Assembly (NCBI RefSeq): GCF_001984155.1
Contig: NZ_MTQO01000054.1
Coordinates: 248,001 to 312,000, forward strand
DNA length: 64,000 nt
Origin: Actinosynnema sp. ALI-1.44
Lineage (GTDB): Bacteria; Actinomycetota; Actinomycetes; Mycobacteriales; Pseudonocardiaceae
Direction: 5' to 3'
Shown: one piece after another, positions 1-64,000 of the stretch
Position numbering within the stretch: the stretch's first letter is position 1
Layout: every line of letters begins with the position of its first letter
Notes under the pieces: generated by a model
The model's database searches: none
What the model was told of the DNA's origin: nothing
Seen by the model: the letters and a program-made list of their open reading frames with translations, nothing else
Made by a program: the position numbers and the translations under genes

Positions 1-2
1 CC

Positions 3-1760
3 CATTGGGAACGCAGGCAGGCCGCCGTGATGGCGACCGAACGCGTGACGCTGTACGGCGTCCCGATCGTGGCGAACCGGAAGGTCAACTACGGCCGGAT
101 CGACCCGGAGCTGTCCAGGGAGATGTTCATCCGCAGCGCCCTGGTCGAGGGTGACTGGGAGACCAGGCACAAGTTCTTCCACGACAACCGCAAGCTGCTG
201 ACCGAGGTCGAGGAGCTGGAGAACCGGGCGCGGCGGCGTGACCTGCTGGTCGACGACGAGACGCTGTTCGACTTCTACGACAAGCGGATCGGCAAGGACG
301 TCGTCTCGGGGCGGCATTTCGACACGTGGTGGAAGAAAACCCGTGCCGGGCAGCCGGACCTGTTGACGTTCCCGACCGAGATGCTGCTCAACGCCAACGC
401 GAAGACCGTGACCCCGCAGGCGTTCCCGGACGACTGGAAACGCGACGGCCTCACCATGCGGCTGTCGTACCAGTTCGAGCCGGGCCGCAAGGACGACGGG
501 GTCACCGCGCACATCCCGTTGCCGGTGCTCAACCAGGTGAGCGCGGACGGGTTCGCCTGGCAGGTTCCGGGGCTGCGCGAGGAGATCATCACCGCGCTGC
601 TGAAGTCCCTGCCCAAGCAGGTGCGCCGCAACTTCGTGCCCGCGCCGGACTGGGCGAAGGCGATCCTGCACCGGATCACCGACCTCGGCGACGAGAACCT
701 GCTGGACGTGGTCGAGCGGCACATCAAGGCGTTGTCCGGGATCGCGGTGGCCCGCGAGGACTGGGACCTGACCAAGCTGCCCGACCACCTGCGGGTGACG
801 TACCGGGTCGTGGACGAGCGCCGCAAGCTGCTGGCGGAAGGCAAGGACCTCGGCGACCTCAAGCGCCGCCTGCAGCCCAAGATGCGGGAGACGCTGTCGT
901 CGGCCGCGGGCGAGATCGAACGCAAGGGCCTGCGCACCTGGGAGATCGGCACGCTGCCGAAGATGCTCAGGCAGGAGCAGCACGGCTTCGTCGTGACCGC
1001 GTATCCCGCGTTGGTCGACGCGGGGACGGCTGTGGACGTCCGGATGTTCGAGACGGAGGCCGAACAGCGCGCGTCCATGTGGCAGGGCACGCGGCGGCTG
1101 TTGTTGCTGAACACGGCGTCGCCGTTGAAGTACGTCCTCGGCCGGATGAGCAACACCGCGAAGCTGGCGTTGTCGGCGAATCCGCACCGCGACATGCAGG
1201 ACTTCTTCGACGACTGCATCGCGTGCGCGGTGGACAAGATCGTCACGGACGCGGGTGGTGTCGCGTGGACGGCCGAGGCGTTCAAAGCCTTGCAGGACAA
1301 GGTGCGCACGCAGTTGAACCCGACTGTGCTCGAGGCCGTGAACCACGTGCAGGGCACGCTCGCCGCGTACAACTCGGTGCAGACCCGGTTGTCCGCCATG
1401 GGCGGCAAGCGGATCGAGCCGTCGTTGCAGGACATCCGCCAGCAGCTGTCCCGGCTGGTCTACCGCGGGTTCGTCACCGCGACCGGCTACGACCAGCTGC
1501 CGAGCCTGGTCCGCTACCTGCGTGGCATCGAACTCCGGCTCGACAAGCTGCCCGAACGGCCCGAGCGCGACCTCGAGTGGGCGCAGATCGCGCAGGACGT
1601 GTGGCAGGCCTACCGGGAGCTGCCCGACAGCCCGGAGGCGCGCCGGATCCGCTGGATGATCGAGGAACTGCGGTTGAGCTACTTCGCGCAATCCATCAAG
1701 ACCGCGTACGCGGTGTCGGAGAAACGCATCTACCGCGCGATCGACCAGCTCCTGGGATGA
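3..1760 (+). CDS. hrpA: ATP-dependent RNA helicase HrpA, C-terminal part (cut by window edge)
   Basis: This is the distal portion of an HrpA-type DEAH-box RNA helicase. The frame is open from the first complete codon (HWERRQAAV precedes the GTG/ATG pair at 27 and 30), so those start codons are internal and the helicase core lies outside the window. What remains is the HrpA-specific middle segment (TLYGVPIV, VNYGRIDPELSREMF, ELENRARRRDLLVDDE, VSGRHFDTWWK) followed by a DUF3418 region (LTMRLSYQFEPG, HIPLPVLNQV). Family members are roughly 1,300 residues and act on RNA in the cytoplasm. A strong terminator follows, so transcription probably ends here. The family call rests on recalled motifs and is firm; the exact RNA substrate is unknown. 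Confidence 0.9.
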   Translation, partial: HWERRQAAVMATERVTLYGVPIVANRKVNYGRIDPELSREMFIRSALVEGDWETRHKFFHDNRKLLTEVEELENRARRRDLLVDDETLFDFYDKRIGKDVVSGRHFDTWWKKTRAGQPDLLTFPTEMLLNANAKTVTPQAFPDDWKRDGLTMRLSYQFEPGRKDDGVTAHIPLPVLNQVSADGFAWQVPGLREEIITALLKSLPKQVRRNFVPAPDWAKAILHRITDLGDENLLDVVERHIKALSGIAVAREDWDLTKLPDHLRVTYRVVDERRKLLAEGKDLGDLKRRLQPKMRETLSSAAGEIERKGLRTWEIGTLPKMLRQEQHGFVVTAYPALVDAGTAVDVRMFETEAEQRASMWQGTRRLLLLNTASPLKYVLGRMSNTAKLALSANPHRDMQDFFDDCIACAVDKIVTDAGGVAWTAEAFKALQDKVRTQLNPTVLEAVNHVQGTLAAYNSVQTRLSAMGGKRIEPSLQDIRQQLSRLVYRGFVTATGYDQLPSLVRYLRGIELRLDKLPERPERDLEWAQIAQDVWQAYRELPDSPEARRIRWMIEELRLSYFAQSIKTAYAVSEKRIYRAIDQLLG

Positions 1761-1788
1761 CACGCCGAAGCGAATGAAAAAATACCCG

Positions 1789-1822
1789 TCCGGTGGCCAC
1801 TTCTGAGTGGCCACCGGATTTT
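1789..1822 (+). terminator. Intrinsic terminator after hrpA
   Basis: A perfect 12-bp inverted repeat (TCCGGTGGCCAC / GTGGCCACCGGA) with a 6-base loop is followed directly by TTTT. It lies 28 bases past the hrpA stop. The next gene starts about 290 bases further on. Confidence 0.85.
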
Positions 1823-2109
1823 GTGTCGCGACCCGGACATATTGCGCGTTCGATATATGACTCGGTGTGTGTGATCGGTTGAGCCGAACGGGCGGCCGCT
1901 AGCCGCCTGAAGTGTGAATGTTACGATCATCGCGGCGGAAAATTTTCAGTACCGAATGGTGTGGAATTGACATGAACTGCGGCTTTGGTGGCACCGCTTA
2001 CGGGTGTGTGAATCCACCCGACCGTGTGTCCGGTTCTGCTCTACCTTGAGTGCGGGGCGCTTGGCGGTGGCAGAGCGCCACTCGTGAAATTGAGAACAAG
2101 GAGCATTCG

Positions 2110-3030
2110 GTGATCATCAATCGATGGGCGGCGCGAGCTGTTCTGATTGGCGCATTGGCTTTGCCCGCGATGGGTACGGCGCATGCGGCGACAACTGCCG
2201 ACAAACCGGGGCACAACGATGCAGTGGTCAGCAACCTGAACGGCAACGCGAACCACATCAAGATCGCGAACCTGCTCGCCAACGCCAACAAGATCAAGAT
2301 CGTCAACTCGAACGCCGACCACAACAACACGGCGGTCCAGAACGCGCACGCGGACCACAACACCACCGCGGTCGGCAACAGCCACGCCAACCACAACAAC
2401 ACCGCGGTCGGGAACGTCCACTCCAACTCGAACTTGACCGCCGTCGGGAACAGCCACGCGAACGGCAACGACACCGCGGTCGGCAATGACCACGCCGACC
2501 ACAACTCGGTGAGCGTCGGCAACTCGAACGCCAACGGCAACAACACCGCTGTGGCGAACGACCATGCGGACAACAACTCCGCCTGGATCGGCAACTCGAA
2601 CGCCAACGGCAACGACACGGCCGTCGTGAACGACCACGCCAACCACAACGACGTCGCGGTCGCCAACGACGACGCCAACGGCAACAACACCGGGATCCAC
2701 AACGCCGACTCCAACAACAACACGGCTGTCGTGAGCAACAACGACTCCCACCACAACAACACGGGGATCGACAACCACCACGCCGACCACACGACGACGG
2801 TGGTGAGCAACAACGCGAGCAGCGGCAACGACACGGCGGTGTCCAACGCCCACGCCGTCGGGACCACGACCGTGGTGAGCAACAACGACAGCAACTCCAA
2901 TGACACCGCAGTCAGCAATAGCGGTACCGGAAACAGCACCACAGTCGTCGCGAACAGCAGCGACCACAACAGCACAACTGTCACCAACAACGGCGACGGC
3001 AACTCCGTCGTCGTGAGCAACAACGGCTGA
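2110..3030 (+). CDS. Secreted Asn/His/Thr-rich 12-residue-repeat protein (curlin-like solenoid)
   Basis: The GTG at 2110 is preceded by AAGGAG at 2098-2103 and gives a 306-residue protein; an upstream in-frame start at 2050 lacks such a site. Residues 1 to about 26 form a signal peptide (MIINRWAARAVLIGALALP, then AMGTAHA). The rest is about 19 tandem units of 12 residues with the pattern T-A-V-x-N-x-x-A-x-x-N-x (for example TAVGNSHANGND), regular enough to predict a beta-solenoid with stacked Asn and Thr/Val ladders. Spacing and N/A/V placement recall curlin repeats, but curlin units are about twice as long and end in Gln. No catalytic domain or membrane anchor is visible. It sits next to a chaplin-like gene, suggesting a surface or fibre role; this is inference. 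AAC-rich codons make the gene stand out from its surroundings. Confidence 0.75.
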   Translation: MIINRWAARAVLIGALALPAMGTAHAATTADKPGHNDAVVSNLNGNANHIKIANLLANANKIKIVNSNADHNNTAVQNAHADHNTTAVGNSHANHNNTAVGNVHSNSNLTAVGNSHANGNDTAVGNDHADHNSVSVGNSNANGNNTAVANDHADNNSAWIGNSNANGNDTAVVNDHANHNDVAVANDDANGNNTGIHNADSNNNTAVVSNNDSHHNNTGIDNHHADHTTTVVSNNASSGNDTAVSNAHAVGTTTVVSNNDSNSNDTAVSNSGTGNSTTVVANSSDHNSTTVTNNGDGNSVVVSNNG

Positions 3031-3053
3031 CGAATACATACCAGACAGCAAGT

Positions 3054-3089
3054 ATGCGAGCGGGACCGGGGTGCCGGTCCCGCTCGCAT
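3054..3089 (+). terminator. Strong hairpin after the repeat-protein gene
   Basis: Perfect 16-bp inverted repeat (ATGCGAGCGGGACCGG / CCGGTCCCGCTCGCAT) with a 4-base loop, 24 bases after the stop codon. There is no long T-run after it, as is common for actinobacterial hairpin terminators. Confidence 0.75.
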
Positions 3090-3313
3090 CATGTCGGGCC
3101 GTGACCCGATCCGGTGGTCCTCGGGCAGGGGTCGCTCGTATTTCCCCAGTACGGTTGTCACGATGCGTGTTCGCAGTTTTCTCGGTCGAGTGAACAATTG
3201 CTGAGCTGTTTTGGTGGCGACAGTGGTGTGGGTACTGTTTTCCCGCGATGCGGATCGTGAGTGGCGCCGGTCCGCCCCTGCTGTTCCCGTGTTGTCGTTG
3301 TGAAAGGTTTCTC

Positions 3314-3601
3314 ATGCCTGCGAAGAGGCGTTTTATTGTGCTGGGTGCCGCCATGGCGGCCATGCTGTGCCAGGCCGGTACCGCGTTCGCCGACCACGAC
3401 GAGGACGTGCTCAGCGGTTTCGACGGTGACGCCCCGCTGATCCAGAACGTCAGCGTGGCGCCGATCCAGATGTGCGGCAGCGGCGTGTTCGTCGACGGCC
3501 TCAACGACGTGCCGGACGGCATCAAGACGGGCAACTGCACCAACGCCCCGACCGGCAACCCGTTGCAGCAGCTAATCACCAACAGCACCATCGTCGGCTG
3601 A
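3314..3601 (+). CDS. Small secreted chaplin-like protein
   Basis: The ATG at 3314, preceded by GAAAGG, gives 95 residues; a start at 3248 in the same frame would put a charged, Cys-rich extension before the signal peptide. Residues 1 to about 27 are a signal peptide (MPAKRRFIVLGAAMAAMLCQ, then AGTAFA). The mature part has two cysteines (in IQMCGSG and GNCTN) about 25 residues apart, with a short hydrophobic Val/Gly segment. Cysteine placement and the VAPIQMCGSGVFVDGLN segment resemble the chaplin domain that coats aerial structures in Streptomyces, but identity to the consensus is weak. No sortase motif is present, so it would correspond to a short chaplin. Rodlin-like or unrelated secreted peptide is the alternative. 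Confidence 0.5.
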   Translation: MPAKRRFIVLGAAMAAMLCQAGTAFADHDEDVLSGFDGDAPLIQNVSVAPIQMCGSGVFVDGLNDVPDGIKTGNCTNAPTGNPLQQLITNSTIVG

Positions 3602-3645
3602 CACCCGTGCGGGCCGCCTTTCGGCGCAGGCGGCCCTACCGGGTG
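3602..3645. terminator. Shared hairpin between convergent genes
   Basis: Inverted repeat GGGCCGCCT (3611-3619) / AGGCGGCCC (3628-3636), with outer arms CACCCG and CGGGTG, lies between the chaplin-like gene and the oppositely oriented PBP gene. It overlaps the last codons of the PBP gene and could end transcription from both sides. Confidence 0.6.
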
Positions 3646-5492
3646 GGCGGGCTGGGGCGGGCGGCGGGATCGGGTGTCTGCGAGGCGCGGGGTTCGCCGC
3701 CGCGGTACCCGTCCATCACCGCGCGCCACATCGTGGCCGGTTCACCCAGTGCGGTGATGTCCTTACCTTCCTTGTTCTTCAACGGCATGATCTTGTCCGC
3801 ACCGATCCACGCCGCGGTCGCGATGTGCGGGGTGTAGCCGATCATCCATGCTTTCGCGGTCGCGCCGTCGTTGCCGTACGCGCGGGTGCCCGGGCGGATG
3901 GCGGCGGTGTGCCCGTTGGCCAACGGGATTCGGGACAGGTTGGCCGTCACCATGGACGCGATCTTCGGTGGCGTCACCTGGGTCAGCGAAAGCTTCGCGT
4001 TGTAGCGAACAGCACCGGCCACGTCCTCGACCCGGTCGACGAAGTGCGAGTTGGTCCGCACTCCGTTGGCGGCGAGAGTGGCGTACGCGCGGGCCATGTC
4101 GATCGTCCGGACCCGCGTGGCGCCCGCGCCGACCGCGATCCGGGTGTCGGGCTGCTTGCCCGCGGCCTCGGTCAGCGTCGGTTTCCCCCGCAGCTCAGCG
4201 GGAATGCCCAGGTGGTACGCGGCATCGGCGACCGCGCCGGTGCCGAGCTTCGACGTCAGCGCGGCCGAAGCGGTGTTCACCTGGTGCTGCAGGGACCCGC
4301 CCACGTCACACGGCGAACACCGCACACCGGCCGGGTTCTGGAACGGAATGCCGTCGACCATCCGCGGCGAACCGCCGTCCAGCGGGGAATCCGGCCGGAA
4401 ACCGCGCTGGAACGCCGCGACGGCGACGAAAGTGCCGAACGTGGAGCCTGCCTCCTGCGGCGACTGCGCGTAGTCCAGGCCGATCCCGTTACCACCACCG
4501 TGGTACGCCAGCACGCCGCCGGAACGGGGGTCGATGGACACCACAGCCGCGCGCAGGGTGTCGGGCTGACCGGCCATGACGGTGGACACCGCCTGTTCGG
4601 CGCTCGTCTGGGCGTCCCGGTCGATCGTCGTGATCACGCGGTAGCCGCGTTGGTGCATCTCGTCCCGGCGCAGGTCGGCGAGTTCCTCCAACTCGGCGAG
4701 CACCTGGGTCTGGATCTGCATCCGGGCCGAACTCGGTGCGGCGTCCCTCAGCAGGGTCGCAGGGAACCGCAGCGAGGCCCGGTCGGCCAGCCAGCCCTGC
4801 GCGGCCATCTGGTCGAGGACGAACGTCCACCGCCGCTCGGCGTTCTCCTTGTCCACGTCCGGGTCCCAGTACGTCGGCCGCTGGATCACCCCGGCGAGCA
4901 GCGCGGCTTCGGAGACGTCGAGCCGCTGCACGTCCTTGCCGAAGTACGCCTGCGCCGCCGCCTGGATCCCGTTCGCGCCGCGTCCGAAGTAGACGGTGTT
5001 GAGGTAGGCGGTGAGCAGGTCCTCCTTGGCGTAGGTGTCGGCCATCTTCTTGGCGAGGACCATTTCGCGCCACTTGCGGTCGAACGACAGCTGCTCGTTG
5101 CCGGTCGCCTTCTTGACGTACTGCTGGGTGATGGTGGAGCCGCCGCCGGACGCGCCGGTCACGTTGTTCCACACCGCCCGCATGATCCCGGTGAGGTCGA
5201 ACCCCGAGTTGTCCCAGTAGCTGTTGTCCTCGGCGGCCAGCACCGCGTGCTGCACGTGCTCGGGGATGTCCTGGAACCGCACGGACGAGCGGTTGCCGCT
5301 CTTGGGCGAGATCCTGGCCAGCTCGGTCACGCCGTCGGAGTAGTACAGCCTGATGGTCTGGTTCTGGCCAGCGGCGATCTGCGCGGGGTCGGGCACGTCC
5401 CACAACGAGTAGCAGTAGCGGAACGCGACCAGCGGCGCGGCGATCGACAGGAAGACCAGGACATAGCAGGTCCTGCGTACCCAGCCCCACAC
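3636..5492 (-). CDS. Class A penicillin-binding protein with degenerate transpeptidase motifs
   Basis: This 618-residue protein has an N-terminal membrane anchor (about residues 7-24), a GT51 glycosyltransferase domain (about 60-235) and a C-terminal penicillin-binding domain (about 285-600). The glycosyltransferase part keeps the ED pair in AAEDNSYW, the GGSTITQQ segment, RKWREMVLA and YLNTVYFG, so it is probably an active peptidoglycan polymerase. In the transpeptidase half all three signature motifs are altered: SxxK reads STFG, the SxN position reads QVN within QHQVNTAS, and KTG reads NDG within GNDGATAK. The protein therefore probably cannot acylate beta-lactams or cross-link glycan strands. 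Start is GTG. The tail is Pro-rich (TPDPAARPSPPTR). It likely acts at the outer face of the cell membrane. Confidence 0.85.
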   Translation of the reverse strand: MWGWVRRTCYVLVFLSIAAPLVAFRYCYSLWDVPDPAQIAAGQNQTIRLYYSDGVTELARISPKSGNRSSVRFQDIPEHVQHAVLAAEDNSYWDNSGFDLTGIMRAVWNNVTGASGGGSTITQQYVKKATGNEQLSFDRKWREMVLAKKMADTYAKEDLLTAYLNTVYFGRGANGIQAAAQAYFGKDVQRLDVSEAALLAGVIQRPTYWDPDVDKENAERRWTFVLDQMAAQGWLADRASLRFPATLLRDAAPSSARMQIQTQVLAELEELADLRRDEMHQRGYRVITTIDRDAQTSAEQAVSTVMAGQPDTLRAAVVSIDPRSGGVLAYHGGGNGIGLDYAQSPQEAGSTFGTFVAVAAFQRGFRPDSPLDGGSPRMVDGIPFQNPAGVRCSPCDVGGSLQHQVNTASAALTSKLGTGAVADAAYHLGIPAELRGKPTLTEAAGKQPDTRIAVGAGATRVRTIDMARAYATLAANGVRTNSHFVDRVEDVAGAVRYNAKLSLTQVTPPKIASMVTANLSRIPLANGHTAAIRPGTRAYGNDGATAKAWMIGYTPHIATAAWIGADKIMPLKNKEGKDITALGEPATMWRAVMDGYRGGEPRASQTPDPAARPSPPTR

Positions 5493-5510
5493 GGTGATGG
5501 CACTCCCCGG

Positions 5511-5540
5511 AACTGATCGACTACGTGCTGTCGATCAGTT
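5511..5540. promoter_or_regulatory. 11-bp inverted repeat upstream of the PBP gene
   Basis: AACTGATCGAC and GTCGATCAGTT form perfect 11-bp arms around an 8-base spacer, 19 bases before the GTG of the PBP gene and 30 bases past the mycothione reductase stop. It may be a terminator for the reductase gene or an operator for the PBP gene; the sequence does not decide. Confidence 0.5.
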
Positions 5541-5570
5541 ACACGCCGGGGAGGGCAAAAGGTTTACCCG

Positions 5571-6980
5571 TTATTCCAACTCGAGCTTGAGCAGCGCGTT
5601 CTCCACGACCTCCGGCATGCCGGGGTGGATCCAGTACTGGCCGCGTGCCATCTCGTGCGCGGGCAGGCCGAAGCTCATCGCCTGGATCAACGGCTGGATC
5701 ACGCTCGCCGCCTGCGGGCCCATGATGTGCGCGCCGAGCAACTGCCCGGTGACCGGGTCGGCCAGCAGCTTCACGAACCCGGTGGTGTCCTCCATCGCCC
5801 AGCCGTACGCGATGTCCGAGTAGTTCTGCACGGCCACCACGTAGCGCTGGTGGCTCGCCGCGGCCTCCCGCTCGGTCAGCCCGACCGAGGCGATCTGCGG
5901 CGACGTGAACACCGCGTGCGGCACGAACCTGTGGTCCGAGGCCTTCCTGTCCTCCGGGTGCAGGAGGTTGTGCTGCACGACTCGGGCCTCGTGGTTGGCC
6001 ACGTGCTTGAGCTCGTACGGCGAACTGATGTCGCCGAGCGCGTACACGCCGTCCACAGTGGTCTGCTGGTGGTCGTCGACCACCACGTGCCCGGTCGGCA
6101 CCGTCGCGATGCCCCCGGCCGTGGTGTCGAGGATGTCGGAGTTCGGCGTGCGCCCGACCGCCACCAGCAGGACGTCGGATTCGACGGTCTCCGCGCCGGA
6201 CGGCCCCTCCAGGTGCAGCCTGACCACGTCACCGGCCCGTTCGGCGCGGACGGACTTGCGGTCCAGCCGCACGTCCCACCTGGCCGACGCGAGTTCGGTG
6301 AAGCGTTCCGAGATCTCGTCGTCCTCGCGACGCAGCAACGCGCCGGAGCGGGCGACAACCGTGACGTCGACGCCGTAGGACGAGAACACGTGCGCGAACT
6401 CGGCCGCGACGAACCCGCTACCGAGGATGGTCAGCTTCTCGGGCAGCTTGTCCAGCCGCATGATCGTGTCGCTGGTCTCGTAGCCGACGTCGGCGAGGCC
6501 GGGCACGTCCGGGACGACGGCGCGCCCACCCGCGGCGAGCACGAACTTCGGCGCGGTGATGGTCTCGCTCGTGCCGTCCGGCAGCGTCACCTCGAGGACC
6601 TTGGGCGCGGTGAACCTGCCGGTGCCCTCGAAGACGGTGACGTTGGCGTTGTCCGCGTGGCTGACGCGGTACTCGCGGCCCCCCGAGGCGATCGGGTCGA
6701 TCCGCCCGAAGATTCGGTCGCGGATGTCGCCCCAGCGCACACCGTCCAACGTGGAGTCCACACCCAGCCGCGCACTGGCGGCGGGCGTCGCTGCCAGGTC
6801 CGCGGTGTGCACGAACATCTTCGTCGGGATGCAGCCGACGTTCAGGCACGTGCCACCGAAGACACCCTTCTCCACGATGGCCACGTTCCAGTCCCCGAAG
6901 CGCTGGTCGAGGATGGAATTGCCGGAGCCGGTACCGACTATCACCAGATCAAAGGTCCGCACAGCGACAGTCAACAACAC
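5571..6980 (-). CDS. mtr: Mycothione reductase
   Basis: This flavoprotein disulfide reductase reduces oxidised mycothiol with NADPH in the cytosol and keeps the actinobacterial thiol pool reduced. The N-terminal FAD motif IVGTGSGNSILDQRF is diagnostic for mycothione reductase as opposed to lipoamide or glutathione reductase. The redox pair is in GGTCLNVGCIPTK, the NADPH-binding fold is around ILGSGFVAAEFAHVF, and the C-terminal catalytic His is in YWIHPGMPEVVENAL. Length of about 469 is normal. The start is GTG at 6980 or, more like relatives, GTG at 6962 (VRTFDLVIVG). It lies 33 bases after the PEBP gene and may be cotranscribed with it. Confidence 0.92.
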   Translation of the reverse strand: MLLTVAVRTFDLVIVGTGSGNSILDQRFGDWNVAIVEKGVFGGTCLNVGCIPTKMFVHTADLAATPAASARLGVDSTLDGVRWGDIRDRIFGRIDPIASGGREYRVSHADNANVTVFEGTGRFTAPKVLEVTLPDGTSETITAPKFVLAAGGRAVVPDVPGLADVGYETSDTIMRLDKLPEKLTILGSGFVAAEFAHVFSSYGVDVTVVARSGALLRREDDEISERFTELASARWDVRLDRKSVRAERAGDVVRLHLEGPSGAETVESDVLLVAVGRTPNSDILDTTAGGIATVPTGHVVVDDHQQTTVDGVYALGDISSPYELKHVANHEARVVQHNLLHPEDRKASDHRFVPHAVFTSPQIASVGLTEREAAASHQRYVVAVQNYSDIAYGWAMEDTTGFVKLLADPVTGQLLGAHIMGPQAASVIQPLIQAMSFGLPAHEMARGQYWIHPGMPEVVENALLKLELE

Positions 6981-7013
6981 CGGCCCCGGCGATGTTCCTG
7001 CCGGTGACCGGGC

Positions 7014-7541
7014 TCAGTGCTGGTAGGTGGGCACGATGATCGCCCGCGCCAGCGTGTGGAACGCCAGGTTGAAGCTCACGTACGCGGCCGACGCGCTCTC
7101 GTCGACACCGAGTTTCTCCTGGTCGACGGCGTGCACCACGAAGTAGTACCGGTGCACCTGGTCACCGGCGGGCGGCGCGGCGCCGTCGAACTTGTGGTTG
7201 GTGAAGTCGTTGCGCGTGTGGAACGCGCCTTCCGGCAGAGTGGTGTCGCTCTCCCCGGCGCCCGCGTCCAGTGACGTCACCGACGCGGGGATGTCGACGG
7301 CCAGCCAGTGCCAGAAGCCCGACGGCGTCGGCGCGTCCGGGTCGAAACAGGTCACCACGAAGCTCTTGGTGTCCGACGGGAAGCCCGACCAGCTCAGTTG
7401 CGGCGAGGTGTTGCCGCCGTCGAACACCTGTGCCTCGCCAAGCTGCTGGCCGCCGGTCACGTCGCTCGACGACACCGTGAACGACCGTACAGTGGGCAGC
7501 AGGTCGTAGGGGTCGGGCGTGACAGGGCGCTCCAGGCTCAT
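7014..7541 (-). CDS. YbhB/YbcL-type phosphatidylethanolamine-binding (PEBP) protein
   Basis: Start ATG at 7541 ([13 protein letters not shown]) follows a GGAGGT site; the frame is open further upstream but without a comparable site. The 175 residues carry the PEBP signatures [18 protein letters not shown] and VDIP, and [14 protein letters not shown]. Bacterial members bind small anionic or phospholipid-like ligands; the true role is unknown for most. No signal peptide is seen, so a cytosolic location is likely. The gene precedes mtr on the same strand with a 33-base gap. Confidence 0.88.
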
Positions 7542-7680
7542 GTTGCTACCTCCGGTAGTGAGTTCACTGATGTGGGCGTCAGGGACAACCCTGGTCTTTG
7601 CCGGGTATGCGGTCCAGTCGGCTCCCTCGTTGTCCGTTTCCGCGTACGTTGGCGTTAACCACAGGGAGAGGTTTACCACC

Positions 7681-8760
7681 GTGACTGAATCCGACGTCCA
7701 ACAGTCGTCACCGCGCGTCCGATTCCCCGGAATCAGTCCACGCGCCTACGAACACCCCGCCGACAAGGGAGCGATGGCCACGCTGCGCTCCGTGCCCGGC
7801 GTCGCCGACGTGCTCAAGACGCTCAACGCCCTGTTCAACGAGCGGGCGGAGCGGCTGATGGCGGTGGCCTCCCACGTGCGGGTCGGTCCGTCGCAGTACC
7901 CCGTGCTCGACCGGATCCGCAACGAGGCCGCCGAGGTCCTCGACCTCGAGCAGGTCCCCAAGCTCTACGTCGCCCGCGACCCGCGCGTGATCGCGCAGAC
8001 CAGGGGCATCGACGAGCCGTTCATCGTGGTGTCCTCCGGCCTGGTCGAGCTGTTCGACACCGAGGCGCTGCGGTTCGTGATCGGTCACGAGATGGGCCAC
8101 GTGCTGTCCGGCCACGCGGTGCTGCTCACGCTGCTCGACCGGCTGCTGAAGCTGCAGCGCTCGGTCGCGTGGGTGCCGCTGGGCGTGATCGGCCTGCGTG
8201 CGGTCATCGCGGCGCTCTACGAGTGGCAGCGCAAGGCCGAGCTGAGCTGTGACCGCGCCGGTCTGCTCGTCGGCCAGGACCCGCAGGCGTCGCTGCGCGC
8301 GCACATGTACCTCGCGGGAGCGACCGACCTGTCGCAGATCGACATCCCGGCCTTCCTCGAGCAGGCCAAGGAGTACGAGGAAGTCGAGGACATCCGCGAC
8401 AGCATCATCAAGCTGCTCGCCGTCGAGCAGCAGACGCACCCGTTCGCGGTCGTCCGCGCATCGCAGTTGCAGCGCTGGGCCGCGTCGGAGGAGTACCGCA
8501 CCATCCTCACCGGCGACTACAAGCGCCGCGACGCCCAGGACGACAACCCGCTGAACGAGGACATCCAGGGTGCCGCGAAGTCCTACAAGGACTCGTGGAA
8601 CAACTCGACCGACCCGCTGGTGAAGGTCTTCAGCGACGTCGGCGGCGCGCTGTCCGGTGTCGCGGACAAGGTCTTCAGCGGCTTCCGCCGTCGCCCGTCC
8701 GACGACGAGGGGAACAACGAAGGCGGCAACGGCGGCAACGGCGGGGACAAGAAGAGCTAG
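7681..8760 (+). CDS. M48-family zinc metallopeptidase
   Basis: Starting at GTG 7681, after GGGAGAG, this is a 359-residue protein. The zinc site HEMGH ([14 protein letters not shown], about residue 138) and the downstream Glu ligand in [12 protein letters not shown] mark it as an M48 (HtpX/Ste24-like) protease. A hydrophobic stretch ([19 protein letters not shown]) between the two could be a membrane-associated helix. The last 20 or so residues are Gly/Asn-rich and probably disordered. It is divergent from the PEBP gene and overlaps the convergent M15 gene by 4 bases. Substrates are probably membrane or envelope proteins; this is inference from the family. Confidence 0.88.
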
Positions 8761-9620
8761 GTCCCGGTCGCCGAGAAGTGCATCAGGTCCTTGGGTGAGC
8801 GCCAGGTGCCGCCCCAGGTCCAGCCGATTCCGGCGAACGCGCGCTCGGCGGCGTCACCGGCCCGGATCATCCCGGGCCGGACTCTCCCGCGGTCGAGGTA
8901 GGCGGAGGCGAGCTCGGGCAGCACGAGCTCGCCTTTGCTGTACGGGTTGCAGAACGGGTTGATGTCGACTGCCAGGCCGTACGCGTGTGCCGACCAGTTC
9001 GTCTGGCCGCGTGCGGGCCTGCAGACGAACGCGGCCGTGGCGTTGCCGTCGCCGGTCGGCGGCGCGGTCAGCTCGGCCGGAGCCGTCACCCGCATCTCCT
9101 CGATCGGGAACCTCGCGTCGTACAACTTGCCGAACACGGCCGTGACCTGCTGGGCCACCTTCGCGTTCACGATCATCTCGCCGGTGTGCGGCCTGCCGTC
9201 GAAACCCCAGAACGACATCGTGAGGTAGCGCAGGTCGTCCTTGCCGACCGGGCACGCCGCCTGCCAGGTGCTGCGGGCCAGCACGTCCGGCGGGACCGGT
9301 GTGGCGGTGGATTCGTACTTGCCGTCCGCTGGTGGCGGTAGGAGATCTTTTGTCGGCAATGACCGGTTCACCAGTTCGGGCGGCGTCGGCCGGATCACCC
9401 CGAACCCGTCGGCCCGTTTCGGCAACGGAGTCCTGCCGACCTCCCACACGGGCTTGGCCGCCGTGCTGGGCGGCGGTGTCACCGGTGTGGTCTTTTCCGT
9501 TGTGGTGACAGGGATCCGGCTCGTTGTGGGTGGTGCCGGTGCCGGTTGCGAAGGGGGCTGCGCGGCCGGTTGCGCGCTGCATCCGGCTACCAGCAACAAG
9601 ATCACCAACAGGGTCCGCAC
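8757..9620 (-). CDS. M15-type D,D-carboxypeptidase-like lipoprotein
   Basis: This 287-residue protein has a short lipoprotein signal with lipobox LVAGC (Cys14), then a Pro/Thr-rich spacer to about residue 60. The C-terminal half matches the VanY/M15 metallopeptidase family: SAHAYGLAVDIN supplies the first His and Asp ligands and DLMHF the last His, with GWTWGGTWRSPKD between. It should sit on the outer face of the membrane and trim peptidoglycan stem peptides. It overlaps the stop of the M48 gene by 4 bases (convergent) and is divergent from the trypsin-like protease gene. Both family and anchoring are well supported; substrate is inferred. Confidence 0.85.
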   Translation of the reverse strand: MRTLLVILLLVAGCSAQPAAQPPSQPAPAPPTTSRIPVTTTEKTTPVTPPPSTAAKPVWEVGRTPLPKRADGFGVIRPTPPELVNRSLPTKDLLPPPADGKYESTATPVPPDVLARSTWQAACPVGKDDLRYLTMSFWGFDGRPHTGEMIVNAKVAQQVTAVFGKLYDARFPIEEMRVTAPAELTAPPTGDGNATAAFVCRPARGQTNWSAHAYGLAVDINPFCNPYSKGELVLPELASAYLDRGRVRPGMIRAGDAAERAFAGIGWTWGGTWRSPKDLMHFSATGT

Positions 9621-9726
9621 GGGTCCAGCTAATCACGGATGAACTCCACCCGATTCAGTGACAGCGCGTTGATCTCTTCTCACATAACGTTGACCCCGTC
9701 CAAGTGGTAGTCGGAGGGAGCACGCC

Positions 9727-10542
9727 ATGGGGGAGAAACTCGGGGTCGGCCGAACGCTGGCGGTGGTGTGTCTCCTTGCGGGTCTTGTCGCGGCCGCGGT
9801 GCCCGCGTCGGCCGACGTGCGCATCGTCGGCGGTGAGAGAGCGAGCACGCAGGATTTCCCGTACGCCGTGTTCCTCGCGCAGCAGGACGGGTTCCAGTTC
9901 TGCGGCGGCACGCTCGCCACGAGCGAGAAGGTCGTCACCGCGGCGCACTGCGTGAAGAGCAATGAGACCACGCCCGGCGAGGTGTACGTCGTCGCCGGAC
10001 GCGACGACAAGAAGGCTATGAATGCCGGTGTCATGGTGCAGGTCAAGCACATCTGGGTGCACCCGAGTTACACCGACGCGCTGAAAGGCAACGACGTGGC
10101 CGTGCTGACGCTCAGCAAGCGGATGAACGCCAAGTACGCGCCGTTGCCGATCGCCACACCGGACGACCAGTGGGCGTACGCGCCGAACACCATGGCGACC
10201 ATCCTCGGCTGGGGCAGGACCTCGTCCGGCGGGCAGACCTCGCAGTACCTGCTCAAAGCGGACGTGCCGCTCGTGTCCGACGCGAGCTGCCAGCAGTCGT
10301 TCAGCAAGTTCAACGCGGCCTCGATGGTCTGCGCGGGTTACTCCCAAGGGGGGATCGACGGCTGCCAGGGCGATTCCGGCGGGCCGATGGTCGCGCACGG
10401 CAGGCTGCTCGGAATCTCCTCGTGGGGCGAGGGCTGCGCGTTGCCGAACAAGCCCGGCGTCTACACGCGTGTGATGGCGTACTACAAGGAGATCATGGAA
10501 CAGCTGCGATCCACACCGCGGCTTGGCACGCTTATCGGGTGA
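9727..10542 (+). CDS. Secreted trypsin-like serine protease (S1 family)
   Basis: ATG at 9727 follows GGAGGG. A signal peptide (about residues 1-30, ending VPASA) is followed by a very short propeptide, DVR, and IVGGE, the usual activation junction cut after Arg. The triad is complete: TAAHC, NDVAVL and GDSGGP. Asp six residues before the catalytic Ser (DGCQGDSGG) predicts trypsin-like cleavage after Arg/Lys. Cys pairs are in the standard places. The C-terminal stop overlaps the GTG of the next gene (GTGA), so the two are translationally coupled. It is exported and probably active outside the cell. Confidence 0.93.
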   Translation: MGEKLGVGRTLAVVCLLAGLVAAAVPASADVRIVGGERASTQDFPYAVFLAQQDGFQFCGGTLATSEKVVTAAHCVKSNETTPGEVYVVAGRDDKKAMNAGVMVQVKHIWVHPSYTDALKGNDVAVLTLSKRMNAKYAPLPIATPDDQWAYAPNTMATILGWGRTSSGGQTSQYLLKADVPLVSDASCQQSFSKFNAASMVCAGYSQGGIDGCQGDSGGPMVAHGRLLGISSWGEGCALPNKPGVYTRVMAYYKEIMEQLRSTPRLGTLIG

Positions 10543-11036
10543 CGACGACACAAGACTGGGAAGACCGCCTCGCCGCGCTCTGGGCGGGGCTGGGCGGCTA
10601 CGACGAAGCCGAGTTCAGGGCCCGGGTCGAGGCGCTGGTGGGCGAGTTGCCGCCGGACAGTCCAGTCGGTGCGTTCGAGTTGGCGTGTGCGAACGATTCG
10701 ACCGGGCGGCCCGAACTGGCCGAGCCGCTTTATCGTCAGGCGCTCGAGTCCGGCTTGAGCGGCTACCGGCGGCGCCGTGCCTTGATCCAGTTGGCCAGCA
10801 CGCTGCGCAACCTCGGCCGGGCTGAGGAAAGCGTGGCGTTGCTGACGGCCGAGCGCGGCCGGTCGGACCCGGACGAGTCGGTGGCGACACTGGACGACGC
10901 GCTGGACGCGTTTCTGGCGCTCGCCCTTGTGGACACCGGCCGTGAACGGGAGGCCGCCGGGCTGGCGCTGGCCGCGTTGGCTAAGCACCTGCCCCGCTAC
11001 AACCGTTCGCTGGGTTACTACGCCACTCACCTTTGA
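10539..11036 (+). CDS. Small TPR-like protein coupled to the protease gene
   Basis: The GTG at 10539 overlaps the stop of the protease gene by 4 bases and gives 165 residues. The protein is all helical with tetratricopeptide-like spacing (AEPLYRQALESGLSGYRRRRALIQLASTLRNLGRAEESVALL). There is no signal peptide, so it is probably cytosolic. TPR proteins mediate protein contacts; no partner can be named from the sequence. Its 3' end overlaps the convergent bioF gene by about 10 bases. Confidence 0.75.
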   Translation: MTTTQDWEDRLAALWAGLGGYDEAEFRARVEALVGELPPDSPVGAFELACANDSTGRPELAEPLYRQALESGLSGYRRRRALIQLASTLRNLGRAEESVALLTAERGRSDPDESVATLDDALDAFLALALVDTGREREAAGLALAALAKHLPRYNRSLGYYATHL

Positions 11037-12193
11037 GCGGCGCCTGCGGGGGCGCAGCGCGTGATGATGTCGATAGCCTTGTCGATGTCGGACTCGGTCA
11101 GGTCCGCGCGCATGGTCAGCCGCAGCCGCGAGATCTTGTCCGGCACCGACGGCGGTCGGAAACAACCGACCCACACCCCGGCGGTCCGGCACTCCTCGGC
11201 CCATTCCAGTGCGCCCGCCGGTGTGGGCACCTGGACCGAGACCACCGCGGCGTCCGGTTTCGAGACGCGGAAACCGGCCTCCCGCAAACGCATCGCCACG
11301 GTCATCGCGTTGTCCCTGACGCGCTGCGGGCGCTCAGGCTCGTCCTTGAGCGCGTTCAACGCGGCCAACGCCGCAGCCGCGCTGGACGGGGCCAGGCCGG
11401 TGTCGAAGATGAACGTACGGGCGGTCTCCACGAGGTGACGGATCACGCGGCGCGGACCAAGCACCGCACCACCTTGCGCACCAAGGGATTTCGACAACGT
11501 GATGGTGGTGATGACGTTCGGTTCCTTGATCAGACCCGCTTCCGCGACCGCGCCTCGGCCGCCGTCGCCCAGAACACCGAAACCGTGCGCGTCGTCGACA
11601 AGCAGACCGGCGTTGTGCTCGCGGCACGCTTCGGCCAGCGCGGGCAGCGGCGCCATGTCTCCGTCTACTGAGAACACCGAATCCGTCACGACCAACGCGT
11701 GCTCGGTGCGCCTCGTGGCGAGCGCGCGCTTGGTCGCGGCCGCGTCACCGTGGTTCATCACGGCGATATCCGCACGTGAGAGCCGACATCCGTCGATCAG
11801 GGACGCGTGGATGTACGCGTCGGTAACGATTGCCGAACCTTTTCCGGACAGTGCCGTGATCGCGCCGAGGTTCGCGGCGAAACCGGACGAGAACACCAAA
11901 GCCGCTTGCGCGCCACAGAAAGACGCCAGGGCGTGCTCCAGTTCGGTGTGCAGTTCGGTCGTGCCCGTGACCAGTCGTGACCCGGTCGATCCCGCGCCCC
12001 AGCGCAGCGCCGCGGCCGCCGCGGCGCCGCTCACGCGCTTGTCCCTGCTGAGGCCGAGGTAGTCGTTCCCGGCGAGGTCGAGCAGCGTCTCGTCGGCGCG
12101 GCGCGGGCGGAGTTGCCTGGTCAGACCCGCTCGGCGGCGTTCGTCCGCGCGTGTGTCGATCCAGTCGAAGACCTGCTCGCCCGTTGGTGTCAC
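11027..12193 (-). CDS. bioF: 8-amino-7-oxononanoate synthase
   Basis: A PLP-dependent alpha-oxoamine synthase that condenses pimeloyl thioester with alanine in biotin synthesis. Motifs include LDLAGNDYLGLS, GSTGSRLVTGT, LLVDDAHGFGVLG and the PLP lysine in TLSKSLGAQGG. GTG at 12193 (VTPTGEQVFDW) gives 388 residues, close to the family norm; a TTG at 12232 would add 13 residues without homology. No clear ribosome binding site precedes either start. No other biotin gene is in the window. The closest alternative, 2-amino-3-ketobutyrate CoA ligase, is less likely given the motifs. Confidence 0.85.
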   Translation of the reverse strand: MTPTGEQVFDWIDTRADERRRAGLTRQLRPRRADETLLDLAGNDYLGLSRDKRVSGAAAAAALRWGAGSTGSRLVTGTTELHTELEHALASFCGAQAALVFSSGFAANLGAITALSGKGSAIVTDAYIHASLIDGCRLSRADIAVMNHGDAAATKRALATRRTEHALVVTDSVFSVDGDMAPLPALAEACREHNAGLLVDDAHGFGVLGDGGRGAVAEAGLIKEPNVITTITLSKSLGAQGGAVLGPRRVIRHLVETARTFIFDTGLAPSSAAAALAALNALKDEPERPQRVRDNAMTVAMRLREAGFRVSKPDAAVVSVQVPTPAGALEWAEECRTAGVWVGCFRPPSVPDKISRLRLTMRADLTESDIDKAIDIITRCAPAGAAQR

Positions 12194-12265
12194 ACACTGG
12201 AGTGTCGCATCGCAAGTGCCTGGGGTGAGCAAGGGAGGTGGGAAGCGTCACGGTACGGTCGCCGG

Positions 12266-13405
12266 GTGAGCGCAGGAATCAGCTTTGTCGGTGCGGGTCC
12301 GGGTGCCACGGATCTGATCACCGTGCGAGGCGCTCGCCGGATCGGCGAGGCCGACGTGGTGGTGTGGACGCCGAGCACCATCGAAGCCGGATGGGTGCGT
12401 GAGAACGCGAAACCCGGGGCCGAACTGATCGACCTGGCCCGGCTGGGCGACGACGAGGTGGTCGAGCTGTACCGGCGGGCGGTGCGCGACAAGCTGCGCG
12501 TGGCCCGGCTGTTGCCCGGCGATCCGGCGACGTGGGGCGGCCTGCGCGCGCAGTTGGACATCTGCGCCCGGGTTGGACTGCCTGCCGACGTCGTCGCCGG
12601 TGTGTCGCCCATGTCGGCGGCGGCCGTGTCCGTCGGCGTGTCGCTGACCGAGCCCGAATTCGCCGACTCGGTGATCATCGCGGGCCAGGAAACCACCGGA
12701 ATGCCCGATCTGGCGCAGATCAAGGAGTACGCCCAGTTCGGCACGACGATGGCCGTCCTTGTCCCGGCGGCACGGGCCGCGGAACTCGCGGACGCCCTGC
12801 GCGCGGGCGGTTACGACGACGCGACCCCGGTCGTGGCGGCGTACAAGGTGAGCTGGCCGGACGAGACGGTCGTACGCACGACGATCGGCGAACTCGTCGC
12901 GACGGTGAAACAACACCGGCTCTGGCGGCACACCCTGTTCCTGGTCGGCGGCGCGGTCCGCGCGGGCAGGACGCGGCAGGCGGCGGGCGAGACAGCACGC
13001 CGTCCGGAAAGCGTGGTCCGCTGGTCACGCACCCGTAGCCGGTCAAGCTGGCGCGCGGAGACCAATCGCCCGGTAACGCCGACGGAGCCGGAGAAGCCCG
13101 CGCGGGAACACCCGGTCGAGGAAGAGAAACCGCGTCGCGTCACAGCGGTCGTCCCCGAACCGAAGCCCGCTCAGCCGAAGGCGGCCGCGGCGAGCACCCC
13201 GACGAAATCCGTGACGGCACAGGCGAAGAAGCCGCAGCCGAAGCCCGCCGTGGGTGCCGCCGCGGCCGCCAAGACCACGGCGAAGCAGTCGGCCAAGCCG
13301 ACGGCGAAGACCCCGGTGGCGAAGACGGCGGCCAAGACGGTGGCCAAGTCCGCGGCGAAGAAGACAACCCGCGCCCAACCGCAGCGACCGCGCAGGAGCA
13401 GTTGA
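12266..13405 (+). CDS. cobM: Precorrin-4 C11-methyltransferase with a Lys/Ala/Pro-rich tail
   Basis: Residues 1 to about 235 form an SAM-dependent tetrapyrrole methylase: ISFVGAGPGATDLITVRGAR at the N-terminus, LLPGDPATWGG, and AGVSPMSAAAVSVGVSLTEP, the pattern of precorrin-4 C11-methyltransferase (CobM/CbiF) in cobalamin synthesis. The GTG at 12266 fits the family N-terminus. Members are normally about 250 residues; here a further ~140 residues follow, first Arg-rich, then Pro/Glu, then runs of AAKTTAK, KPTAK and AAKK that resemble histone H1-like tails. The tail is predicted disordered and strongly basic. The PIG-L gene starts 2 bases after the stop, so they form an operon. Annotation of the catalytic domain is firm; the tail's role is unknown. 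Confidence 0.87.
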   Translation: MSAGISFVGAGPGATDLITVRGARRIGEADVVVWTPSTIEAGWVRENAKPGAELIDLARLGDDEVVELYRRAVRDKLRVARLLPGDPATWGGLRAQLDICARVGLPADVVAGVSPMSAAAVSVGVSLTEPEFADSVIIAGQETTGMPDLAQIKEYAQFGTTMAVLVPAARAAELADALRAGGYDDATPVVAAYKVSWPDETVVRTTIGELVATVKQHRLWRHTLFLVGGAVRAGRTRQAAGETARRPESVVRWSRTRSRSSWRAETNRPVTPTEPEKPAREHPVEEEKPRRVTAVVPEPKPAQPKAAAASTPTKSVTAQAKKPQPKPAVGAAAAAKTTAKQSAKPTAKTPVAKTAAKTVAKSAAKKTTRAQPQRPRRSS

Positions 13406-13407
13406 CC

Positions 13408-14127
13408 ATGGCGGACGACTACGAGCCGATGCCGACCGACTGGGAACGCGGCCTTGCGGTCGTGGCCCACCCGGATGACCTGGAATACGGCGCTTCGGCG
13501 GCGATCGCCAGCTGGGTGGACGAGGGCAAGTCGTTCGTCTACGTGCTGGCCAGTCGCGGCGAGGCGGGGATCGACGGCATGTCCCCGCAGGAATGCGGCC
13601 CCGTGCGCGAACGCGAGCAGATCGAGGCGGCACGAGTCGTCGGTGTGTCCGAAGTGGAATTCCTTGATCACGAGGACGGTGTGATCGAGTACGGCGTGCC
13701 CCTGCGCCGGGACCTGGCGTCGGCGATCCGCAGGCACAAGCCGGAACTGGTGGTGACCCTGCACTACGGGCCGTTCTGGCCGAACGGGGCCCGCAACTCG
13801 CCCGACCACCGGAACGTCGGCGAAGCCCTGCTCGACGCGGTGGGCGACGCGGGAAACCGCTGGATCTTCCCCGAGCTGAACCAGGAGCCCTGGAACGGAG
13901 TCCGCTGGATAGCGGTGGCCGACGGGCTGGCAGCGACACACGCGGTGGCCGTTGAGTCCAGTTTGGACCGTGGAGTGGCCTCGCTGCGGGCACACCGGGC
14001 ATACCTCGAAGGACTGGGCGAAGGCGCGATGTCCGACGCGGACACCTTCCTGCGTGACGCGGCAAGGCAGGCAGGAGAACGGTTCGGCGGACGACCGGCG
14101 GTCCCGTTCAGGCTCCACCCGGCCTGA
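13408..14127 (+). CDS. PIG-L (LmbE-like) deacetylase
   Basis: The ATG at 13408 lies 2 bases after the cobM stop and gives 239 residues; a TTG at 13402 is possible. The zinc site AHPDD near the N-terminus (LAVVAHPDDLEYG) and the later SPDHRNVG motif define the PIG-L/LmbE family of N-acetyl sugar deacetylases. Mycothiol enzymes MshB and Mca belong to the same superfamily, but this sequence is shorter and lacks features that would assign it to either. It is probably cytosolic. Context with cobM gives no clear functional link. Confidence 0.85.
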   Translation: MADDYEPMPTDWERGLAVVAHPDDLEYGASAAIASWVDEGKSFVYVLASRGEAGIDGMSPQECGPVREREQIEAARVVGVSEVEFLDHEDGVIEYGVPLRRDLASAIRRHKPELVVTLHYGPFWPNGARNSPDHRNVGEALLDAVGDAGNRWIFPELNQEPWNGVRWIAVADGLAATHAVAVESSLDRGVASLRAHRAYLEGLGEGAMSDADTFLRDAARQAGERFGGRPAVPFRLHPA

Positions 14128-14172
14128 CGGGACGTGGTTGCCGGCAGGGCCGACAACCACTCCCGACCGCGA

Positions 14173-15333
14173 TCAGACCCGGAAGGGCCCTGTCACCTCA
14201 TAGGTGATCCCGCCACTGCTGCTCCCCGAGGTTCCGCGCTGCGAGGAGAAGTACAGCCGCTTGCCGTTGGGGCTGAAGGCAGGGCCGGTGATCTCGGAGC
14301 TGTTCTGCCCGTTGATCCGCAGGAACGGCGCGACGACGGCGTTCGGCGTGATGATGCAGATCTCCATGTTGCCGCCGTCCTCGGCGACGAAGAGATCTCC
14401 GGTGCTGGACCGTGTCACGTTGTCCACACCGGTCAACGGGGGCGTGCCGGGGCTGACCAACGAGTCGTCGTAGGTCAGGCTGATCGAACTGTTGACGGCG
14501 TCGTACGCCCACACGCGGTTGTCGCCCTTGGTCGTGAACCAGCAGACGCCTGCGGCGTAGTAGCACCCTTCGCCGCCGTTGAACCGCTTTGTGCCGGAGA
14601 CCTGGTTTCGCGTGGCCGTCGAGCCACCGGCCGGGTCAGGGACCTGCTTCCAGGTCACCGGCCCACTGGTGGCCGAGGTCGCGCCGATCATCACTTCGAG
14701 TCGTCCGGCTGACAGGTCGCCCCACGTCGTGGGGATGAACCGGTAGAACGCGCCGTCCGACACGTCCTCCGTCAGGTAGATGGCTTTCCGGTCCGGGTCG
14801 GCCGCGCATGCCTCGTGCTTGAACCGGCCCATCGCCGGGCGGCGCACCGCTGCCTTCACGCCCCACGGATCGGTCTCGTAGACGTAGCCGCGGTCGACTT
14901 CCTCGCAGGACAACCAGGTGTTCCACGGGGTCGCACCACCCGCGCAGTTCACGTTCGTCGCCGACAGGGTCCGATAGGCGCCGGTGATGGTGCCGTTCGC
15001 GTCGAACTTGATGGAGCCGACACCTCCGGTGATGGCGACTTCGCTGTTGGACGTGTAGATCCACCCCGCGCCGTCGGCGAAACACGCGCCGCCGTCAGGT
15101 GCTGGGTGCCAGGTGTATGACGTGCCCGTCACGCGCTGTCCGGTGCGCGCGACAACTCGACTGGTGAAGCCGCTCGGCAACGAGATGCCGTTCGCGTCCG
15201 CGGCTTGCAGTGGCCCGTACGGGCTGGGGCCTGGTTGTGCTGTGGCGGCGAAGGCGTCGTGCCAGGACGCTCCGCCGAAGGCCGCGGCAGCGGCTCCGAC
15301 AACTCCCACTCTTAAGAAGTCTCGACGTTCCAC
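14173..15333 (-). CDS. Tat-exported PhoX-like (DUF839) phosphatase
   Basis: The 386-residue protein begins with a twin-arginine signal (MERRDFLRVGVVGAAAAAFG) and a cleavage region near ASWHDAFA. The body is a beta-propeller of the PhoX/DUF839 type: NTWLSCEEVDRGYVYE, RFKHEACAADPD, VYLTED-like YLTEDVSDGAFYRFIP, and the C-terminal VAEDGGNMEI and GPAFSPNGKRLYFSSQ. PhoX enzymes are Ca/Fe-dependent alkaline phosphatases secreted folded through Tat. It is convergent with the PIG-L gene and divergent from the SDR gene. Substrate is assumed phosphate esters from the family. Confidence 0.85.
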   Translation of the reverse strand: MERRDFLRVGVVGAAAAAFGGASWHDAFAATAQPGPSPYGPLQAADANGISLPSGFTSRVVARTGQRVTGTSYTWHPAPDGGACFADGAGWIYTSNSEVAITGGVGSIKFDANGTITGAYRTLSATNVNCAGGATPWNTWLSCEEVDRGYVYETDPWGVKAAVRRPAMGRFKHEACAADPDRKAIYLTEDVSDGAFYRFIPTTWGDLSAGRLEVMIGATSATSGPVTWKQVPDPAGGSTATRNQVSGTKRFNGGEGCYYAAGVCWFTTKGDNRVWAYDAVNSSISLTYDDSLVSPGTPPLTGVDNVTRSSTGDLFVAEDGGNMEICIITPNAVVAPFLRINGQNSSEITGPAFSPNGKRLYFSSQRGTSGSSSGGITYEVTGPFRV

Positions 15334-15459
15334 AGGTGGGCACTCCTGTTCGCGGTGGGTGCAAAGTCAGTAGTGACGAGCATCGAGGCTAAACCGGCGC
15401 GGTGAAGGTCACGCCAACAACCGGCGAATGGGACGGGGCCAACCTGGTTGGATGACCCC

Positions 15460-16209
15460 ATGACCACACCTGTTGCTGTGATCACCGGTGCCGCACAAGG
15501 AATCGGCCGTCAGGTCGCGCGGACGTTGGCCGAACGCGGATATGCCACCGTACTCACTGATCTCCGTCAACCCGAGGAACCCGGTGCGTTGGCGGTGGCT
15601 GGGGACGTCAGCAACCCGGAGGACGTCGCCGCCCTGGCGCAACGGGTTCGTGCCGAGTTCGGACGCGTCGACGTGCTGGTGAACAACGCGGGGGTGTCGC
15701 TGCTCCAACCGGCCGAGGACACGACCGTCGAGCAGTGGCGCCAGGTGCTCGACGTGAACCTGACCGGTCCGTTCCTGCTGTGCCAGGAATTCGGCAGGGA
15801 CATGTTGGCGGCGGGGGCGGGGTCGATCGTGAACATCGCGTCGGTCGCCGGTCTGCGGGGCTTCTCCGACCGTGCCGCGTACAGCGTGAGCAAGCACGGC
15901 CTGATCGGGCTGACCAGGGCACTGGCCGCGGAGTGGGGCGGCAGGGGAGTACGGGTCAACGCCGTGTGCCCCGCCTGGGTCAAGACCGAGATGGACGTGG
16001 CCGACCAGGCCAACGGCGGCTACACCGACGAGGACATCGTCGGCCAGGTCCCGATGGCCCGGTTCGCCGCCCCCGGCGACATCGCCTCAGCCGTGGCCTT
16101 CCTGGCAGATCCGGCACTGTCGGGGTACGTCAACGGTGTGGCGTTGCCGGTCGACGGCGGCTGGACGTCCGACGGCAGTTGGACGTCGCTGCGCCAGCGC
16201 AAGCGCTGA
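15460..16209 (+). CDS. Short-chain dehydrogenase/reductase (SDR)
   Basis: ATG at 15460 gives 249 residues of a classical SDR: NAD(P)-binding TGAAQGIG, NNAG, catalytic Ser in NIASVAG, and YSVSK. The C-terminal PVDGGW is typical of FabG-like oxidoreductases. An upstream in-frame TTG at 15448 adds four residues. Reaction is oxidation or reduction of a hydroxyl/keto group; the substrate cannot be predicted. It is followed tail to tail by the toxin gene with a one-base gap. Confidence 0.88.
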   Translation: MTTPVAVITGAAQGIGRQVARTLAERGYATVLTDLRQPEEPGALAVAGDVSNPEDVAALAQRVRAEFGRVDVLVNNAGVSLLQPAEDTTVEQWRQVLDVNLTGPFLLCQEFGRDMLAAGAGSIVNIASVAGLRGFSDRAAYSVSKHGLIGLTRALAAEWGGRGVRVNAVCPAWVKTEMDVADQANGGYTDEDIVGQVPMARFAAPGDIASAVAFLADPALSGYVNGVALPVDGGWTSDGSWTSLRQRKR

Positions 16210-16210
16210 G

Positions 16211-16591
16211 TCACCTGGCAGGAAGGATCGGCACGTCGTAGGCGGATATCGCCTTGTCCGCCGTCACCAGGGTCAGTCCCTCGCACCGCGCCTGAGCGAT
16301 CAGCAACCGGTCGAAGGGGTCCTTGTGGTGCAACGGCAGATCGCGGACCGCGACCGCGTGGTCGCCGACCACGGGGAGCTCCTGGAAGTACTGGTCACGC
16401 ATGTGCTGCCGAAGATCGCCGTCGACCTTGAGCTTGCCGGTCGACTGTTTGATCGAGATCTCCCACATGGTTGCCACGGACACCACCGAATCGTTCTCGG
16501 CCTCGGCGATGGCGTTCTCGGCGGACTCGGCGAGATCGCCGGACCCGGACAACCACCAGAGCAACACATGCGTGTCGAGCAGAAGCCTCAT
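16211..16591 (-). CDS. vapC: PIN-domain toxin (VapC type)
   Basis: A 126-residue PIN-domain endoribonuclease. It has the first acidic residue in LLLDTHVLLWW, the Glu in ATMWEISIK, and later Asp residues in DPFDRLLIAQA and TADKAI, the full acidic set for metal-dependent RNA cleavage. The gene overlaps the upstream antitoxin gene by 4 bases (ATGA), so they are translationally coupled. VapC toxins cut specific tRNAs or rRNA; the target here is unknown. Confidence 0.9.
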   Translation of the reverse strand: MRLLLDTHVLLWWLSGSGDLAESAENAIAEAENDSVVSVATMWEISIKQSTGKLKVDGDLRQHMRDQYFQELPVVGDHAVAVRDLPLHHKDPFDRLLIAQARCEGLTLVTADKAISAYDVPILPAR

Positions 16592-16842
16592 GCGGGGTTC
16601 GCCGGGTCGCCCGAGTAGAAGAGGTCGATGAGCTCATCGGGTGTCTCGTCGAAGTCCGGAGCCATCCAGATCTTGCCCCGCATGGAGCCTGGCTGGCGGC
16701 GCACGGCAGGGCGCTGGACCGGGACAAGGCGGGCGACGGGAGTCCCGTTGCGGGCGATGATCACGTCCTCGCCCTGGGCTGCTTGGTCAAGCAGCTGGGA
16801 GAGGCGTGTCTTCGCCTCGTAGACGTTCACTTGCACGGCCAT
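16588..16842 (-). CDS. Phd/YefM-family antitoxin
   Basis: The ATG at 16842 (MAVQVNVYEAKTRLSQLLDQ) gives 84 residues; further upstream codons read through the operator. The N-terminal half is a Phd/YefM DNA-binding fold (AKTRLSQLLDQAAQGEDVII, ARNGTPVARLVP); the C-terminal half, acidic, should wrap the toxin. It is the first gene of the pair, and a palindrome just upstream suggests autoregulation. Confidence 0.88.
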   Translation of the reverse strand: MAVQVNVYEAKTRLSQLLDQAAQGEDVIIARNGTPVARLVPVQRPAVRRQPGSMRGKIWMAPDFDETPDELIDLFYSGDPANPA

Positions 16843-16859
16843 GCGACCATCATACAATG

Positions 16860-16883
16860 TGGTTGGTCTAGTCTGACCAACCA
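16860..16883. promoter_or_regulatory. Palindromic operator of the toxin-antitoxin operon
   Basis: Perfect 9-bp arms TGGTTGGTC / GACCAACCA around TAGTCT, centred about 30 bases before the antitoxin start. The position fits an autoregulatory binding site for the antitoxin-toxin complex; binding is inferred. Confidence 0.65.
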
Positions 16884-16897
16884 ATCACATGGTGACC

Positions 16898-17812
16898 CTA
16901 TCGGGCCAGCCACTTGTCGACCTCGGTCAGCGCCTTGGTCCGGACCGCCTCGGCGGACAGGAACAGGTCGTGCATGCCGTCGGCGATCTCCACGACCGTG
17001 ACGTCGTGGCCGAGACCCGGTGCGAACCGGACCATGTCGGCGACGTCGAGCACGGTGTCCGCGGTCATCGCGGCCGGTGTCCACGTCTTCGTGCGCAGCA
17101 GGCTGCGGCTGGAGTGCATCACCAGGACCGGCGCCTCGACGTTCAGCCCGGCCTGGAGCTTGGCGTGGCCGATCCTGATCGCCCGCAGCCAGCCTGCCAG
17201 CACCGGGAACGCGGTGAGCGGCTTGAGCCTGAGGTCGAAGTCCCACTCGCCGTGGTGGTCCTTGTGGATGCTCTCGCCGTAGACGCCGCCGAGGCCCTTG
17301 CGCAGCTCCAGCCTCGGGTAGAAGCCGCCGACCGACCTGATCAGCGACGTCCCGACGGTCCTGGCCAGGCGCGGCTCGGCCAGTTCGAACCACGGGCTGT
17401 TGAGCACGAGCCCGTCGACCGGCAGCGTCGGCCGCGCGTCCAGCCACAGCGGCGTGATCAGTCCACCGGTGGAGTGCGCCATCACCGTGAAGCGGAGGTG
17501 GCCGTCCTTGCGGAGCTCCTCGGCGGCCGCGTCCAGCTCCTCGTAGTACAGGCTGACGTCGAGGATGAAGTGCGGGATGTCGCCGTCCCGCAGTGAGCGG
17601 CCGCAGTAACGCAGGTCGATGGCGTAGAAGTCGTAGCCCTGTGCGGTGAAGTGCTCGGCGACGTGTCGCTGGAAGAAGTAGTCGGCGAAGCCGTGCACGT
17701 AGAGGATCGCGCCACGGGTCACGCCTTCGGCGGGCACCCGCACGAGGGTCGCGATGCTGCCGTTGCGCAGTGGCAGCGTGCGCGCGTCGAAATCGTTGCT
17801 CACTTCGGGCAC
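16898..17812 (-). CDS. Alpha/beta hydrolase (lysophospholipase-like, S33)
   Basis: A 304-residue cytosolic hydrolase of the serine-aminopeptidase/monoacylglycerol-lipase group. Seen motifs: oxyanion HGFADY after ILYVHG, YDFYAIDLRYCGRS, and the nucleophile elbow MAHSTGG, in which the usual GxSxG starts with Ala. The catalytic His is probably in IADGMHDLFLS. The start is GTG at 17812, or GTG at 17803 (VSNDFDART). It shares an intergenic region with the divergent cysG gene. Substrate is unknown but probably a lipid ester. Confidence 0.82.
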   Translation of the reverse strand: MPEVSNDFDARTLPLRNGSIATLVRVPAEGVTRGAILYVHGFADYFFQRHVAEHFTAQGYDFYAIDLRYCGRSLRDGDIPHFILDVSLYYEELDAAAEELRKDGHLRFTVMAHSTGGLITPLWLDARPTLPVDGLVLNSPWFELAEPRLARTVGTSLIRSVGGFYPRLELRKGLGGVYGESIHKDHHGEWDFDLRLKPLTAFPVLAGWLRAIRIGHAKLQAGLNVEAPVLVMHSSRSLLRTKTWTPAAMTADTVLDVADMVRFAPGLGHDVTVVEIADGMHDLFLSAEAVRTKALTEVDKWLAR

Positions 17813-17887
17813 ATTAGCGGGTGGTTGTGATGAATTCGACGGCCGCGGTGGCGCGAGTCATGGCGATGACCAGGCATGCTGTCCGGC

Positions 17888-19102
17888 ATGCACAACGAGC
17901 CGCATTACCTGGCCGGGCTCTCGCTGGCTGGTCGCCGGGTTGTCGTCGTCGGCGCGGGGACGGTCGCGCAGCGCCGTCTGCCCCGCCTCGTGTCCGCTGG
18001 CGCACGGGTGGAGGTGGTGGCGCCTGAGGCGACACCGGCCGTCCAGGCGATGGCGGACAACGACGAGATCATCTGGCACAAGCGGCCGTATCAGCACGGC
18101 GACCTCGCTGACGCCTGGTACGTGGTGAGTTGTGCGTCCGGTGCGGACGTCAACGCGGCTGTCTCGGCGGAAGCCGAAGAGGTCCGCGTGTTCTGTGTAC
18201 GCGCCGACGCGGGCACCGAGGGAAGCGCAGTCACACCTGCGGTCGGCGACCACGACGGTCTGCTTGTCGGCGTGCTCGCGGGCGGTGAATACCGCCGCTC
18301 TGGCGCGGTACGCGACGAACTGCTCGACGCCCTGCGTTCGGGGCGGATCGAGGCCCGTCCGGCGGCCACCGAGCTGCCCGGTGTGGCGCTCGTCGGCGGC
18401 GGTCCCGGCGACCCCGACCTGATCACGGTCCGCGGCCGACGGTTGTTGGCACGCGCGGATGTCGTTGTGGCGGACCGGCTCGCGCCCCGTGAACTGCTGG
18501 ACGAACTCCCGCCGCAGGTCGAGGTGGTCGACGCCGCGAAGATCCCGTACGGGCGCGCGGCGAGCCAGGACGTGATCAACCAGACCCTGGTCGAGAACGC
18601 GTTGGCGGGGAAGTTCGTGGTTCGCCTGAAAGGGGGCGATCCGTACGTTTTCGGCCGCGGCTTCGAGGAACTGATCGCGTGTGCCAAGGCGGGTGTCCCG
18701 GTCACCGTGGTCCCGGGCGTCACGTCCGCGTTCGCCGCGCCCGCGGTGGCCGGTGTCCCGGTCACTCACCGGGGCGTCGCCCATGAGGTCGTGGTCGTCT
18801 CCGGGCACGTCGGACCGGGTTCCGATGCGTCCCTTGTGGACTGGCCTGCGCTTGCGCGGCTGCGCGGGACGATCGTGTTGCTGATGGGGGTCGAGCGGAT
18901 CGGCGAGTTCGCCGACGCGCTGCTCGACGGCGGCCGTCCGGCGGACACCCCGGCCGCCGTCGTCCAGGAGGCGACCACCCGAACCCAACGCGTCGTCAAG
19001 TCCACTTTGGACAAAGTGGCTGAGGACGTTCGGGCCGCGGGGATCCGGCCACCGGCGATCATCGTCATCGGTCCGGTGGCAGGCCTGACCGAACTGGGCT
19101 GA
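17888..19102 (+). CDS. cysG: Siroheme synthase N-domain fused to uroporphyrinogen-III C-methyltransferase
   Basis: Residues 1 to about 150 are a precorrin-2 dehydrogenase domain (NAD site VVVVGAGTVAQRRL), and about 165 to 404 are an SAM uroporphyrinogen-III methyltransferase (VALVGGGPGDPDLITVRGRR, VVADRLAPRELL, VVRLKGGDPYVFGRGFEE, VVPGVTSAFAAPAVAGVPVTHR). The fusion leads from uroporphyrinogen III to precorrin-2 and sirohydrochlorin, feeding siroheme and cobalamin. ATG at 17888 is used; an upstream ATG at 17876 adds four residues. With cobM about 5 kb away it suggests cobalamin synthesis, though other cob genes are outside the window. A terminator follows directly. Confidence 0.92.
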   Translation: MHNEPHYLAGLSLAGRRVVVVGAGTVAQRRLPRLVSAGARVEVVAPEATPAVQAMADNDEIIWHKRPYQHGDLADAWYVVSCASGADVNAAVSAEAEEVRVFCVRADAGTEGSAVTPAVGDHDGLLVGVLAGGEYRRSGAVRDELLDALRSGRIEARPAATELPGVALVGGGPGDPDLITVRGRRLLARADVVVADRLAPRELLDELPPQVEVVDAAKIPYGRAASQDVINQTLVENALAGKFVVRLKGGDPYVFGRGFEELIACAKAGVPVTVVPGVTSAFAAPAVAGVPVTHRGVAHEVVVVSGHVGPGSDASLVDWPALARLRGTIVLLMGVERIGEFADALLDGGRPADTPAAVVQEATTRTQRVVKSTLDKVAEDVRAAGIRPPAIIVIGPVAGLTELG

Positions 19103-19108
19103 GACATG

Positions 19109-19141
19109 AGTGAAGCCCGGCCGCTCGGGCCGGGCTTCACT
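19109..19141. terminator. Bidirectional terminator between cysG and the DEAD helicase gene
   Basis: Perfect 14-bp arms AGTGAAGCCCGGCC / GGCCGGGCTTCACT with a 5-base loop, six bases past the cysG stop and 12 bases before the end of the convergent helicase gene. Confidence 0.85.
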
Positions 19142-19153
19142 GGTGTTCGGTGG

Positions 19154-20533
19154 TTATTCCGCGCCGACCTTGCGCGCGCCGCCGCGGTTGCTGTCCCGCT
19201 TGCCGCGGAACGGGCGGCTGGCGCCCTGGCCGGAGCCCTCACGCTTGCGGTCGCCGGAGAACTTCCGCTCGCCGTTGAACTTGCGGTGGCCGCCGCCGTT
19301 GCCCTTGAAGCCACCGGAACGGGGGCCCTTGGGACGACGAGGCTCGATCACACGCTCCGGAACCGGCTCGCCACTGGGCGTACGCGCACCGGTGATCTTG
19401 ATCAGTTCCGCGTCGCCGGGGCGGACGCGGAGGTTGCGGGCACGCACACCCGCACGTTCGGTCATCCGGCGGACAGTGTTGCGCTGATCGGGCGTGATCA
19501 GCGTGACGACCGTGCCGGACTGGCCGGCCCGCGCCGTGCGGCCCGCGCGGTGCAGGTAGTCCTTGGGGTCCGCAGGCGGGTCCACGTGCACGACCAGGCT
19601 GATGTCGTCGACGTGGATGCCGCGTGCGGCGACGTCCGTCGCGATCAGGACCGGTGTGTGGCCGTCCTTGAACTCGGCGAGCACGCGGGTACGTGCTCCC
19701 TGGGCCTTGCCGCCGTGCAACGCGCCCGCGTTGACACCGATCGAACGCAGCCGGGTCGCGAGCCGGTCCACGTGGTGCTTGGTGCGCACGAACATGATCG
19801 TGCGGCCCTCACGAGCGGCCATCTCCGCGATCACGGCAGGCTTGTCCTCACGGGAAACCTGCAGCACGTGGTGGTCCATTGTGGTCACGCTGGCCGTCGC
19901 GGGTGCGACGGAGTGGGTGACCGGGTTCTTCATGTACTGCCTGATCAACTGGTCGACGTCACCGTCGAGGGTGGCGGAGAACAGCAGCCGCTGGCCCGTC
20001 GGGTCGGTCAGGTCCATGATCTCGCGGACCTGCGGCAGGAAGCCCATGTCCGCCATCTGGTCCGCCTCGTCGATCGCGGTGTAGCGGATGTCGTGCAGGG
20101 TCACGGTGCCCTGGCGGACGTGGTCGGACAGCCTGCCGGGGGTGGCGATCAGCAGATCGACACCGCGGCGCAACGCGTCCGCCTGCTTGACGAACGACAT
20201 GCCGCCGACCGCCGCGCGGCACCACAGGCCGAGCGCACGGGCCAACGGCGACAGCGCGTCACTGACCTGGAGGGCCAGTTCCCGCGTCGGGACGAGGATG
20301 AGCGCGCGCGGCCGTTTCGGCTTGGCGCGGCCACCATCCAGTTGGGACAGCAGCGCCAGGCCGAAGGCAAGGGTCTTGCCTGAGCCGGTCTGCGCCCGGC
20401 CGAGCACGTCCTTGCCCGCGAGGGCGTCGGGCAGTGTCGCGGCCTGGATGGGGAAGGGTTCGGTGATACCGGCCTCGGCGAGGGCGGTGAGCAACGGCTG
20501 GGACAGGCCCAACTGGTCGAACTTCGGTGACAC
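19154..20533 (-). CDS. DEAD-box RNA helicase
   Basis: GTG at 20533 (VSPKFDQLGLSQPLL) with AGAGG just upstream gives 459 residues. All helicase motifs are present: FxxLGL and Q-motif PIQAATLP, AQTGSGKT, PTRELALQ, TPGRL, DEAD in AIDEADQMADMGF, SAT, and HRAGRTARAG. The last ~90 residues are Arg/Gly/Lys/Asn-rich (GGFKGNGGGHRKFNG) and probably bind RNA without fixed structure, as in RhlE/CsdA-like helicases. It likely unwinds RNA in ribosome assembly or cold adaptation. A 236-base upstream stretch before yaaA contains a small GCGGCCGG/GCGGCCGC hairpin and could be a regulated leader. Confidence 0.92.
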   Translation of the reverse strand: MSPKFDQLGLSQPLLTALAEAGITEPFPIQAATLPDALAGKDVLGRAQTGSGKTLAFGLALLSQLDGGRAKPKRPRALILVPTRELALQVSDALSPLARALGLWCRAAVGGMSFVKQADALRRGVDLLIATPGRLSDHVRQGTVTLHDIRYTAIDEADQMADMGFLPQVREIMDLTDPTGQRLLFSATLDGDVDQLIRQYMKNPVTHSVAPATASVTTMDHHVLQVSREDKPAVIAEMAAREGRTIMFVRTKHHVDRLATRLRSIGVNAGALHGGKAQGARTRVLAEFKDGHTPVLIATDVAARGIHVDDISLVVHVDPPADPKDYLHRAGRTARAGQSGTVVTLITPDQRNTVRRMTERAGVRARNLRVRPGDAELIKITGARTPSGEPVPERVIEPRRPKGPRSGGFKGNGGGHRKFNGERKFSGDRKREGSGQGASRPFRGKRDSNRGGARKVGAE

Positions 20534-20769
20534 GAAGACCTCTCGGGAAGTGGCACGTCCCAAGCAGGTGTTTCCAGCCGGACGAGCCCGGCGCACGAAT
20601 GCGCCGCATGGATTGGGGAAATGCCGCGGCCGGTTGTGCGGCCGCTCCTAGTAGTACTGATCAGCTTACCTGAAGGCCAACCCGCGTCTCGAACCGATTA
20701 CTCCCGGCTGTGACGTAGCGAACTCCTCCAGCAGGCGCCGATCGCGCTTCGCCTGTACGGCAATGCTAC

Positions 20770-21507
20770 TCAGATCACCAGCTCGAGCGAGTCCGGCCCG
20801 GTCTGTTCCAGCCGGAGATCCGCTTTGGCCGCAACGGTTGTCATCTTGCGCAGAGTGTCCGGTTCGCCTGGCGCACACGCCAGCGCCCTGGCCAGTTTGC
20901 CCTTGTGCGCCTTGTTGAAATGCGTCACCGCGAGCCTGCGGCCGCCGCTCTCCTCGCTGACGACGCGGACCGTCACCGCCCCGGGAATCCTGGCCAGCCC
21001 GGCATACGGCCCGGAACGCATGTCGACCACCAGGCCGTCCAGCCCGGCGAGGACCGGCTCCAGCGCCGGGCGCCACAGCGCGCCCAACGGCCCGACACCC
21101 GGAATCGAGCTGGATGCCGACAGCCGGTACGCGGGCACGGGATCGTCCGCACGCACCAGGCCGAACAACGCCGAAGCCACCGCGAGCCGCCTGGCGGCAC
21201 GTTTGTGCTGCGCAGGCTTCATGCCGTGGACGTCCAACGCGTCGTAGAGCACACCGGTGTAGCGCGACAAGGCGGGCATCGTCGGCGACGAGCGCAACGC
21301 CGCGTTCCGGGCCACCTCGCCGGACTGGCGCTCCGACAGGCCGAGCGCGGCCAGGCTGGCCGGTACGTCGCGGGCCAGATCGGCCAGCGCCGACACCAGC
21401 TTCTCCCGCACCGGGTCCAGCTCGGGGAAAGACAGCGCGGACAGGTCGAGCGAGGGGCCGTTGCCACCCTCGGCCTTGGTCTCCGACGGGGGAAGCAGCA
21501 CGAGCAC
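20770..21507 (-). CDS. yaaA: YaaA-family peroxide stress protein
   Basis: A 245-residue member of the YaaA/UPF0246 family, shown by the N-terminal LVLLPPSETKAEGG and by ALSRYTGVLYDALD, SALFGLVRADDPVPAYRLS and THFNKAHKGKLARAL. In E. coli YaaA limits free iron during peroxide stress. It is cytosolic. It follows the VOC gene on the same strand with a 15-base gap, so the two may be cotranscribed. Confidence 0.9.
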   Translation of the reverse strand: MLVLLPPSETKAEGGNGPSLDLSALSFPELDPVREKLVSALADLARDVPASLAALGLSERQSGEVARNAALRSSPTMPALSRYTGVLYDALDVHGMKPAQHKRAARRLAVASALFGLVRADDPVPAYRLSASSSIPGVGPLGALWRPALEPVLAGLDGLVVDMRSGPYAGLARIPGAVTVRVVSEESGGRRLAVTHFNKAHKGKLARALACAPGEPDTLRKMTTVAAKADLRLEQTGPDSLELVI

Positions 21508-21522
21508 GACCAGGGAGTTTAC

Positions 21523-21873
21523 TCACTGCTCCGATTGGCCCACGCAGAAGACGTTCCCGGCCGGGTCGGCCAGCACGGTCCACGCCAGCCCCGGCACGTT
21601 CTGCTCGTCCACGATCGTCGCACCGAGCCCGACCAGCCGGTCGACCTCGCCCGCTCTGTCCTCGGTGTGCAGGTCGAGGTGGACTCTGTTCTTTCCGTCG
21701 AGCCCCTCGGACACGCGTTGCAGGCCGAGCCCGACGCCCGACGAGTCCCACGGGGCCAGCATGACGAAGTGGCCCTCGTAGTCGCTCGCGACCTTGGTGT
21801 TGAGCGCCGCCACCCAGAATTCCGCCAGGTCACGGGGCTCGGCGCAGTCGATGGTGACCATCTTCAGATGCAT
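21523..21873 (-). CDS. VOC-superfamily (glyoxalase/bleomycin-resistance-like) protein
   Basis: Start ATG at 21873 gives 116 residues (MHLKMVTIDCAEPRDLAEFW). The pattern of two beta-alpha-beta-beta-beta modules, with NRVHLDLHTEDRAGEVDRLVGLGA and VLADPAGNVFCVG at the end, fits actinobacterial VOC proteins of unknown substrate. It is divergent from mtnA with an 85-base shared upstream region. Confidence 0.82.
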   Translation of the reverse strand: MHLKMVTIDCAEPRDLAEFWVAALNTKVASDYEGHFVMLAPWDSSGVGLGLQRVSEGLDGKNRVHLDLHTEDRAGEVDRLVGLGATIVDEQNVPGLAWTVLADPAGNVFCVGQSEQ

Positions 21874-21958
21874 GGCGCGAACGCTAGACCCGGGGTACGA
21901 CAGTTTCGCGCAATCCAGGCTTGAGCCGCGGCGGAAGGGAACTGGAAGAGTGAACCTC

Positions 21959-22918
21959 ATGCGGACGATCGACTGGAAGAACGAGCGAATTGTCCTGATC
22001 GACCAGACCCTGCTGCCCGGCACTGTCAAGCTCGTCGACGTCGACACGGTCGACGAGCTCGTCGACGCGATCAAACGCCTTGCCGTGCGCGGCGCACCCG
22101 CGTTGGGCGTCGCCGGAGCCCTCGGCGTGGCACTGGCCGCCAAGAACGGCGAAGACGTGCCGTCGGCGGCGGACAAGCTCAGCAAAGCCCGGCCGACCGC
22201 AGTCAACCTCTCCTGGGGCGTCAACCAGGTCATGGCCAAGCTCGACCAGGGCACGGACGCCATGGTCGAGATGGCCAAGTACATCCTCGAGGACGACGTC
22301 AAACGCAACAGCGACCTCGGCCGCAGGGGCGCGCAGTGGTTGATCGACAACGTCGGACCGCGAATCAACGTGCACACCCACTGCAACGCCGGGGCCCTGG
22401 CGTGCGTCGAATGGGGGACCGCGCTCGGTGTCGTCCGGGCGCTGCAGGAGCGTGACGCGGTGGGCCACGTGTACCTCGACGAGACACGTCCGCTGCTGCA
22501 AGGAGCGCGGCTGACCGCGTGGGAACTGCGGCAGATGGGCATCGAACACACCGTCGTCGTCGACTCCGCGGGCGCGACCGTGCTCGCCAGGGGACTGGTC
22601 CAGGCCGTGGTCGTCGGCGCCGACCGGATCGCCGCGAACGGCGACGTGGTCAACAAGATCGGCACGTACCCGCTGGCACTGGCCGCCGCCCGCGCGAAGG
22701 TCCCCTTCCTCGTCGCCGCACCGGAATCCACCATCGACATGGCCACGCCGGACGGCGCCTCGGTCGAGATCGAGATCCGGGACGCCGCCGAGGTTCTCGG
22801 CGAGCACACCCCGCACGGCAGCGCCGCGCTCAACTTCGCCTTCGACGTCACCCCGGCGGACCTGGTCACCGCGATCATCACCGACGAACGGATCATCGAT
22901 GGAAAACCGTTGGGCTGA
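21959..22918 (+). CDS. mtnA: S-methyl-5-thioribose-1-phosphate isomerase
   Basis: MtnA converts 5-methylthioribose-1-phosphate to the ribulose form in 5'-methylthioadenosine salvage. Seen motifs are AVRGAPALGVAGALG, the catalytic Cys in HTHCNAGALA, ETRPLLQGARLTAWEL and the catalytic Asp in VGADRIAANGDVVNKIGT. ATG at 21959 (MRTIDWKN) matches family starts; GTG at 21950 is possible. The next gene, an aldolase/dehydrogenase fusion, overlaps by 20 bases, so they are co-translated. No mtnB, mtnC, mtnD or phosphorylase is in the window, which suggests the aldolase branch and not the full methionine salvage cycle. Confidence 0.9.
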   Translation: MRTIDWKNERIVLIDQTLLPGTVKLVDVDTVDELVDAIKRLAVRGAPALGVAGALGVALAAKNGEDVPSAADKLSKARPTAVNLSWGVNQVMAKLDQGTDAMVEMAKYILEDDVKRNSDLGRRGAQWLIDNVGPRINVHTHCNAGALACVEWGTALGVVRALQERDAVGHVYLDETRPLLQGARLTAWELRQMGIEHTVVVDSAGATVLARGLVQAVVVGADRIAANGDVVNKIGTYPLALAAARAKVPFLVAAPESTIDMATPDGASVEIEIRDAAEVLGEHTPHGSAALNFAFDVTPADLVTAIITDERIIDGKPLG

Positions 22919-24797
22919 AACGTTTCCGGACCCGCTCGACGACTGCGTGCAGGCCTCGCGGCTGCTCGGTGCCGAGCCCGGTCTCGTGCTGCACGGCGGC
23001 GGGAACACCTCGGTCAAGGCGACCGTCGCCGACATCACCGGCGAACCGGTGGAAGTGCTGTACGTCAAGGGAAGCGGCTGGGACCTGGCGACCATCGAGC
23101 GACCCGGCTTCGCGCCGCTGCGGCTCGACCGGTTGCGCGAGCTGGTCAAGCTCCAGCAGTTGCCGGACAGCAGGATGATGAACGAGTTGCGTTGTGCGCT
23201 GCTCGACGCCCAAGCACCGGACCCCAGCGTGGAAACCCTGCTGCACGTCGTCCTGCCGCACACCTCGGTGCTGCACAGCCACGCCGACGCGGTGATCACC
23301 CTGACCAACCAGAGCGAGCCGTTGGTCAAGGAGGTCTACGGCGACAAAGTCGTCGTCGTGCCCTACGTCATGCCGGGTTTCCAGCTCGCCCGTACGGCCG
23401 CGGAACTGTTCCGGGAGCAGCTGACCGACGACGTCGTCGGGGTCGTGCTGATGAACCACGGCCTGTTCACCTTCGGTGAGAACGCGAAAGAGGCGTACGA
23501 CCGGCACATCGAGCTGGTCGGCATGGCCGAGGCGCGCATCGGCGGGAGCCCGAACGCGGCCGAGCCCGTGGTGATCGACCCGTTGACCATCGCCCGGATT
23601 CGCAAGGACATCGGGCCGATGATCGTCAGCAGGCACACCGACCCGGCCACGATGGCGTTCGTCGCCCGGCCCGACCTCGCCGACGTGGCCACCCGTGGCC
23701 CGGCCACCCCCGACCACATCATCCGCACCAAACGCGTCCCGCTGGTCGGCAGGGACGTCGACGCCTTCCGCCGGGACTACCGCGAATACTTCGACCGCAA
23801 CGCCACCGACGGGCTGGTGATGCTGGACCCGCAGCCGCGCGTGATCCTCGACCCGGACCTGGGCATGCTGACGATCGGCAAACGGGCCAAGGACGCGGAC
23901 ATCGCCGCGGACATCTACCGGCACACGATCCGGATCATCGAGAACGCGGAGCGGATCGGCACCTACCGGGCGCTCGGCGAGCAGGACCTGTTCGACGTCG
24001 AGTACTGGGACCTGGAACAGGCGAAACTCAAGCTGGCCGGCGCGCCGGCCGAGTTCACCGGCGAGGTGGCCCTGGTCACCGGCGCGGCGTCGGGCATCGG
24101 CAAGGCGTGCGTCCAGGCGCTGCGGGCCAAAGGCGCCAGCGTGGTCGGGCTCGACCTGACACCGTCCGACAGCGGTGTCGACTACCTCGGCCTCCAGGTG
24201 GACGTGACCGACCCGCAGGCGGTCAGGCAGGCGATCGCACAGGGCGTCGAGCGGTTCGGCGGCATCGACATCGTCGTGCCGTCCGCGGGCGTGTTCCCCG
24301 GCGACAAGCCCATCGCCGACCTCGACCACGCGACGTGGCGGCGGACCCTCGCGGTGAACACCGACGCGATCGCCGAACTGTTCACCCAGGTGCACCCCTA
24401 CCTCAAGCTGGCGCCCAACGGCGGCAGGGTCGTGCTGATCGCGTCGAAGAACGTGCCCGCGCCGGGGCCGGGCGCGGCGGCGTATTCGGCGTCCAAGGCA
24501 GCCGTGACGCAGTTGGCCAGGGTCGCGGCACTGGAATGGGCCGCGGACGGGATCCGCGTGAACACTGTCCATCCGGACGCCGTTTTCGACACCGGCCTGT
24601 GGACCGACGAGGTGCTGGCGCGGCGGGCCGCGCACTACGGCCTGTCGGTCGGCGAGTACAAGCGGCGCAACCTGCTGAAAACCGAGGTGACCAGTGCCGG
24701 GGTGGGCAAGCTGGTCGCGGAGATGTGTTCGGCGACTTTCGCGTTCACCACCGGCGCCCAGGTTCCGGTCGACGGCGGCAACGACAGGGTGGTGTAA
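22899..24797 (+). CDS. Bifunctional class II aldolase / short-chain dehydrogenase
   Basis: A 632-residue fusion. Residues about 15-230 are a class II (L-fuculose-phosphate type) aldolase: phosphate-binding [21 protein letters not shown], zinc ligands in LHSHADAVI and the last His in [10 protein letters not shown]. About 385-632 are an [36 protein letters not shown] and PVDGGN. The family (RhaD/YuxG type) cleaves a ketose-1-phosphate into DHAP plus an aldehyde that the second domain can oxidise or reduce. RhaD-type rhamnulose cleavage is the known precedent, but the 20-base overlap with mtnA suggests 5-methylthio- or 5-deoxy-ribulose-1-phosphate as the substrate. That assignment is inference. 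Confidence 0.88.
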
Positions 24798-24856
24798 GGC
24801 GTGTCCGACGGCGTTCACTACGCTCTTTTCCACAATCGCCACGAGGAGTGAACGCT

Positions 24857-26605
<1,749 letters not shown>

Positions 26606-26621
26606 CGCCCGGACGGACACG

Positions 26622-26658
26622 ACGAAGCCCCCGGCCTTGTTCAGGCCGGGGGCTTCGT
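26622..26658. terminator. Bidirectional terminator after proS
   Basis: Perfect 16-bp arms (ACGAAGCCCCCGGCCT / AGGCCGGGGGCTTCGT) around a 5-base loop, 16 bases past proS and 22 bases before the convergent membrane-protein gene ends. Confidence 0.88.
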
Positions 26659-26680
26659 GGTGCTGTGCTCCGGGGCGGAC

Positions 26681-27511
26681 TCAGTTGACGGGGTGCAGGC
26701 TGGTGACGATCTTCTCGAAGTCCGTGGCCGGGACAGCGTCGGGCACACCCTGGTCGCCGGTCGCGGCGATCACGATGCTGGTCTTGTCCTCCGGTTTCGC
26801 CTCGATCACGACGACGCTGACGGCGGCGGCCGTTCCCGGGCACTTGTCCTCGGGCCCGGGGGTGATGGTCATCGTCGCGGTGACGACGTAGGACTTCTTG
26901 TTCCCGTCGATCGTGACGGGCTTGGGCTCACCGAAGGTGAACTGCGGTTTCAAACCGGCCTTGGTCGTGTACACGGCCTCGCCGACGCGCTGGGCCGCTG
27001 CCTTCGACTGGGTGGCGTTGTCGCCCTCGTTCGGCACGGTCAGCAGGCCCGCGATGGCGCGGAACGAGTTCGGCACCCCCTGGCAGAAGCCCTTCTGGAA
27101 GATGCCGGGGGTGAACAGCGACAACGCGTTCGCGCCTTCGCCGAACACGGCCGATGAGGTCAACGGTTCCCAGGCAGGCGGGACGTCGTACCCCTTCGAC
27201 GTCTTCAGCTCCTTGCCGTTGTTGACCGCGATCACCTTCCAGCCGTCGACCTTGGGCTTGCCGGTCGGTTTGGGTTGCAGCGGGTTGTTCGACGCGCCGG
27301 ACTTGTCCGTCGACGGTGTCGTCGGGTTGGCGACGGCCAGTGCCTCGCCGTTCACAGCCGAGGTCGGCTTGACGATCACGAGCGCCGCGATCAGGCCGAC
27401 CACGACGACAGCCGCCACGACGACCGCCACGATCAGGCCGGTCGGCTTCTTCGCCTGCGGCTTCTCGTCGTAGTAGCCGAGGCCTTTGTATCCCCCACCT
27501 GGAGCACTCAC
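26681..27511 (-). CDS. Single-pass membrane protein with extracytoplasmic domain
   Basis: GTG at 27511 gives 276 residues. A short cytoplasmic head (residues 1-25) leads to one strongly hydrophobic helix (LIVAVVVAAVVVVGLIAALV), a Pro/Thr/Ser linker and a ~190-residue outer domain. That domain has two Cys (GFCQGV and DKCPGT) and ends in FEKIVTSL. The protein at 28365-29066 shows the same plan and similar landmarks, so they are probably paralogues. I do not recognise a named function. It follows the HAD gene by 10 bases and is probably in the same operon. Confidence 0.75.
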   Translation of the reverse strand: MSAPGGGYKGLGYYDEKPQAKKPTGLIVAVVVAAVVVVGLIAALVIVKPTSAVNGEALAVANPTTPSTDKSGASNNPLQPKPTGKPKVDGWKVIAVNNGKELKTSKGYDVPPAWEPLTSSAVFGEGANALSLFTPGIFQKGFCQGVPNSFRAIAGLLTVPNEGDNATQSKAAAQRVGEAVYTTKAGLKPQFTFGEPKPVTIDGNKKSYVVTATMTITPGPEDKCPGTAAAVSVVVIEAKPEDKTSIVIAATGDQGVPDAVPATDFEKIVTSLHPVN

Positions 27512-27521
27512 GGGGTTGAGA

Positions 27522-28238
27522 CTAGTGGCCGTCCGGTAGTTGCCTGTCAAGAACTGCGGAAAGTACTTTCTCGGTGTCGGACAGGTCACGGAACACCGCG
27601 TGCGCACCGGCCTCCCGCAGCGAGGTCAGACTGTGCCTGCCGGTGCCGACGCCGATGGCGATGGCGCCGTGGTGCAGGGCGGCCCGCACGTCGTGTGGGG
27701 TGTCGCCGATGACCACGACCGACGCGGGCTCGAAGTACTCGCCGTGCTTTCGTCCGGCCAGGTCCATCGCGGCCGAGACCAGGTCGCTGCGCTCGGCCGA
27801 CAGCGAGCCGTACCCGCCGATCTCCAGGTCGATGTGGTCGAGCAGGCCGAACGGGGCCAGCTTGACGTGCGAGACCTCGGCGAGGTTGCCGGTGACGAGC
27901 GACTGCACCACGTGGTCGTGTTCGGCGAGCGCGGCGAGGGCTTCCGGCACGCCGGGCAGCACGTGGCCGCGTTCGTGCAGGACGTGCCGCTCGGATTCGG
28001 CGATGGCGATCAGCTCGGCGAAGATCGCCTGGATCTCCTCCTCGGTCGCCTGCGCGCCGTGTGCCGAGAGCAACTCGTGGGTGATCGCCCGTTCGGTGCG
28101 CCCGGGGAACGCGGGCACGTGGGACAGGGCCAGCCCGAGCGTGTTGGTCAGCGCCGCGGAGTACCACTCCCGGCCGATGCCGGTCAGGTCGACGAGGGTC
28201 AGGTCGATGTCCCACAGTACGAGCGTTCGGTTACCCAC
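27522..28238 (-). CDS. HAD-family hydrolase
   Basis: A 238-residue haloacid-dehalogenase-like phosphatase. Motif I is DIDLTLVD near the N-terminus, motif II lies in SLVTGN, the Lys is around HVKLAPFG, and motif IV is VIGDTPHDV. The cap region is the four-helix type of phosphoglycolate phosphatases. The substrate is a small phosphate ester, not further defined. It precedes the membrane protein gene by 10 bases. Confidence 0.88.
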   Translation of the reverse strand: MGNRTLVLWDIDLTLVDLTGIGREWYSAALTNTLGLALSHVPAFPGRTERAITHELLSAHGAQATEEEIQAIFAELIAIAESERHVLHERGHVLPGVPEALAALAEHDHVVQSLVTGNLAEVSHVKLAPFGLLDHIDLEIGGYGSLSAERSDLVSAAMDLAGRKHGEYFEPASVVVIGDTPHDVRAALHHGAIAIGVGTGRHSLTSLREAGAHAVFRDLSDTEKVLSAVLDRQLPDGH

Positions 28239-28364
28239 CCGGACATAGTGGCACGATCGGGCGACCTCTTCGGCGTGTCGTATGCGCGGGCTTCGTGACT
28301 ACCCGCTCATCGAGACAGCCGGTTGACGGGCCCCTGGTTTTTGTGAAGCCGCGAAGGCTTGTCC

Positions 28365-29066
28365 CTACGGAGCAACCCGCAGGCTCTTGACGATCGCGTC
28401 AAGACGGGCCGGGTCGGCCAGCGGCGTCGGCTCGTCCCGCCCCGGCACGGCGTCGGCGGCGACCACCAGCACCGAGTTGCCTGCCGACGTGGTCAGGGCG
28501 ACGACAGTGACGGTGCCCTTGGTGCCCGTGCACTCGTCTGGTTCGCCGGACTCGGGCAGCGTGGCCTCGGCGCGGACCAGCGCGCCTTGTGCTCCGTCGA
28601 CGGCAAGTGGCTGTGGCTTCTCGACTTTGACGGCCGCTGTCCGGTGGCCGTCGCTGTACTGGTCGGCCGCCACGGCGGCGGCGAGCTCACCGGCGGCCCT
28701 GCCGGGCTTGCGGTCGGGCTGGGCGACACCGCTCGCGGCGAACGCCCTGCCGTATTCCGCTCCTTGGCAGGTGTACCGGCCCCAGTCGGCGAGGTGGCCG
28801 AGTTTGACGCCGTTGGAGGTGGTGAGTGACTCGTCGTCGTCGGCCAGTTCCCAGTCCGGTGGCACCTCGAAGGTCAGCTTCGCGGCGGTGTCGGTCACGC
28901 GCTGCCACGAGTCGTGTGACGGCGCGGTCGCGGGCTCGTCGTACGGCGCCGCAGGAGCCTCGTTCTTGCGGCTGAGCAGCGAGGCAGCGGCGATTCCCCC
29001 GGCGACGAGCAGCATCGCCACGACGCCGAGCGTCACGATGAGCCGGGTCGGCCGTCGCAGAACCAC
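28365..29066 (-). CDS. Single-pass membrane protein, paralogue of the 26.7-kb gene
   Basis: GTG at 29066 gives 233 residues with a helix near the N-terminus (LIVTLGVVAMLLVAGGIAAA) and a ~170-residue outer domain. Shared landmarks with the 26.7-kb protein are VPPDWELADDD, one Cys in YTCQGAEYG, VKVEKPQPLAVDGA, a second Cys in PDECTGTKG, and the C-terminal LDAIVKSL. No function is recognised. Whether it functions as a lipoprotein or sensor cannot be said; no lipobox is present. Confidence 0.75.
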   Translation of the reverse strand: MVLRRPTRLIVTLGVVAMLLVAGGIAAASLLSRKNEAPAAPYDEPATAPSHDSWQRVTDTAAKLTFEVPPDWELADDDESLTTSNGVKLGHLADWGRYTCQGAEYGRAFAASGVAQPDRKPGRAAGELAAAVAADQYSDGHRTAAVKVEKPQPLAVDGAQGALVRAEATLPESGEPDECTGTKGTVTVVALTTSAGNSVLVVAADAVPGRDEPTPLADPARLDAIVKSLRVAP

Positions 29067-29148
29067 ACCTGAACGTTAGCTCGTAGTGACCGGCAGCGTC
29101 TAACAGGCACGCCGCGTTTTCAACGAATGTTTATTTCTAATGGGGCCG

Positions 29149-29559
29149 CTATCCCGGGAGAAAACTCAGCCGGACGGTCCGAACCGGGTTGTCCACATTG
29201 GTGTCCACCAGGCAGATCGATTGCCACGTGCCCAGCGCCATCCGGCCGTCGAACACCGGCACGCTCGCGTACGGCGGCAGGAAGGCGGGCAGCACGTGGT
29301 CCCGTCCGTGCCCAGGTGAACCGTGCCGGTGCTGCCACCTGTTGTCCTTGGGCAGCAGATCACCCAGCGCGGTCAGCAGGTCGTCGTCGCTGCCCGCGCC
29401 CGTCTCGATCACGGCGAGTCCCGCGGTCGCGTGCGGCACCCAGACGTGCAGCAGGCCGTCCGAAGTGTCCGCCTCGGACAGAAAACGCGTGCATTGTTCG
29501 GTCAGATCGTGGACGACTTCGCGTGATCCGGTATTGATTCGGAATTCTTCGCTGTACAT
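29149..29559 (-). CDS. YjbQ-family (UPF0047) protein
   Basis: The ATG at 29559 (MYSEEFRINT) gives 136 residues; another ATG at 29571 adds four. Signature segments are VWVPHATAGLAVIETG and the His-rich WQHRHGSPGHGRDHV with GTWQSICLVD at the C-terminus. Proteins of this family show weak thiamine-phosphate synthase activity in E. coli; the physiological role is unsettled. It is divergent from the PLP-enzyme gene with only 30 bases between the starts. Confidence 0.85.
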   Translation of the reverse strand: MYSEEFRINTGSREVVHDLTEQCTRFLSEADTSDGLLHVWVPHATAGLAVIETGAGSDDDLLTALGDLLPKDNRWQHRHGSPGHGRDHVLPAFLPPYASVPVFDGRMALGTWQSICLVDTNVDNPVRTVRLSFLPG

Positions 29560-29589
29560 ATCCGGGATCATGCCGGGTAGCGTCCAACC

Positions 29590-30621
29590 GTGCGCATCGC
29601 ATTCGGGCAGACATTCGACGTGCCGGCCGGGTACCTCAACACGGCGAGTATCGGAATCCCACCGAAAGTAGCCGTCGACGGACTGCTCGACGCGGCCAGG
29701 CGGTGGCAGTCCGGTGCGGACAGCGCGCCGGACTTCGACGCGGACGTGCGGCTCGCCCGCAAGGCGTGGGGCTCGCTGATCGGCGTCGACGAAAGCCGAG
29801 TCGCCTCGGGGGCAAGCGTTTCCCAGCTCGCCGGTCTGGTCGCGGCGAGCGTGCCGGACGGCACGCGGGTGCTCACCGCGCGCGGCGAGTTCACCAGCGT
29901 CACGTTCCCCTTTGCCGCACAGGCACATCGCGGGGTCACGGTGACCGAGGCCGGACTGGTCGAGTTACCGTCCCTTGTGGACCGTTTCGACCTGGTGGCG
30001 GTGAGCGTCGTGCAGTCCGCCGACGGTGCCGTCGTCGATCTCCAATCGTTACGCGAAGCGGCGGCGGCTTCCGGAACGCAGGTCCTGCTCGACGTCACGC
30101 AGGCGGCCGGGTGGATGCCGCTGCGACTGGACTGGGCCGACTGGGTCATCGGCGCCTGCTACAAATGGCTGATGTCGCCGCGCGGCGCCGCGTGGCTGGC
30201 GGTGAAGCCGGAAGTGTTGGAGCGCACCGTTCCCGTCGCGGCGAACTGGTACGCCGGTGACGACCCGTGGACCGCGGTCTACGGGCTTCCGCTGCGGCTG
30301 GCCGGGGACGCGCGCAGGCTCGACCTGTCGCCCGTGTGGTTCTCGCAGCTCGTCGCGGCGATCGTGGTGCCGTGGCTCGCGTCGCTGGACATCGAGGCGG
30401 TCTCCGACCACTGCGTCGGCCTCGCCGACGGACTGCTCGTCGCGCTCGGGTTGCCGCCGAAGGGATCCGCGATCGTCTCGCTCGACATCCCTGACGCGGG
30501 TGAGAAACTGGCCGCCGTCGGCGTGAAATCCAGCATTCGCGCAGGTCGCGTACGGCTCGCGTGCCATCTTTACAACACCGCCGGAGATATCGAATCGGTA
30601 CTCGCGGCACTGCGGGCGTGA
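29590..30621 (+). CDS. PLP-dependent aminotransferase class V-like enzyme
   Basis: GTG at 29590 gives 343 residues of a fold-type I PLP enzyme related to cysteine desulfurases and kynureninase. Landmarks are YLNTASIGIPP, the PLP-contacting Asp in LLDVTQAAGWMP and the Schiff-base Lys in CYKWLMSPRGAAW (about residue 191). A C-terminal small domain ends AALRA. No mobile catalytic Cys loop like that of cysteine desulfurase is visible, so the reaction is open. Confidence 0.85.
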   Translation: MRIAFGQTFDVPAGYLNTASIGIPPKVAVDGLLDAARRWQSGADSAPDFDADVRLARKAWGSLIGVDESRVASGASVSQLAGLVAASVPDGTRVLTARGEFTSVTFPFAAQAHRGVTVTEAGLVELPSLVDRFDLVAVSVVQSADGAVVDLQSLREAAAASGTQVLLDVTQAAGWMPLRLDWADWVIGACYKWLMSPRGAAWLAVKPEVLERTVPVAANWYAGDDPWTAVYGLPLRLAGDARRLDLSPVWFSQLVAAIVVPWLASLDIEAVSDHCVGLADGLLVALGLPPKGSAIVSLDIPDAGEKLAAVGVKSSIRAGRVRLACHLYNTAGDIESVLAALRA

Positions 30622-30634
30622 CGGACTGGGTACC

Positions 30635-31348
30635 GTGCCTCTCGTGTCCGATCCTTACCGCCCGGGTCACTACCCAGCCAGCCCGGAGCAGACCACGCGC
30701 ATTCCGCGAGTGCCGCCACAGCAGGCGCCGCGGCGTTCGCCCGAGCCAGGGAAGAGCAAGACCCGCGAGTACGTGCTCAAGGGGCTCGGCCTTGTCCTCG
30801 TCGCCGTGGTGTCGGGCATGCTGTGGTGGCTGATCCAGCAGAGCGGAAACCCGTCCTCCTCGGCGCAGGACCCGAACGGCACCGCCAAACCGCGGACGAA
30901 GTACGACTTCGTCAAGCACGAGCAGATCCCGCAGCCGCTGCGCGACAGCAACTGCGCGAGCAACTCGTACAACGACGTGAAGAAGTTCTTCGAGAAGAAC
31001 CAGTGCACCCAGTTGACGCGTGAGCTCTACGTCGCCTCGGTCGACGGCCGCAAGGCGTACGTTTCCGTCGCCGTCGTCCGGATGCCGAACGCCGCACTGG
31101 CCCAGGAGCTCATGCACATGACCGAGAGCGACGGCACCGGCAACGTCAACGACCTGGTCAGGGAAGGTCGCGTGAAGGTGCCGGGGCTGAAGTCGTTGTC
31201 CAAGAACAACGGGTTCGCCAACAAGCTCAACGGCAACGACGTGGTCATCGTCGAGGCGGACTTCGAGGGTGGCAAGAAAGAGGACGAGACCAAGCTCGAC
31301 GAGATCGCCAAGGACGCGCTGACCAAGGCCGACGAGATCAAGAACTAG
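30635..31348 (+). CDS. Proline-rich single-pass membrane protein
   Basis: Starting at GTG 30635, or GTG 30644 (VSDPYRPGHYPASPEQ), this is about 235 residues. A Pro/Arg-rich cytoplasmic head precedes one transmembrane helix (GLGLVLVAVVSGMLWWLI). The outer domain has two close Cys (DSNCASNSY and KNQCTQL) and ends in a Lys/Asp/Glu-rich tail. It is not clearly homologous to the other two membrane proteins nearby. No function is recognised. The 3' end overlaps the convergent DUF4439 gene by 11 bases. Confidence 0.7.
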   Translation: MPLVSDPYRPGHYPASPEQTTRIPRVPPQQAPRRSPEPGKSKTREYVLKGLGLVLVAVVSGMLWWLIQQSGNPSSSAQDPNGTAKPRTKYDFVKHEQIPQPLRDSNCASNSYNDVKKFFEKNQCTQLTRELYVASVDGRKAYVSVAVVRMPNAALAQELMHMTESDGTGNVNDLVREGRVKVPGLKSLSKNNGFANKLNGNDVVIVEADFEGGKKEDETKLDEIAKDALTKADEIKN

Positions 31349-31820
31349 CGGGCTGGCCGGGCATCGCCGGGGTGGCCGGCTTCGTCCCCGCCGCCTTGCG
31401 CCACCTGGTCGCGCGGACCGCGGAACTGGTGAGCGCCTCCAGCGCGGTCTTGCGCAGGTCCGCGTCGTCGGTGTGTTCGAGCACCGACCGCCACGCGACG
31501 GTCGCGTCCGTCTCGGCGATCGCGAGCACGGCCAGGCTCGACGGCTGGTCGGTCACGGGTTGCGGCGGCACGTACGCGACCTCGGCGGGTCTCGGCGTGA
31601 CCTTGGCGGCCGTCAGTGCCCGTTCGACGGTGTCGCGGCGGGCCCGGTGGGTGGTCACGCCCTCGTTGAGCGCGTTGTTGAACGAACTCGGCAGGAACGC
31701 GCTGACCAGACCGTAGGTCCAGATGGCCGCGTGCTCGGCGCCCAGCGCCTGCTGCACCGCGTCGACCGAGTCGGCTGGGACGGTCTTCGCCGCGCCGGCA
31801 CCCGCTGTCGGCTGGGTCAT
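31338..31820 (-). CDS. DUF4439 ferritin-like protein
   Basis: A 160-residue mostly helical protein. VDAVQQALGAEHAAIWTYG at its N-terminus, with the Glu-His pair (AEHAA), and the later THRARRD and AIAETDATVAWRSVLE segments match DUF4439, a ferritin-like four-helix family common in Actinobacteria. No signal peptide is visible. Its ATG overlaps the stop of the upstream lipoprotein gene by 4 bases (ATGA). Metal binding is suggested by the fold but not demonstrated. Confidence 0.8.
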   Translation of the reverse strand: MTQPTAGAGAAKTVPADSVDAVQQALGAEHAAIWTYGLVSAFLPSSFNNALNEGVTTHRARRDTVERALTAAKVTPRPAEVAYVPPQPVTDQPSSLAVLAIAETDATVAWRSVLEHTDDADLRKTALEALTSSAVRATRWRKAAGTKPATPAMPGQPASS

Positions 31821-32278
31821 CAGATCACCTCACGAAGGCTCGCGCAGCCTGCTGCGATGGAACCGAGCAGCCCCGCGCGGTAGCGGGACACGGACACGAC
31901 GAGCTCGCCCGCCTGCTTCTCGGCCGCCTTCAACGCGTCGACCATCTTCTGCTTGGTCGCGGGCGCGGCGGGCGCGCCCGACGACGGCGGTGGCGCGGAC
32001 GCGGTCGTCTTCGGCGGGCGCTCCCGGTCCACTTCGGCCTGCAGGGCGGTCGCGTGCGCCGTCCTGGCCTTGGCGACCTCGTCGGCGACCGCGGCCAGAT
32101 CCGGGGACGACTGGGCCAGCGCCGCCGCCGCGGCGGCGTCCTTGCGGGCCTGTTCGGCCAGTGCTGCCAACGGATCCGGCGGTGGTGGCGGCTTGGGCTC
32201 TGCGGTGCACGCGGGCACCAGCGGGACGGCGAGCACCGCCAGTACGGCACGCCGGGAAACGCTCTTCACGCCTGTCAT
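31820..32278 (-). CDS. Small lipoprotein coupled to the DUF4439 gene
   Basis: The ATG at 32278 (MTGVKSVSRRAVLAV) gives 152 residues; GTG at 32269 is also plausible. The signal has a twin Arg and a lipobox (LVPAC, in VPLVPACTAEP). The mature part is Ala/Lys/Glu-rich, probably one long coiled coil broken by a Pro/Ser segment. No catalytic motif is seen. It overlaps the DUF4439 gene by 4 bases, so the pair probably acts together at the envelope. It is divergent from rimP. Confidence 0.72.
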   Translation of the reverse strand: MTGVKSVSRRAVLAVLAVPLVPACTAEPKPPPPPDPLAALAEQARKDAAAAAALAQSSPDLAAVADEVAKARTAHATALQAEVDRERPPKTTASAPPPSSGAPAAPATKQKMVDALKAAEKQAGELVVSVSRYRAGLLGSIAAGCASLREVI

Positions 32279-32385
32279 CCTGCCAGTCGCCATGATGGCT
32301 GCCGGGCGGTATCCGCTGGACGAGATACGCTTGTCGCTACACACTCGATTGATCGAGACCATCATCCAGAACAGGAGCGGCGGAC

Positions 32386-32901
32386 GTGGCGAACCAGCAA
32401 GGTGATCTCGGCGCGGCGCTCGAGCCCGTCGTACGGGACGCCGTTGGCGCGGCGGGCTTCGAGCTCGAACAGCTCGACGTCCAGCGCGCGGGTCGCCGCA
32501 GCCTGGTGAAAGTGGTGGTCGACGCCGAGGACGGCATCGGACTTGACGAAGTGGCCAGCGTGAGCCGGGCCCTGTCGGGTGTGCTCGACGAGCACGACCA
32601 CGTGCTGGGCGGTCCGTACACCCTGGAAGTGACCTCACCGGGGCTCGACCGGCCGCTGACCAAGCCGAGGCACTGGCGCCGCGCGCGGCTGCGCCTGGTG
32701 AAGGTGCGCACGGCCGAGGAGACGTTCACCGGCCGCGTCGGGGACGCAAGCGAGAACGACGTGCAGCTGCTCGTCGGCGGCGAACTGCGGCAGGTGCCGT
32801 TCGACGCCGTCGACCACGCCGTCGTGGAGGTCGAGTTCAAACAACCACCACCGGACGAATTGGCCCGGTTGGGCGACGTGAGCCAGGAGGGGGAACGGTG
32901 A
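32386..32901 (+). CDS. rimP: Ribosome maturation factor RimP
   Basis: GTG at 32386 with AGGAG upstream gives 171 residues. The N-terminal domain has [20 protein letters not shown] and [25 protein letters not shown], then the diagnostic [14 protein letters not shown], then an SH3-like domain ending near [10 protein letters not shown]. RimP helps assemble the 30S subunit. It is first in the rimP-nusA-ylxR-infB cluster and overlaps nusA by 4 bases. Confidence 0.94.
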
Positions 32902-33926
32902 ACGTCGACATCGCCGCTCTGCGCGCCATCGAGCGCGACAAGGACATTCCATTCGAGACGGTGATCGAGGCCATCGAGACGGCACTGCTCACCGCCTACA
33001 AGCACACCGACGGGCACGTCCCGCACGCCAAGATCGACATCGACCGGCGGACCGGCGTCGTCCGCGTGCTCGCGCAGCGGCTCGGCCCCGGCGGCGAGGT
33101 CGCCGAGGAGTGGGACGACACCCCGGAGGGCTTCGGCCGGATCGCGGCGACCACCGCACGCCAGGTCATCCTGCAGCGCCTGCGCGACGCCGAGCACGAG
33201 AAGACCTTCGGCGAGTTCGCGGCCAAGGAAGGCGAGATCATCGCGGGCGTCGTGCAGCGCGACGCGCGGGCCAACTCGCGCGGCATGGTCGTCGTCCAGG
33301 TCGGCGACACCGAGGGCGTGCTGCCGCAGGCGGAGCAGGTGCCCGGTGAGCGCTACGAGCACGGCGTGCGGATCAAGTGCTACGTCCTCGGCGTCACTCG
33401 TGGTAGTCGTGGCCCGCAGATCACGCTGTCCCGGACCCACCCGAACCTGGTGCGCAGGCTGTTCGCGCTCGAGGTTCCGGAGATCGCGGACGGCACGGTC
33501 GAGATCCCGGCGGTCGCACGTGAGGCAGGCCACAGATCGAAGATCGCGGTCCGCTCCACGGTCGCCGGGGTGAACGCCAAGGGCGCGTGTATCGGACCGA
33601 TGGGAGCTCGAGTCCGAAATGTGATGAGCGAGCTCGCCGGGGAGAAGATCGACATCATCGACTTCTCCGAAGATCCGGCCACGTTCGTCGGGAATGCCCT
33701 CTCACCTGCGAAGGTTGTCTCCGTACGCGTGGTCGACGAGCGCGCGAAGACCGCACGGGTGGTCGTGCCGGACTTCCAGTTGTCGCTCGCGATCGGTAAG
33801 GAAGGGCAAAACGCAAGGCTCGCCGCTCGGCTGACCGGGTGGCGTATCGACATCCGCAGTGACGCCGAGACTGCCGCCAGTGCGCCGGACAACTCCCCGG
33901 CGCCGACGTCGGGTTCGGCTGAGTAG
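32898..33926 (+). CDS. nusA: Transcription termination/antitermination factor NusA
   Basis: GTG at 32898 overlaps the rimP stop by 4 bases. The 342 residues contain the N-terminal RNA polymerase-binding domain ([24 protein letters not shown]), an S1 domain ([19 protein letters not shown]) and two KH domains ([49 protein letters not shown]). As in other Actinobacteria there are no C-terminal acidic repeats. It acts with RNA polymerase on pausing and termination. Confidence 0.96.
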
Positions 33927-33944
33927 CCAGTAGTAGGTAGAATC

Positions 33945-34313
33945 TTGTCAGGTCGTCGTCGAGGGCCGGTTCCCGCACGTCGAGAAGGTCTCCCGGAAGG
34001 GCATGGCCCGATCCGGACGTGTGTGGGCTGCCGAACCAGGGCGCTGGCCGAGGAATTACTGCGCGTGGTCGCCGAGGACGGGAAGCTCGTACCCGATCCG
34101 CGGCGGCGGCACGCTGGGAGGGGCGCTTGGTTGCACCCCGTTCCGGCGTGCCTGGACTCCGCTGAACGGAAGAAGGCGTTCCCCAGGGCGTTGCGTGTCC
34201 AGGGGCCGTTGGACGCCAAGGCGGTGCGAGTCCAGCTCGGGTCTGAGGCCCGACCGACAGAAGACCAGTCATCTGGTCTAGCCGGACACAGGAAGCAGGT
34301 CGACCCGTCATGA
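33945..34313 (+). CDS. ylxR: YlxR (DUF448) RNA-binding protein
   Basis: This small basic protein lies 18 bases after nusA. The family mark RTCVGCRTRALAEELLRVV is present, followed by GRGAWLHPVPACLDSAERKKAF. The best start is TTG at 33945, weakly supported by TAGGTAGA upstream; it gives 122 residues. YlxR binds RNA or modulates RNase P in some bacteria. The C-terminal ~25 residues are not conserved. Position in the nusA-infB operon is standard. Confidence 0.85.
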   Translation: MSGRRRGPVPARREGLPEGHGPIRTCVGCRTRALAEELLRVVAEDGKLVPDPRRRHAGRGAWLHPVPACLDSAERKKAFPRALRVQGPLDAKAVRVQLGSEARPTEDQSSGLAGHRKQVDPS

Positions 34314-34403
34314 GTCAGCCGTGAAGCCGACACCATGAACGTGCGACGGTAGGACGAGGTCGAGCGGGTACTTTTGCCGCCGGCCTCCCCAGTGAGGAGA
34401 GCA

Positions 34404-37400
34404 GTGGCAGGCAAGGCCCGCGTGCACGAGCTTGCGAAAGAGCTCGGTGTCACGAGCAAGGAAGTACTCACGAAACTCGCCGACCTCGGTGAGTACGTGA
34501 AGTCGGCGTCCTCCACCGTGGAGGCGCCGGTGGCGCGCAGGCTCCGGGATTCGTACCCGAAGTCGGGCGACGCCAAGGGTGCCAAGTCCAGCGGCGCCAA
34601 GCCGGGCCCGAGGCCCGGCCCGCCGGCCCCGAAGCCGGCCCCGAAACCCCAACCGCAGGCCCCCGCGGCCGCGGCGAGTGCTGCCCCGGCAGCCACGCCG
34701 TCCGCCCAGCCTGCCAAACCGGCGGCACCGGCTCCCAAGCCGCAGCAACAGCAACAGCAGCAGGCCCCGGCGGCCGCGTCCGCGAGCACGGCCACCCCGT
34801 TCCAGGCGCCCGCTGCCAAGCCGAGCCAGGGCCCGGGTGTGAAGCCGGGTCCGCGTCCCGGCCCGAAGCCGCCTCAGCCGCAGCAGCAGGCTCCGCAGCA
34901 GCAGTCGCCCCAGCAGGCGCCGCCGCAGCAGCAGCAGCAGCGGCCGGCCGCTGCCAGGAACGACAACCGCACCGACAACCGCTCCGACAACCGCAACGAG
35001 GGCAGGTCGGGTCCCCGGCCCGGTCCGAAGCCCGCGCAGCAGCAGGGCGGCGGCAACAGCGGTGGTGGCACGACAGTTCCGCCACGTCCGCAGTCCCCCA
35101 AGCCTGGTCCGCGCGCGCCGCGTCCGGGCAACAACCCGTTCGGTGTCGGCGGGGGCGCTCCCACGCCTCGCCCGCCGGGCCCGCGCCCAGGTGGCGGTGG
35201 CCAGGGTGGCGACCGTCCCGAGCGTGGTCCCCGTCCGGGCGGCGACCGTCAGGATCGCCCGCCGCGCGGTGACCGCGGTGACCGCCCGTCCGGCTCGAGG
35301 CCGAGCCCGGGCAACATGCCGCCGCGCCCGAACCCGGGCATGATGCCGCCGCGTCCGCAGCGGCCCGCCGGTGGTCCCGGCGGCGGTGGTGGTGGCCGTG
35401 GTGGTCCCGGTGGCGGTGGCGGCCGTGGCGGCCCCGGTGGCGGCGGTGGCCGTCCCGGTGGTGGTGGCGGCGGTGGCGGCTTCCGCGGTGGCGGAGGTGG
35501 CGGCGGCGGAGGCGGTGGCTTCCGCGGCGGCGGCGGTGGTGGCGGAGGCGGCGGTTTCCGTCCCGGTGGCGGTGGCCCCGGTGGCGGTGGCGGTGCTCCT
35601 GCCGGTGGCGGTGGCTTCCGCGGCGGCGGTGGTCGTCCCGGTGGCGGCGGCGGTCGCGGTGGTACCGCGGGTGCGTTCGGCCGTCCGGGTGGTCCTTCGC
35701 GCCGTGGCCGCAAGTCCAAGCGCCAGAAGCGCCAGGAGTACATGGACAACATGCAGGCGCCGAGCGTCGGCGGTGTCCGGTTGCCCAAGGGCAACGGGGA
35801 GACCATCCGGCTGCCGCGCGGTGCCTCGCTGACCGACTTCGCCGAGAAGATCAACGCCAACCCGGCCTCGCTGGTGCAGGTGTTGTTCCACCTCGGTGAG
35901 ATGGTCACGGCGACGCAGTCCGTCTCCGAGGACGTGCTCGAGCTGCTCGGTACCGAGATGAACTACACCGTGCAGGTCGTCAGCCCGGAGGAGGAGGACC
36001 GCGAGCTGCTCGACTCCTTCGACATCACCTACGGCGAGGACACCGGCGGCGAAGAGGCGCTGGAGGCCCGTCCGCCGGTCGTGACCGTCATGGGTCACGT
36101 CGACCACGGTAAGACCCGCCTGTTGGACACCATCCGCAAGGCGAACGTGATCGCGGGCGAAGCGGGCGGTATCACCCAGCACATCGGTGCCTACCAGGTC
36201 AAAGCGGAGCTGCAGGGCAACGACCGGCTGATCACCTTCATCGACACCCCGGGTCACGAGGCGTTCACCGCCATGCGTGCCCGTGGTGCGCAGGCCACGG
36301 ACATCGCGGTGATCGTGGTCGCGGCCGACGACGGTGTGATGCCCCAGACGGTGGAGGCGATCAACCACGCCCAGGCGGCCAACGTGCCGATCGTGGTCGC
36401 GGTGAACAAGATCGACAAGGAGGGGGCCAACCCCGCCAAGATCCGCCAGCAGCTCACCGAGTACGGCCTGGTCGCCGAGGAGTACGGCGGCGAGACCATG
36501 TTCGTGGACATCTCGGCCAAGCAGGGCCTCAACATCGACGGCCTGCTCGACGCGATCCTGCTGACCGCCGACGCGGCGCTGGACCTGCGGGCCAACCCGA
36601 ACATGGAGGCCCAGGGTGTCGCGATCGAGGCCCACCTCGACCGCGGCCGTGGTCCCGTCGCGACCGTGCTGGTGCAGCGTGGTTCGCTGCGCGTCGGTGA
36701 CTCGATCGTCGCCGGTGACGCGTACGGCCGCGTGCGCCGGATGGTCGACGAGTACAACGAGGACGTCACGGTGGCGACGCCGTCGCGGCCGGTCCAGGTC
36801 ATCGGCTTCACGTCGGTGCCGGGTGCCGGTGACACGTTCCTCGTGGTGGACGAGGACCGGGTGGCGCGGCAGATCGCCGAGCGCCGCCAGGCCAGGACCC
36901 GCAACGCGCAGAACGCCGCGAAGTTCAAGCGGTACTCCATGGAGGACCTCGACTCGGTCCTCAAGGAGACCGGCGAGCTCACCTTGATCATCAAGGGTGA
37001 CAACTCGGGTACCGTCGAGGCACTCGAGGACGCGCTGATGAAGATCGAGGTCGGCGACGAGGTTCAGGTCCGGGTCATCGACCGCGGTGTCGGTGGCATC
37101 ACCAAGGCGAACGTCGACCTGGCGATCGCGTCCGGCGCGATCATCCTCGGCTTCAACGTGCGGGCCGAGGCGAAGGTGGCCGACCAGGCCACCCGCGAGG
37201 GTATCGACATCCGCTACTACTCGGTGATCTACCAGGCGATCGACGAGATCGAGCAGGCCCTGAAGGGCATGCTCAAGCCGGAGTACGAAGAGGTCGAGCT
37301 AGGCCGCGCCGAGGTGCGCGACGTGTTCAAGTCCTCCAAGTTCGGCACGATCGCCGGTTGTCTGGTGATGTCCGGCGAGATCCGGCGCAACGCCAAGGCT

Positions 37401-37586
37401 CGGTTGATCCGCGACAGCAAGGTGATCCAGGAGAGCCTCCCGGTCAGCTCGCTGCGTCGGTTCAAGGACGACGTGACCGAGGTCCGCGAGGGCTACGAGT
37501 GTGGTCTCACGCTCGGGTCGTACTCGGATCTCCGGGTCGGCGACGTCATCGAGACCTTCGAGATGCGCGAGAAGCCCCGCGGCTGA
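34404..37586 (+). CDS. infB: Translation initiation factor IF-2 with long disordered N-terminus
   Basis: GTG at 34404 has GAGGAG five bases upstream. The protein is 1,060 residues. Residues 1-55 form the IF2_N domain ([19 protein letters not shown]). About 60-430 are low complexity: Pro/Ala/Gln-rich with Gln runs, then Gly-rich with RGG and GGGGFRGG repeats. A second IF2_N domain follows near [20 protein letters not shown]. The GTPase core starts near residue 560 ([22 protein letters not shown]), then domains II to IV to the end. IF-2 brings initiator tRNA to the 30S. The long Gly-rich part is usual in Actinobacteria but extended here. Confidence 0.96.
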
Positions 37587-37599
37587 TCGTTCGTGAAGT

Positions 37600-37637
37600 C
37601 CGTGTGGGGCCTGGTCCCCAGGCCCCACACGGTTTTT
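37600..37637 (+). terminator. Intrinsic terminator between infB and ylxP
   Basis: Perfect 15-bp arms (CCGTGTGGGGCCTGG / CCAGGCCCCACACGG) with a 3-base loop and five Ts, 13 bases past infB. It splits the cluster: ylxP and rbfA either have their own promoter or depend on read-through. Confidence 0.9.
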
Positions 37638-37665
37638 CTCCGACAATTCCCCATGGTGATGCCTG

Positions 37666-37962
37666 TTGTACGTCGGTGCGCTCGAGCTGGACATCCTGCT
37701 CGGTGACGTCCATTCGCTCAAAGAGAAGCGGTCGGTCGTTCGTCCGGTCGTCGCGGAGCTGCGGCGCAAGTTCGAGGTCAGCGTGGCCGAGGCCGGTCAC
37801 CTCGACCTGCACCGCCGCGCCCTGATCGGGGTCGCGGTGGTGGCACCGGACGCCACGCACGTGCGTGAGCTGCTCGACGCGTGCGAACGGCTCGTGTCCG
37901 GCCGTCCGGAACTGCAGCTGCTGTCCGCCCGGCACCGGCTCGTCGGTCCCGAGGACGAGTAG
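37666..37962 (+). CDS. ylxP: YlxP (DUF503) protein
   Basis: TTG at 37666 (LYVGALELDILLGDVHSLKEKRS) is the only start that keeps the family N-terminus; it gives 98 residues. The DUF503 family is found between infB and rbfA in many Gram-positive bacteria and has a ferredoxin-like fold of unknown role. The next gene begins 29 bases downstream. Confidence 0.88.
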   Translation: MYVGALELDILLGDVHSLKEKRSVVRPVVAELRRKFEVSVAEAGHLDLHRRALIGVAVVAPDATHVRELLDACERLVSGRPELQLLSARHRLVGPEDE

Positions 37963-37991
37963 ATTTTTAGACGATGGAGGAGGGGAGCGCC

Positions 37992-38441
37992 GTGGCCGAC
38001 CCGGCCCGCGCCCGCAAACTTGCGAAGCGGATCAAGCAAATCGTGGCGTCCGCACTGGAGCACGAGGTCAAGGACCCCCGGCTGACGCTGGTGACCATCA
38101 CCGACGTCAAGCTGACGGGTGACCTGCAGGACGCGACCGTGTACTACACGGTCTTCGGGGACTCGCTCAACGCCGCGCCGGACACCAAAGGTGCCGCAGC
38201 CGCGCTGGAGAGCGCGAAAGGCGTGCTCCGATCCCTTGTCGGCCAAGGTACTGGCGTCCGCTTCACGCCGACGCTGACGTTCATGGCCGACACGATCCCC
38301 GAGGACGCCCGGCGGATGGACGATCTGCTCGCCAAGGTCAAGGAAGCCGACGAGGAGGTCGCGCGGATCGCGACCGGCGCCAAGCCCGCGGGCGAGCCCG
38401 ACCCGTACCGAGCTCCCCGCGATCCCGACCTCGAGGACTAA
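37992..38441 (+). CDS. rbfA: Ribosome-binding factor A
   Basis: GTG at 37992 has GGAGGAGGGG upstream and gives 149 residues ([20 protein letters not shown]). Family features are [27 protein letters not shown] and [21 protein letters not shown]. RbfA is a KH-fold protein that matures the 16S rRNA 5' end in the 30S subunit. The C-terminal tail is acidic and Pro-rich. A large inverted repeat follows the stop. Confidence 0.95.
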
Positions 38442-38454
38442 CCGAGCTTTCCGT

Positions 38455-38507
38455 GCAACCAATGTGGCCTTCGTAGCGTTTTGCGCAACGAAGGCCACAT
38501 TGGTTGC
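38455..38507. terminator. 20-bp perfect inverted repeat after rbfA
   Basis: Arms GCAACCAATGTGGCCTTCGT and ACGAAGGCCACATTGGTTGC flank a 13-base loop. It lies between convergent rbfA and the methyltransferase gene and can terminate both. Its length and palindromic arms also fit a dispersed repeat. Confidence 0.8.
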
Positions 38508-38513
38508 CAACGG

Positions 38514-39548
38514 TCAGGGGCGGCGGGCGACCACGATGTCGCGGACGATCGCCTGGTCGACGCGGTGCTGGAAGTCCAGGTACGGCCCGGTTTCCACCGG
38601 TTCGAGGCCGGCTCCGGCGAGCACCTCGGCGACGTCGTCCCGTCGTGCGACGTTCGTGTTCCACGAAATGCCCAGCGCCCCACCGGGTTTGAGCAGCTTG
38701 GTCCATCCGGGAGCCGCCGCTTCGACCAGGTCGAGCGGGCTGCGGTGCAGTCCGTGCTGCTGGGTTCGGCTGCCGTGCTGCACGCCGTAGGGCGCGTCCG
38801 CGACCACCAGGTCGAAGCTGCCTGACTTGTAGAACTCGGCGGCTTTCGCGGTGTCGCCGTTGATGTACGTCAGGTCCAACGCGTCGCCCGCTTTGTAGCT
38901 TTCCTTGCTGACGCCGACGGAGACGTGCAGCCGCTTGCCGATGTTCTTGTGCTCACGGCGGATCCGCGTGATCTCGGCGTCGTGCTTGAGCCGTTTGCGC
39001 TTCAGCCACGTCTGCAGGAACGTCGAGTACGCCTCGAAGTCCTTGGTGTCGATGTCGAGACCGGCCGCGTCGTAGCCGTACATCAGCGCCTGGTTGAGCG
39101 TGGTTCCCCTGCCGCACAAGGGATCGAACACCTTGAACCGCCGGTCGAGCATCTCGTCGGCGCGGGCGGAGGCGAGCAGGGTGACGTTCAGCAGGAGCTT
39201 GGTGAAGTGCTCGTTGGTCTTGCCCTGGTACTTCTGGATGGTGATCAGGTCGTCGTCGAACTTGTCCAGCGGCCGCAGTTCGACCGGGTCGAGCAGTCGG
39301 CCATCCATCCGGAAAAGCGCGTAGATGGCCGACATGTTGGCCAGGTAGTCCGCGTCCTTCGGCGTCAGTTCGTCGGCTTCGAACGCCACGTACGGCACGC
39401 CGCCGATCCGGGTCTCGGCTATGTCGGTCAGCTTGCCGCCGAGCACGGCCTGGTCGAACACGCCCAGCTCGGCGATGGTCAGCCCGACCGACGACTCGGC
39501 GTACACCCGGTTCATCGCAGGGAGGACTAGAAGTGCGTAGCGGGTCAT
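38514..39548 (-). CDS. TRM11-like SAM-dependent RNA/DNA methyltransferase
   Basis: A 344-residue protein. The C-terminal half is a methyltransferase: FDPLCGRGTTLNQALMYGYDAAGLDID holds the SAM site and ADAPYGVQHG the NPPY-like catalytic motif (here DAPY). The N-terminal half is a THUMP-like or TRM11-like region. Relatives methylate guanosine in tRNA (TRM11) or adenines in DNA; which applies here cannot be decided. It is divergent from the ABC exporter gene. No restriction partner is nearby, which argues for RNA. Confidence 0.78.
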   Translation of the reverse strand: MTRYALLVLPAMNRVYAESSVGLTIAELGVFDQAVLGGKLTDIAETRIGGVPYVAFEADELTPKDADYLANMSAIYALFRMDGRLLDPVELRPLDKFDDDLITIQKYQGKTNEHFTKLLLNVTLLASARADEMLDRRFKVFDPLCGRGTTLNQALMYGYDAAGLDIDTKDFEAYSTFLQTWLKRKRLKHDAEITRIRREHKNIGKRLHVSVGVSKESYKAGDALDLTYINGDTAKAAEFYKSGSFDLVVADAPYGVQHGSRTQQHGLHRSPLDLVEAAAPGWTKLLKPGGALGISWNTNVARRDDVAEVLAGAGLEPVETGPYLDFQHRVDQAIVRDIVVARRP

Positions 39549-39677
39549 CGTCTCCTGCGCAGTGTTGGCCGGTCGGGGCTGCGAGCTTAGCTGTTCCCAC
39601 CTCCGCGACCGTGCGGTGCTCGGCCGGACGGTCCGAAATTGTCAGACCCACCCGCTACGGTCGTTTTGCCCGACGAG

Positions 39678-39708
39678 TTGACCTCAACAAAGCTTGAGGT
39701 TCAAGACT
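39678..39708 (+). promoter_or_regulatory. SoxR/MerR-type promoter palindrome upstream of the ABC exporter
   Basis: CCTCAACAAAGCTTGAGG (39682-39699) has 6-bp palindromic arms CCTCAA/TTGAGG with the geometry of SoxR boxes (CCTCAAGTTAACTTGAGG in E. coli). It begins inside a TTGACC -35 element, with about 19 bases to an AAGACT-like -10, the lengthened spacer of MerR-family promoters. Streptomyces SoxR regulates an ABC transporter of this kind, which supports the call. Binding is not shown. Confidence 0.55.
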
Positions 39709-39747
39709 GTCCAAGACCGCCGGACGAACCAGCCTGGGGAGAGCACC

Positions 39748-41661
39748 GTGGACCTGAACTTCTCGTCCTGGATGGCGATGGAGAGCGCCATGCAGGAAGG
39801 GGGCAAACGGATCGGCCGGGCGACTGTCCGCCGGATCATCCGGTTCGCCCGGCCGCTGCGCGGCGCCGTGCTGGCGTTGCTGCTGTTGAGCGCCGTTTCC
39901 GCGGTGCTCGCCGTTGCCACGCCCGTGATCGCGGGGCGGGTGGTGGACGCGATCATGAACAAGGAGGACAGCGGCATCGTCGTCACCCTCGCGCTGGTGA
40001 TCGCCGCGATCGCGATCGTCGACGCGGTGGTCGGCATCGTCGAGCGCTGGCGGTCGGCGAGTGTCGGCGAGGAGCTCATCCTCCGACTGCGGCAGGCGGT
40101 GTTCGACCACGTGCAGCGGATGCCGGTCGCCTTCTTCACCCGAACGAGGACAGGCGCCCTCGTCAGCAGGTTGAACAACGACGTGATCGCCGCGCAGCGC
40201 GCGTTCACGATGACACTGTCCATGGTCACCAACAACATCATCGCGCTCGTGCTGACGCTCGTCGTGATGATCGCCCTGTCGTGGCAGATCACCCTGCTGG
40301 CGTTGATCCTGCTGCCGATCTTCTACCTGCCCGCACGGCGGATGGGCCGCAGGCTGGCCGGGATGGAACGCGAGGCGGCCGAGCACAACGCGGCGATGAC
40401 AACCCAGATGACCGAGCGGTTCTCCGCCCCCGGTGCCACCCTGATCAAGCTGTTCGGCCGCCCGCAGGACGAGTCGAACGAGTTCGGCAGGCGCGCTCGC
40501 CGCGTGCGGGACATCGGCGTGCGCGCGGCGGTGAACCAATGGTTCTTCATGACCGCGCTGTCGCTGGTCTCCGCACTGGCGTTGGCATTGGTGTACGGCC
40601 TCGGCGGATACCTGTCCCTGGAAGGACAGCTGGACGCGGGCACGGTGGTCACCCTCGCGCTGTTGCTGACCAGGCTCTACCAACCGCTGACCGGCCTGGC
40701 CAACGCGCGTGTGGACGTGATGACCGCGTTGGTCAGCTTCGAGCGCGTCTTCGAGGTGCTCGACCTGCAGCCGTTGATCAAGGAGAAGCCGGACGCGCGG
40801 CAGGTGCCGGACGGCCCGGTCTCGGTGGAGTTCGACAACGTGAACTTCTCCTACCCGGCGGCGGACAAGGTGTCGTTGGCTTCCCTCGAGGAAGTGGCAG
40901 CGCTGGACAGCCGTGGCGGCGAACAAGTGCTGCACGGGATCTCCTTCCGCGCGGAACCAGGCCAGTTGGTCGCCCTGGTCGGCTCGTCGGGTGCGGGCAA
41001 GTCGACCATCGCGTCCCTCGCGCCCCGGCTCTACGACGTGGACTCCGGCGCCATCCGACTGTCCGGAGTGGACGTCAAGGACCTGTCCTTCACCTCGATC
41101 CGCGACGCCATGGGCCTGGTGACCCAGGACGGCCACCTGTTCCACGAGTCGATCGGCGACAACCTCCGCCTGGCCCGGCCCACAGCGGCAGACGAGGAAC
41201 TCTGGGACGCGCTCACCCACGCACGCCTGGCGGACCTGGTCCGCTCCTTGCCGGACCAGTTGGACACAGTCGTCGGCGAACGCGGATACCGCCTCTCCGG
41301 CGGCGAACGCCAACGACTGACCATCGCCCGCCTCCTGCTGGCCAACCCCCGTGTGGTGATCCTCGACGAAGCCACCGCCCACCTGGACTCGTCATCGGAA
41401 GCAGCGGTCCAGGAAGCACTGGGAGAAGCCCTGGCAGGCCGAACAGCACTGGTCATCGCCCACCGCCTGTCCACAGTCCGAGCAGCAGACCTGATCCTGG
41501 TCATCGAAGCAGGCCGCACGGTAGAACGCGGAACCCACGAAGAACTGCTGGCAGCCAACGGCCGCTACGCGGAGCTCTACCGAACCCAATTCGACGACCG
41601 CCCCAACCAAAACAACACCCACACCCACAACCGAGCCCCGCAGCCAGCCGACGCGCAATAA
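39748..41661 (+). CDS. ABC exporter, fused permease and ATPase
   Basis: GTG at 39748 with GGGGAGAG upstream gives 637 residues. Six transmembrane helices lie in about residues 30-320 and the ATPase domain in 360-600. Motifs are VGSSGAGKST (Walker A), LSGGERQR (signature), VVILDEATAHLD (Walker B) and the H-loop AHRLST. It is a half-transporter that should dimerise and export a lipid or drug-like substrate. A SoxR-like palindrome upstream suggests induction by redox-active compounds. The last 20 residues are Asn/His/Pro-rich and divergent. Confidence 0.92.
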   Translation: MDLNFSSWMAMESAMQEGGKRIGRATVRRIIRFARPLRGAVLALLLLSAVSAVLAVATPVIAGRVVDAIMNKEDSGIVVTLALVIAAIAIVDAVVGIVERWRSASVGEELILRLRQAVFDHVQRMPVAFFTRTRTGALVSRLNNDVIAAQRAFTMTLSMVTNNIIALVLTLVVMIALSWQITLLALILLPIFYLPARRMGRRLAGMEREAAEHNAAMTTQMTERFSAPGATLIKLFGRPQDESNEFGRRARRVRDIGVRAAVNQWFFMTALSLVSALALALVYGLGGYLSLEGQLDAGTVVTLALLLTRLYQPLTGLANARVDVMTALVSFERVFEVLDLQPLIKEKPDARQVPDGPVSVEFDNVNFSYPAADKVSLASLEEVAALDSRGGEQVLHGISFRAEPGQLVALVGSSGAGKSTIASLAPRLYDVDSGAIRLSGVDVKDLSFTSIRDAMGLVTQDGHLFHESIGDNLRLARPTAADEELWDALTHARLADLVRSLPDQLDTVVGERGYRLSGGERQRLTIARLLLANPRVVILDEATAHLDSSSEAAVQEALGEALAGRTALVIAHRLSTVRAADLILVIEAGRTVERGTHEELLAANGRYAELYRTQFDDRPNQNNTHTHNRAPQPADAQ

Positions 41662-42194
41662 ATGCCCCCGCAACGCGCTACTGCGAGGTCTGGCCGGGGT
41701 ATGAGGTGCAGAGGTATGGACAGGTGGGCGGTTGCGTAGGTCAACAGCGGATCGGCGAACTCGCCGACTCCACCACTGAACTCGCCATGCCCAGCCACGT
41801 CTACGCAGTGTGGGTCAGGACAGACAAGGTTGCGGCTCGCAGGCAAGCGGAGAGCACCAGCAGCCCAGCCGTGGTCGGCGAGCCTTCGGCGTGGTGCTGG
41901 AGATCTTGGGGGACGCCGGTCAGGCGAACCCGCAGGGCAGGGCAGGCGGCTCGCGCGCAAGCGCAGGGCGGGTGGCTCGCGCGCCAGCGCGGGGGTTTGC
42001 GGCTTGCGCGGAAGCTTGCACCTCGTGAGTGTTCACGCGGGTTAGAACCCAAGCCCGCGTAAACACTCACGAGGTGTTTCGGCCTGCGCGCAAGCGCAGG
42101 GGTTTGCGGCCGCGCGCAAGCGCAGGGGGTTGCGGCCGCGCGCAAGCGCAGGGGGTTGCGGCCGCGCCAGCGCAGAGCAACCCGCAACGGCTAG
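41662..42194. repeat. Gene-free stretch with GCGCAAGCGC-type repeats and a long hairpin
   Basis: No convincing gene is present; open frames on both strands are Arg/Pro/Ala-rich artefacts. From about 41935 the sequence is a mosaic of short palindromic units based on GCGCGCAAGCGCAGGG and TTGCGGC. Three near-identical ~31-base units lie at about 42080-42180. At 42019-42076 a 23-bp inverted repeat, with one G-U mismatch, has arms starting CACCTCGTGAGTGTT; it could act as a terminator. The stretch leads straight into the large inverted-repeat element. Confidence 0.6.
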
Positions 42195-42817
42195 CGCGCA
42201 AGCGCAGGGGTGGGCTTCGGGGGTGTCTCCTGCCCGTCGGCCTGGGCGAAGCCAACCACGGGCTGTCAGGAGGTCGGCCTGCCCAAGGAGCCCCGGCGAC
42301 AGCCATACCGATCCTCTTGATAGTCCGTGGTTCCCTGGGGCAGGTCGACGGGCAGGAGGCGCCCGCGCCTCGGGTACACACCACAGGATCTCGGCTTGGG
42401 CAGGGAGTACACCCACCCCATCTCCTGCTTTGAGGTCTGCCACCCGGCGAGGGGCTATCTTTTCCCCCGCAGGATCCCGAGCCTTGACCAGGAGTAAGGC
42501 GTGGTCACCCGACCCGGAACTGGAGATTCCGGGTCTGAAAAGACAAAAAGAAGGGGTCCCTCGCCGGGAGGCAGACCTCTGAGCAGGAGGTCTTCGCGCC
42601 GTGTTCCTCCCGGCGCATGTTTTTATGTCCCGGGGTTTCAGGGCGCGGGTGTCCCCTGCCCGTCGACCTGCCCCAGGGAACCACGGACTATCAAGAGGAT
42701 CGGTATGGCTGTCGCTGGGGCTCTTTGGGCAGGCCGACCTCTTGACAGCCCGTGGTTGGCTTCGCCCAGGCCGACGGGCAGGAGACACCCCCGAAGCACC
42801 ACTCTGCGCTAGCGCGC
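42195..42817. mobile_element. Non-coding element with ~160-175-bp terminal inverted repeats (copy A)
   Basis: The left arm (about 42195-42369) is nearly the reverse complement of the right arm (about 42642-42817); only a few mismatches are seen over ~155 bases. Inside, a second pair of arms (about 42432-42453 and 42558-42579, GAGGTCTGC / GCAGACCTC) forms a nested palindrome, and GACCCGGAA/TTCCGGGTC makes another hairpin at about 42509-42533. No transposase or convincing ORF is inside. A second copy lies at 56289-56920 in the same orientation. The element sits between the convergent ABC exporter and SNF2 genes. A MITE-like non-autonomous element is the best reading. Confidence 0.8.
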
Positions 42818-43007
42818 GGCTGACTTGGGTTGGCGGTCGTCTTGCCCTTGCGTTCGGAGAGTAGGCCACGCGCTTGCTCGCGCAGCCGCACACTCCGCTG
42901 CTTGGCTGCGGGTCGCCTACTCTGGCCGTGCTGGCCGGGGTTGAGGCGAGGGGTGTGCATGTTCATCAAGATCCGGTTGGACCTGTCTTTGCCGGGCATT
43001 TTTCGCG

Positions 43008-45818
43008 TTAGGAGAGCAGTTCGCGGATGTCTTCGGCGGTCAGGCTCGCGCCGAACATGTCTCCCTCGTCCAGCACGCTGGTGAAGAGTTCTGCTTTCTT
43101 TGCCTTCAGTGCCATCACTTTCTCTTCTATCGTGTCTTTCGCTATCAGGCGGTAGACCAGCACTGTCTTCGACTGGCCGATTCGGTGGGTGCGGTCGACT
43201 GCCTGTGCTTCCGTCGCTGGGTTCCACCATGGGTCGAGGAGGAAGCAGTAGTCGGCTTCGGTCAGGTTCAGGCCGAATCCGCCTGCTTTGAGGCTGATCA
43301 GGAATACGGGGGCCGTGCCGTTCTTGAACCGTTGGATTACCTTGTCGCGGTCGCGTGTCGAGCCGTCCAGGTAGCAGTACGGGATGTCCAGGCGGGACCG
43401 CACTATGTCCAGGAAGGTGGTGAACTGGCTGAACACCAGCGCGCGGTGTCCACCTGCGACGACGTCGTGCACTTGGTCGAGCAGTGCGTCGATCTTCGCG
43501 CACGGGAGGTCGCTGTGTTCTTCGTCGATCAGTGCGGGGTGCAGGCTCAGTTGTCTCAGCATCGTCAGCGACCGGAAGATGGTGAACCGGTTGGTGTTCA
43601 TGTCCCTGACCATGCCGAGGATTCGTAGGCGTTCTCGTTGCAGGTGGGTTTGGTAGACCTTGCGGTGCTTGGGGTGCAGTTCGACGTGCAGCACCTGTTC
43701 CTGCTTCGGTGGCAGGTCTGTCGCCACCTGGTCCTTGGTCCGGCGTTTCACCAGTGGGCGGATTCTGCGCCGGAGTTGTGCCAGTAGGCCGGGTTCTCCG
43801 GTTCGTTCGATCCTTCGCGCGTAGTACTGCTGGAACCGCACGGGACTGGGGAACAGGCCCGGCGCGGTGATCGACAGCAGCGACCACAGCTCCATCAGGT
43901 TGTTCTCCATCGGCGTGCCTGTGATCGCCAGTTTGAACGGCGCGGGCATGCGCCTGGCGCACTGGTGCACCTTCGACTGGTGGTTCTTGACCACCTGCGC
44001 CTCGTCGAGCACCATCCCCGCCCACTTGATCTTCGAGTAACGGTCGAAGTCCAGGCGCATCAAGGTGTACGACGTCAGTACGATGTCCGCTCCGGCGATG
44101 AGCGCGGGCAAGTCCTTGTGCCGCAGTGTGTCCGAGATGGTCACCACGCGCAGCTCTGGCGCGAACCGGGCTGCCTCGGCCTGCCACGTTGTCACCACGC
44201 TGGTCGGCGCCACTACGAGGAACGGCGTGTCGGTTTTGGCGTGGCAGATGAGGGCGAGTGTTTGCAGGGTTTTGCCGAGGCCCATGTCGTCGGCCAGGAT
44301 GCCGCCGAGGTCGTTCTCCCACAGGAAGGCCAGCCAGCGGAACCCGTCCAGCTGGTACGGCCGCAACCGGGCGTCCAGCGACTCGGGCACGTCGTACTCC
44401 GGCACCTCGTCCAGCAAGCCGCCGACCTGCTTGCGCCACGCGCCCGCCTGGTGGTCGACCACGCCGATGTTGACCAGGTCGTCCCACAGTCCCGCCTGGA
44501 AGCGGCTGATCCGCAACGAGTCGCTCCGCTGGTCGAGCAACCCGCGGGCTTCGACGATCAGCTTGTGCAACGTCCGCAGTTCCGGCTTCTGCAGGGAGAA
44601 GTAGGCGCCGTCCGGCAACAGCAGGTACGTCTCGTCCCTGGTCAGCGCCAGGAAGACGTCCATGAACGGCACCGTGCGCCCGTCGACGGTGATCGTCACG
44701 GTCAGGTCGAACCAGTCCGTCTTCCCCGGCGTGTCCGAAGTAGACAAGCCGATCCGGACCACGCTCGCCTCGCGGTAGTCCGGCCGCACACCGATGACCT
44801 CGACCTCGACGCCCGGCAGTTCGTCGAACCGGGCCAGCTCCTCCGTGGTGAACCGCATGGTATCCACGTCCCGCAGCGTTGTCGCCACGGGTTTCCGGGG
44901 CAGTCGGGCCAGGATCTCGCGTTCGGCGTCCGGGTCGCGGTAGGCCTCCGGCTCCGCGTCCAGCGCCGCGTGGAGCTCGGACGTGCCGATCCGGTAGAGC
45001 CATTCCCAGTCCAGGTCCAGCTCGTGGTCGTTGCGGTAGGCCGCGTTCAGCCGCAGCACCGGCCCGGAGATCGTCGGCGGGGCGAACGAGCCGTCCGACG
45101 ACACGAACTGGGCGGTGTGCCGCAGCCGGGGGTAGTAGCGGTTGACGAACCGGTCCCGCTCCGAAACGGGGATCTGCAGCCTGTGCTCGCCGACAACCAT
45201 GTCCTGCAAGGACTCCGGCGCGGGCTGGGCAAGCTTCGCCAGCCCGATCCGGCACTCGTCGGCCGCCCCGGTCTCGTCGAGCTCCTCCTGGCTGACGTAC
45301 ACAAGGCCGTGTCCCGCGCCGAGGAACCGCACAGCGGACGCCGGGCCTTGCCCTTCCACGCGGATGACCGGGGTGACGAGCAGACCGGCGTCACTGGTCA
45401 CGTCCAGGCACAGTTCGGCGGGGTGGAAGTCGGCGTTGACCAGGGTGACGCCGACGCGCACCGCCTCGTCCAGCAGGGCCCACAGGTGCCGGGTGTCGAA
45501 CCGGGCGAGGTCGATCATCTTGTCGTCACGGGGGATCATGTCCTGCGCCTGGTAGACCGCGTGGATCTCGCGCAGGACACGGACGTGTGCGGCAGCATAG
45601 CCCTCGAACGGGGTCAGCCTGCCCCAGCTCACACCGCCGCTGACCCAGCCGCTGCGGCCCTGCCGCACCAGTTTCGCGAAGACGGTGGGGCCTGAGCTGC
45701 GGGCGCGCGAGAGCAACGGCTCCGTCGCCAGTGTCAGCTCGATGCCCAGCGGCGCACCACCCTGCTCGGCGTCCGGGCTGAGCAGGGAGGTCAGTGACCG
45801 CTCCCAGTTCGATGGCAC
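43008..45818 (-). CDS. SNF2-family DNA helicase/ATPase
   Basis: GTG at 45818 gives 936 residues. The N-terminal ~470 residues are a region typical of bacterial SNF2 proteins that binds other factors. The ATPase core has ILADDMGLGKTLQTLAL (Walker A), LDEAQVVKN (DEAQ box), AITGTPMENNLMELWSLL, LVFSQFTTFLD and the C-terminal THRIGQ with GGFGLNLTEADY. It is a DNA translocase probably involved in DNA repair or RNA polymerase recycling; no nuclease domain is seen. It shares its upstream region with the divergent ArsR-fusion gene. Confidence 0.92.
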   Translation of the reverse strand: MPSNWERSLTSLLSPDAEQGGAPLGIELTLATEPLLSRARSSGPTVFAKLVRQGRSGWVSGGVSWGRLTPFEGYAAAHVRVLREIHAVYQAQDMIPRDDKMIDLARFDTRHLWALLDEAVRVGVTLVNADFHPAELCLDVTSDAGLLVTPVIRVEGQGPASAVRFLGAGHGLVYVSQEELDETGAADECRIGLAKLAQPAPESLQDMVVGEHRLQIPVSERDRFVNRYYPRLRHTAQFVSSDGSFAPPTISGPVLRLNAAYRNDHELDLDWEWLYRIGTSELHAALDAEPEAYRDPDAEREILARLPRKPVATTLRDVDTMRFTTEELARFDELPGVEVEVIGVRPDYREASVVRIGLSTSDTPGKTDWFDLTVTITVDGRTVPFMDVFLALTRDETYLLLPDGAYFSLQKPELRTLHKLIVEARGLLDQRSDSLRISRFQAGLWDDLVNIGVVDHQAGAWRKQVGGLLDEVPEYDVPESLDARLRPYQLDGFRWLAFLWENDLGGILADDMGLGKTLQTLALICHAKTDTPFLVVAPTSVVTTWQAEAARFAPELRVVTISDTLRHKDLPALIAGADIVLTSYTLMRLDFDRYSKIKWAGMVLDEAQVVKNHQSKVHQCARRMPAPFKLAITGTPMENNLMELWSLLSITAPGLFPSPVRFQQYYARRIERTGEPGLLAQLRRRIRPLVKRRTKDQVATDLPPKQEQVLHVELHPKHRKVYQTHLQRERLRILGMVRDMNTNRFTIFRSLTMLRQLSLHPALIDEEHSDLPCAKIDALLDQVHDVVAGGHRALVFSQFTTFLDIVRSRLDIPYCYLDGSTRDRDKVIQRFKNGTAPVFLISLKAGGFGLNLTEADYCFLLDPWWNPATEAQAVDRTHRIGQSKTVLVYRLIAKDTIEEKVMALKAKKAELFTSVLDEGDMFGASLTAEDIRELLS

Positions 45819-45849
45819 CCCGCCACGCTAGCGGCAGGGACCGACAGGG

Positions 45850-45900
45850 TTGACATGCAGCCGTACGGCTGCCTATTGTTCAGGCAGCCAAACGGCTGCC
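45850..45900 (+). promoter_or_regulatory. Promoter with two ArsR-type palindromic operators
   Basis: TTGACA (45850-45855) and TATTGT (45874-45879), 18 bases apart, form a good sigma-70-like promoter. Two palindromes, GCAGCCGTACGGCTGC (45857-45872) and GGCAGCCAAACGGCTGCC (45883-45900), cover the spacer and the region just past the -10. Each could bind a regulator dimer and block transcription of the ArsR gene starting at 45917, suggesting autorepression. Confidence 0.72.
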
Positions 45901-45916
45901 TATGCGAGGTGAGGGT

Positions 45917-46726
45917 ATGGACGAAGTGTTCCGGGCGTTGGCCGATCCCGGCCGTCGATGCCTGCTGGACAGTCTCAACCGTCGTACCGGACAGACCTTG
46001 CGCGAGTTGTGCGGCGAGCTGGACATGGCGCGCCAGTCGGTCAGCAAGCACCTGGCGGTCCTGATCACCGCCAACTTGGTCACGACCGTGCGGCGCGGCA
46101 GGGAAAAACTGCACTACCTCAACGCCGAGCCGATCAACGCCATCGCCGACCGGTGGATCAACCAGTACCACCTCGGCCGGGTCCAGACGCTCGGCGACCT
46201 GAAGACCGCATTGGAGCAACGCACCATGGACAAGCCCGAGTTCGTCTACACCAGCTACATCAGCACCACCCCCGAGAAGCTGTGGCGGGCGCTGACCGAG
46301 CCGGAGTTCACCCGCCAGTACTGGGGTGGCCTCGCGCTCGTGTCCGACTGGCAGGTCGGTTCACGGGTCGACCTGCAGTACGAGGAAGGCGGGCCGGTCG
46401 AGGACCAGGGCCAGGTCGTGCTCGTCGCCGAACCGTACACGCGGCTCTCCTACAGCTGGCACCAGTTGCAGCCCATGCACGGGGAGATCTTCGGCCTGAC
46501 CGCTGCGGAACTCGCCGAGGAGAACAAGCGGCGCCGGTCCAAGGTGACGTTCCTGCTGGAACCGGCCGAGCAGCAGGTCAAGTTGACGGTCGTCCACGAC
46601 GACTTCGACGCGGACAGCTTGATGCACAAGGCCATCAGCGGTCAGCTGCCGCAGAGCGGCGGGTGGCCCCAACTGGTGTCGGGCCTGAAGACCCTTCTGG
46701 AGACAGGCAAGCCCGTGACCGCGTAG
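45917..46726 (+). CDS. ArsR-type regulator fused to an AHSA1/SRPBCC domain
   Basis: ATG at 45917, after GAGGTGAGGG, gives 269 residues. Residues 1 to about 95 are a winged-helix ArsR domain (DEVFRALADPGRRCLLDSLN, MARQSVSKHLAVL as recognition helix). About 108-269 form an AHSA1/SRPBCC lipid- or ligand-binding domain (FVYTSYISTTPEKLWRALTEPEFTRQYWGG, LTVVHDDF). No metal-binding Cys pair is present, so it probably senses an organic ligand through the second domain. The double operator upstream suggests autoregulation. The same two domains occur as separate genes at 59.2-60.5 kb. Confidence 0.87.
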   Translation: MDEVFRALADPGRRCLLDSLNRRTGQTLRELCGELDMARQSVSKHLAVLITANLVTTVRRGREKLHYLNAEPINAIADRWINQYHLGRVQTLGDLKTALEQRTMDKPEFVYTSYISTTPEKLWRALTEPEFTRQYWGGLALVSDWQVGSRVDLQYEEGGPVEDQGQVVLVAEPYTRLSYSWHQLQPMHGEIFGLTAAELAEENKRRRSKVTFLLEPAEQQVKLTVVHDDFDADSLMHKAISGQLPQSGGWPQLVSGLKTLLETGKPVTA

Positions 46727-46735
46727 GTTGGCCGT

Positions 46736-47539
46736 ATGGGGGCATCGAGGAGAGCACTGGTCATCGGCGGGGCCGCGGCGCTGGCCACCGGGTGTTCGAC
46801 CGGGCAGACGACGGCGAACCCGCCCACATCGGACACGCCGACGCCGAAACCGGTCGAGTCGACGACCACGGTCACGGTCGCGTCGAAGGCGCGTGGCCGT
46901 GCGGTCAAGGTGATCACGATGGCACCGGACGGCCACGCGCCCGGCGGCCTGCCGAAGTGCGTGGCGCTGCACGGTCGTGGCGGTGACGCGAACTGGATGG
47001 TCTCGCTCGGTGTGCAGAAGTTCCTCACCGAGGTCGTGCGGGCCGGGGTGCCGCCGTTCGCCGTCATCTCGGTCGACGGCGGGCAGGAGACCTACTGGGT
47101 GGACGGGAAGCCCGGCGACGACCCGCAACGGATGCTGCTGACCGAACTCGGCTCGATCCAGGCCGCGTTCGGGATCTCCATGGGTGCCTTCGGGGCACTG
47201 CGGTTCACGCGGACACGGAAGGACCTCAAAGCCGTCGCCGCGATCAGCCCGGCGTTGTTCCGTGACTGGCCGAACGCCAAGGCCAAGCGCGTCTTCGCCG
47301 ACCAGGCGCACTGGGAGGCCAACGAGCCGCTGCGGCACGTCGACGAGATCGCCGGTGTGCCACTCGGTGTCTGGTGCGGGGCAAGCGATCCGTTCATCAC
47401 CGTGGCCAGGGCCCTTGCCGGCCGGGCACGCGCGGCCATCTCGTCGTTCACGCCCGGCGCGCACGACGAGTCCTACTGGGCCGGTGTGTTGCCCGAGGTC
47501 CTTTCCTTCGTCGGCAAACGGATCAGCGGGACAGCGTAG
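46736..47539 (+). CDS. Secreted esterase-like alpha/beta hydrolase (lipoprotein)
   Basis: ATG at 46736 lies 9 bases after the ArsR fusion gene. The signal has RRALVIGG and lipobox ALATGC (Cys20), then a Thr/Pro linker. The hydrolase domain has HGRGGDANW, the nucleophile elbow in GISMGAFGA, Asp in CGASDPF and His in PGAHDESYW. The S-formylglutathione hydrolase/esterase D-like group fits. It is probably tethered to the outer face of the membrane. The 3' end overlaps the convergent nrnA gene by 17 bases. Confidence 0.8.
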   Translation: MGASRRALVIGGAAALATGCSTGQTTANPPTSDTPTPKPVESTTTVTVASKARGRAVKVITMAPDGHAPGGLPKCVALHGRGGDANWMVSLGVQKFLTEVVRAGVPPFAVISVDGGQETYWVDGKPGDDPQRMLLTELGSIQAAFGISMGAFGALRFTRTRKDLKAVAAISPALFRDWPNAKAKRVFADQAHWEANEPLRHVDEIAGVPLGVWCGASDPFITVARALAGRARAAISSFTPGAHDESYWAGVLPEVLSFVGKRISGTA

Positions 47540-48494
47540 CCAGCAGGGCCTCGATCAGCGGCTCGATCGGGCCTTCCGCCGAGTACCCGGCGGCTCGGCG
47601 GTGCCCGCCGCCACCGAGCGCGGTCGCGACGTCCTTGACGTCCACATCGGACACCGAACGCAGCGACACGGTCCACGACAGCGGCTGCATCTCCTTGAAC
47701 ACCACGGCCACTTCGGCTTCCCGCGCCGATCGCACGATCTCCACGACGGACTCGATCTCCTCCGGCCGGACGTTCGCCGAGTCCTCGAGGGTGACGTACG
47801 TGTACACGACACCGCGGCCACCGGCGGCCGCCTTGTCCAGCTTCGCGCGGCCCAGCACGGTCGAGAGCATCGGCAGGAAGGTGAACGGGTGTTCTTCCAT
47901 CAGCTCGCGCGCGGTCTTGTCGGGATCCACGCCCGCGGCCAGCAGCCGCGCCGCCAGTTGGTGCGTCTCCGGTGTCGCGCGGCGAAACGATCCGGAGTCG
48001 GTGACGATCCCGGCGTAGACGCAGGTGGCCAGTTCGCTGTCCAACTCCACTTCGAGGGCGTCCAGCAAGGCCGCCACCAGCGCGGCCGTTGCCACGGCGG
48101 TGTCGTCCACGAAATGGTGCGTGCCGTAGTAGGTGTTCGAGGCGTGGTGGTCGACGACGAGGACGTTGCCGCCCGCGGCGATCGTGTTGGCCACGCGGTC
48201 GCCGAGTTCGCCCAGCCGGGCGACGCTGCCCGTGTCCAGTGCGATCACCAGCGGGGCGACCTCGGGGACGGCCCTGGCCGGCACCAGCAAACCCGCGTAG
48301 TCCAACGGAAGGAGTGTTTCCGGGACGGTGTCGGGCGAACCGAACGACACACGGACCGTGGCGCCACGGCGGTGCAGCGCCAGCCCGAGGGCGAGCGCGC
48401 TGCCCAGCGCGTCGGCATCCGGGTTGACGTGGGCCAGCAGGGTCACGTCGGTGGCCGTCCGTAGCAGCTCTACCGCGCTGTCGAGATCGCTCAC
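47523..48494 (-). CDS. nrnA: DHH/DHHA1 phosphoesterase (NanoRNase/pAp phosphatase)
   Basis: A 323-residue NrnA-type enzyme: HVNPDADALGS near the N-terminus, VVDHHASN (DHH) in the middle, GIVTDSGSFRRATPETH, and the C-terminal DHHA1 motif GGGGHRRAAG. These degrade short RNAs and pAp in the cytosol. It normally lies just downstream of rbfA on the same strand in Actinobacteria; here it is 9 kb away and inverted. The CGNR-type gene ends 4 bases upstream, so the two form an operon. Confidence 0.92.
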   Translation of the reverse strand: MSDLDSAVELLRTATDVTLLAHVNPDADALGSALALGLALHRRGATVRVSFGSPDTVPETLLPLDYAGLLVPARAVPEVAPLVIALDTGSVARLGELGDRVANTIAAGGNVLVVDHHASNTYYGTHHFVDDTAVATAALVAALLDALEVELDSELATCVYAGIVTDSGSFRRATPETHQLAARLLAAGVDPDKTARELMEEHPFTFLPMLSTVLGRAKLDKAAAGGRGVVYTYVTLEDSANVRPEEIESVVEIVRSAREAEVAVVFKEMQPLSWTVSLRSVSDVDVKDVATALGGGGHRRAAGYSAEGPIEPLIEALLATLSR

Positions 48495-48498
48495 CCTC

Positions 48499-49038
48499 TT
48501 ACCCTAGGGCCTGGTCGATGGATCGTTGCCGGGAACGGTGCGCAGCTACATGTACGCGGTTGGCGCATCGTGACGAGCAGTACCGCTTCGCGCGGTTGGT
48601 CGACGTGTCCAGGAAGTAGTTCTCGCAGTTCTCGTCCGCGCACCGGCCCCACCTGGACAGGCCGTACCGCACGATTCCCTGCGCGATTCCCCATGCCACC
48701 GCGGCGGCGACCTCGGTCGCTGGCGGCTCGTCCGGGTCGGCGACGTGGATGTGCCAGTTCGCCTCCGTGTCGTGGCCGGCGGACAGACGTGGCCGCAGGG
48801 GATAGGCCTCCAGCAGTTCGTTCACCGCGGTACGCACGCCCGGTGTGTTGTCCGAGACCGCGGCGGCGAGCACCTTGCACAAGCCGTCGGCGACTGGGCG
48901 CAGGGCGGTCAGGTCGTCGACGGTCAGCCGGCTCGCCCACCACGGCTCGTCGTGCAGTGCCTCTTGAAGTGCGGATACGTCCGCCAGTGTGGCGTTGGCC
49001 ACGCGCAGGGCCACATCCAGGTAATCGGCGTTGTCCAT
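48499..49038 (-). CDS. CGNR-type zinc-finger protein (ABATE domain)
   Basis: A 179-residue protein. The N-terminal ~120 residues fit the ABATE stress-response domain. The C-terminal zinc finger is RCADENCENYFLD then KRYCSSRCANRVHVAAHRSR, with four Cys and the CANR variant of the CGNR signature. Such proteins are probable transcription regulators. It is expressed with nrnA, and shares a short upstream region with the divergent MATE gene. Confidence 0.88.
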   Translation of the reverse strand: MDNADYLDVALRVANATLADVSALQEALHDEPWWASRLTVDDLTALRPVADGLCKVLAAAVSDNTPGVRTAVNELLEAYPLRPRLSAGHDTEANWHIHVADPDEPPATEVAAAVAWGIAQGIVRYGLSRWGRCADENCENYFLDTSTNRAKRYCSSRCANRVHVAAHRSRQRSIDQALG

Positions 49039-49105
49039 GAACGGTCCTTACACCTACCCTGTCAGGGGTCAAACTCGATTGCACACCTTACCCAGGGGGA
49101 TGCTC

Positions 49106-50398
49106 GTGACGCCGCTGAGGCGCTTGCTCTCGCTTGCCGTCCCCGCGTTGGGCGTGCTCGCCGCCGAGCCGCTGTACCTGCTGGTCGACACGGCCGTGGT
49201 CGGTCATCTCGGTGCCGTCCCACTGGCGGGTCTGTCGGTGGCGGGCATCGTGCTCGCGCAGGTGTCGACCCAGATGACCTTCCTGTCCTACGGCACGACC
49301 GCCCGTGTCGCGCGGTTACACGGTGCAGGCAGGCGGGCGGACGCGGTTGCCGAAGGGGTGCAGGCGACCTGGCTCGCGGTCTCGGTCGGTCTGGTGCTCA
49401 TCGTCGCCGGGCAGGTGCTGGCGCGGCCGATCGCCGAGCTGCTGTCCGGCTCGCAGGAGGTGGCGGACGCCGCGGTCAGCTGGTTGCGGATCGCGTTGCT
49501 GGGTGTGCCGTTCATCTTGATCACCATGGCGGGCAACGGGTGGATGCGCGGCGTCCAGGACACGGTCCGCCCACTGCGTTACGTTCTCGCGGGCAACGGC
49601 CTGTCGGCGTTGCTGTGCCCGATCCTGGTGTACGTGGCCGACTGGGGCCTGGAGGGTTCGGCGATCGCCAACGTCGTCGCGCAGGTGATCTCGGCATCGC
49701 TGTTCGTCCGTGCGCTGATCGTCGAACGGGTCCCGTTGCGGCCGCACTACGCCAAGATGCGTGCGCAGCTGGGTCTCGGGCGTGACCTGGTCGTGCGCAG
49801 CCTGGCGTTCCAGGCGTGCTTCATCTCGGCGACCACGGTCGCCGCGCACACCTCCACCGCTGCCGTCGGCGCCCACCAGGTGGTCCTGCAACTGTGGACG
49901 TTCCTCGCGCTCGTGCTCGACTCGCTCGCGATCGCGGCGCAGTCGCTGGTCGGCGAGGCGTTGGGCAAGGAGGACGAACGGGCGGCGCACAAGGTCGCCT
50001 GGCAGGTGACCGGGTACGGGCTGGTGTTCGGGTCGATGCTGGGTGTGGTGTTCGCCGCACTGTCCACTGTGTTGCCACGGGTGTTCACGCCGGACGCGCA
50101 GGTGCTCGCCGAGATTCCCAACGCGTGGTGGTTTTTCGTCGCACTGCAGCCGATCTGCGGCGTGGTGTTCGCGTTGGACGGTGTCCTGCTCGGCGCCGGT
50201 GACGCGGCGTTCATGCGCAACGCCACCTTGCTGGCGGCGATCGTCGGTTTCCTGCCGTTCATCTGGCTGTCGATGGCGTTCGACTGGGGCCTGTCCGGGA
50301 TCTGGACGGGACTGGCCGCGTTCATGGCCATCCGCCTGGTGACTGTGCTGTTGCGCACACGTTCCGGCGGGTGGGCTGTGGTGGGAGCGATTCGTTAG
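49106..50398 (+). CDS. dinF: MATE-family efflux transporter (DinF-like)
   Basis: GTG at 49106 has AGGGGGA at 49094-49100; an ATG at 49100 is too close to that site. The 430-residue protein has 12 predicted transmembrane helices. The MATE hallmarks are LYLLVDTAVVGHLG, the repeat of the same form in the second half (LAIAAQSLVGEALG), and NGWMRGVQDTVRPL. It should export cationic drugs or metabolites with Na+ or H+. dinF next to nrnA is a conserved actinobacterial context, though here the two are divergent. Confidence 0.9.
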   Translation: MTPLRRLLSLAVPALGVLAAEPLYLLVDTAVVGHLGAVPLAGLSVAGIVLAQVSTQMTFLSYGTTARVARLHGAGRRADAVAEGVQATWLAVSVGLVLIVAGQVLARPIAELLSGSQEVADAAVSWLRIALLGVPFILITMAGNGWMRGVQDTVRPLRYVLAGNGLSALLCPILVYVADWGLEGSAIANVVAQVISASLFVRALIVERVPLRPHYAKMRAQLGLGRDLVVRSLAFQACFISATTVAAHTSTAAVGAHQVVLQLWTFLALVLDSLAIAAQSLVGEALGKEDERAAHKVAWQVTGYGLVFGSMLGVVFAALSTVLPRVFTPDAQVLAEIPNAWWFFVALQPICGVVFALDGVLLGAGDAAFMRNATLLAAIVGFLPFIWLSMAFDWGLSGIWTGLAAFMAIRLVTVLLRTRSGGWAVVGAIR

Positions 50399-50436
50399 CA
50401 TAGGTTTGCTATCTAATTGATCGGAGAGGGGTCGTC

Positions 50437-51720
50437 TTGCGCGCCGCCACCAAGGCGTGGGTGATCTGGGCAACGGCAGTGTTCGTCTACATGGCGGCGG
50501 TCTTCCACCGCGGCTCGCTCGGTGTGGCCAGCCTCGAGGCGTCGAACAGGTTCGGTGTCGGCCCCGCCGCGCTCGGCACGTTCACCGTGCTGCAGCTGCT
50601 GGTGTACGCCTCGATGCAGGTCCCGACCGGTCTGCTGGTCGACCGGTTCGGCCCGCGCAGGATCCTCACGGCGGCGGCTCTGCTGATGGGCACGGGGCAG
50701 GTGCTGTTCGCCCTCGTGACCTCGTACCCGCTCGGCCTTGTCGCCCGCGCGGTACTGGGCTTCGGCGACGCGATGACGTTCATCAGCTTGCTGCGCCTGG
50801 CATCCGCGCACTTCTCGGCGCGCCAGTACTCCCTTGTGGTCTCGCTCACCGCGGCGCTCGGCGGACTGGGCAACCTGGCGGCGACTGTGCCGTTGACGCT
50901 GCTTCTGCACAACGCGGGTTGGACGACGACGTTCCTCGTCACCGGTCTGGTGACGGGCGTGTACGCGATCGTCGCGTCCCGCCTGAAGGACACGCCGCAC
51001 GGCCCTGCCCCGCGCACGGAAGCGACCAAGATCCGTGATGTGGCGCGCGGAGTGCGGGAGACATGGCGGATTCCGGGAACCCGGCTGGGGTTCTGGGTGC
51101 ATTTCGCCACGATGCAACTGCCCGCTGTGCTGACGTTGCTGTGGGGATTTCCCTATCTCGTCCGCGCGCACGGCCTTTCCGAGGCGGTCGCCAGCTCGGT
51201 GGTCGGCGTGATGGTGATCGTGACGATCGTCAGCGGTCCGCTGATCGGTGCCGTGATCGGCCGTTGGCCGGAACTGCGGATGTTCCTCGTCGCCGGGTAC
51301 CTCGTCGTCGCGGTCGGCCTGTGGGCCGTGCTGCTGCTGGGGCCGTTGCCGCCGGTCCTGCTCGGGGTCGTGTTCGCGGTGTTGTCGCTCGGTCTGCCGT
51401 TGTCGGCCATCGGGTTCTCGATCGGACGCGACTACAACCCGCTGTCACGCGTGGGCACCGCGAGCGGTGTGGTCAACGTCGGTGGGTTTCTCGCGACAAC
51501 CCTTGCCGCGCTGGGCATCGGCCTGGTGCTCGACATCACGGACTCGTTCGAGTACGCGATGATCGTCTCGGTCGTGTTGACGACGCTGGGGACCTGGCGC
51601 ACCGCCGTGTGGTGGCGGCGCACCAGGGCCCATGTGTTCGCGGCGCAGGCGCGCGGCGAACAGGTGCCGGTCCGGATCCGGCAGCGTCGCTGGGACTCGG
51701 TCGCGCTCAGCGCGTCGTGA
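50437..51720 (+). CDS. MFS transporter
   Basis: TTG at 50437, with GGAGAGGGG upstream, gives 427 residues and 12 helices. Motif A-like VDRFGPRRIL follows helix 2, and GRWPELRMF lies in the second half. No substrate-specific motif is recognised. It ends 3 bases before the end of the convergent XRE regulator gene. Confidence 0.88.
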   Translation: MRAATKAWVIWATAVFVYMAAVFHRGSLGVASLEASNRFGVGPAALGTFTVLQLLVYASMQVPTGLLVDRFGPRRILTAAALLMGTGQVLFALVTSYPLGLVARAVLGFGDAMTFISLLRLASAHFSARQYSLVVSLTAALGGLGNLAATVPLTLLLHNAGWTTTFLVTGLVTGVYAIVASRLKDTPHGPAPRTEATKIRDVARGVRETWRIPGTRLGFWVHFATMQLPAVLTLLWGFPYLVRAHGLSEAVASSVVGVMVIVTIVSGPLIGAVIGRWPELRMFLVAGYLVVAVGLWAVLLLGPLPPVLLGVVFAVLSLGLPLSAIGFSIGRDYNPLSRVGTASGVVNVGGFLATTLAALGIGLVLDITDSFEYAMIVSVVLTTLGTWRTAVWWRRTRAHVFAAQARGEQVPVRIRQRRWDSVALSAS

Positions 51721-51723
51721 CCG

Positions 51724-52524
51724 TCACCAGATCAGCGCCCTGATCGTGTTCAGCGAGTCGTCCGGCGGCAGTGCGATCTCGGCGAGCCGGTCGAGTCTGC
51801 TGCGGATGACCGCCGTCTTGCCGGGGTCCTGCGTCTGGGCGAGGCCGAGCGCGGACTCGGTGAAAACGATGTCCGGCTCGTGCGGGTCGCTGAACGACAG
51901 CAGCATCACCGACCCGTCCAGTCCGCTGTGCAGACCGGCTGTCTGCGGCACGATCCGCAGCGTCACGCACGCCAACTGCGCCCGGTCGACCAGCAGGCGC
52001 AGCTGCTCGCGGTCGACTCCCTGGTGCAGCACCGGTTCGTGCACGAACGAGTGCAGGACCAACGGGTTCTTGCCGAGCAAGCGCTGTTGACGACGTAGCC
52101 GGATGCTCACCGCCGTCTGCGGATCGGTCGTGTGCTTGAGGCTGGCGCAGGCGTACTGCTCGGTCTGCATCAGTGCGGGCAGGGTGCCGAGCTGGAACTC
52201 CGTCAGGTGCTCGGCCTCGTGCTCCATGCACACGTACCCGGAGTCCTTGAGGCCGAAATCGCGCCACCAGCCGCGTTTGCGGGCCAGCTCCCACAGCGCC
52301 AGCGGGTCTTCCCAGTCGTGCCGGGGCAGGCCGTAGACGCGGAGCATCGCGCGCAGCTCGTGGTAGCCGGGCAGTTGCCCGTTCTCGATCCGGCTGAGCT
52401 TCTGCAGGGTCATGTGCAGCCTTCGGCCTGCCTCGTCCTGCGTCATGCCAGCCAGTTCACGCAGCCGCTTGAGCTCCCTCAGCAATTGGCGGCCGTGATA
52501 GTTGGGAGGTGTCGGTGTTGCCAT
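51724..52524 (-). CDS. XRE-family regulator with DUF5753-like effector domain
   Basis: A 266-residue protein. Residues about 12-70 are a Cro/C1-type helix-turn-helix (LLRELKRLRELAGMTQDEAGRRLHMTLQKLSRIENG). The remainder matches DUF5753 (SGYVCMEHEAEHLTEFQLGTLPALMQTEQYACASL, RRQQRLLG, DGSVMLLSF, DIVFTESALG). In many Pseudonocardiales and Streptomyces genomes a small DUF397 protein is encoded next door; I do not see one here. The upstream TATAGA at 52536-52541 (reverse strand) could be its -10. Confidence 0.88.
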   Translation of the reverse strand: MATPTPPNYHGRQLLRELKRLRELAGMTQDEAGRRLHMTLQKLSRIENGQLPGYHELRAMLRVYGLPRHDWEDPLALWELARKRGWWRDFGLKDSGYVCMEHEAEHLTEFQLGTLPALMQTEQYACASLKHTTDPQTAVSIRLRRQQRLLGKNPLVLHSFVHEPVLHQGVDREQLRLLVDRAQLACVTLRIVPQTAGLHSGLDGSVMLLSFSDPHEPDIVFTESALGLAQTQDPGKTAVIRSRLDRLAEIALPPDDSLNTIRALIW

Positions 52525-53005
52525 GTGCCCTTGTCTCTATACGGGATCGTAATGCCGCCGGACGGTAGGGAGTGACCTGACGGATCACGATTCTTTCCCA
52601 GTAGAGTCAACTTCCACGAGGTCAAGGGTTGCGAGTGACCCGGTGCGCCGGATCGCCTCTCCGACAGGCAGAACAAGCTGGTCGCGGCGGTCGCCGGGGC
52701 ACGGGCGGCCGACTCATCGCCTGCGCGATTACATTCGCGGACGTGCTTATGTTGCGGCAACCGGGATCTGGCGGGTCGATGTCGGCGAATCCGCTGGTCA
52801 CACCGCTTTCGATGGGCGACTACTTGCCCGTTCGGGTGGTTTTGCGCGCCGGACGGCTCCGGGCGGCCCGCGACGCCGAACTGCCCGTTAGACCGGGATT
52901 ACCGCCTTCCGGAAACCAGGAAGCGGTTCGGTGGTTGTCCGCTTCGGCCAGCCGTATCAGGCATACCTTGCCGTGTCCCGGGACGCGGATGCGAGGATTC
53001 CCGTC
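52525..53005. other. Stretch without a convincing gene before truB
   Basis: About 480 bases with promoter-like AT-richer sequence next to the XRE gene. An ATG at 52779 opens a 78-codon frame (MSANPLVTPLSMGDYLP...) that overlaps the truB start, but it has no good ribosome site and no family resemblance. It is not DUF397 (no WRKSSYS motif). I treat it as unproven; the truB promoter is probably here. Confidence 0.4.
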
Positions 53006-53902
53006 GTGTCCGTGAAACGCCCCGCTGTCCCGCCCGGTCTCGTCGTCGTCGACAAGGCGCCGGGCATGACGTCCCACGACGTCGTCGCCAAGGTCCGCCG
53101 GATCCTCGGCACTCGTAAGGTCGGCCATGCCGGGACCCTCGACCCGATGGCCACCGGTGTGCTGGTGCTCGGGGTGGAGCGGGCCACCAAGCTGCTCGGC
53201 CACCTGGCCATGGACACCAAGGTCTACCTGGGCACGATCCGGCTCGGCTCGTCGACGACCACCGACGACGCCGAGGGCGACACGTTGTCCGAAGTGGACG
53301 CTTCGGGTGTCTCCGACGAGGCGGTCCACGCCGGGATCGGCAAGCTCACCGGCGACATCATGCAGGTGCCCAGCTCGGTCAGCGCCGTCAAGATCGACGG
53401 GAAACGGGCGTACGCGCGGGTCCGGGAAGGCGAGCAGGTCGAGATCCCCGCCCGGCCGGTCACCGTCAACCGGTTCGACGTGCTGTCCATCCGGCGCGCG
53501 GACGGAGTGGTCGAGATCGACGCCATGGTCGACTGCTCCTCCGGCACGTACGTGCGCGCGCTGGCCCGTGATCTCGGCGCCGACCTCGGTGTCGGCGGTC
53601 ACCTGGCGGCGCTGCGCCGGACCAGGGTCGGACCGTTCGACCTGCGTGTCGCCCGCACCCTGGAGCAGCTCGAGGAGAACCCAGGCCTGTCGCTCGACCT
53701 GGACACCTCGGTCGCGACCGCGTTCAAGCGCTACGACGTGGACGAACGGCAGACCGCCGCACTGCGCTACGGCCAGCGGATCCCCGCGGCCGGAGTGACG
53801 GGCACCTACGGCGTCTTCGACCCCGACGGCCACGTGCTGGCGCTCGCGACCGACGAGGGGCCTGTGGCGCGGCCCATAGTCGTACTCGCCCCGGCGGGAT
53901 GA
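53006..53902 (+). CDS. truB: tRNA pseudouridine(55) synthase
   Basis: GTG at 53006 has GAGGA eight bases upstream and gives 298 residues (VSVKRPAVPPGLVVVDKAPG). The catalytic Asp lies in VGHAGTLDPMATGVLV; other TruB marks are YLGTIRLGSSTTTDDAEGD, VPSSVSAVKIDGKRAYARVREGE and CSSGTYVRALARDLG. It makes pseudouridine 55 in the T arm. It is followed within 30 bases by ribF. Confidence 0.96.
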   Translation: MSVKRPAVPPGLVVVDKAPGMTSHDVVAKVRRILGTRKVGHAGTLDPMATGVLVLGVERATKLLGHLAMDTKVYLGTIRLGSSTTTDDAEGDTLSEVDASGVSDEAVHAGIGKLTGDIMQVPSSVSAVKIDGKRAYARVREGEQVEIPARPVTVNRFDVLSIRRADGVVEIDAMVDCSSGTYVRALARDLGADLGVGGHLAALRRTRVGPFDLRVARTLEQLEENPGLSLDLDTSVATAFKRYDVDERQTAALRYGQRIPAAGVTGTYGVFDPDGHVLALATDEGPVARPIVVLAPAG

Positions 53903-53931
53903 ACACCCCTGGACCACGTAGGCTCGGGGCC

Positions 53932-54882
53932 GTGCAGCGATGGCGCGGGTTGGAACATATTCCGGGCGGCTGGGGGCGATGCGTTGCCACCATCGGCGTG
54001 TTCGATGGCGTGCACCGGGGGCACCAGGCCCTGATCGAGCGAGCGGTCGAGTTGGCCGGTCAACGCGACGTGCCCAGCGTGGTCGTCACGTTCGACCCGC
54101 ACCCGTCCGAGGTCGTGCGGCCGGGCAGCCACCCGGCGCAGCTGACCACGCTGCGCCGCAAGGCCGAACTGGTCGAGCACCTGGGCGTCGACGTCTTCTG
54201 CGTGCTGCCGTTCACCGTCGAACTGTCCAAGATGCCGGGGGACGAGTTCGTCCACGAGGTGCTGGTCGACCGGCTGCACGCGTCGGCCGTCGTGGTCGGC
54301 GAGAACTTCCGGTTCGGACACAAGGCGCAGGGTGACATCGAGCTGCTGACCAAGCTCGGGCACCGGTTCGGGTTCAGCGTGGAGGGCGCCAAGCTGCTCA
54401 CGTCGGCGACCAACGGCGAGATCACGTTCTCCTCGACGTACATCCGCGCCTGTGTGGACGCTGGGGACGTGGTCGCCGCGGAGGCCGCGCTCGGCAGGCC
54501 GCACCGTCTCGAGGGCATCGTGGTGCGCGGTGACGGCCGCGGCCACCAGTTGGGGTTCCCGACCGCGAACCTCTCGACTCCCCGGTACACGGCGGTCCCC
54601 GCGGACGGCGTCTACGCGTGCCGGTTCACGTCGCTCAGCGGCAGCGCCCAGCGCTCGCTGATGGCGGCGGTCTCGGTGGGCACCAACCCGACCTTCTCCG
54701 GCCGCGAGCGCCGGGTCGAGGCGTTCGTCCTCGACGTCGACGAGGACTTCTACGGTCAGCGCGTCGGGCTGGACTTCGTCGAGCGGTTGCGTTCGATGGA
54801 GCGCTACGACACCGTCGAGGCGTTGCTCGAGCAGATGCACGCCGACGTGGCGAGGACCCGGGAGATCCTGAGCGGCTCCTAG
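53932..54882 (+). CDS. ribF: Bifunctional riboflavin kinase/FAD synthetase
   Basis: The GTG at 53932 (VQRWRGLEHIPGGWG) matches actinobacterial N-termini and gives 316 residues; an ATG at 53899 overlaps the truB stop (ATGA) and would add 11. The FAD synthetase domain has TIGVFDGVHRGHQALI and VVTFDPHPSEVVRPG; the kinase domain has LGFPTANLS and AAVSVGTNPTF. It turns riboflavin into FMN and FAD. The usual next gene, rpsO, is absent here. Confidence 0.95.
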   Translation: MQRWRGLEHIPGGWGRCVATIGVFDGVHRGHQALIERAVELAGQRDVPSVVVTFDPHPSEVVRPGSHPAQLTTLRRKAELVEHLGVDVFCVLPFTVELSKMPGDEFVHEVLVDRLHASAVVVGENFRFGHKAQGDIELLTKLGHRFGFSVEGAKLLTSATNGEITFSSTYIRACVDAGDVVAAEAALGRPHRLEGIVVRGDGRGHQLGFPTANLSTPRYTAVPADGVYACRFTSLSGSAQRSLMAAVSVGTNPTFSGRERRVEAFVLDVDEDFYGQRVGLDFVERLRSMERYDTVEALLEQMHADVARTREILSGS

Positions 54883-54967
54883 GCGCGGCCCAGATCTGGC
54901 AAATCGCCTCGCTAGGGGCTCTGGCCTGGCAAGATGCAGGGGAACCAACCTGCGACGAGGGGCAAAG

Positions 54968-55447
54968 GTGGAGGACCAGAAGATCGTCCAGCGCAACCTG
55001 GAGCTGCAGAAACAGTGGTACGGCGAGCCGCTCGGCGACCGTGTCCGGCGGCTCGTGGTGGCGTTCGACGTCTCACAGGCGAACCTCGCCGACGTGCTGG
55101 GGATCAGCGCGCCCATGCTCAGCCAGGTGATGAGCGGCAGGCGGGCGAAGATCGGCAACCCGTCGGTGCTGGCGAGGCTGATCATGCTCGAGCGCAAGGT
55201 GCTCACGCCGGAGGTCGCGTCCGGCCGCAAGGAAGCGCTGCAGAAGGCCCTTGAGGACGTGCGGGACTCCAAGCCGACGGTCAGCCGAGACATGTTGCCG
55301 GTCGACCCGGGCAGGGCGGACCGGGCGGCGCTGGCGCTGCTGCGCAGGGCGGCGAGCGCGGACGAGTTGACCGAGGCCGCTCGTCTGCTGGACGGCCGTT
55401 ACCCCGCGCTGGCCGAGGTGCTGCGCAGGGCCGGTGCACTGGCGTGA
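54968..55447 (+). CDS. Helix-turn-helix DNA-binding protein
   Basis: GTG at 54968 gives 159 residues. The N-terminal half has a Cro/C1-like helix-turn-helix (VVAFDVSQANLADVLGISAPMLSQVMSGRRAKIGN); the C-terminal half is helical, with Arg/Ala/Leu repeats. It overlaps the downstream RNA ligase-like gene by 4 bases (GTGA). Target and role are unknown. Confidence 0.82.
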   Translation: MEDQKIVQRNLELQKQWYGEPLGDRVRRLVVAFDVSQANLADVLGISAPMLSQVMSGRRAKIGNPSVLARLIMLERKVLTPEVASGRKEALQKALEDVRDSKPTVSRDMLPVDPGRADRAALALLRRAASADELTEAARLLDGRYPALAEVLRRAGALA

Positions 55448-55929
55448 GGCTGTTCACCGCAGCGATTCCACCGCGTGAGGTGCGCGAACACCTCGCCGAA
55501 GCGCTCGCCACGACCAGTGGCGCCGACTGGGTGCCCCAGGAAAGCTGGCACATCACCATCGGTTACTACGGCGAGGACGACCCAGCGGCTCGCGCGCCGT
55601 GGGTCAGGGAACGCACGCAGGGGCTCGCGGCGCCCAGGGTGTCGTTGACCGGCGCGGGCAACTTCGGACACACGCTGTGGATGGGCGTGTCCCGTGTGGA
55701 CCCCGCGTTCGACGCGCTCGGCAGGGCGCTGCGGTGGAACGACCGGCACGAATGGCACCCGCACCTGACGATCGGCCACGGAGACCCGCTGGCCCTGCCA
55801 TATGAAAGTCCTGAGTGGACGATCAACGAGATAGTCCTGATCGGCGCGGCCCAGCGCTACGAGTACACCGTTCTCGACCGGTTCGAGTTTGCGGCGAAGG
55901 CCACCTCACCGGTACCTGACGCCCCTTGA
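55444..55929 (+). CDS. thpR: 2'-5' RNA ligase family (RNA 2',3'-cyclic phosphodiesterase)
   Basis: The GTG overlaps the previous stop by 4 bases. The 161 residues carry the two HxT motifs of the 2H phosphoesterase family (SWHITIGYYG and PHLTIGHG) and start VRLFTAAIPP. These enzymes open 2',3'-cyclic phosphates in RNA. After its stop a gene-free region of about 1.2 kb begins. Confidence 0.9.
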   Translation: MRLFTAAIPPREVREHLAEALATTSGADWVPQESWHITIGYYGEDDPAARAPWVRERTQGLAAPRVSLTGAGNFGHTLWMGVSRVDPAFDALGRALRWNDRHEWHPHLTIGHGDPLALPYESPEWTINEIVLIGAAQRYEYTVLDRFEFAAKATSPVPDAP

Positions 55930-56288
55930 GTCCCCTGACACCGGCCACCCACGAAGAGCTCGGAATGGACAGCCGCGAAGCGTACCGCCGATGCCTGCCC
56001 GGCGGACCGTGGCCGAGTTCGTGCCGGGTAATCCTGCGCCTGCCGACTCAGCCGAGTGACAACCGGCGTGTGATCGGTGCGAGCGCCAGCTGACCATGGT
56101 TCCAGCCTCGGGCGCTTGAGAGTTACCAGCGCAGGCCAGCCTGGATCGGCTGGGTGCCAGCGCAGAGCAGCAGAAGCCGCAGCCAACCACACGCCAGAGC
56201 AGAGCAACCGCAGCCGGGCCTTGGCCGGGGAGTGGGCGAGGGTAGAGGGTTTGGGGCCTGAGCGCAAGCGCGGGGGTTTGCGGCTTGC
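55930..56288. other. Gene-free stretch before repeat copy B
   Basis: No gene is supported. The first half is unremarkable intergenic sequence. From about 56150 short CAGCGCAGAGCAGCAG-like and GAGCGCAAGCGC-like units appear, the same family of GC-rich words that flank copy A of the inverted-repeat element. Confidence 0.5.
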
Positions 56289-56920
56289 GCGCAAGCGCAG
56301 GGGTGGGCTTCGGGGGTGTCTCCTGCCCGTCGGCCTGGGCGAAGCCAACCACGGGCTGTCAAGAGGTCGGCCTGCTCAAGGAGGCCCGGCGATAGCGGTA
56401 CCGATCCTCTTGATAGTCCGTGGTTCCCTGGGGCAGGTCGACGGGCAGGAGACACCCTCGCCTCGGGTACACACAACAGGATCTTTGCTTTGGGTAGGGA
56501 GTACACCCATTCCATCTCCTGCCCAGAGGTCTGCTCCCGGCGAGGGGCTATCTTTCCCCCGCAGCATCCGAGCCTTGACCAGGAGTAAGGCGTGGTCACT
56601 AGACCCGCAATGGAGATCCTGGGTCTGAAAATACGAAAGACGAAAAGACGAAAGACGGACCCTCGCCGGGAGGCAGACCTCTGAGCAGGAGGTCTTCGCG
56701 CCGTGTTGCTCCCGGCGCACGCTTCAGTGACCCGGGGTTTCAGGGCGCGGGCGTCCCCTGCCCGTCGACCTGCCCCAGGGAACCACGGACTGTCAAGAGG
56801 ATCGGTATGGCTGTCGCTGGCGCTGGTTGTCGTGGGCCGACCTCTGGACAGCCCGTGGTTGGCTTCGCCCAGGCCGACGGGCAGGAGACACCCCCGAAGC
56901 CGACCTCTGCGCTTGCGCGC
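56289..56920. mobile_element. Non-coding element with long terminal inverted repeats (copy B)
   Basis: This copy aligns with 42195-42817 in the same orientation, roughly nine bases in ten by eye. The left arm is about 56289-56462, the right about 56744-56920; both contain GGGTGTCTCCTGCCCGTCGG or its complement. The inner palindrome (about 56526-56547 and 56660-56681) is conserved. The right arm has a block of differences near 56818-56842 where A differs too, without matching changes in the left arm. No ORF of substance lies inside. It sits between thpR and the DUF4383 gene, both forward. Confidence 0.8.
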
Positions 56921-57014
56921 GGCCTGGCAGTGGTGGGCTCGGCTTGCGCGCGGCCTGGCAGTGGTGGGCTCGGCTTGCGCGCGGCCTGGCAGTGGTTGGG
57001 CTCGGCTTGCGCCA
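56911..57014. repeat. 31-bp tandem repeat, about 3.3 units
   Basis: Units begin at 56911, 56942, 56973 and (partial, one base longer spacing) 57005 with GCTTGCGCGC followed by GGCCTGGCAGTGGTGGGCTC. The first unit overlaps the outer end of repeat copy B. There are no spacers between units, so it is a simple tandem array. Confidence 0.85.
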
Positions 57015-57129
57015 CGGCGACGACCGCAGCCAGCGCGGGTTGGCTACAGTGGAACGTATCCGGTTTGGGTTTGCCGCCTGAATTGCCGGGAACCCTGGGG
57101 GCGACATTCGCATCCCCAGGGAGTTGGTC

Positions 57130-57747
57130 ATGGCTGAGTCAGTACGGGCCCGCCTGCAGCCCACCCAGGTGCTGGCCGGACTCGTCGGATTGGCGTTCCT
57201 CGCGCTTGGCGTCATCGGTTTCGTACACACCGGCTTCAACGACTTCGCCGGTCAGGGCCACACGATGCTGTGGGGCGTGTTCGCGATCAACCCGCTGCAC
57301 AACGTGATCCACCTGCTGTTCGGCTTCGTCGGACTGCTGATGGCGTTGACGTCGGCCACCTCGCGGCTCTTCGGCTGGGTGGTGTTCGCCGGGTACGGTG
57401 CGCTGCTGGTCTGGGGCCTGATGCTGGTCGGGCTGACGTCGACCAACCCGGTGTCCGAACTGGGCAACCCGCTCAACCTCAACGTCGCGGACAACTGGTT
57501 GCACCTCGGCATCGCCCTGCTCGGCCTGGTCATCGCGATCGTGCCGTTGCGGCGCAAGGTCATCGAGACCGAGCCGGAGCCGGTCCAGGTTGCCCCGATG
57601 CAGGAGCCGGTCACGGATCCCGTTCCGGCGCAACAGCCCCAGACGGTCGCGGCGACCGACGAGACCGTCGCCAGGCAGGAAGAGCCGAAGCCGCGCGGTC
57701 TGCACCGGTTGAGCCGCCTGCGCAGCAAGGGAACCACAGCGCACTGA
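57130..57747 (+). CDS. DUF4383 membrane protein
   Basis: ATG at 57130 with GGGAG upstream gives 205 residues. Four transmembrane helices lie in the first ~145 residues, with FVHTGFNDFAGQGHTMLWGVFAINPLHNVIHLLFG between the first two, characteristic of DUF4383. The C-terminal ~60 residues are Pro/Glu/Gln-rich and cytoplasmic. Function is unknown. A hairpin follows. Confidence 0.82.
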   Translation: MAESVRARLQPTQVLAGLVGLAFLALGVIGFVHTGFNDFAGQGHTMLWGVFAINPLHNVIHLLFGFVGLLMALTSATSRLFGWVVFAGYGALLVWGLMLVGLTSTNPVSELGNPLNLNVADNWLHLGIALLGLVIAIVPLRRKVIETEPEPVQVAPMQEPVTDPVPAQQPQTVAATDETVARQEEPKPRGLHRLSRLRSKGTTAH

Positions 57748-57759
57748 CGCTGCGGGTCC

Positions 57760-59235
57760 TTACCCTCGTGAGTGGTTCGCCCCCGCGCCGCTCACGAGGG
57801 TTTCCGCTGCTCCAGTGATGTTCTGGGACATACCGCCGAAGACGACGCCGTGGAACGGCGCGATCGACTTCCAGTACAGGTGCCCGGCGAGACCATGCGG
57901 TTCGAAGATCGCCCGTTGCCGGTAGGTCGCGCCGCCGTCGCCGTTCGGCACGACGCACAACTCCAGCCACGCCCGCCCTGGGACACGCATCTCGGCGCGC
58001 AGCCGCAACATGTGTGGGCGTTCCAGGTGCTCCACGCGCCACCAGTCCAACGCCTCGCCCACGTGCAGCCTGCGTGGGTCCTTCCGGCCGCGCCGCAGGC
58101 CCACGCCGCCCGCGAGCCGGTCGATCCAGCCCCTTACCGACCATGCCAGCGGGAACGAGTACCAGCCGTGCTCGCCGCCGATGGACTCGATCACCGACCA
58201 CAACGTCCGCGGGTCGGCGCTGGTCCTGGTTTCGCGGACGTCGGTGTAGATGCTCCCGCCGGACCAGTCGGGGTCGGTCGGCAGCGGGTCGCTCGGCGCG
58301 CCCGCGTCCGACCAGCGCGTGGGCACGTCGGCGTCGCGGATCTTGGCCAGCGCCAGTTCGATCGCGTGCTCGACGTGGGCGAGGCCGTCGGCAGGCGGCG
58401 GGATGTGCCCGTCGATGTCGTGGTCCCGGCAGATCACCTCGTGCACCAGCGACTCGATCAACGGCACCGCGATGCTGCGCGGCACCGGCGTGACCAAGTT
58501 GACCCACTGCGCCGACAACCACGGCGTCAGGATAGGGACGGGCACAACGACACGCCGTTGCAGCCCGGCGACGACGGCGTACCGGCGCATCATGTCCAAG
58601 TAGGACACCACGTCCGGCCCGCCGATGTCGAAGCCGCCGTTGACCTCGGGCGGCAGGGTCGCCGCGCGCGTGAGGTAGTGCAGCACGTCCCGGACCGCGA
58701 TCGGCTGGATCCGGTTGTGCACCCAGCGCGGGGTGACCATCGCGGGCAGGCGTTCGGTCAGGTACCGCAACATCTCGAAGCTCGCCGAACCCGAGCCGAT
58801 GATGATCGCGGCTCGCAGGACCGCGGCCGGTACGCCCGAAGCGAGCAGGATCTCGCCGACTTCCTTGCGGGAGGCCAGGTGCGGCGACAGCTCACCGTCA
58901 GGCGTGATCCCGCCGAGGTAGACGATGCGTTCGGCGTTCGCCTGCGCCGCGGCCTTGGCCACGTTGTCCGCCGCCGCGCGGTCGATGTCCACGAAGTCCT
59001 TTTGATGCAACGAATGCACGAGGTAGTAGACGACCTGCTGGCCCTGGACGGCGTCGGCGACACTCGCCGGATCGGTGACGTCTCCGCGCACGATCTCGAC
59101 GTCCTCGCGCCACGGGACCTCGGCGAGTTTGCCGGGATCCCGCGCGACCGCGCGTACCTCGTGGCCCGCTGCCAGCAACTGGGGAATCAGCCGTCCACCG
59201 ATGTAGCCGGTCGCGCCGAAGACGACACACCGCAT
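57760..59235 (-). CDS. NAD(P)-binding epimerase-like protein with DUF2867 domain
   Basis: A 491-residue protein. Residues 1 to about 280 are an atypical SDR (VVFGATGYIGGRLIPQLL, VYYLVHSLHQKDFVDID) related to NmrA/complex I NDUFA9-like proteins. The C-terminal ~190 residues match DUF2867 (WYSFPLAWSVRGWIDRLAGGVGLRRGR, ALDWWRVEHLERPHMLRLRAEM). Such fusions are common in Actinobacteria; the substrate is unknown. It is the last gene of an ArsR-SRPBCC-SDR run on this strand; gaps are only a few bases. Confidence 0.85.
   Translation of the reverse strand: MRCVVFGATGYIGGRLIPQLLAAGHEVRAVARDPGKLAEVPWREDVEIVRGDVTDPASVADAVQGQQVVYYLVHSLHQKDFVDIDRAAADNVAKAAAQANAERIVYLGGITPDGELSPHLASRKEVGEILLASGVPAAVLRAAIIIGSGSASFEMLRYLTERLPAMVTPRWVHNRIQPIAVRDVLHYLTRAATLPPEVNGGFDIGGPDVVSYLDMMRRYAVVAGLQRRVVVPVPILTPWLSAQWVNLVTPVPRSIAVPLIESLVHEVICRDHDIDGHIPPPADGLAHVEHAIELALAKIRDADVPTRWSDAGAPSDPLPTDPDWSGGSIYTDVRETRTSADPRTLWSVIESIGGEHGWYSFPLAWSVRGWIDRLAGGVGLRRGRKDPRRLHVGEALDWWRVEHLERPHMLRLRAEMRVPGRAWLELCVVPNGDGGATYRQRAIFEPHGLAGHLYWKSIAPFHGVVFGGMSQNITGAAETLVSGAGANHSRG
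57762..57804. terminator. Hairpin at the convergent DUF4383/SDR junction
   Basis: ACCCTCGTGAG (57762-57772) and CTCACGAGGGT (57791-57801) pair around an 18-base loop and end in TTT. It overlaps the last codons of the convergent SDR gene. The core CTCGTGAGTG also occurs in the hairpin at 42019-42076. Confidence 0.65.
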
Positions 59236-59238
59236 TGG

Positions 59239-60186
59239 CTACTGCCTCCGTCGAGTCTCGTAGTACCTGGTCAGCTCCGCGACCCGGTCCTCGGGCCACG
59301 GACACCGGACGTCACCGTGCAGGCCGGCGAAGAACAGCTCAAGGTGAACCTGCCACGCGGCGAGCCATTCCGCATGGTGTTCGGAGAGCGCCGCCGGGAC
59401 GGATTGGGTCAGTTCGACCCGGCTGCCCAGCGTCTCGTCCCAGACGAACACCCAGCGGACCGTGCCCGCCGGTGATCCGTCGTGCAGCCACTCGTACTCC
59501 AGGGTGCTCGGGGCGTCCGCCGTGGTGAGCTTCCCTGGTTGGACGTGCCCGTTGGTCGCGCGCAGCGGCGGCTCGCCTGCCAGCGGCGCGTCCTCGACCA
59601 GGAAAGCCCACGTCACGTCCTGTGGCTTCCACACCAGATCCCGCGCGAAACGCAGTTCGACGCCGCCGTCGACCTCGTGCACGCTGCCCTCGCCGAGACC
59701 GAACTGCTCGATGTAGCTCTCCGCACGGCCGAGCCAGTCGTCGTCCTGCGCGGGCGTCCGGCCGTCCAGCTGGGCGACCATCGCGTCGAGGCACTGGTCC
59801 CAGCCGGACGCGGTCCTGGCCGCGCCGAGCTTGCCGACCCAGCCACCACCCACCGTCTGGGTGAACACGAGCAGGCAGCCGTCGCCGTCCGGGATCAGCT
59901 CGAACCGCAGGACGTCCTGGTTCCAGCGGAACATGAACACCTTGGGTTCGTCGACCTCGAGCACCTCGCCGTCCCAGACACCGTCCACAACGGCTTCCTC
60001 GGCGAAGGTGAACCGCATGGGCGCGCCTGGCCGCAGTTCGACCTCCACGGCCGCGGGGAACCAGTGCGCGAGTTCGGCCGGTTGCATGACCGCTCGCCAT
60101 ACTTTCGCTGGTGGATGCCGCAGTCTGCGCTCGAAACGCAGCGTGGGCTTGCCGTCGATCGTGTTCAGGGTGGCGCGTTCGGTCAC
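59239..60186 (-). CDS. Tandem SRPBCC/AHSA1-domain protein
   Basis: A 315-residue protein of two AHSA1-like halves: the first has LRFERRLRHPPAKVWRAVMQPAELAHWFPA, and the second ends with EHHAEWLAAWQVHLELFFAGLHG. The fold binds hydrophobic ligands or acts as a co-chaperone domain. Its stop is 3 bases before the SDR-DUF2867 start and its start is 1 base after the ArsR stop, so the three genes form one operon. Confidence 0.85.
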   Translation of the reverse strand: MTERATLNTIDGKPTLRFERRLRHPPAKVWRAVMQPAELAHWFPAAVEVELRPGAPMRFTFAEEAVVDGVWDGEVLEVDEPKVFMFRWNQDVLRFELIPDGDGCLLVFTQTVGGGWVGKLGAARTASGWDQCLDAMVAQLDGRTPAQDDDWLGRAESYIEQFGLGEGSVHEVDGGVELRFARDLVWKPQDVTWAFLVEDAPLAGEPPLRATNGHVQPGKLTTADAPSTLEYEWLHDGSPAGTVRWVFVWDETLGSRVELTQSVPAALSEHHAEWLAAWQVHLELFFAGLHGDVRCPWPEDRVAELTRYYETRRRQ

Positions 60187-60187
60187 G

Positions 60188-60496
60188 TCAGTCCTCCATG
60201 GTGTCGAGGTGCCGTTCGAGGGCGTCCAAACTGGACGTCCACATCCGCCGGTACGGCTGGAGCCACGCGTCGAGCTCGGTGAGCGGTTCGAGGCGCAGCC
60301 GGTACCAGCGGCGCTGTGCGTCCTGCCGTACCTCGACGAGGCCCGCGCTCCGCAGCACTTTGAGGTGTTTCGACACGGTGGGCTGGGTCAGCCGGAGCCG
60401 GTCGACCAGGTCGTTGACGGGGCGTTCACCCGCCCGCAGCAGGTCGAGAATCTCCCTGCGGCTGGGCTCGGCCAGCACCTCGAAGATAGATGCCAT
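60188..60496 (-). CDS. ArsR-family transcriptional regulator
   Basis: A 102-residue winged-helix regulator (FEVLAEPSRREILDLLRAGE, LRLTQPTVSKHLKVLRSAGLVE). No metal-binding Cys pair is present. The upstream region is AT-rich (CATATGAGCAATATAG), a likely operator/promoter. It is the first gene of the operon with SRPBCC and SDR-DUF2867 genes and presumably regulates it. Confidence 0.9.
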   Translation of the reverse strand: MASIFEVLAEPSRREILDLLRAGERPVNDLVDRLRLTQPTVSKHLKVLRSAGLVEVRQDAQRRWYRLRLEPLTELDAWLQPYRRMWTSSLDALERHLDTMED

Positions 60497-60529
60497 ATGA
60501 GCAATATAGCCCTAGTGGCATATACGAGG

Positions 60530-61273
60530 TCAACCCCACGCGACGGTGCTCTTGCCAGGCCGGTCGATCCGCACGACGAAACCACAAGCGACCGTCCCGA
60601 TCGCGACCAGCGCGGCAACCAGAACCCACGTAGTCGTCGAGTTCGCGGCGATCCACGCCAACGCCCAGCACACCGCGGACGCGAACCCGGCCACGGCAGG
60701 CAACCGCAGGACAGCGAGCGCCGCGAGCAACCCGGTGAGCAGCAGTGCGACGATCGCGGCCGCGGTTCCCGGCGCCGCGTCGTACGCGGCCGCCGTCGTG
60801 GCCGCCCCGGCGACTGTCGCGACCGCGACCCAACCCAGGTAGACCATCACCGGGATGTGCAGCAACAGCCTGTCCAGCCACCCTTCGGCGGGCTGGAGCC
60901 GCAGCGCCGCGCCGAGCAGGCACACCAGGAGCGCGACGATCACGAACTGTGCGGGCAGCAGCAGCCGATTCGTGAACAACAGAATCCACGACGCGTTCAG
61001 CACACCGGCACCGACCAGCCACCAACCTGTCCGCTGGTGCACGTCACGGACGCGCTGGCGAGGTAAGGCCTGCCGGACCGCCAGCGCCCCGAAGCCGACG
61101 TAGATCAAGGACCAGATGGTGAACGCGGCACCGCTGGGCAACAACAGCGTGGGATACGAATTGGCCACGACACCGACGGACTCGCCCCACAACCCGGCGC
61201 CACCGACGAACCCGGCGACGACCTGCAGGACAGCGACCAGGATCAGCGCACCAGCCCGTGTCTTGTCCGTCAT
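60530..61273 (-). CDS. TspO/MBR-like multi-pass membrane protein
   Basis: A 247-residue protein with about seven hydrophobic helices and Trp-rich loops (FTIWSLIYVGFGALAVRQAL, WWLVGAGVLNASWILLFTN). The TIWSLIY and NASWILLF placements recall the TspO/tryptophan-rich sensory family, although it is longer than classical TspO (about 160). The ATG overlaps the stop of the terpene-synthase remnant upstream by 4 bases. Function is unknown. Confidence 0.65.
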   Translation of the reverse strand: MTDKTRAGALILVAVLQVVAGFVGGAGLWGESVGVVANSYPTLLLPSGAAFTIWSLIYVGFGALAVRQALPRQRVRDVHQRTGWWLVGAGVLNASWILLFTNRLLLPAQFVIVALLVCLLGAALRLQPAEGWLDRLLLHIPVMVYLGWVAVATVAGAATTAAAYDAAPGTAAAIVALLLTGLLAALAVLRLPAVAGFASAVCWALAWIAANSTTTWVLVAALVAIGTVACGFVVRIDRPGKSTVAWG

Positions 61274-62140
61274 CCACCCATTGTGGTCGCAGCCGTGGCT
61301 CCCGGCACGACGAATCCCGCGGTTCCCAGCCCGTGCGGCGTGAGGGAATGGGGGGATCTTCCTGCGCCAGGAGGATTCCCGGTACCGGGCGGTCTCCGAA
61401 TGCCACTGGTAGGACCCCGCGATCCAGTCCGCAACGCCTGCGCGTACTCGGCCGGGACCTGCTCGGCGAGCCGGTCAAAGGTCTCCAGTCTCACCTGGAG
61501 CAACTGCCGCACCCGGACAACGGCATCCGGCGCTCCCAGAAACCCCTGAGAGGCAACAACACCGTTGCTGACGTCGTGCTCGTACTCGGTTTCCCTGCGG
61601 AAGGAGAGCAGGTCGATCACGTCCCCGAACACGTCGTACAGGCGGCGCACGGCCGTGGTCGACGGTGGTGAGGGCAGGTCGGTGGCGAACTCGGTCAGCC
61701 GGATCGCCCAGAGCGTGCAGCCCGCCGACCGTCTCATGTCCAGGTAGTCGACCGGTTCGGGAATCCGCTTCGCCGCCAAGTTCTCGATCTCCCCCAGCGC
61801 GCCGTCGAAGATGTGCGGAGTCGCCGCAGCGAGTTGTTCCGCGTGCGGTTCCGGCGTTCTGCGCATGAGTTCGGCGAGCCCGCGTCGCCCCGGTCCTTTC
61901 GGGCGGCTCGACCCTTCCGCCAGTTCGGCGACGAACGCTCGCGCACCCGTCGAAGTCCTGCTGGTCCCAGATCGCGAACCGCGGGTCGGCGCTGTCGACG
62001 AGGCCGACCCGGCGCGCCCACGCGCGGGAGTGCGACCTGGCTTCGGTCACGTTGGCGTTCCGCCGGGGCGGGTACGGCGGCAACAGGTCAAGCGTTACAC
62101 GAGGCAGCGTGGCACCGAGCCGGAAGCCGGTCCATTCATC
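61270..62140 (-). pseudogene. Class I terpene synthase remnant (frameshifted, core deleted)
   Basis: An N-terminal fragment (about 62137-61950) reads LLPPYPPRRNANVTEARSHSRAW and FAIWDQQDFD, the start of a bacterial terpene synthase. A C-terminal fragment in another frame (from about 61866) reads RIPEPVDYLDMRRSAGCTLWAI and VIDLLSFRRETEYEHDVSNGVVASQGF. The middle, including the DDxxD metal site, is missing, and the frame shifts between the pieces. The NSE motif also has its first Asn replaced by Ile (IDLLSFRRE). The C-terminal ~50 residues are Pro/Gly-rich without homology. The enzyme cannot be active. Confidence 0.8.
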
Positions 62141-62151
62141 GAACGCGTGAA

Positions 62152-62248
62152 CTACTCGGCCAGGTACCGGAGCACGGCGAGCACCCGCCGGTGGTCGGTT
62201 TCCGACGGTGGCAGGCCGAGCTTGGCGAAGATGCTGCTGATGTGCTTC
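62152..62248 (-). repeat. Duplicated 3' end of the LuxR-type regulator gene
   Basis: Bases 62159-62248 are identical to 63601-63690, the last codons of the response-regulator gene. Read on the minus strand, both copies encode the same C-terminus (KHISSIFAKLGLPPSETDHR through LRYLAE) and then a stop (TAG here, TAA in the intact gene). Upstream of the copy the frame runs into unrelated sequence, so it is not a gene. Confidence 0.85.
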
Positions 62249-62493
62249 CCGCTCTCGTGTGCCGGGTTCCGGATCGACGGACCTGGAATGTGGGCCGGTC
62301 AGGAGATGGCTCATTCACCGATTGGAGTGAATCACTTCGCTGCTCAGGCCGAAGTGGCATGTGTCGTCGGCGAGGTGCGGAGTGAGATCTCGCTGGTGAG
62401 CACCCGTTATCCGCTCCAGACAAGAATGGAGCCCCAGGCGCGTGCGGGCAGAGGCGACACTGGGGCGTTCGCTCTCAACGATAGCATCCCCGC

Positions 62494-63582
62494 ATGTCGG
62501 ATGGCGAGATCGATGTGTCCGCAGTGTGGAGCACGCTCTCCGAACCGCGGATGACGCCGTACCTCCAGTCCGCGGAGAATGACCGAGAAACGGCGCTTGA
62601 ACTCTACGTGTGGAGTGCCCGTGTCGCGGCGGCGGCCTTCGAGGTTGTCGGTCACCTTGAAGTCCTGCTGCGCAATGCGCTCGACCGCTGTCTCCGCAGT
62701 CATTTTCGGGAGGAGCAATGCGGGATACCCTGGTTCTTGCTTCCCACACCTGGTGGCGAACATGTTGCTGATGCCGTGGCGGTGGTGCGTGAGCGACTTC
62801 GGCCACTTGGGCAGGAGTCCCGTCACCAGATCGTCGCTGGGCTGAGTTTCGGGTTCTGGGCAGGACTGATCGGCCCCAAGTACGAGGACTTGTGGCGGGA
62901 ATGTATCCATCGAGCCTTCCCGAACTCGTCGGGCAAGCGCAAGCAGATAGCAATCGCCGTGGAGCGTGTGCGTAGGTTTCGAAACCGGCTCGCTCACCAC
63001 GATTCCACGATCAATGTGGACATACCGTTCGAGTATCGCCAGGCGATCGAGCTCGCCTCGTGCATCGATGCGGACGCGGCGAAGTGGCTTGAGCGTTGCG
63101 GCAATGTGATGGCTGTGTACGCGCAGCGGCCGATCAAGGCCTGTGACACCGTTGTGGTGCCTGCCAAGCAGGCATGGCAGGTCTACCAGGATTGCTGTGC
63201 CTATCTGTGCCAGCCCGGACGGGCTTTCCGGCCGGTCGAACGCATCGCCTTCTACCTGGACCGGGAGATCAAGCCGGAGGTTCCTGCTGTGGCGCACCGG
63301 CGTGACAACGTCGAATGGTCGCGGGACGCAGCCTCTCGTCTGAGGGACTCGACGGACCGAAACGACCGGAAGATCGCCAAGGTGATCGACTCGACGATCG
63401 ACAGTTGGACGGGCGGCCGCTATCAAGTCTTCCTGCTGACCGCTCCCGGGCACCCGGACCATCGACGGCTGAAGGTGCCACTACCGCACAATGGCACAGG
63501 TCGTGGCTCAGCCTTCGTGCAGAAACAACGATACGTCTCACTTCACTCGCTCGAAACAGCATCGACCACAGCCGATGTCTGA
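62494..63582 (+). CDS. Abi-like (Abi_2/HEPN) protein
   Basis: ATG at 62494 gives 362 residues. The N-terminal ~200 match Abi-like HEPN proteins: LSEPRMTPYLQSA, LYVWSARVAAAAFEVVGHLEVLLRNALDR, FGFWAGLIGPKYEDLW and RFRNRLAHHD, which carries the HEPN ribonuclease-type RNxxxH motif. The C-terminal ~150 residues are of unknown type (VFLLTAPGHPDHRRLKVPLPHNG). Such proteins are linked to abortive phage infection. No ribosome site precedes the start and a GATAGC lies 9-14 bases upstream, so the message may be leaderless. It lies between two copies of the regulator 3' end. Confidence 0.8.
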   Translation: MSDGEIDVSAVWSTLSEPRMTPYLQSAENDRETALELYVWSARVAAAAFEVVGHLEVLLRNALDRCLRSHFREEQCGIPWFLLPTPGGEHVADAVAVVRERLRPLGQESRHQIVAGLSFGFWAGLIGPKYEDLWRECIHRAFPNSSGKRKQIAIAVERVRRFRNRLAHHDSTINVDIPFEYRQAIELASCIDADAAKWLERCGNVMAVYAQRPIKACDTVVVPAKQAWQVYQDCCAYLCQPGRAFRPVERIAFYLDREIKPEVPAVAHRRDNVEWSRDAASRLRDSTDRNDRKIAKVIDSTIDSWTGGRYQVFLLTAPGHPDHRRLKVPLPHNGTGRGSAFVQKQRYVSLHSLETASTTADV

Positions 63583-63593
63583 TACTTGTCGCC

Positions 63594-64000
63594 TTACTCC
63601 GCCAGGTACCGGAGCACGGCGAGCACCCGCCGGTGGTCGGTTTCCGACGGTGGCAGGCCGAGCTTGGCGAAGATGCTGCTGATGTGCTTCTCCACCGAGC
63701 CCTCGCTGATGAACAGCGTCTTGGCGATCGCCGTGTTCGTCCGGCCCTCGGCCATCAGGCCGAGCACTTCGCGTTCCCTGGCGGTGAGCGCGGACAGGTC
63801 CTGTGACCGGCGGCTCGCGCCGAGGACCTGGGTCACCACCTCGGGATCGAGCACGGTCCCGCCCGCCGCGATCTGGTCACACGCGGACATGAAGTCGCGC
63901 ACGTCGGCCACGCGGTCCTTGAGCAGGTACCCGACTCCGCGAGCCCCGCCTGCCAGCAGTTCCGACGCGTACCGCGTCTCGATGTGCTGGGAGAACACGA
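63594..64000 (-). CDS. NarL/LuxR-family response regulator, C-terminal part (cut by window edge)
   Basis: The gene runs off the right edge. What is visible is the end of a receiver domain (LFSQHIETRYASELLAGGARGVGYLLKDRV, with the conserved Lys) and a LuxR-type helix-turn-helix (LTAREREVLGLMAEGRTNTAIAKTLFISEGSVEKHISSIFAKL). It is the output protein of a two-component system; the sensor kinase is presumably further right. The last 90 bases are duplicated at 62159-62248. Confidence 0.93.
   Translation of the reverse strand, partial: VFSQHIETRYASELLAGGARGVGYLLKDRVADVRDFMSACDQIAAGGTVLDPEVVTQVLGASRRSQDLSALTAREREVLGLMAEGRTNTAIAKTLFISEGSVEKHISSIFAKLGLPPSETDHRRVLAVLRYLAE

Follow-up and report, generated by a model that had tools for sequence, protein, structure and literature searches.

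Interspersed repeats in bacteria are usually tiny REPs or MITEs. In the IS200/IS605 family, a hairpin is recognized on one strand and a nearby guide, short at about 4 nt, pairs with a separate site. In one account (PMC3733652), REPs are given as 20–40 bp long with stems of 5–13 bp, CGTC-class REPs are likewise described without a dedicated transposase, and untagged REP-like families are named in M. tuberculosis; the same paper contains no occurrence of "Actinobacteria," Saccharopolyspora, Amycolatopsis, Actinosynnema, or Frankia.

Here we describe a large palindromic locus, copy A, from a window of Actinosynnema sp. ALI-1.44 (the window being the whole 64,000-nucleotide stretch of DNA that was analyzed). 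It resembles the GTAG- and CGTC-tagged REPs and BIMEs (PMC3733652) in being non-coding, palindromic, intergenic, and multicopy, often as dimers, and in having one asymmetric end; dimers of one unit are found both in its own genome (G000) and in G115. It differs in scale, the unit being about 260 bp long with two stems of 26 alignment pairs, followed by a further segment (A′) and a tail, and the preliminary description was right to set it apart from short REPs. It also differs from the GTAG class in having no RAYT (Y1) transposase in its own genome: the Y1 model PF01797 had no match in G000 (as a control, it matched in 5 of 14 genomes), and a RAYT-driven REP was rejected on this ground. With IS200/IS605 it may share recognition of a hairpin on one strand and guide-like pairing with a separate site, but its pairing segments A and A′ are about 16–20 nt long and no Y1 transposase accompanies them in the genome. 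Like MITEs and ERIC/YPAL-like repeats, it is non-autonomous, has long inverted arms, and lies near gene ends; unlike them, its unit also occurs singly with one outer end, the symmetry of the dimer is secondary, and no partner transposase was found. Attenuators also have one strand with two exclusive partners followed by a U run, whereas this element is dispersed and deletable and lies not in a leader but at the 3′ ends of genes that have no relation to one another.

Architecture of Copy A

Copy A has two arms (42194–42369 and 42642–42817), each 176 nt long and 94% complementary to the other, with 272 nt between them. An inner palindrome of 32 nt (42422–42453 with 42558–42589, 91%) is present, and each arm forms a hairpin on its own, with 27-nt stems. 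The nested palindrome with long arms and internal hairpins that had been noticed at the outset is therefore real. The 633 bases, modeled as single-stranded DNA, have a predicted folding energy of −319.4 kcal/mol, compared with −138.1 ± 7.2 kcal/mol for 20 dinucleotide shuffles (z −25). Mechanical ORFs of 128–283 aa, and the start of one 854-aa frame, cross or reach copy A. No gene was called between 41661 and 43008 by our own simple codon-composition gene finder, which supplied all gene calls used here, and the suggested lack of coding capacity holds in the sense that no gene is recognizable. Copy A lies between convergent genes, since an ABC transporter gene on the + strand ends at 41661 and an SNF2-type helicase gene on the − strand ends at 43008.

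The preliminary description treated the ~620-bp palindrome as the element. The palindrome stands, but what repeats is its ~260-bp half, and the whole is an inverted dimer of that unit. Copy A and copy B, the second dimer of the window (about 56281–56923, 89% identical to copy A), are both tail-to-tail dimers of this unit, as follows from the existence of one-unit copies and from the central spacer that two-unit copies have in common. From the outer to the inner end, the unit consists of stem strand A, the long hairpin, A*, a linker, A′, a mini-hairpin that covaries and has the loop GGCGA, and a T run. The conserved tail and T run are found on one strand of each unit.

The left unit occupies 42216–42467 on the + strand. 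Within it, A, the 5′ strand of stem 1 (helix 1), is at 42222–42244 and is followed by a possible mini-hairpin, GGC-GAA-GCC, between the two stems (42245–42253), which RNAalifold also pairs (33–42 and 34–41). Stem 2 and its loop (42254–42332; 42254–42277 pairs with 42308–42332) precede A*, the 3′ strand of stem 1 (helix 1), at 42341–42363. A′, an imperfect copy of A and the alternative partner of A*, lies at 42421–42441, the tail CTGCC..CCGGCGAGG with its GGCGA-loop mini-hairpin at 42437–42452, and the T-rich run seen in the base profile at 42455–42467. The central spacer (42467–42549), similar in other dimers of the genome, leads to the right unit (42550–42796, − strand), with its T run at 42550–42558, tail at 42559–42574, A′ at 42570–42590, and stem 1 strands at 42647–42670 (A*) and 42767–42790 (A). 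The outer tips are CTGCGCTTGCGCGC on the left (42194–42207, − strand), an instance of the tip motif counted below, and CTGCGCTAGCGCGC on the right (42804–42817, + strand).

Two further features adjoin copy A. Arrays of 26-bp tandem repeats that contain the outer tip of the element (41937–41994 and 42076–42175) are of a kind seen beside many copies. A separate palindrome of 23 bp, 96% complementary, lies at 42019–42076; a 20-mer from it, searched in 405 fetched loci, was found only in 5 overlapping loci of the same place, and a microRNA match there, far below its gathering score, was taken as chance.

Copies in the Genome

The genome G000 comprises 11.71 Mb in 54 contigs. A search of it gave 90 matches, with 40 of 102 candidates scored; these merged into at least 40 distinct places, and all 40 were fetched. 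The element is thus multicopy, and a recent duplication giving just two copies, the outcome that would have undone the preliminary description, was rejected. Copies take the form of two units (~600–680 bp), a single ~260-bp unit, or cut-off and deleted versions. The 50 annotated rows of this genome, which include deletion forms, divide into 24 with units in both orientations and 26 with units in a single orientation.

The outer tip CTGCGCTNGCGCGC occurs 97 times in the genome, against 8 for the reversed pattern, mostly at elements and in the adjoining 26-bp tandem arrays. When 13 isolated tips were read, 10 proved to be at units or remnants and 3 stood alone (L150, L155, and L161). No transposase was present among the six predicted proteins nearest to these lone tips, one of which had no family assignment; this search covered the exact tip motif.

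Two Covarying Stems

Two stems of 26 pairs each are supported by 35 aligned hairpins, drawn from five genomes of the own genus. Pairing was preserved in 93.0% of 1781 cells, compared with 87.4% after shuffling and 37%–47% in slid controls, and both sides had changed in 77 cells (18.9 ± 3.9 when shuffled). G·T exceeded A·C on the outer-to-inner strand by 125 to 20 cells, or by 31 to 15 pair-columns (p = 0.026, with related sequences that are not independent). The outer-to-inner strand was also the better-folding one for all 53 hairpins of the own genome and for 41 of 54 related ones (94 of 107 in the genus). Outside the genus this was true of 11 of 19 hairpins, and the stems by themselves therefore do not give a general preference for one strand.

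A′ as a Possible Competing Partner of A*

A′ lies directly before the tail and is an imperfect copy of A, the 5′ strand of stem 1, over about 16–20 nt. An A/A′ pair from the own genus is CCTGCCCGTCGGCCTG/CCTGCCCGGAGGTCTG; others are TCATCCCGCCGACCTG/TCATCCTGCTGATCTG, CTGCTTCGACGGCCTG/CTGCTTTGATGGTCTG, and GTCATCCCGTCGCCTG/GTCATCCCGGAGCCTG. In 115 nonredundant units of 232, a set that includes some coding false positives, A′ scored 10.2 (SD 2.1) when matched to its own hairpin, 7.8 with those of other lineages, and 7.4 with shuffled sequence. Predicted A′:A* duplexes followed the same order, with means of −34.5, −31.4, and −30.8 kcal/mol, respectively. For the median unit, 11% of the hairpins of other lineages matched A′ as well as its own did.

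An anchored alignment was obtained for 148 of the 232 units and gave 40 distinct cores, 30 of which align to A; the other 10, all from the own genus, align to stem 2. In the 30 A-type cores, 36 transitions keep A′:A* pairing and 5 break it (p = 8 × 10⁻⁷), alongside 59 transversions. The 10 stem-2 cores, with 8 keeping and 10 breaking transitions, have no wobble bias. When A of the window unit was held unpaired, a refold to A*:A′ was predicted (−116 versus −147 kcal/mol). Because A′ resembles A imperfectly and follows it from lineage to lineage as the sequence changes, A and A′ can compete for A*. The possibility of this competition is conserved, and the element may make use of it.

The Tail and T Run

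The tail was absent from the hairpin search model, and CTGCC..CCGGCGAGG was nonetheless found 15–71 nt downstream, on the same strand, of 17 of the 19 hairpins beyond the genus when up to 200 nt were allowed; the same 466 kb of strand held only two other tail hits. In copy-rich genomes the tail greatly outnumbered the reversed pattern, with counts of 117/4 in G142, 117/20 in G115, 78/1 in G218, 61/0 in G085, 54/2 in G028, and 45/0 in the own genome. Every one of the 200 family genomes had some match, and many had few, at counts closer to the control. Dimers recur in another genus, since the 18 places listed for G115 include 7 facing pairs of tails, 66–95 bp apart.

The tail pairs next to CC-GGCGA-GG were formed in 185 and 155 of 188 cases (120 and 95 expected), whereas pairs 3 and 4 were at expectation (36 and 31 versus 36 and 34). 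In the profile of 186 distinct tails, the T fraction peaks at 0.77 at 4–10 nt after the tail, where A is at 0.03. A crude cut of 32 hairpin pairs, which lets in coding false positives, was passed by 83 of 131 tails, 6 more being skipped at edges. The tail 19-mer also had 8 exact matches in viral contigs, two of which (L401 and L405) passed this cut; by eye they have neither A′ nor a T run and were rejected as family copies.

Spread across the Family

A covariance model built for the 150-nt hairpin matched in all 8 genomes of the own genus and, with these included, in 51 of 200 family genomes and 18 of 46 genera, a count made with strict filters at which weak matches are lost. Hits per genome are overcounted, because the model also matches the reverse strand. 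One genome of the genus, G006, was missed by blastn and found by the model. At E 1e-6 in 394 genomes of the class, the only match was the own genome. Among the matches listed (at least 120 stretches), a scan with the tail pattern recovered Saccharothrix, Amycolatopsis, Saccharomonospora, Prauserella, Pseudonocardia, and Thermocrispum; its hits in other phyla look like chance.

Gain, Loss, and Decay at Individual Sites

At site A, G002 has its own dimer, 71% identical to copy A. No unit match was present in the orthologous stretches of G001, G003, G004, G006, and G007, and in G005 one flank was found. The gap of G001 at this site (L112, G001:C1:953236–953966) is occupied by another tandem array, TTGCGGCACCTTGAGATGCGC-like. 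The preliminary description proposed to look for empty sites. Copy B is absent from five relatives: its flanks are directly joined in G001, G003, G004, and G007, and it is missing in G002. G006 has 1.15 kb there without a unit match. Around copy B, a degenerate direct repeat of ~15 bp encloses ~1.17 kb, a span larger than the element, and the target duplication that had been sought could not be read cleanly. Another 14 syntenic sites were compared in G002. A fragment or more is present at 9 of them, 28 bp long in one case, and the other 5 have no unit match; at some of these five (e.g., L174), G002 has other DNA and no clean empty site. Most of the sites examined are thus shared with G002 in some form, which points to slow movement.

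Many copies have lost the hairpin, and A/A′ is the most exact place of loss. At L041 and L003, G002 has a hairpin-less form of 65 bp, joined at a 9-bp A/A′ repeat, GGGCAGGAG; other hairpin deletions have different junctions. The exact 65-bp form occurs 3 times in G000, 7 times in G002, and not at all in six other genomes of the genus. We considered this form as an ancestral target; because it is rare and lineage-typed, deletion at GGGCAGGAG would be the simpler account.

At five shared sites, all seven hairpins are nearer to their paralogs (0.95–0.99) than to the best orthologous unit (0.82–0.93); L164/L132 was left out since its homologous flank is 8 kb from the unit. Copies are accordingly homogenized or replaced within a genome, and gene conversion by itself could homogenize them. 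At L157, no copy in G002 is nearer than the ortholog (0.93).

Gene Context

Across all genera, 70 of 149 unit contexts are convergent and 7 are divergent, both units of a dimer being counted. These contexts came from the 186 distinct tails, after 10 inside a predicted gene and 27 without a neighbor were dropped. In stretches not chosen for the element, background gaps of at least 60 bp are convergent in 12 and divergent in 36 of 107 cases. With gaps of at least 250 bp (6 and 15 of 32), the excess of convergent contexts shrinks but persists (p = 0.003). The genus sets gave 39 convergent and 4 divergent among 73 contexts (73 of 85 rows). Single units between codirectional genes have no orientation bias (30 versus 22, p = 0.33).

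The neighbors are not constant, and two candidate partners were set aside for this reason. Three genomes belonging to two genera have the same acetyltransferase gene beside the element's inner end (L226, L228, and L230; the domain was checked in L226). A phage-integrase domain, PF00589, lies near the hairpin in two family genomes (L225:5239–6057 and L240:5502–5786, the latter below the curated cut-off).

Searches for a Known Family or Enzyme

No Rfam model matches over the element, and neither an Rfam identity nor the concern that copy A belongs to a described RNA family was upheld. In the window at 41500–43500 the single Rfam match (E 0.0009, far below gathering) lies outside the element, and in nine family loci the only one was an unrelated SAM-IV riboswitch (L340:308–422, a Saccharothrix record). 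The matching transposase that the preliminary description proposed to look for did not emerge, either with PF01797 in the genome or beside the lone exact tips. A plasmid or phage origin was rejected, as the right unit had no match in plasmid and phage collections at blastn sensitivity. A literature search of listings and the openings of abstracts yielded no paper that we recognized as describing the element, and the text of a Saccharothrix genome paper contains neither "repeat" nor "palindrom."

Possible Nature of the Element

On balance, we think it somewhat probable that copy A consists of two units of a Pseudonocardiaceae element that is interspersed and non-autonomous, undergoes selection as one folded strand, and is moved by a factor in trans. 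Selection would act on the element as one strand folded from outer to inner end, because only copies able to fold would be propagated, whereas the host could do without any single copy. The many sites at which copies are lost or absent speak against a need of the host for individual copies. The fold, the tail, and A/A′, by contrast, have been kept from genus to genus, and selection acting on the element itself, with a single folded strand as its natural target, is the best fit. An enzyme supplied in trans would probably act on the folded strand, DNA or RNA, and A* would pair either with A, in the long hairpin, or with A′ beside the tail, like a guide and its site. Convergent placement would most likely reflect the removal of insertions near promoters. 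A narrower proposal, which we hold to be unlikely, is that of a new kind of guide-directed single-strand element whose hairpin module, with A* as its address, homes into or leaves tail modules bearing A′. Such homing would explain the A/A′ tracking, the hairpin-less forms joined exactly at A/A′, and the own sequence type at shared sites.

The T run and the genomic position make a dispersed RNA 3′-end element a serious rival. Flanking transcripts would enter from the outer side, A:A* and A*:A′ would be mutually exclusive, the tail and U run would end or process the RNA, and dimers would serve two convergent genes. The T run 4–10 nt after the 186 distinct tails would, together with the tail, suit this role equally, and the convergent excess over background (70 of 149 versus 12 of 107; divergent, 7 of 149 versus 36 of 107) agrees with it, as do the A-to-A′ transitions that keep G·U pairing with A* (36 versus 5) and the predicted switch to A*:A′ when A is held unpaired. 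However, orthologous sites may lack the copy or have a deleted form of it, single units between codirectional genes have no orientation bias, the tail stem is only 4 bp, the 149 contexts include both units of a dimer, and the two terminator-like sites of 41600–43100, one of them in the element, compare with 1.1 in shuffles. We regard this reading as rather doubtful, although mobility, which we favor slightly, and a role in RNA may both hold. The long inverted ends, the interspersed and intergenic distribution, the spacer common to dimers, and the lack of a recognizable gene would also fit a classical MITE, in which the dimer's long inverted ends would be recognized and cut by a DDE transposase. 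We hold this to be very unlikely: single-orientation copies are common (26 of the 50 rows), 10 of 13 isolated tips are at units or remnants, the three lone ones have no transposase among the six nearest predicted proteins, and no clean target duplication could be read at copy B. It is similarly improbable that the element is a passive structured repeat, spread and homogenized only by recombination and under no present selection: most examined sites are common with G002, copies are alike within genomes, and decay is seen, but compensatory changes, tail covariation, and A/A′ tracking persist across genera.

A large structured unit without a recognizable gene has thus kept its fold and a competing partner over several genera despite sequence change. 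This makes two questions testable, namely by what agent palindromic repeats lacking a known enzyme are moved, and whether elements scattered through a genome can serve as RNA 3′ ends that switch.

Assembly breaks were observed in or near copies at the starts of G000 contigs C26, C35, C36, C46, and C51 and at the ends of C12, C14, and C34. In these antibiotic producers, the element may explain where genome assemblies break into contigs.
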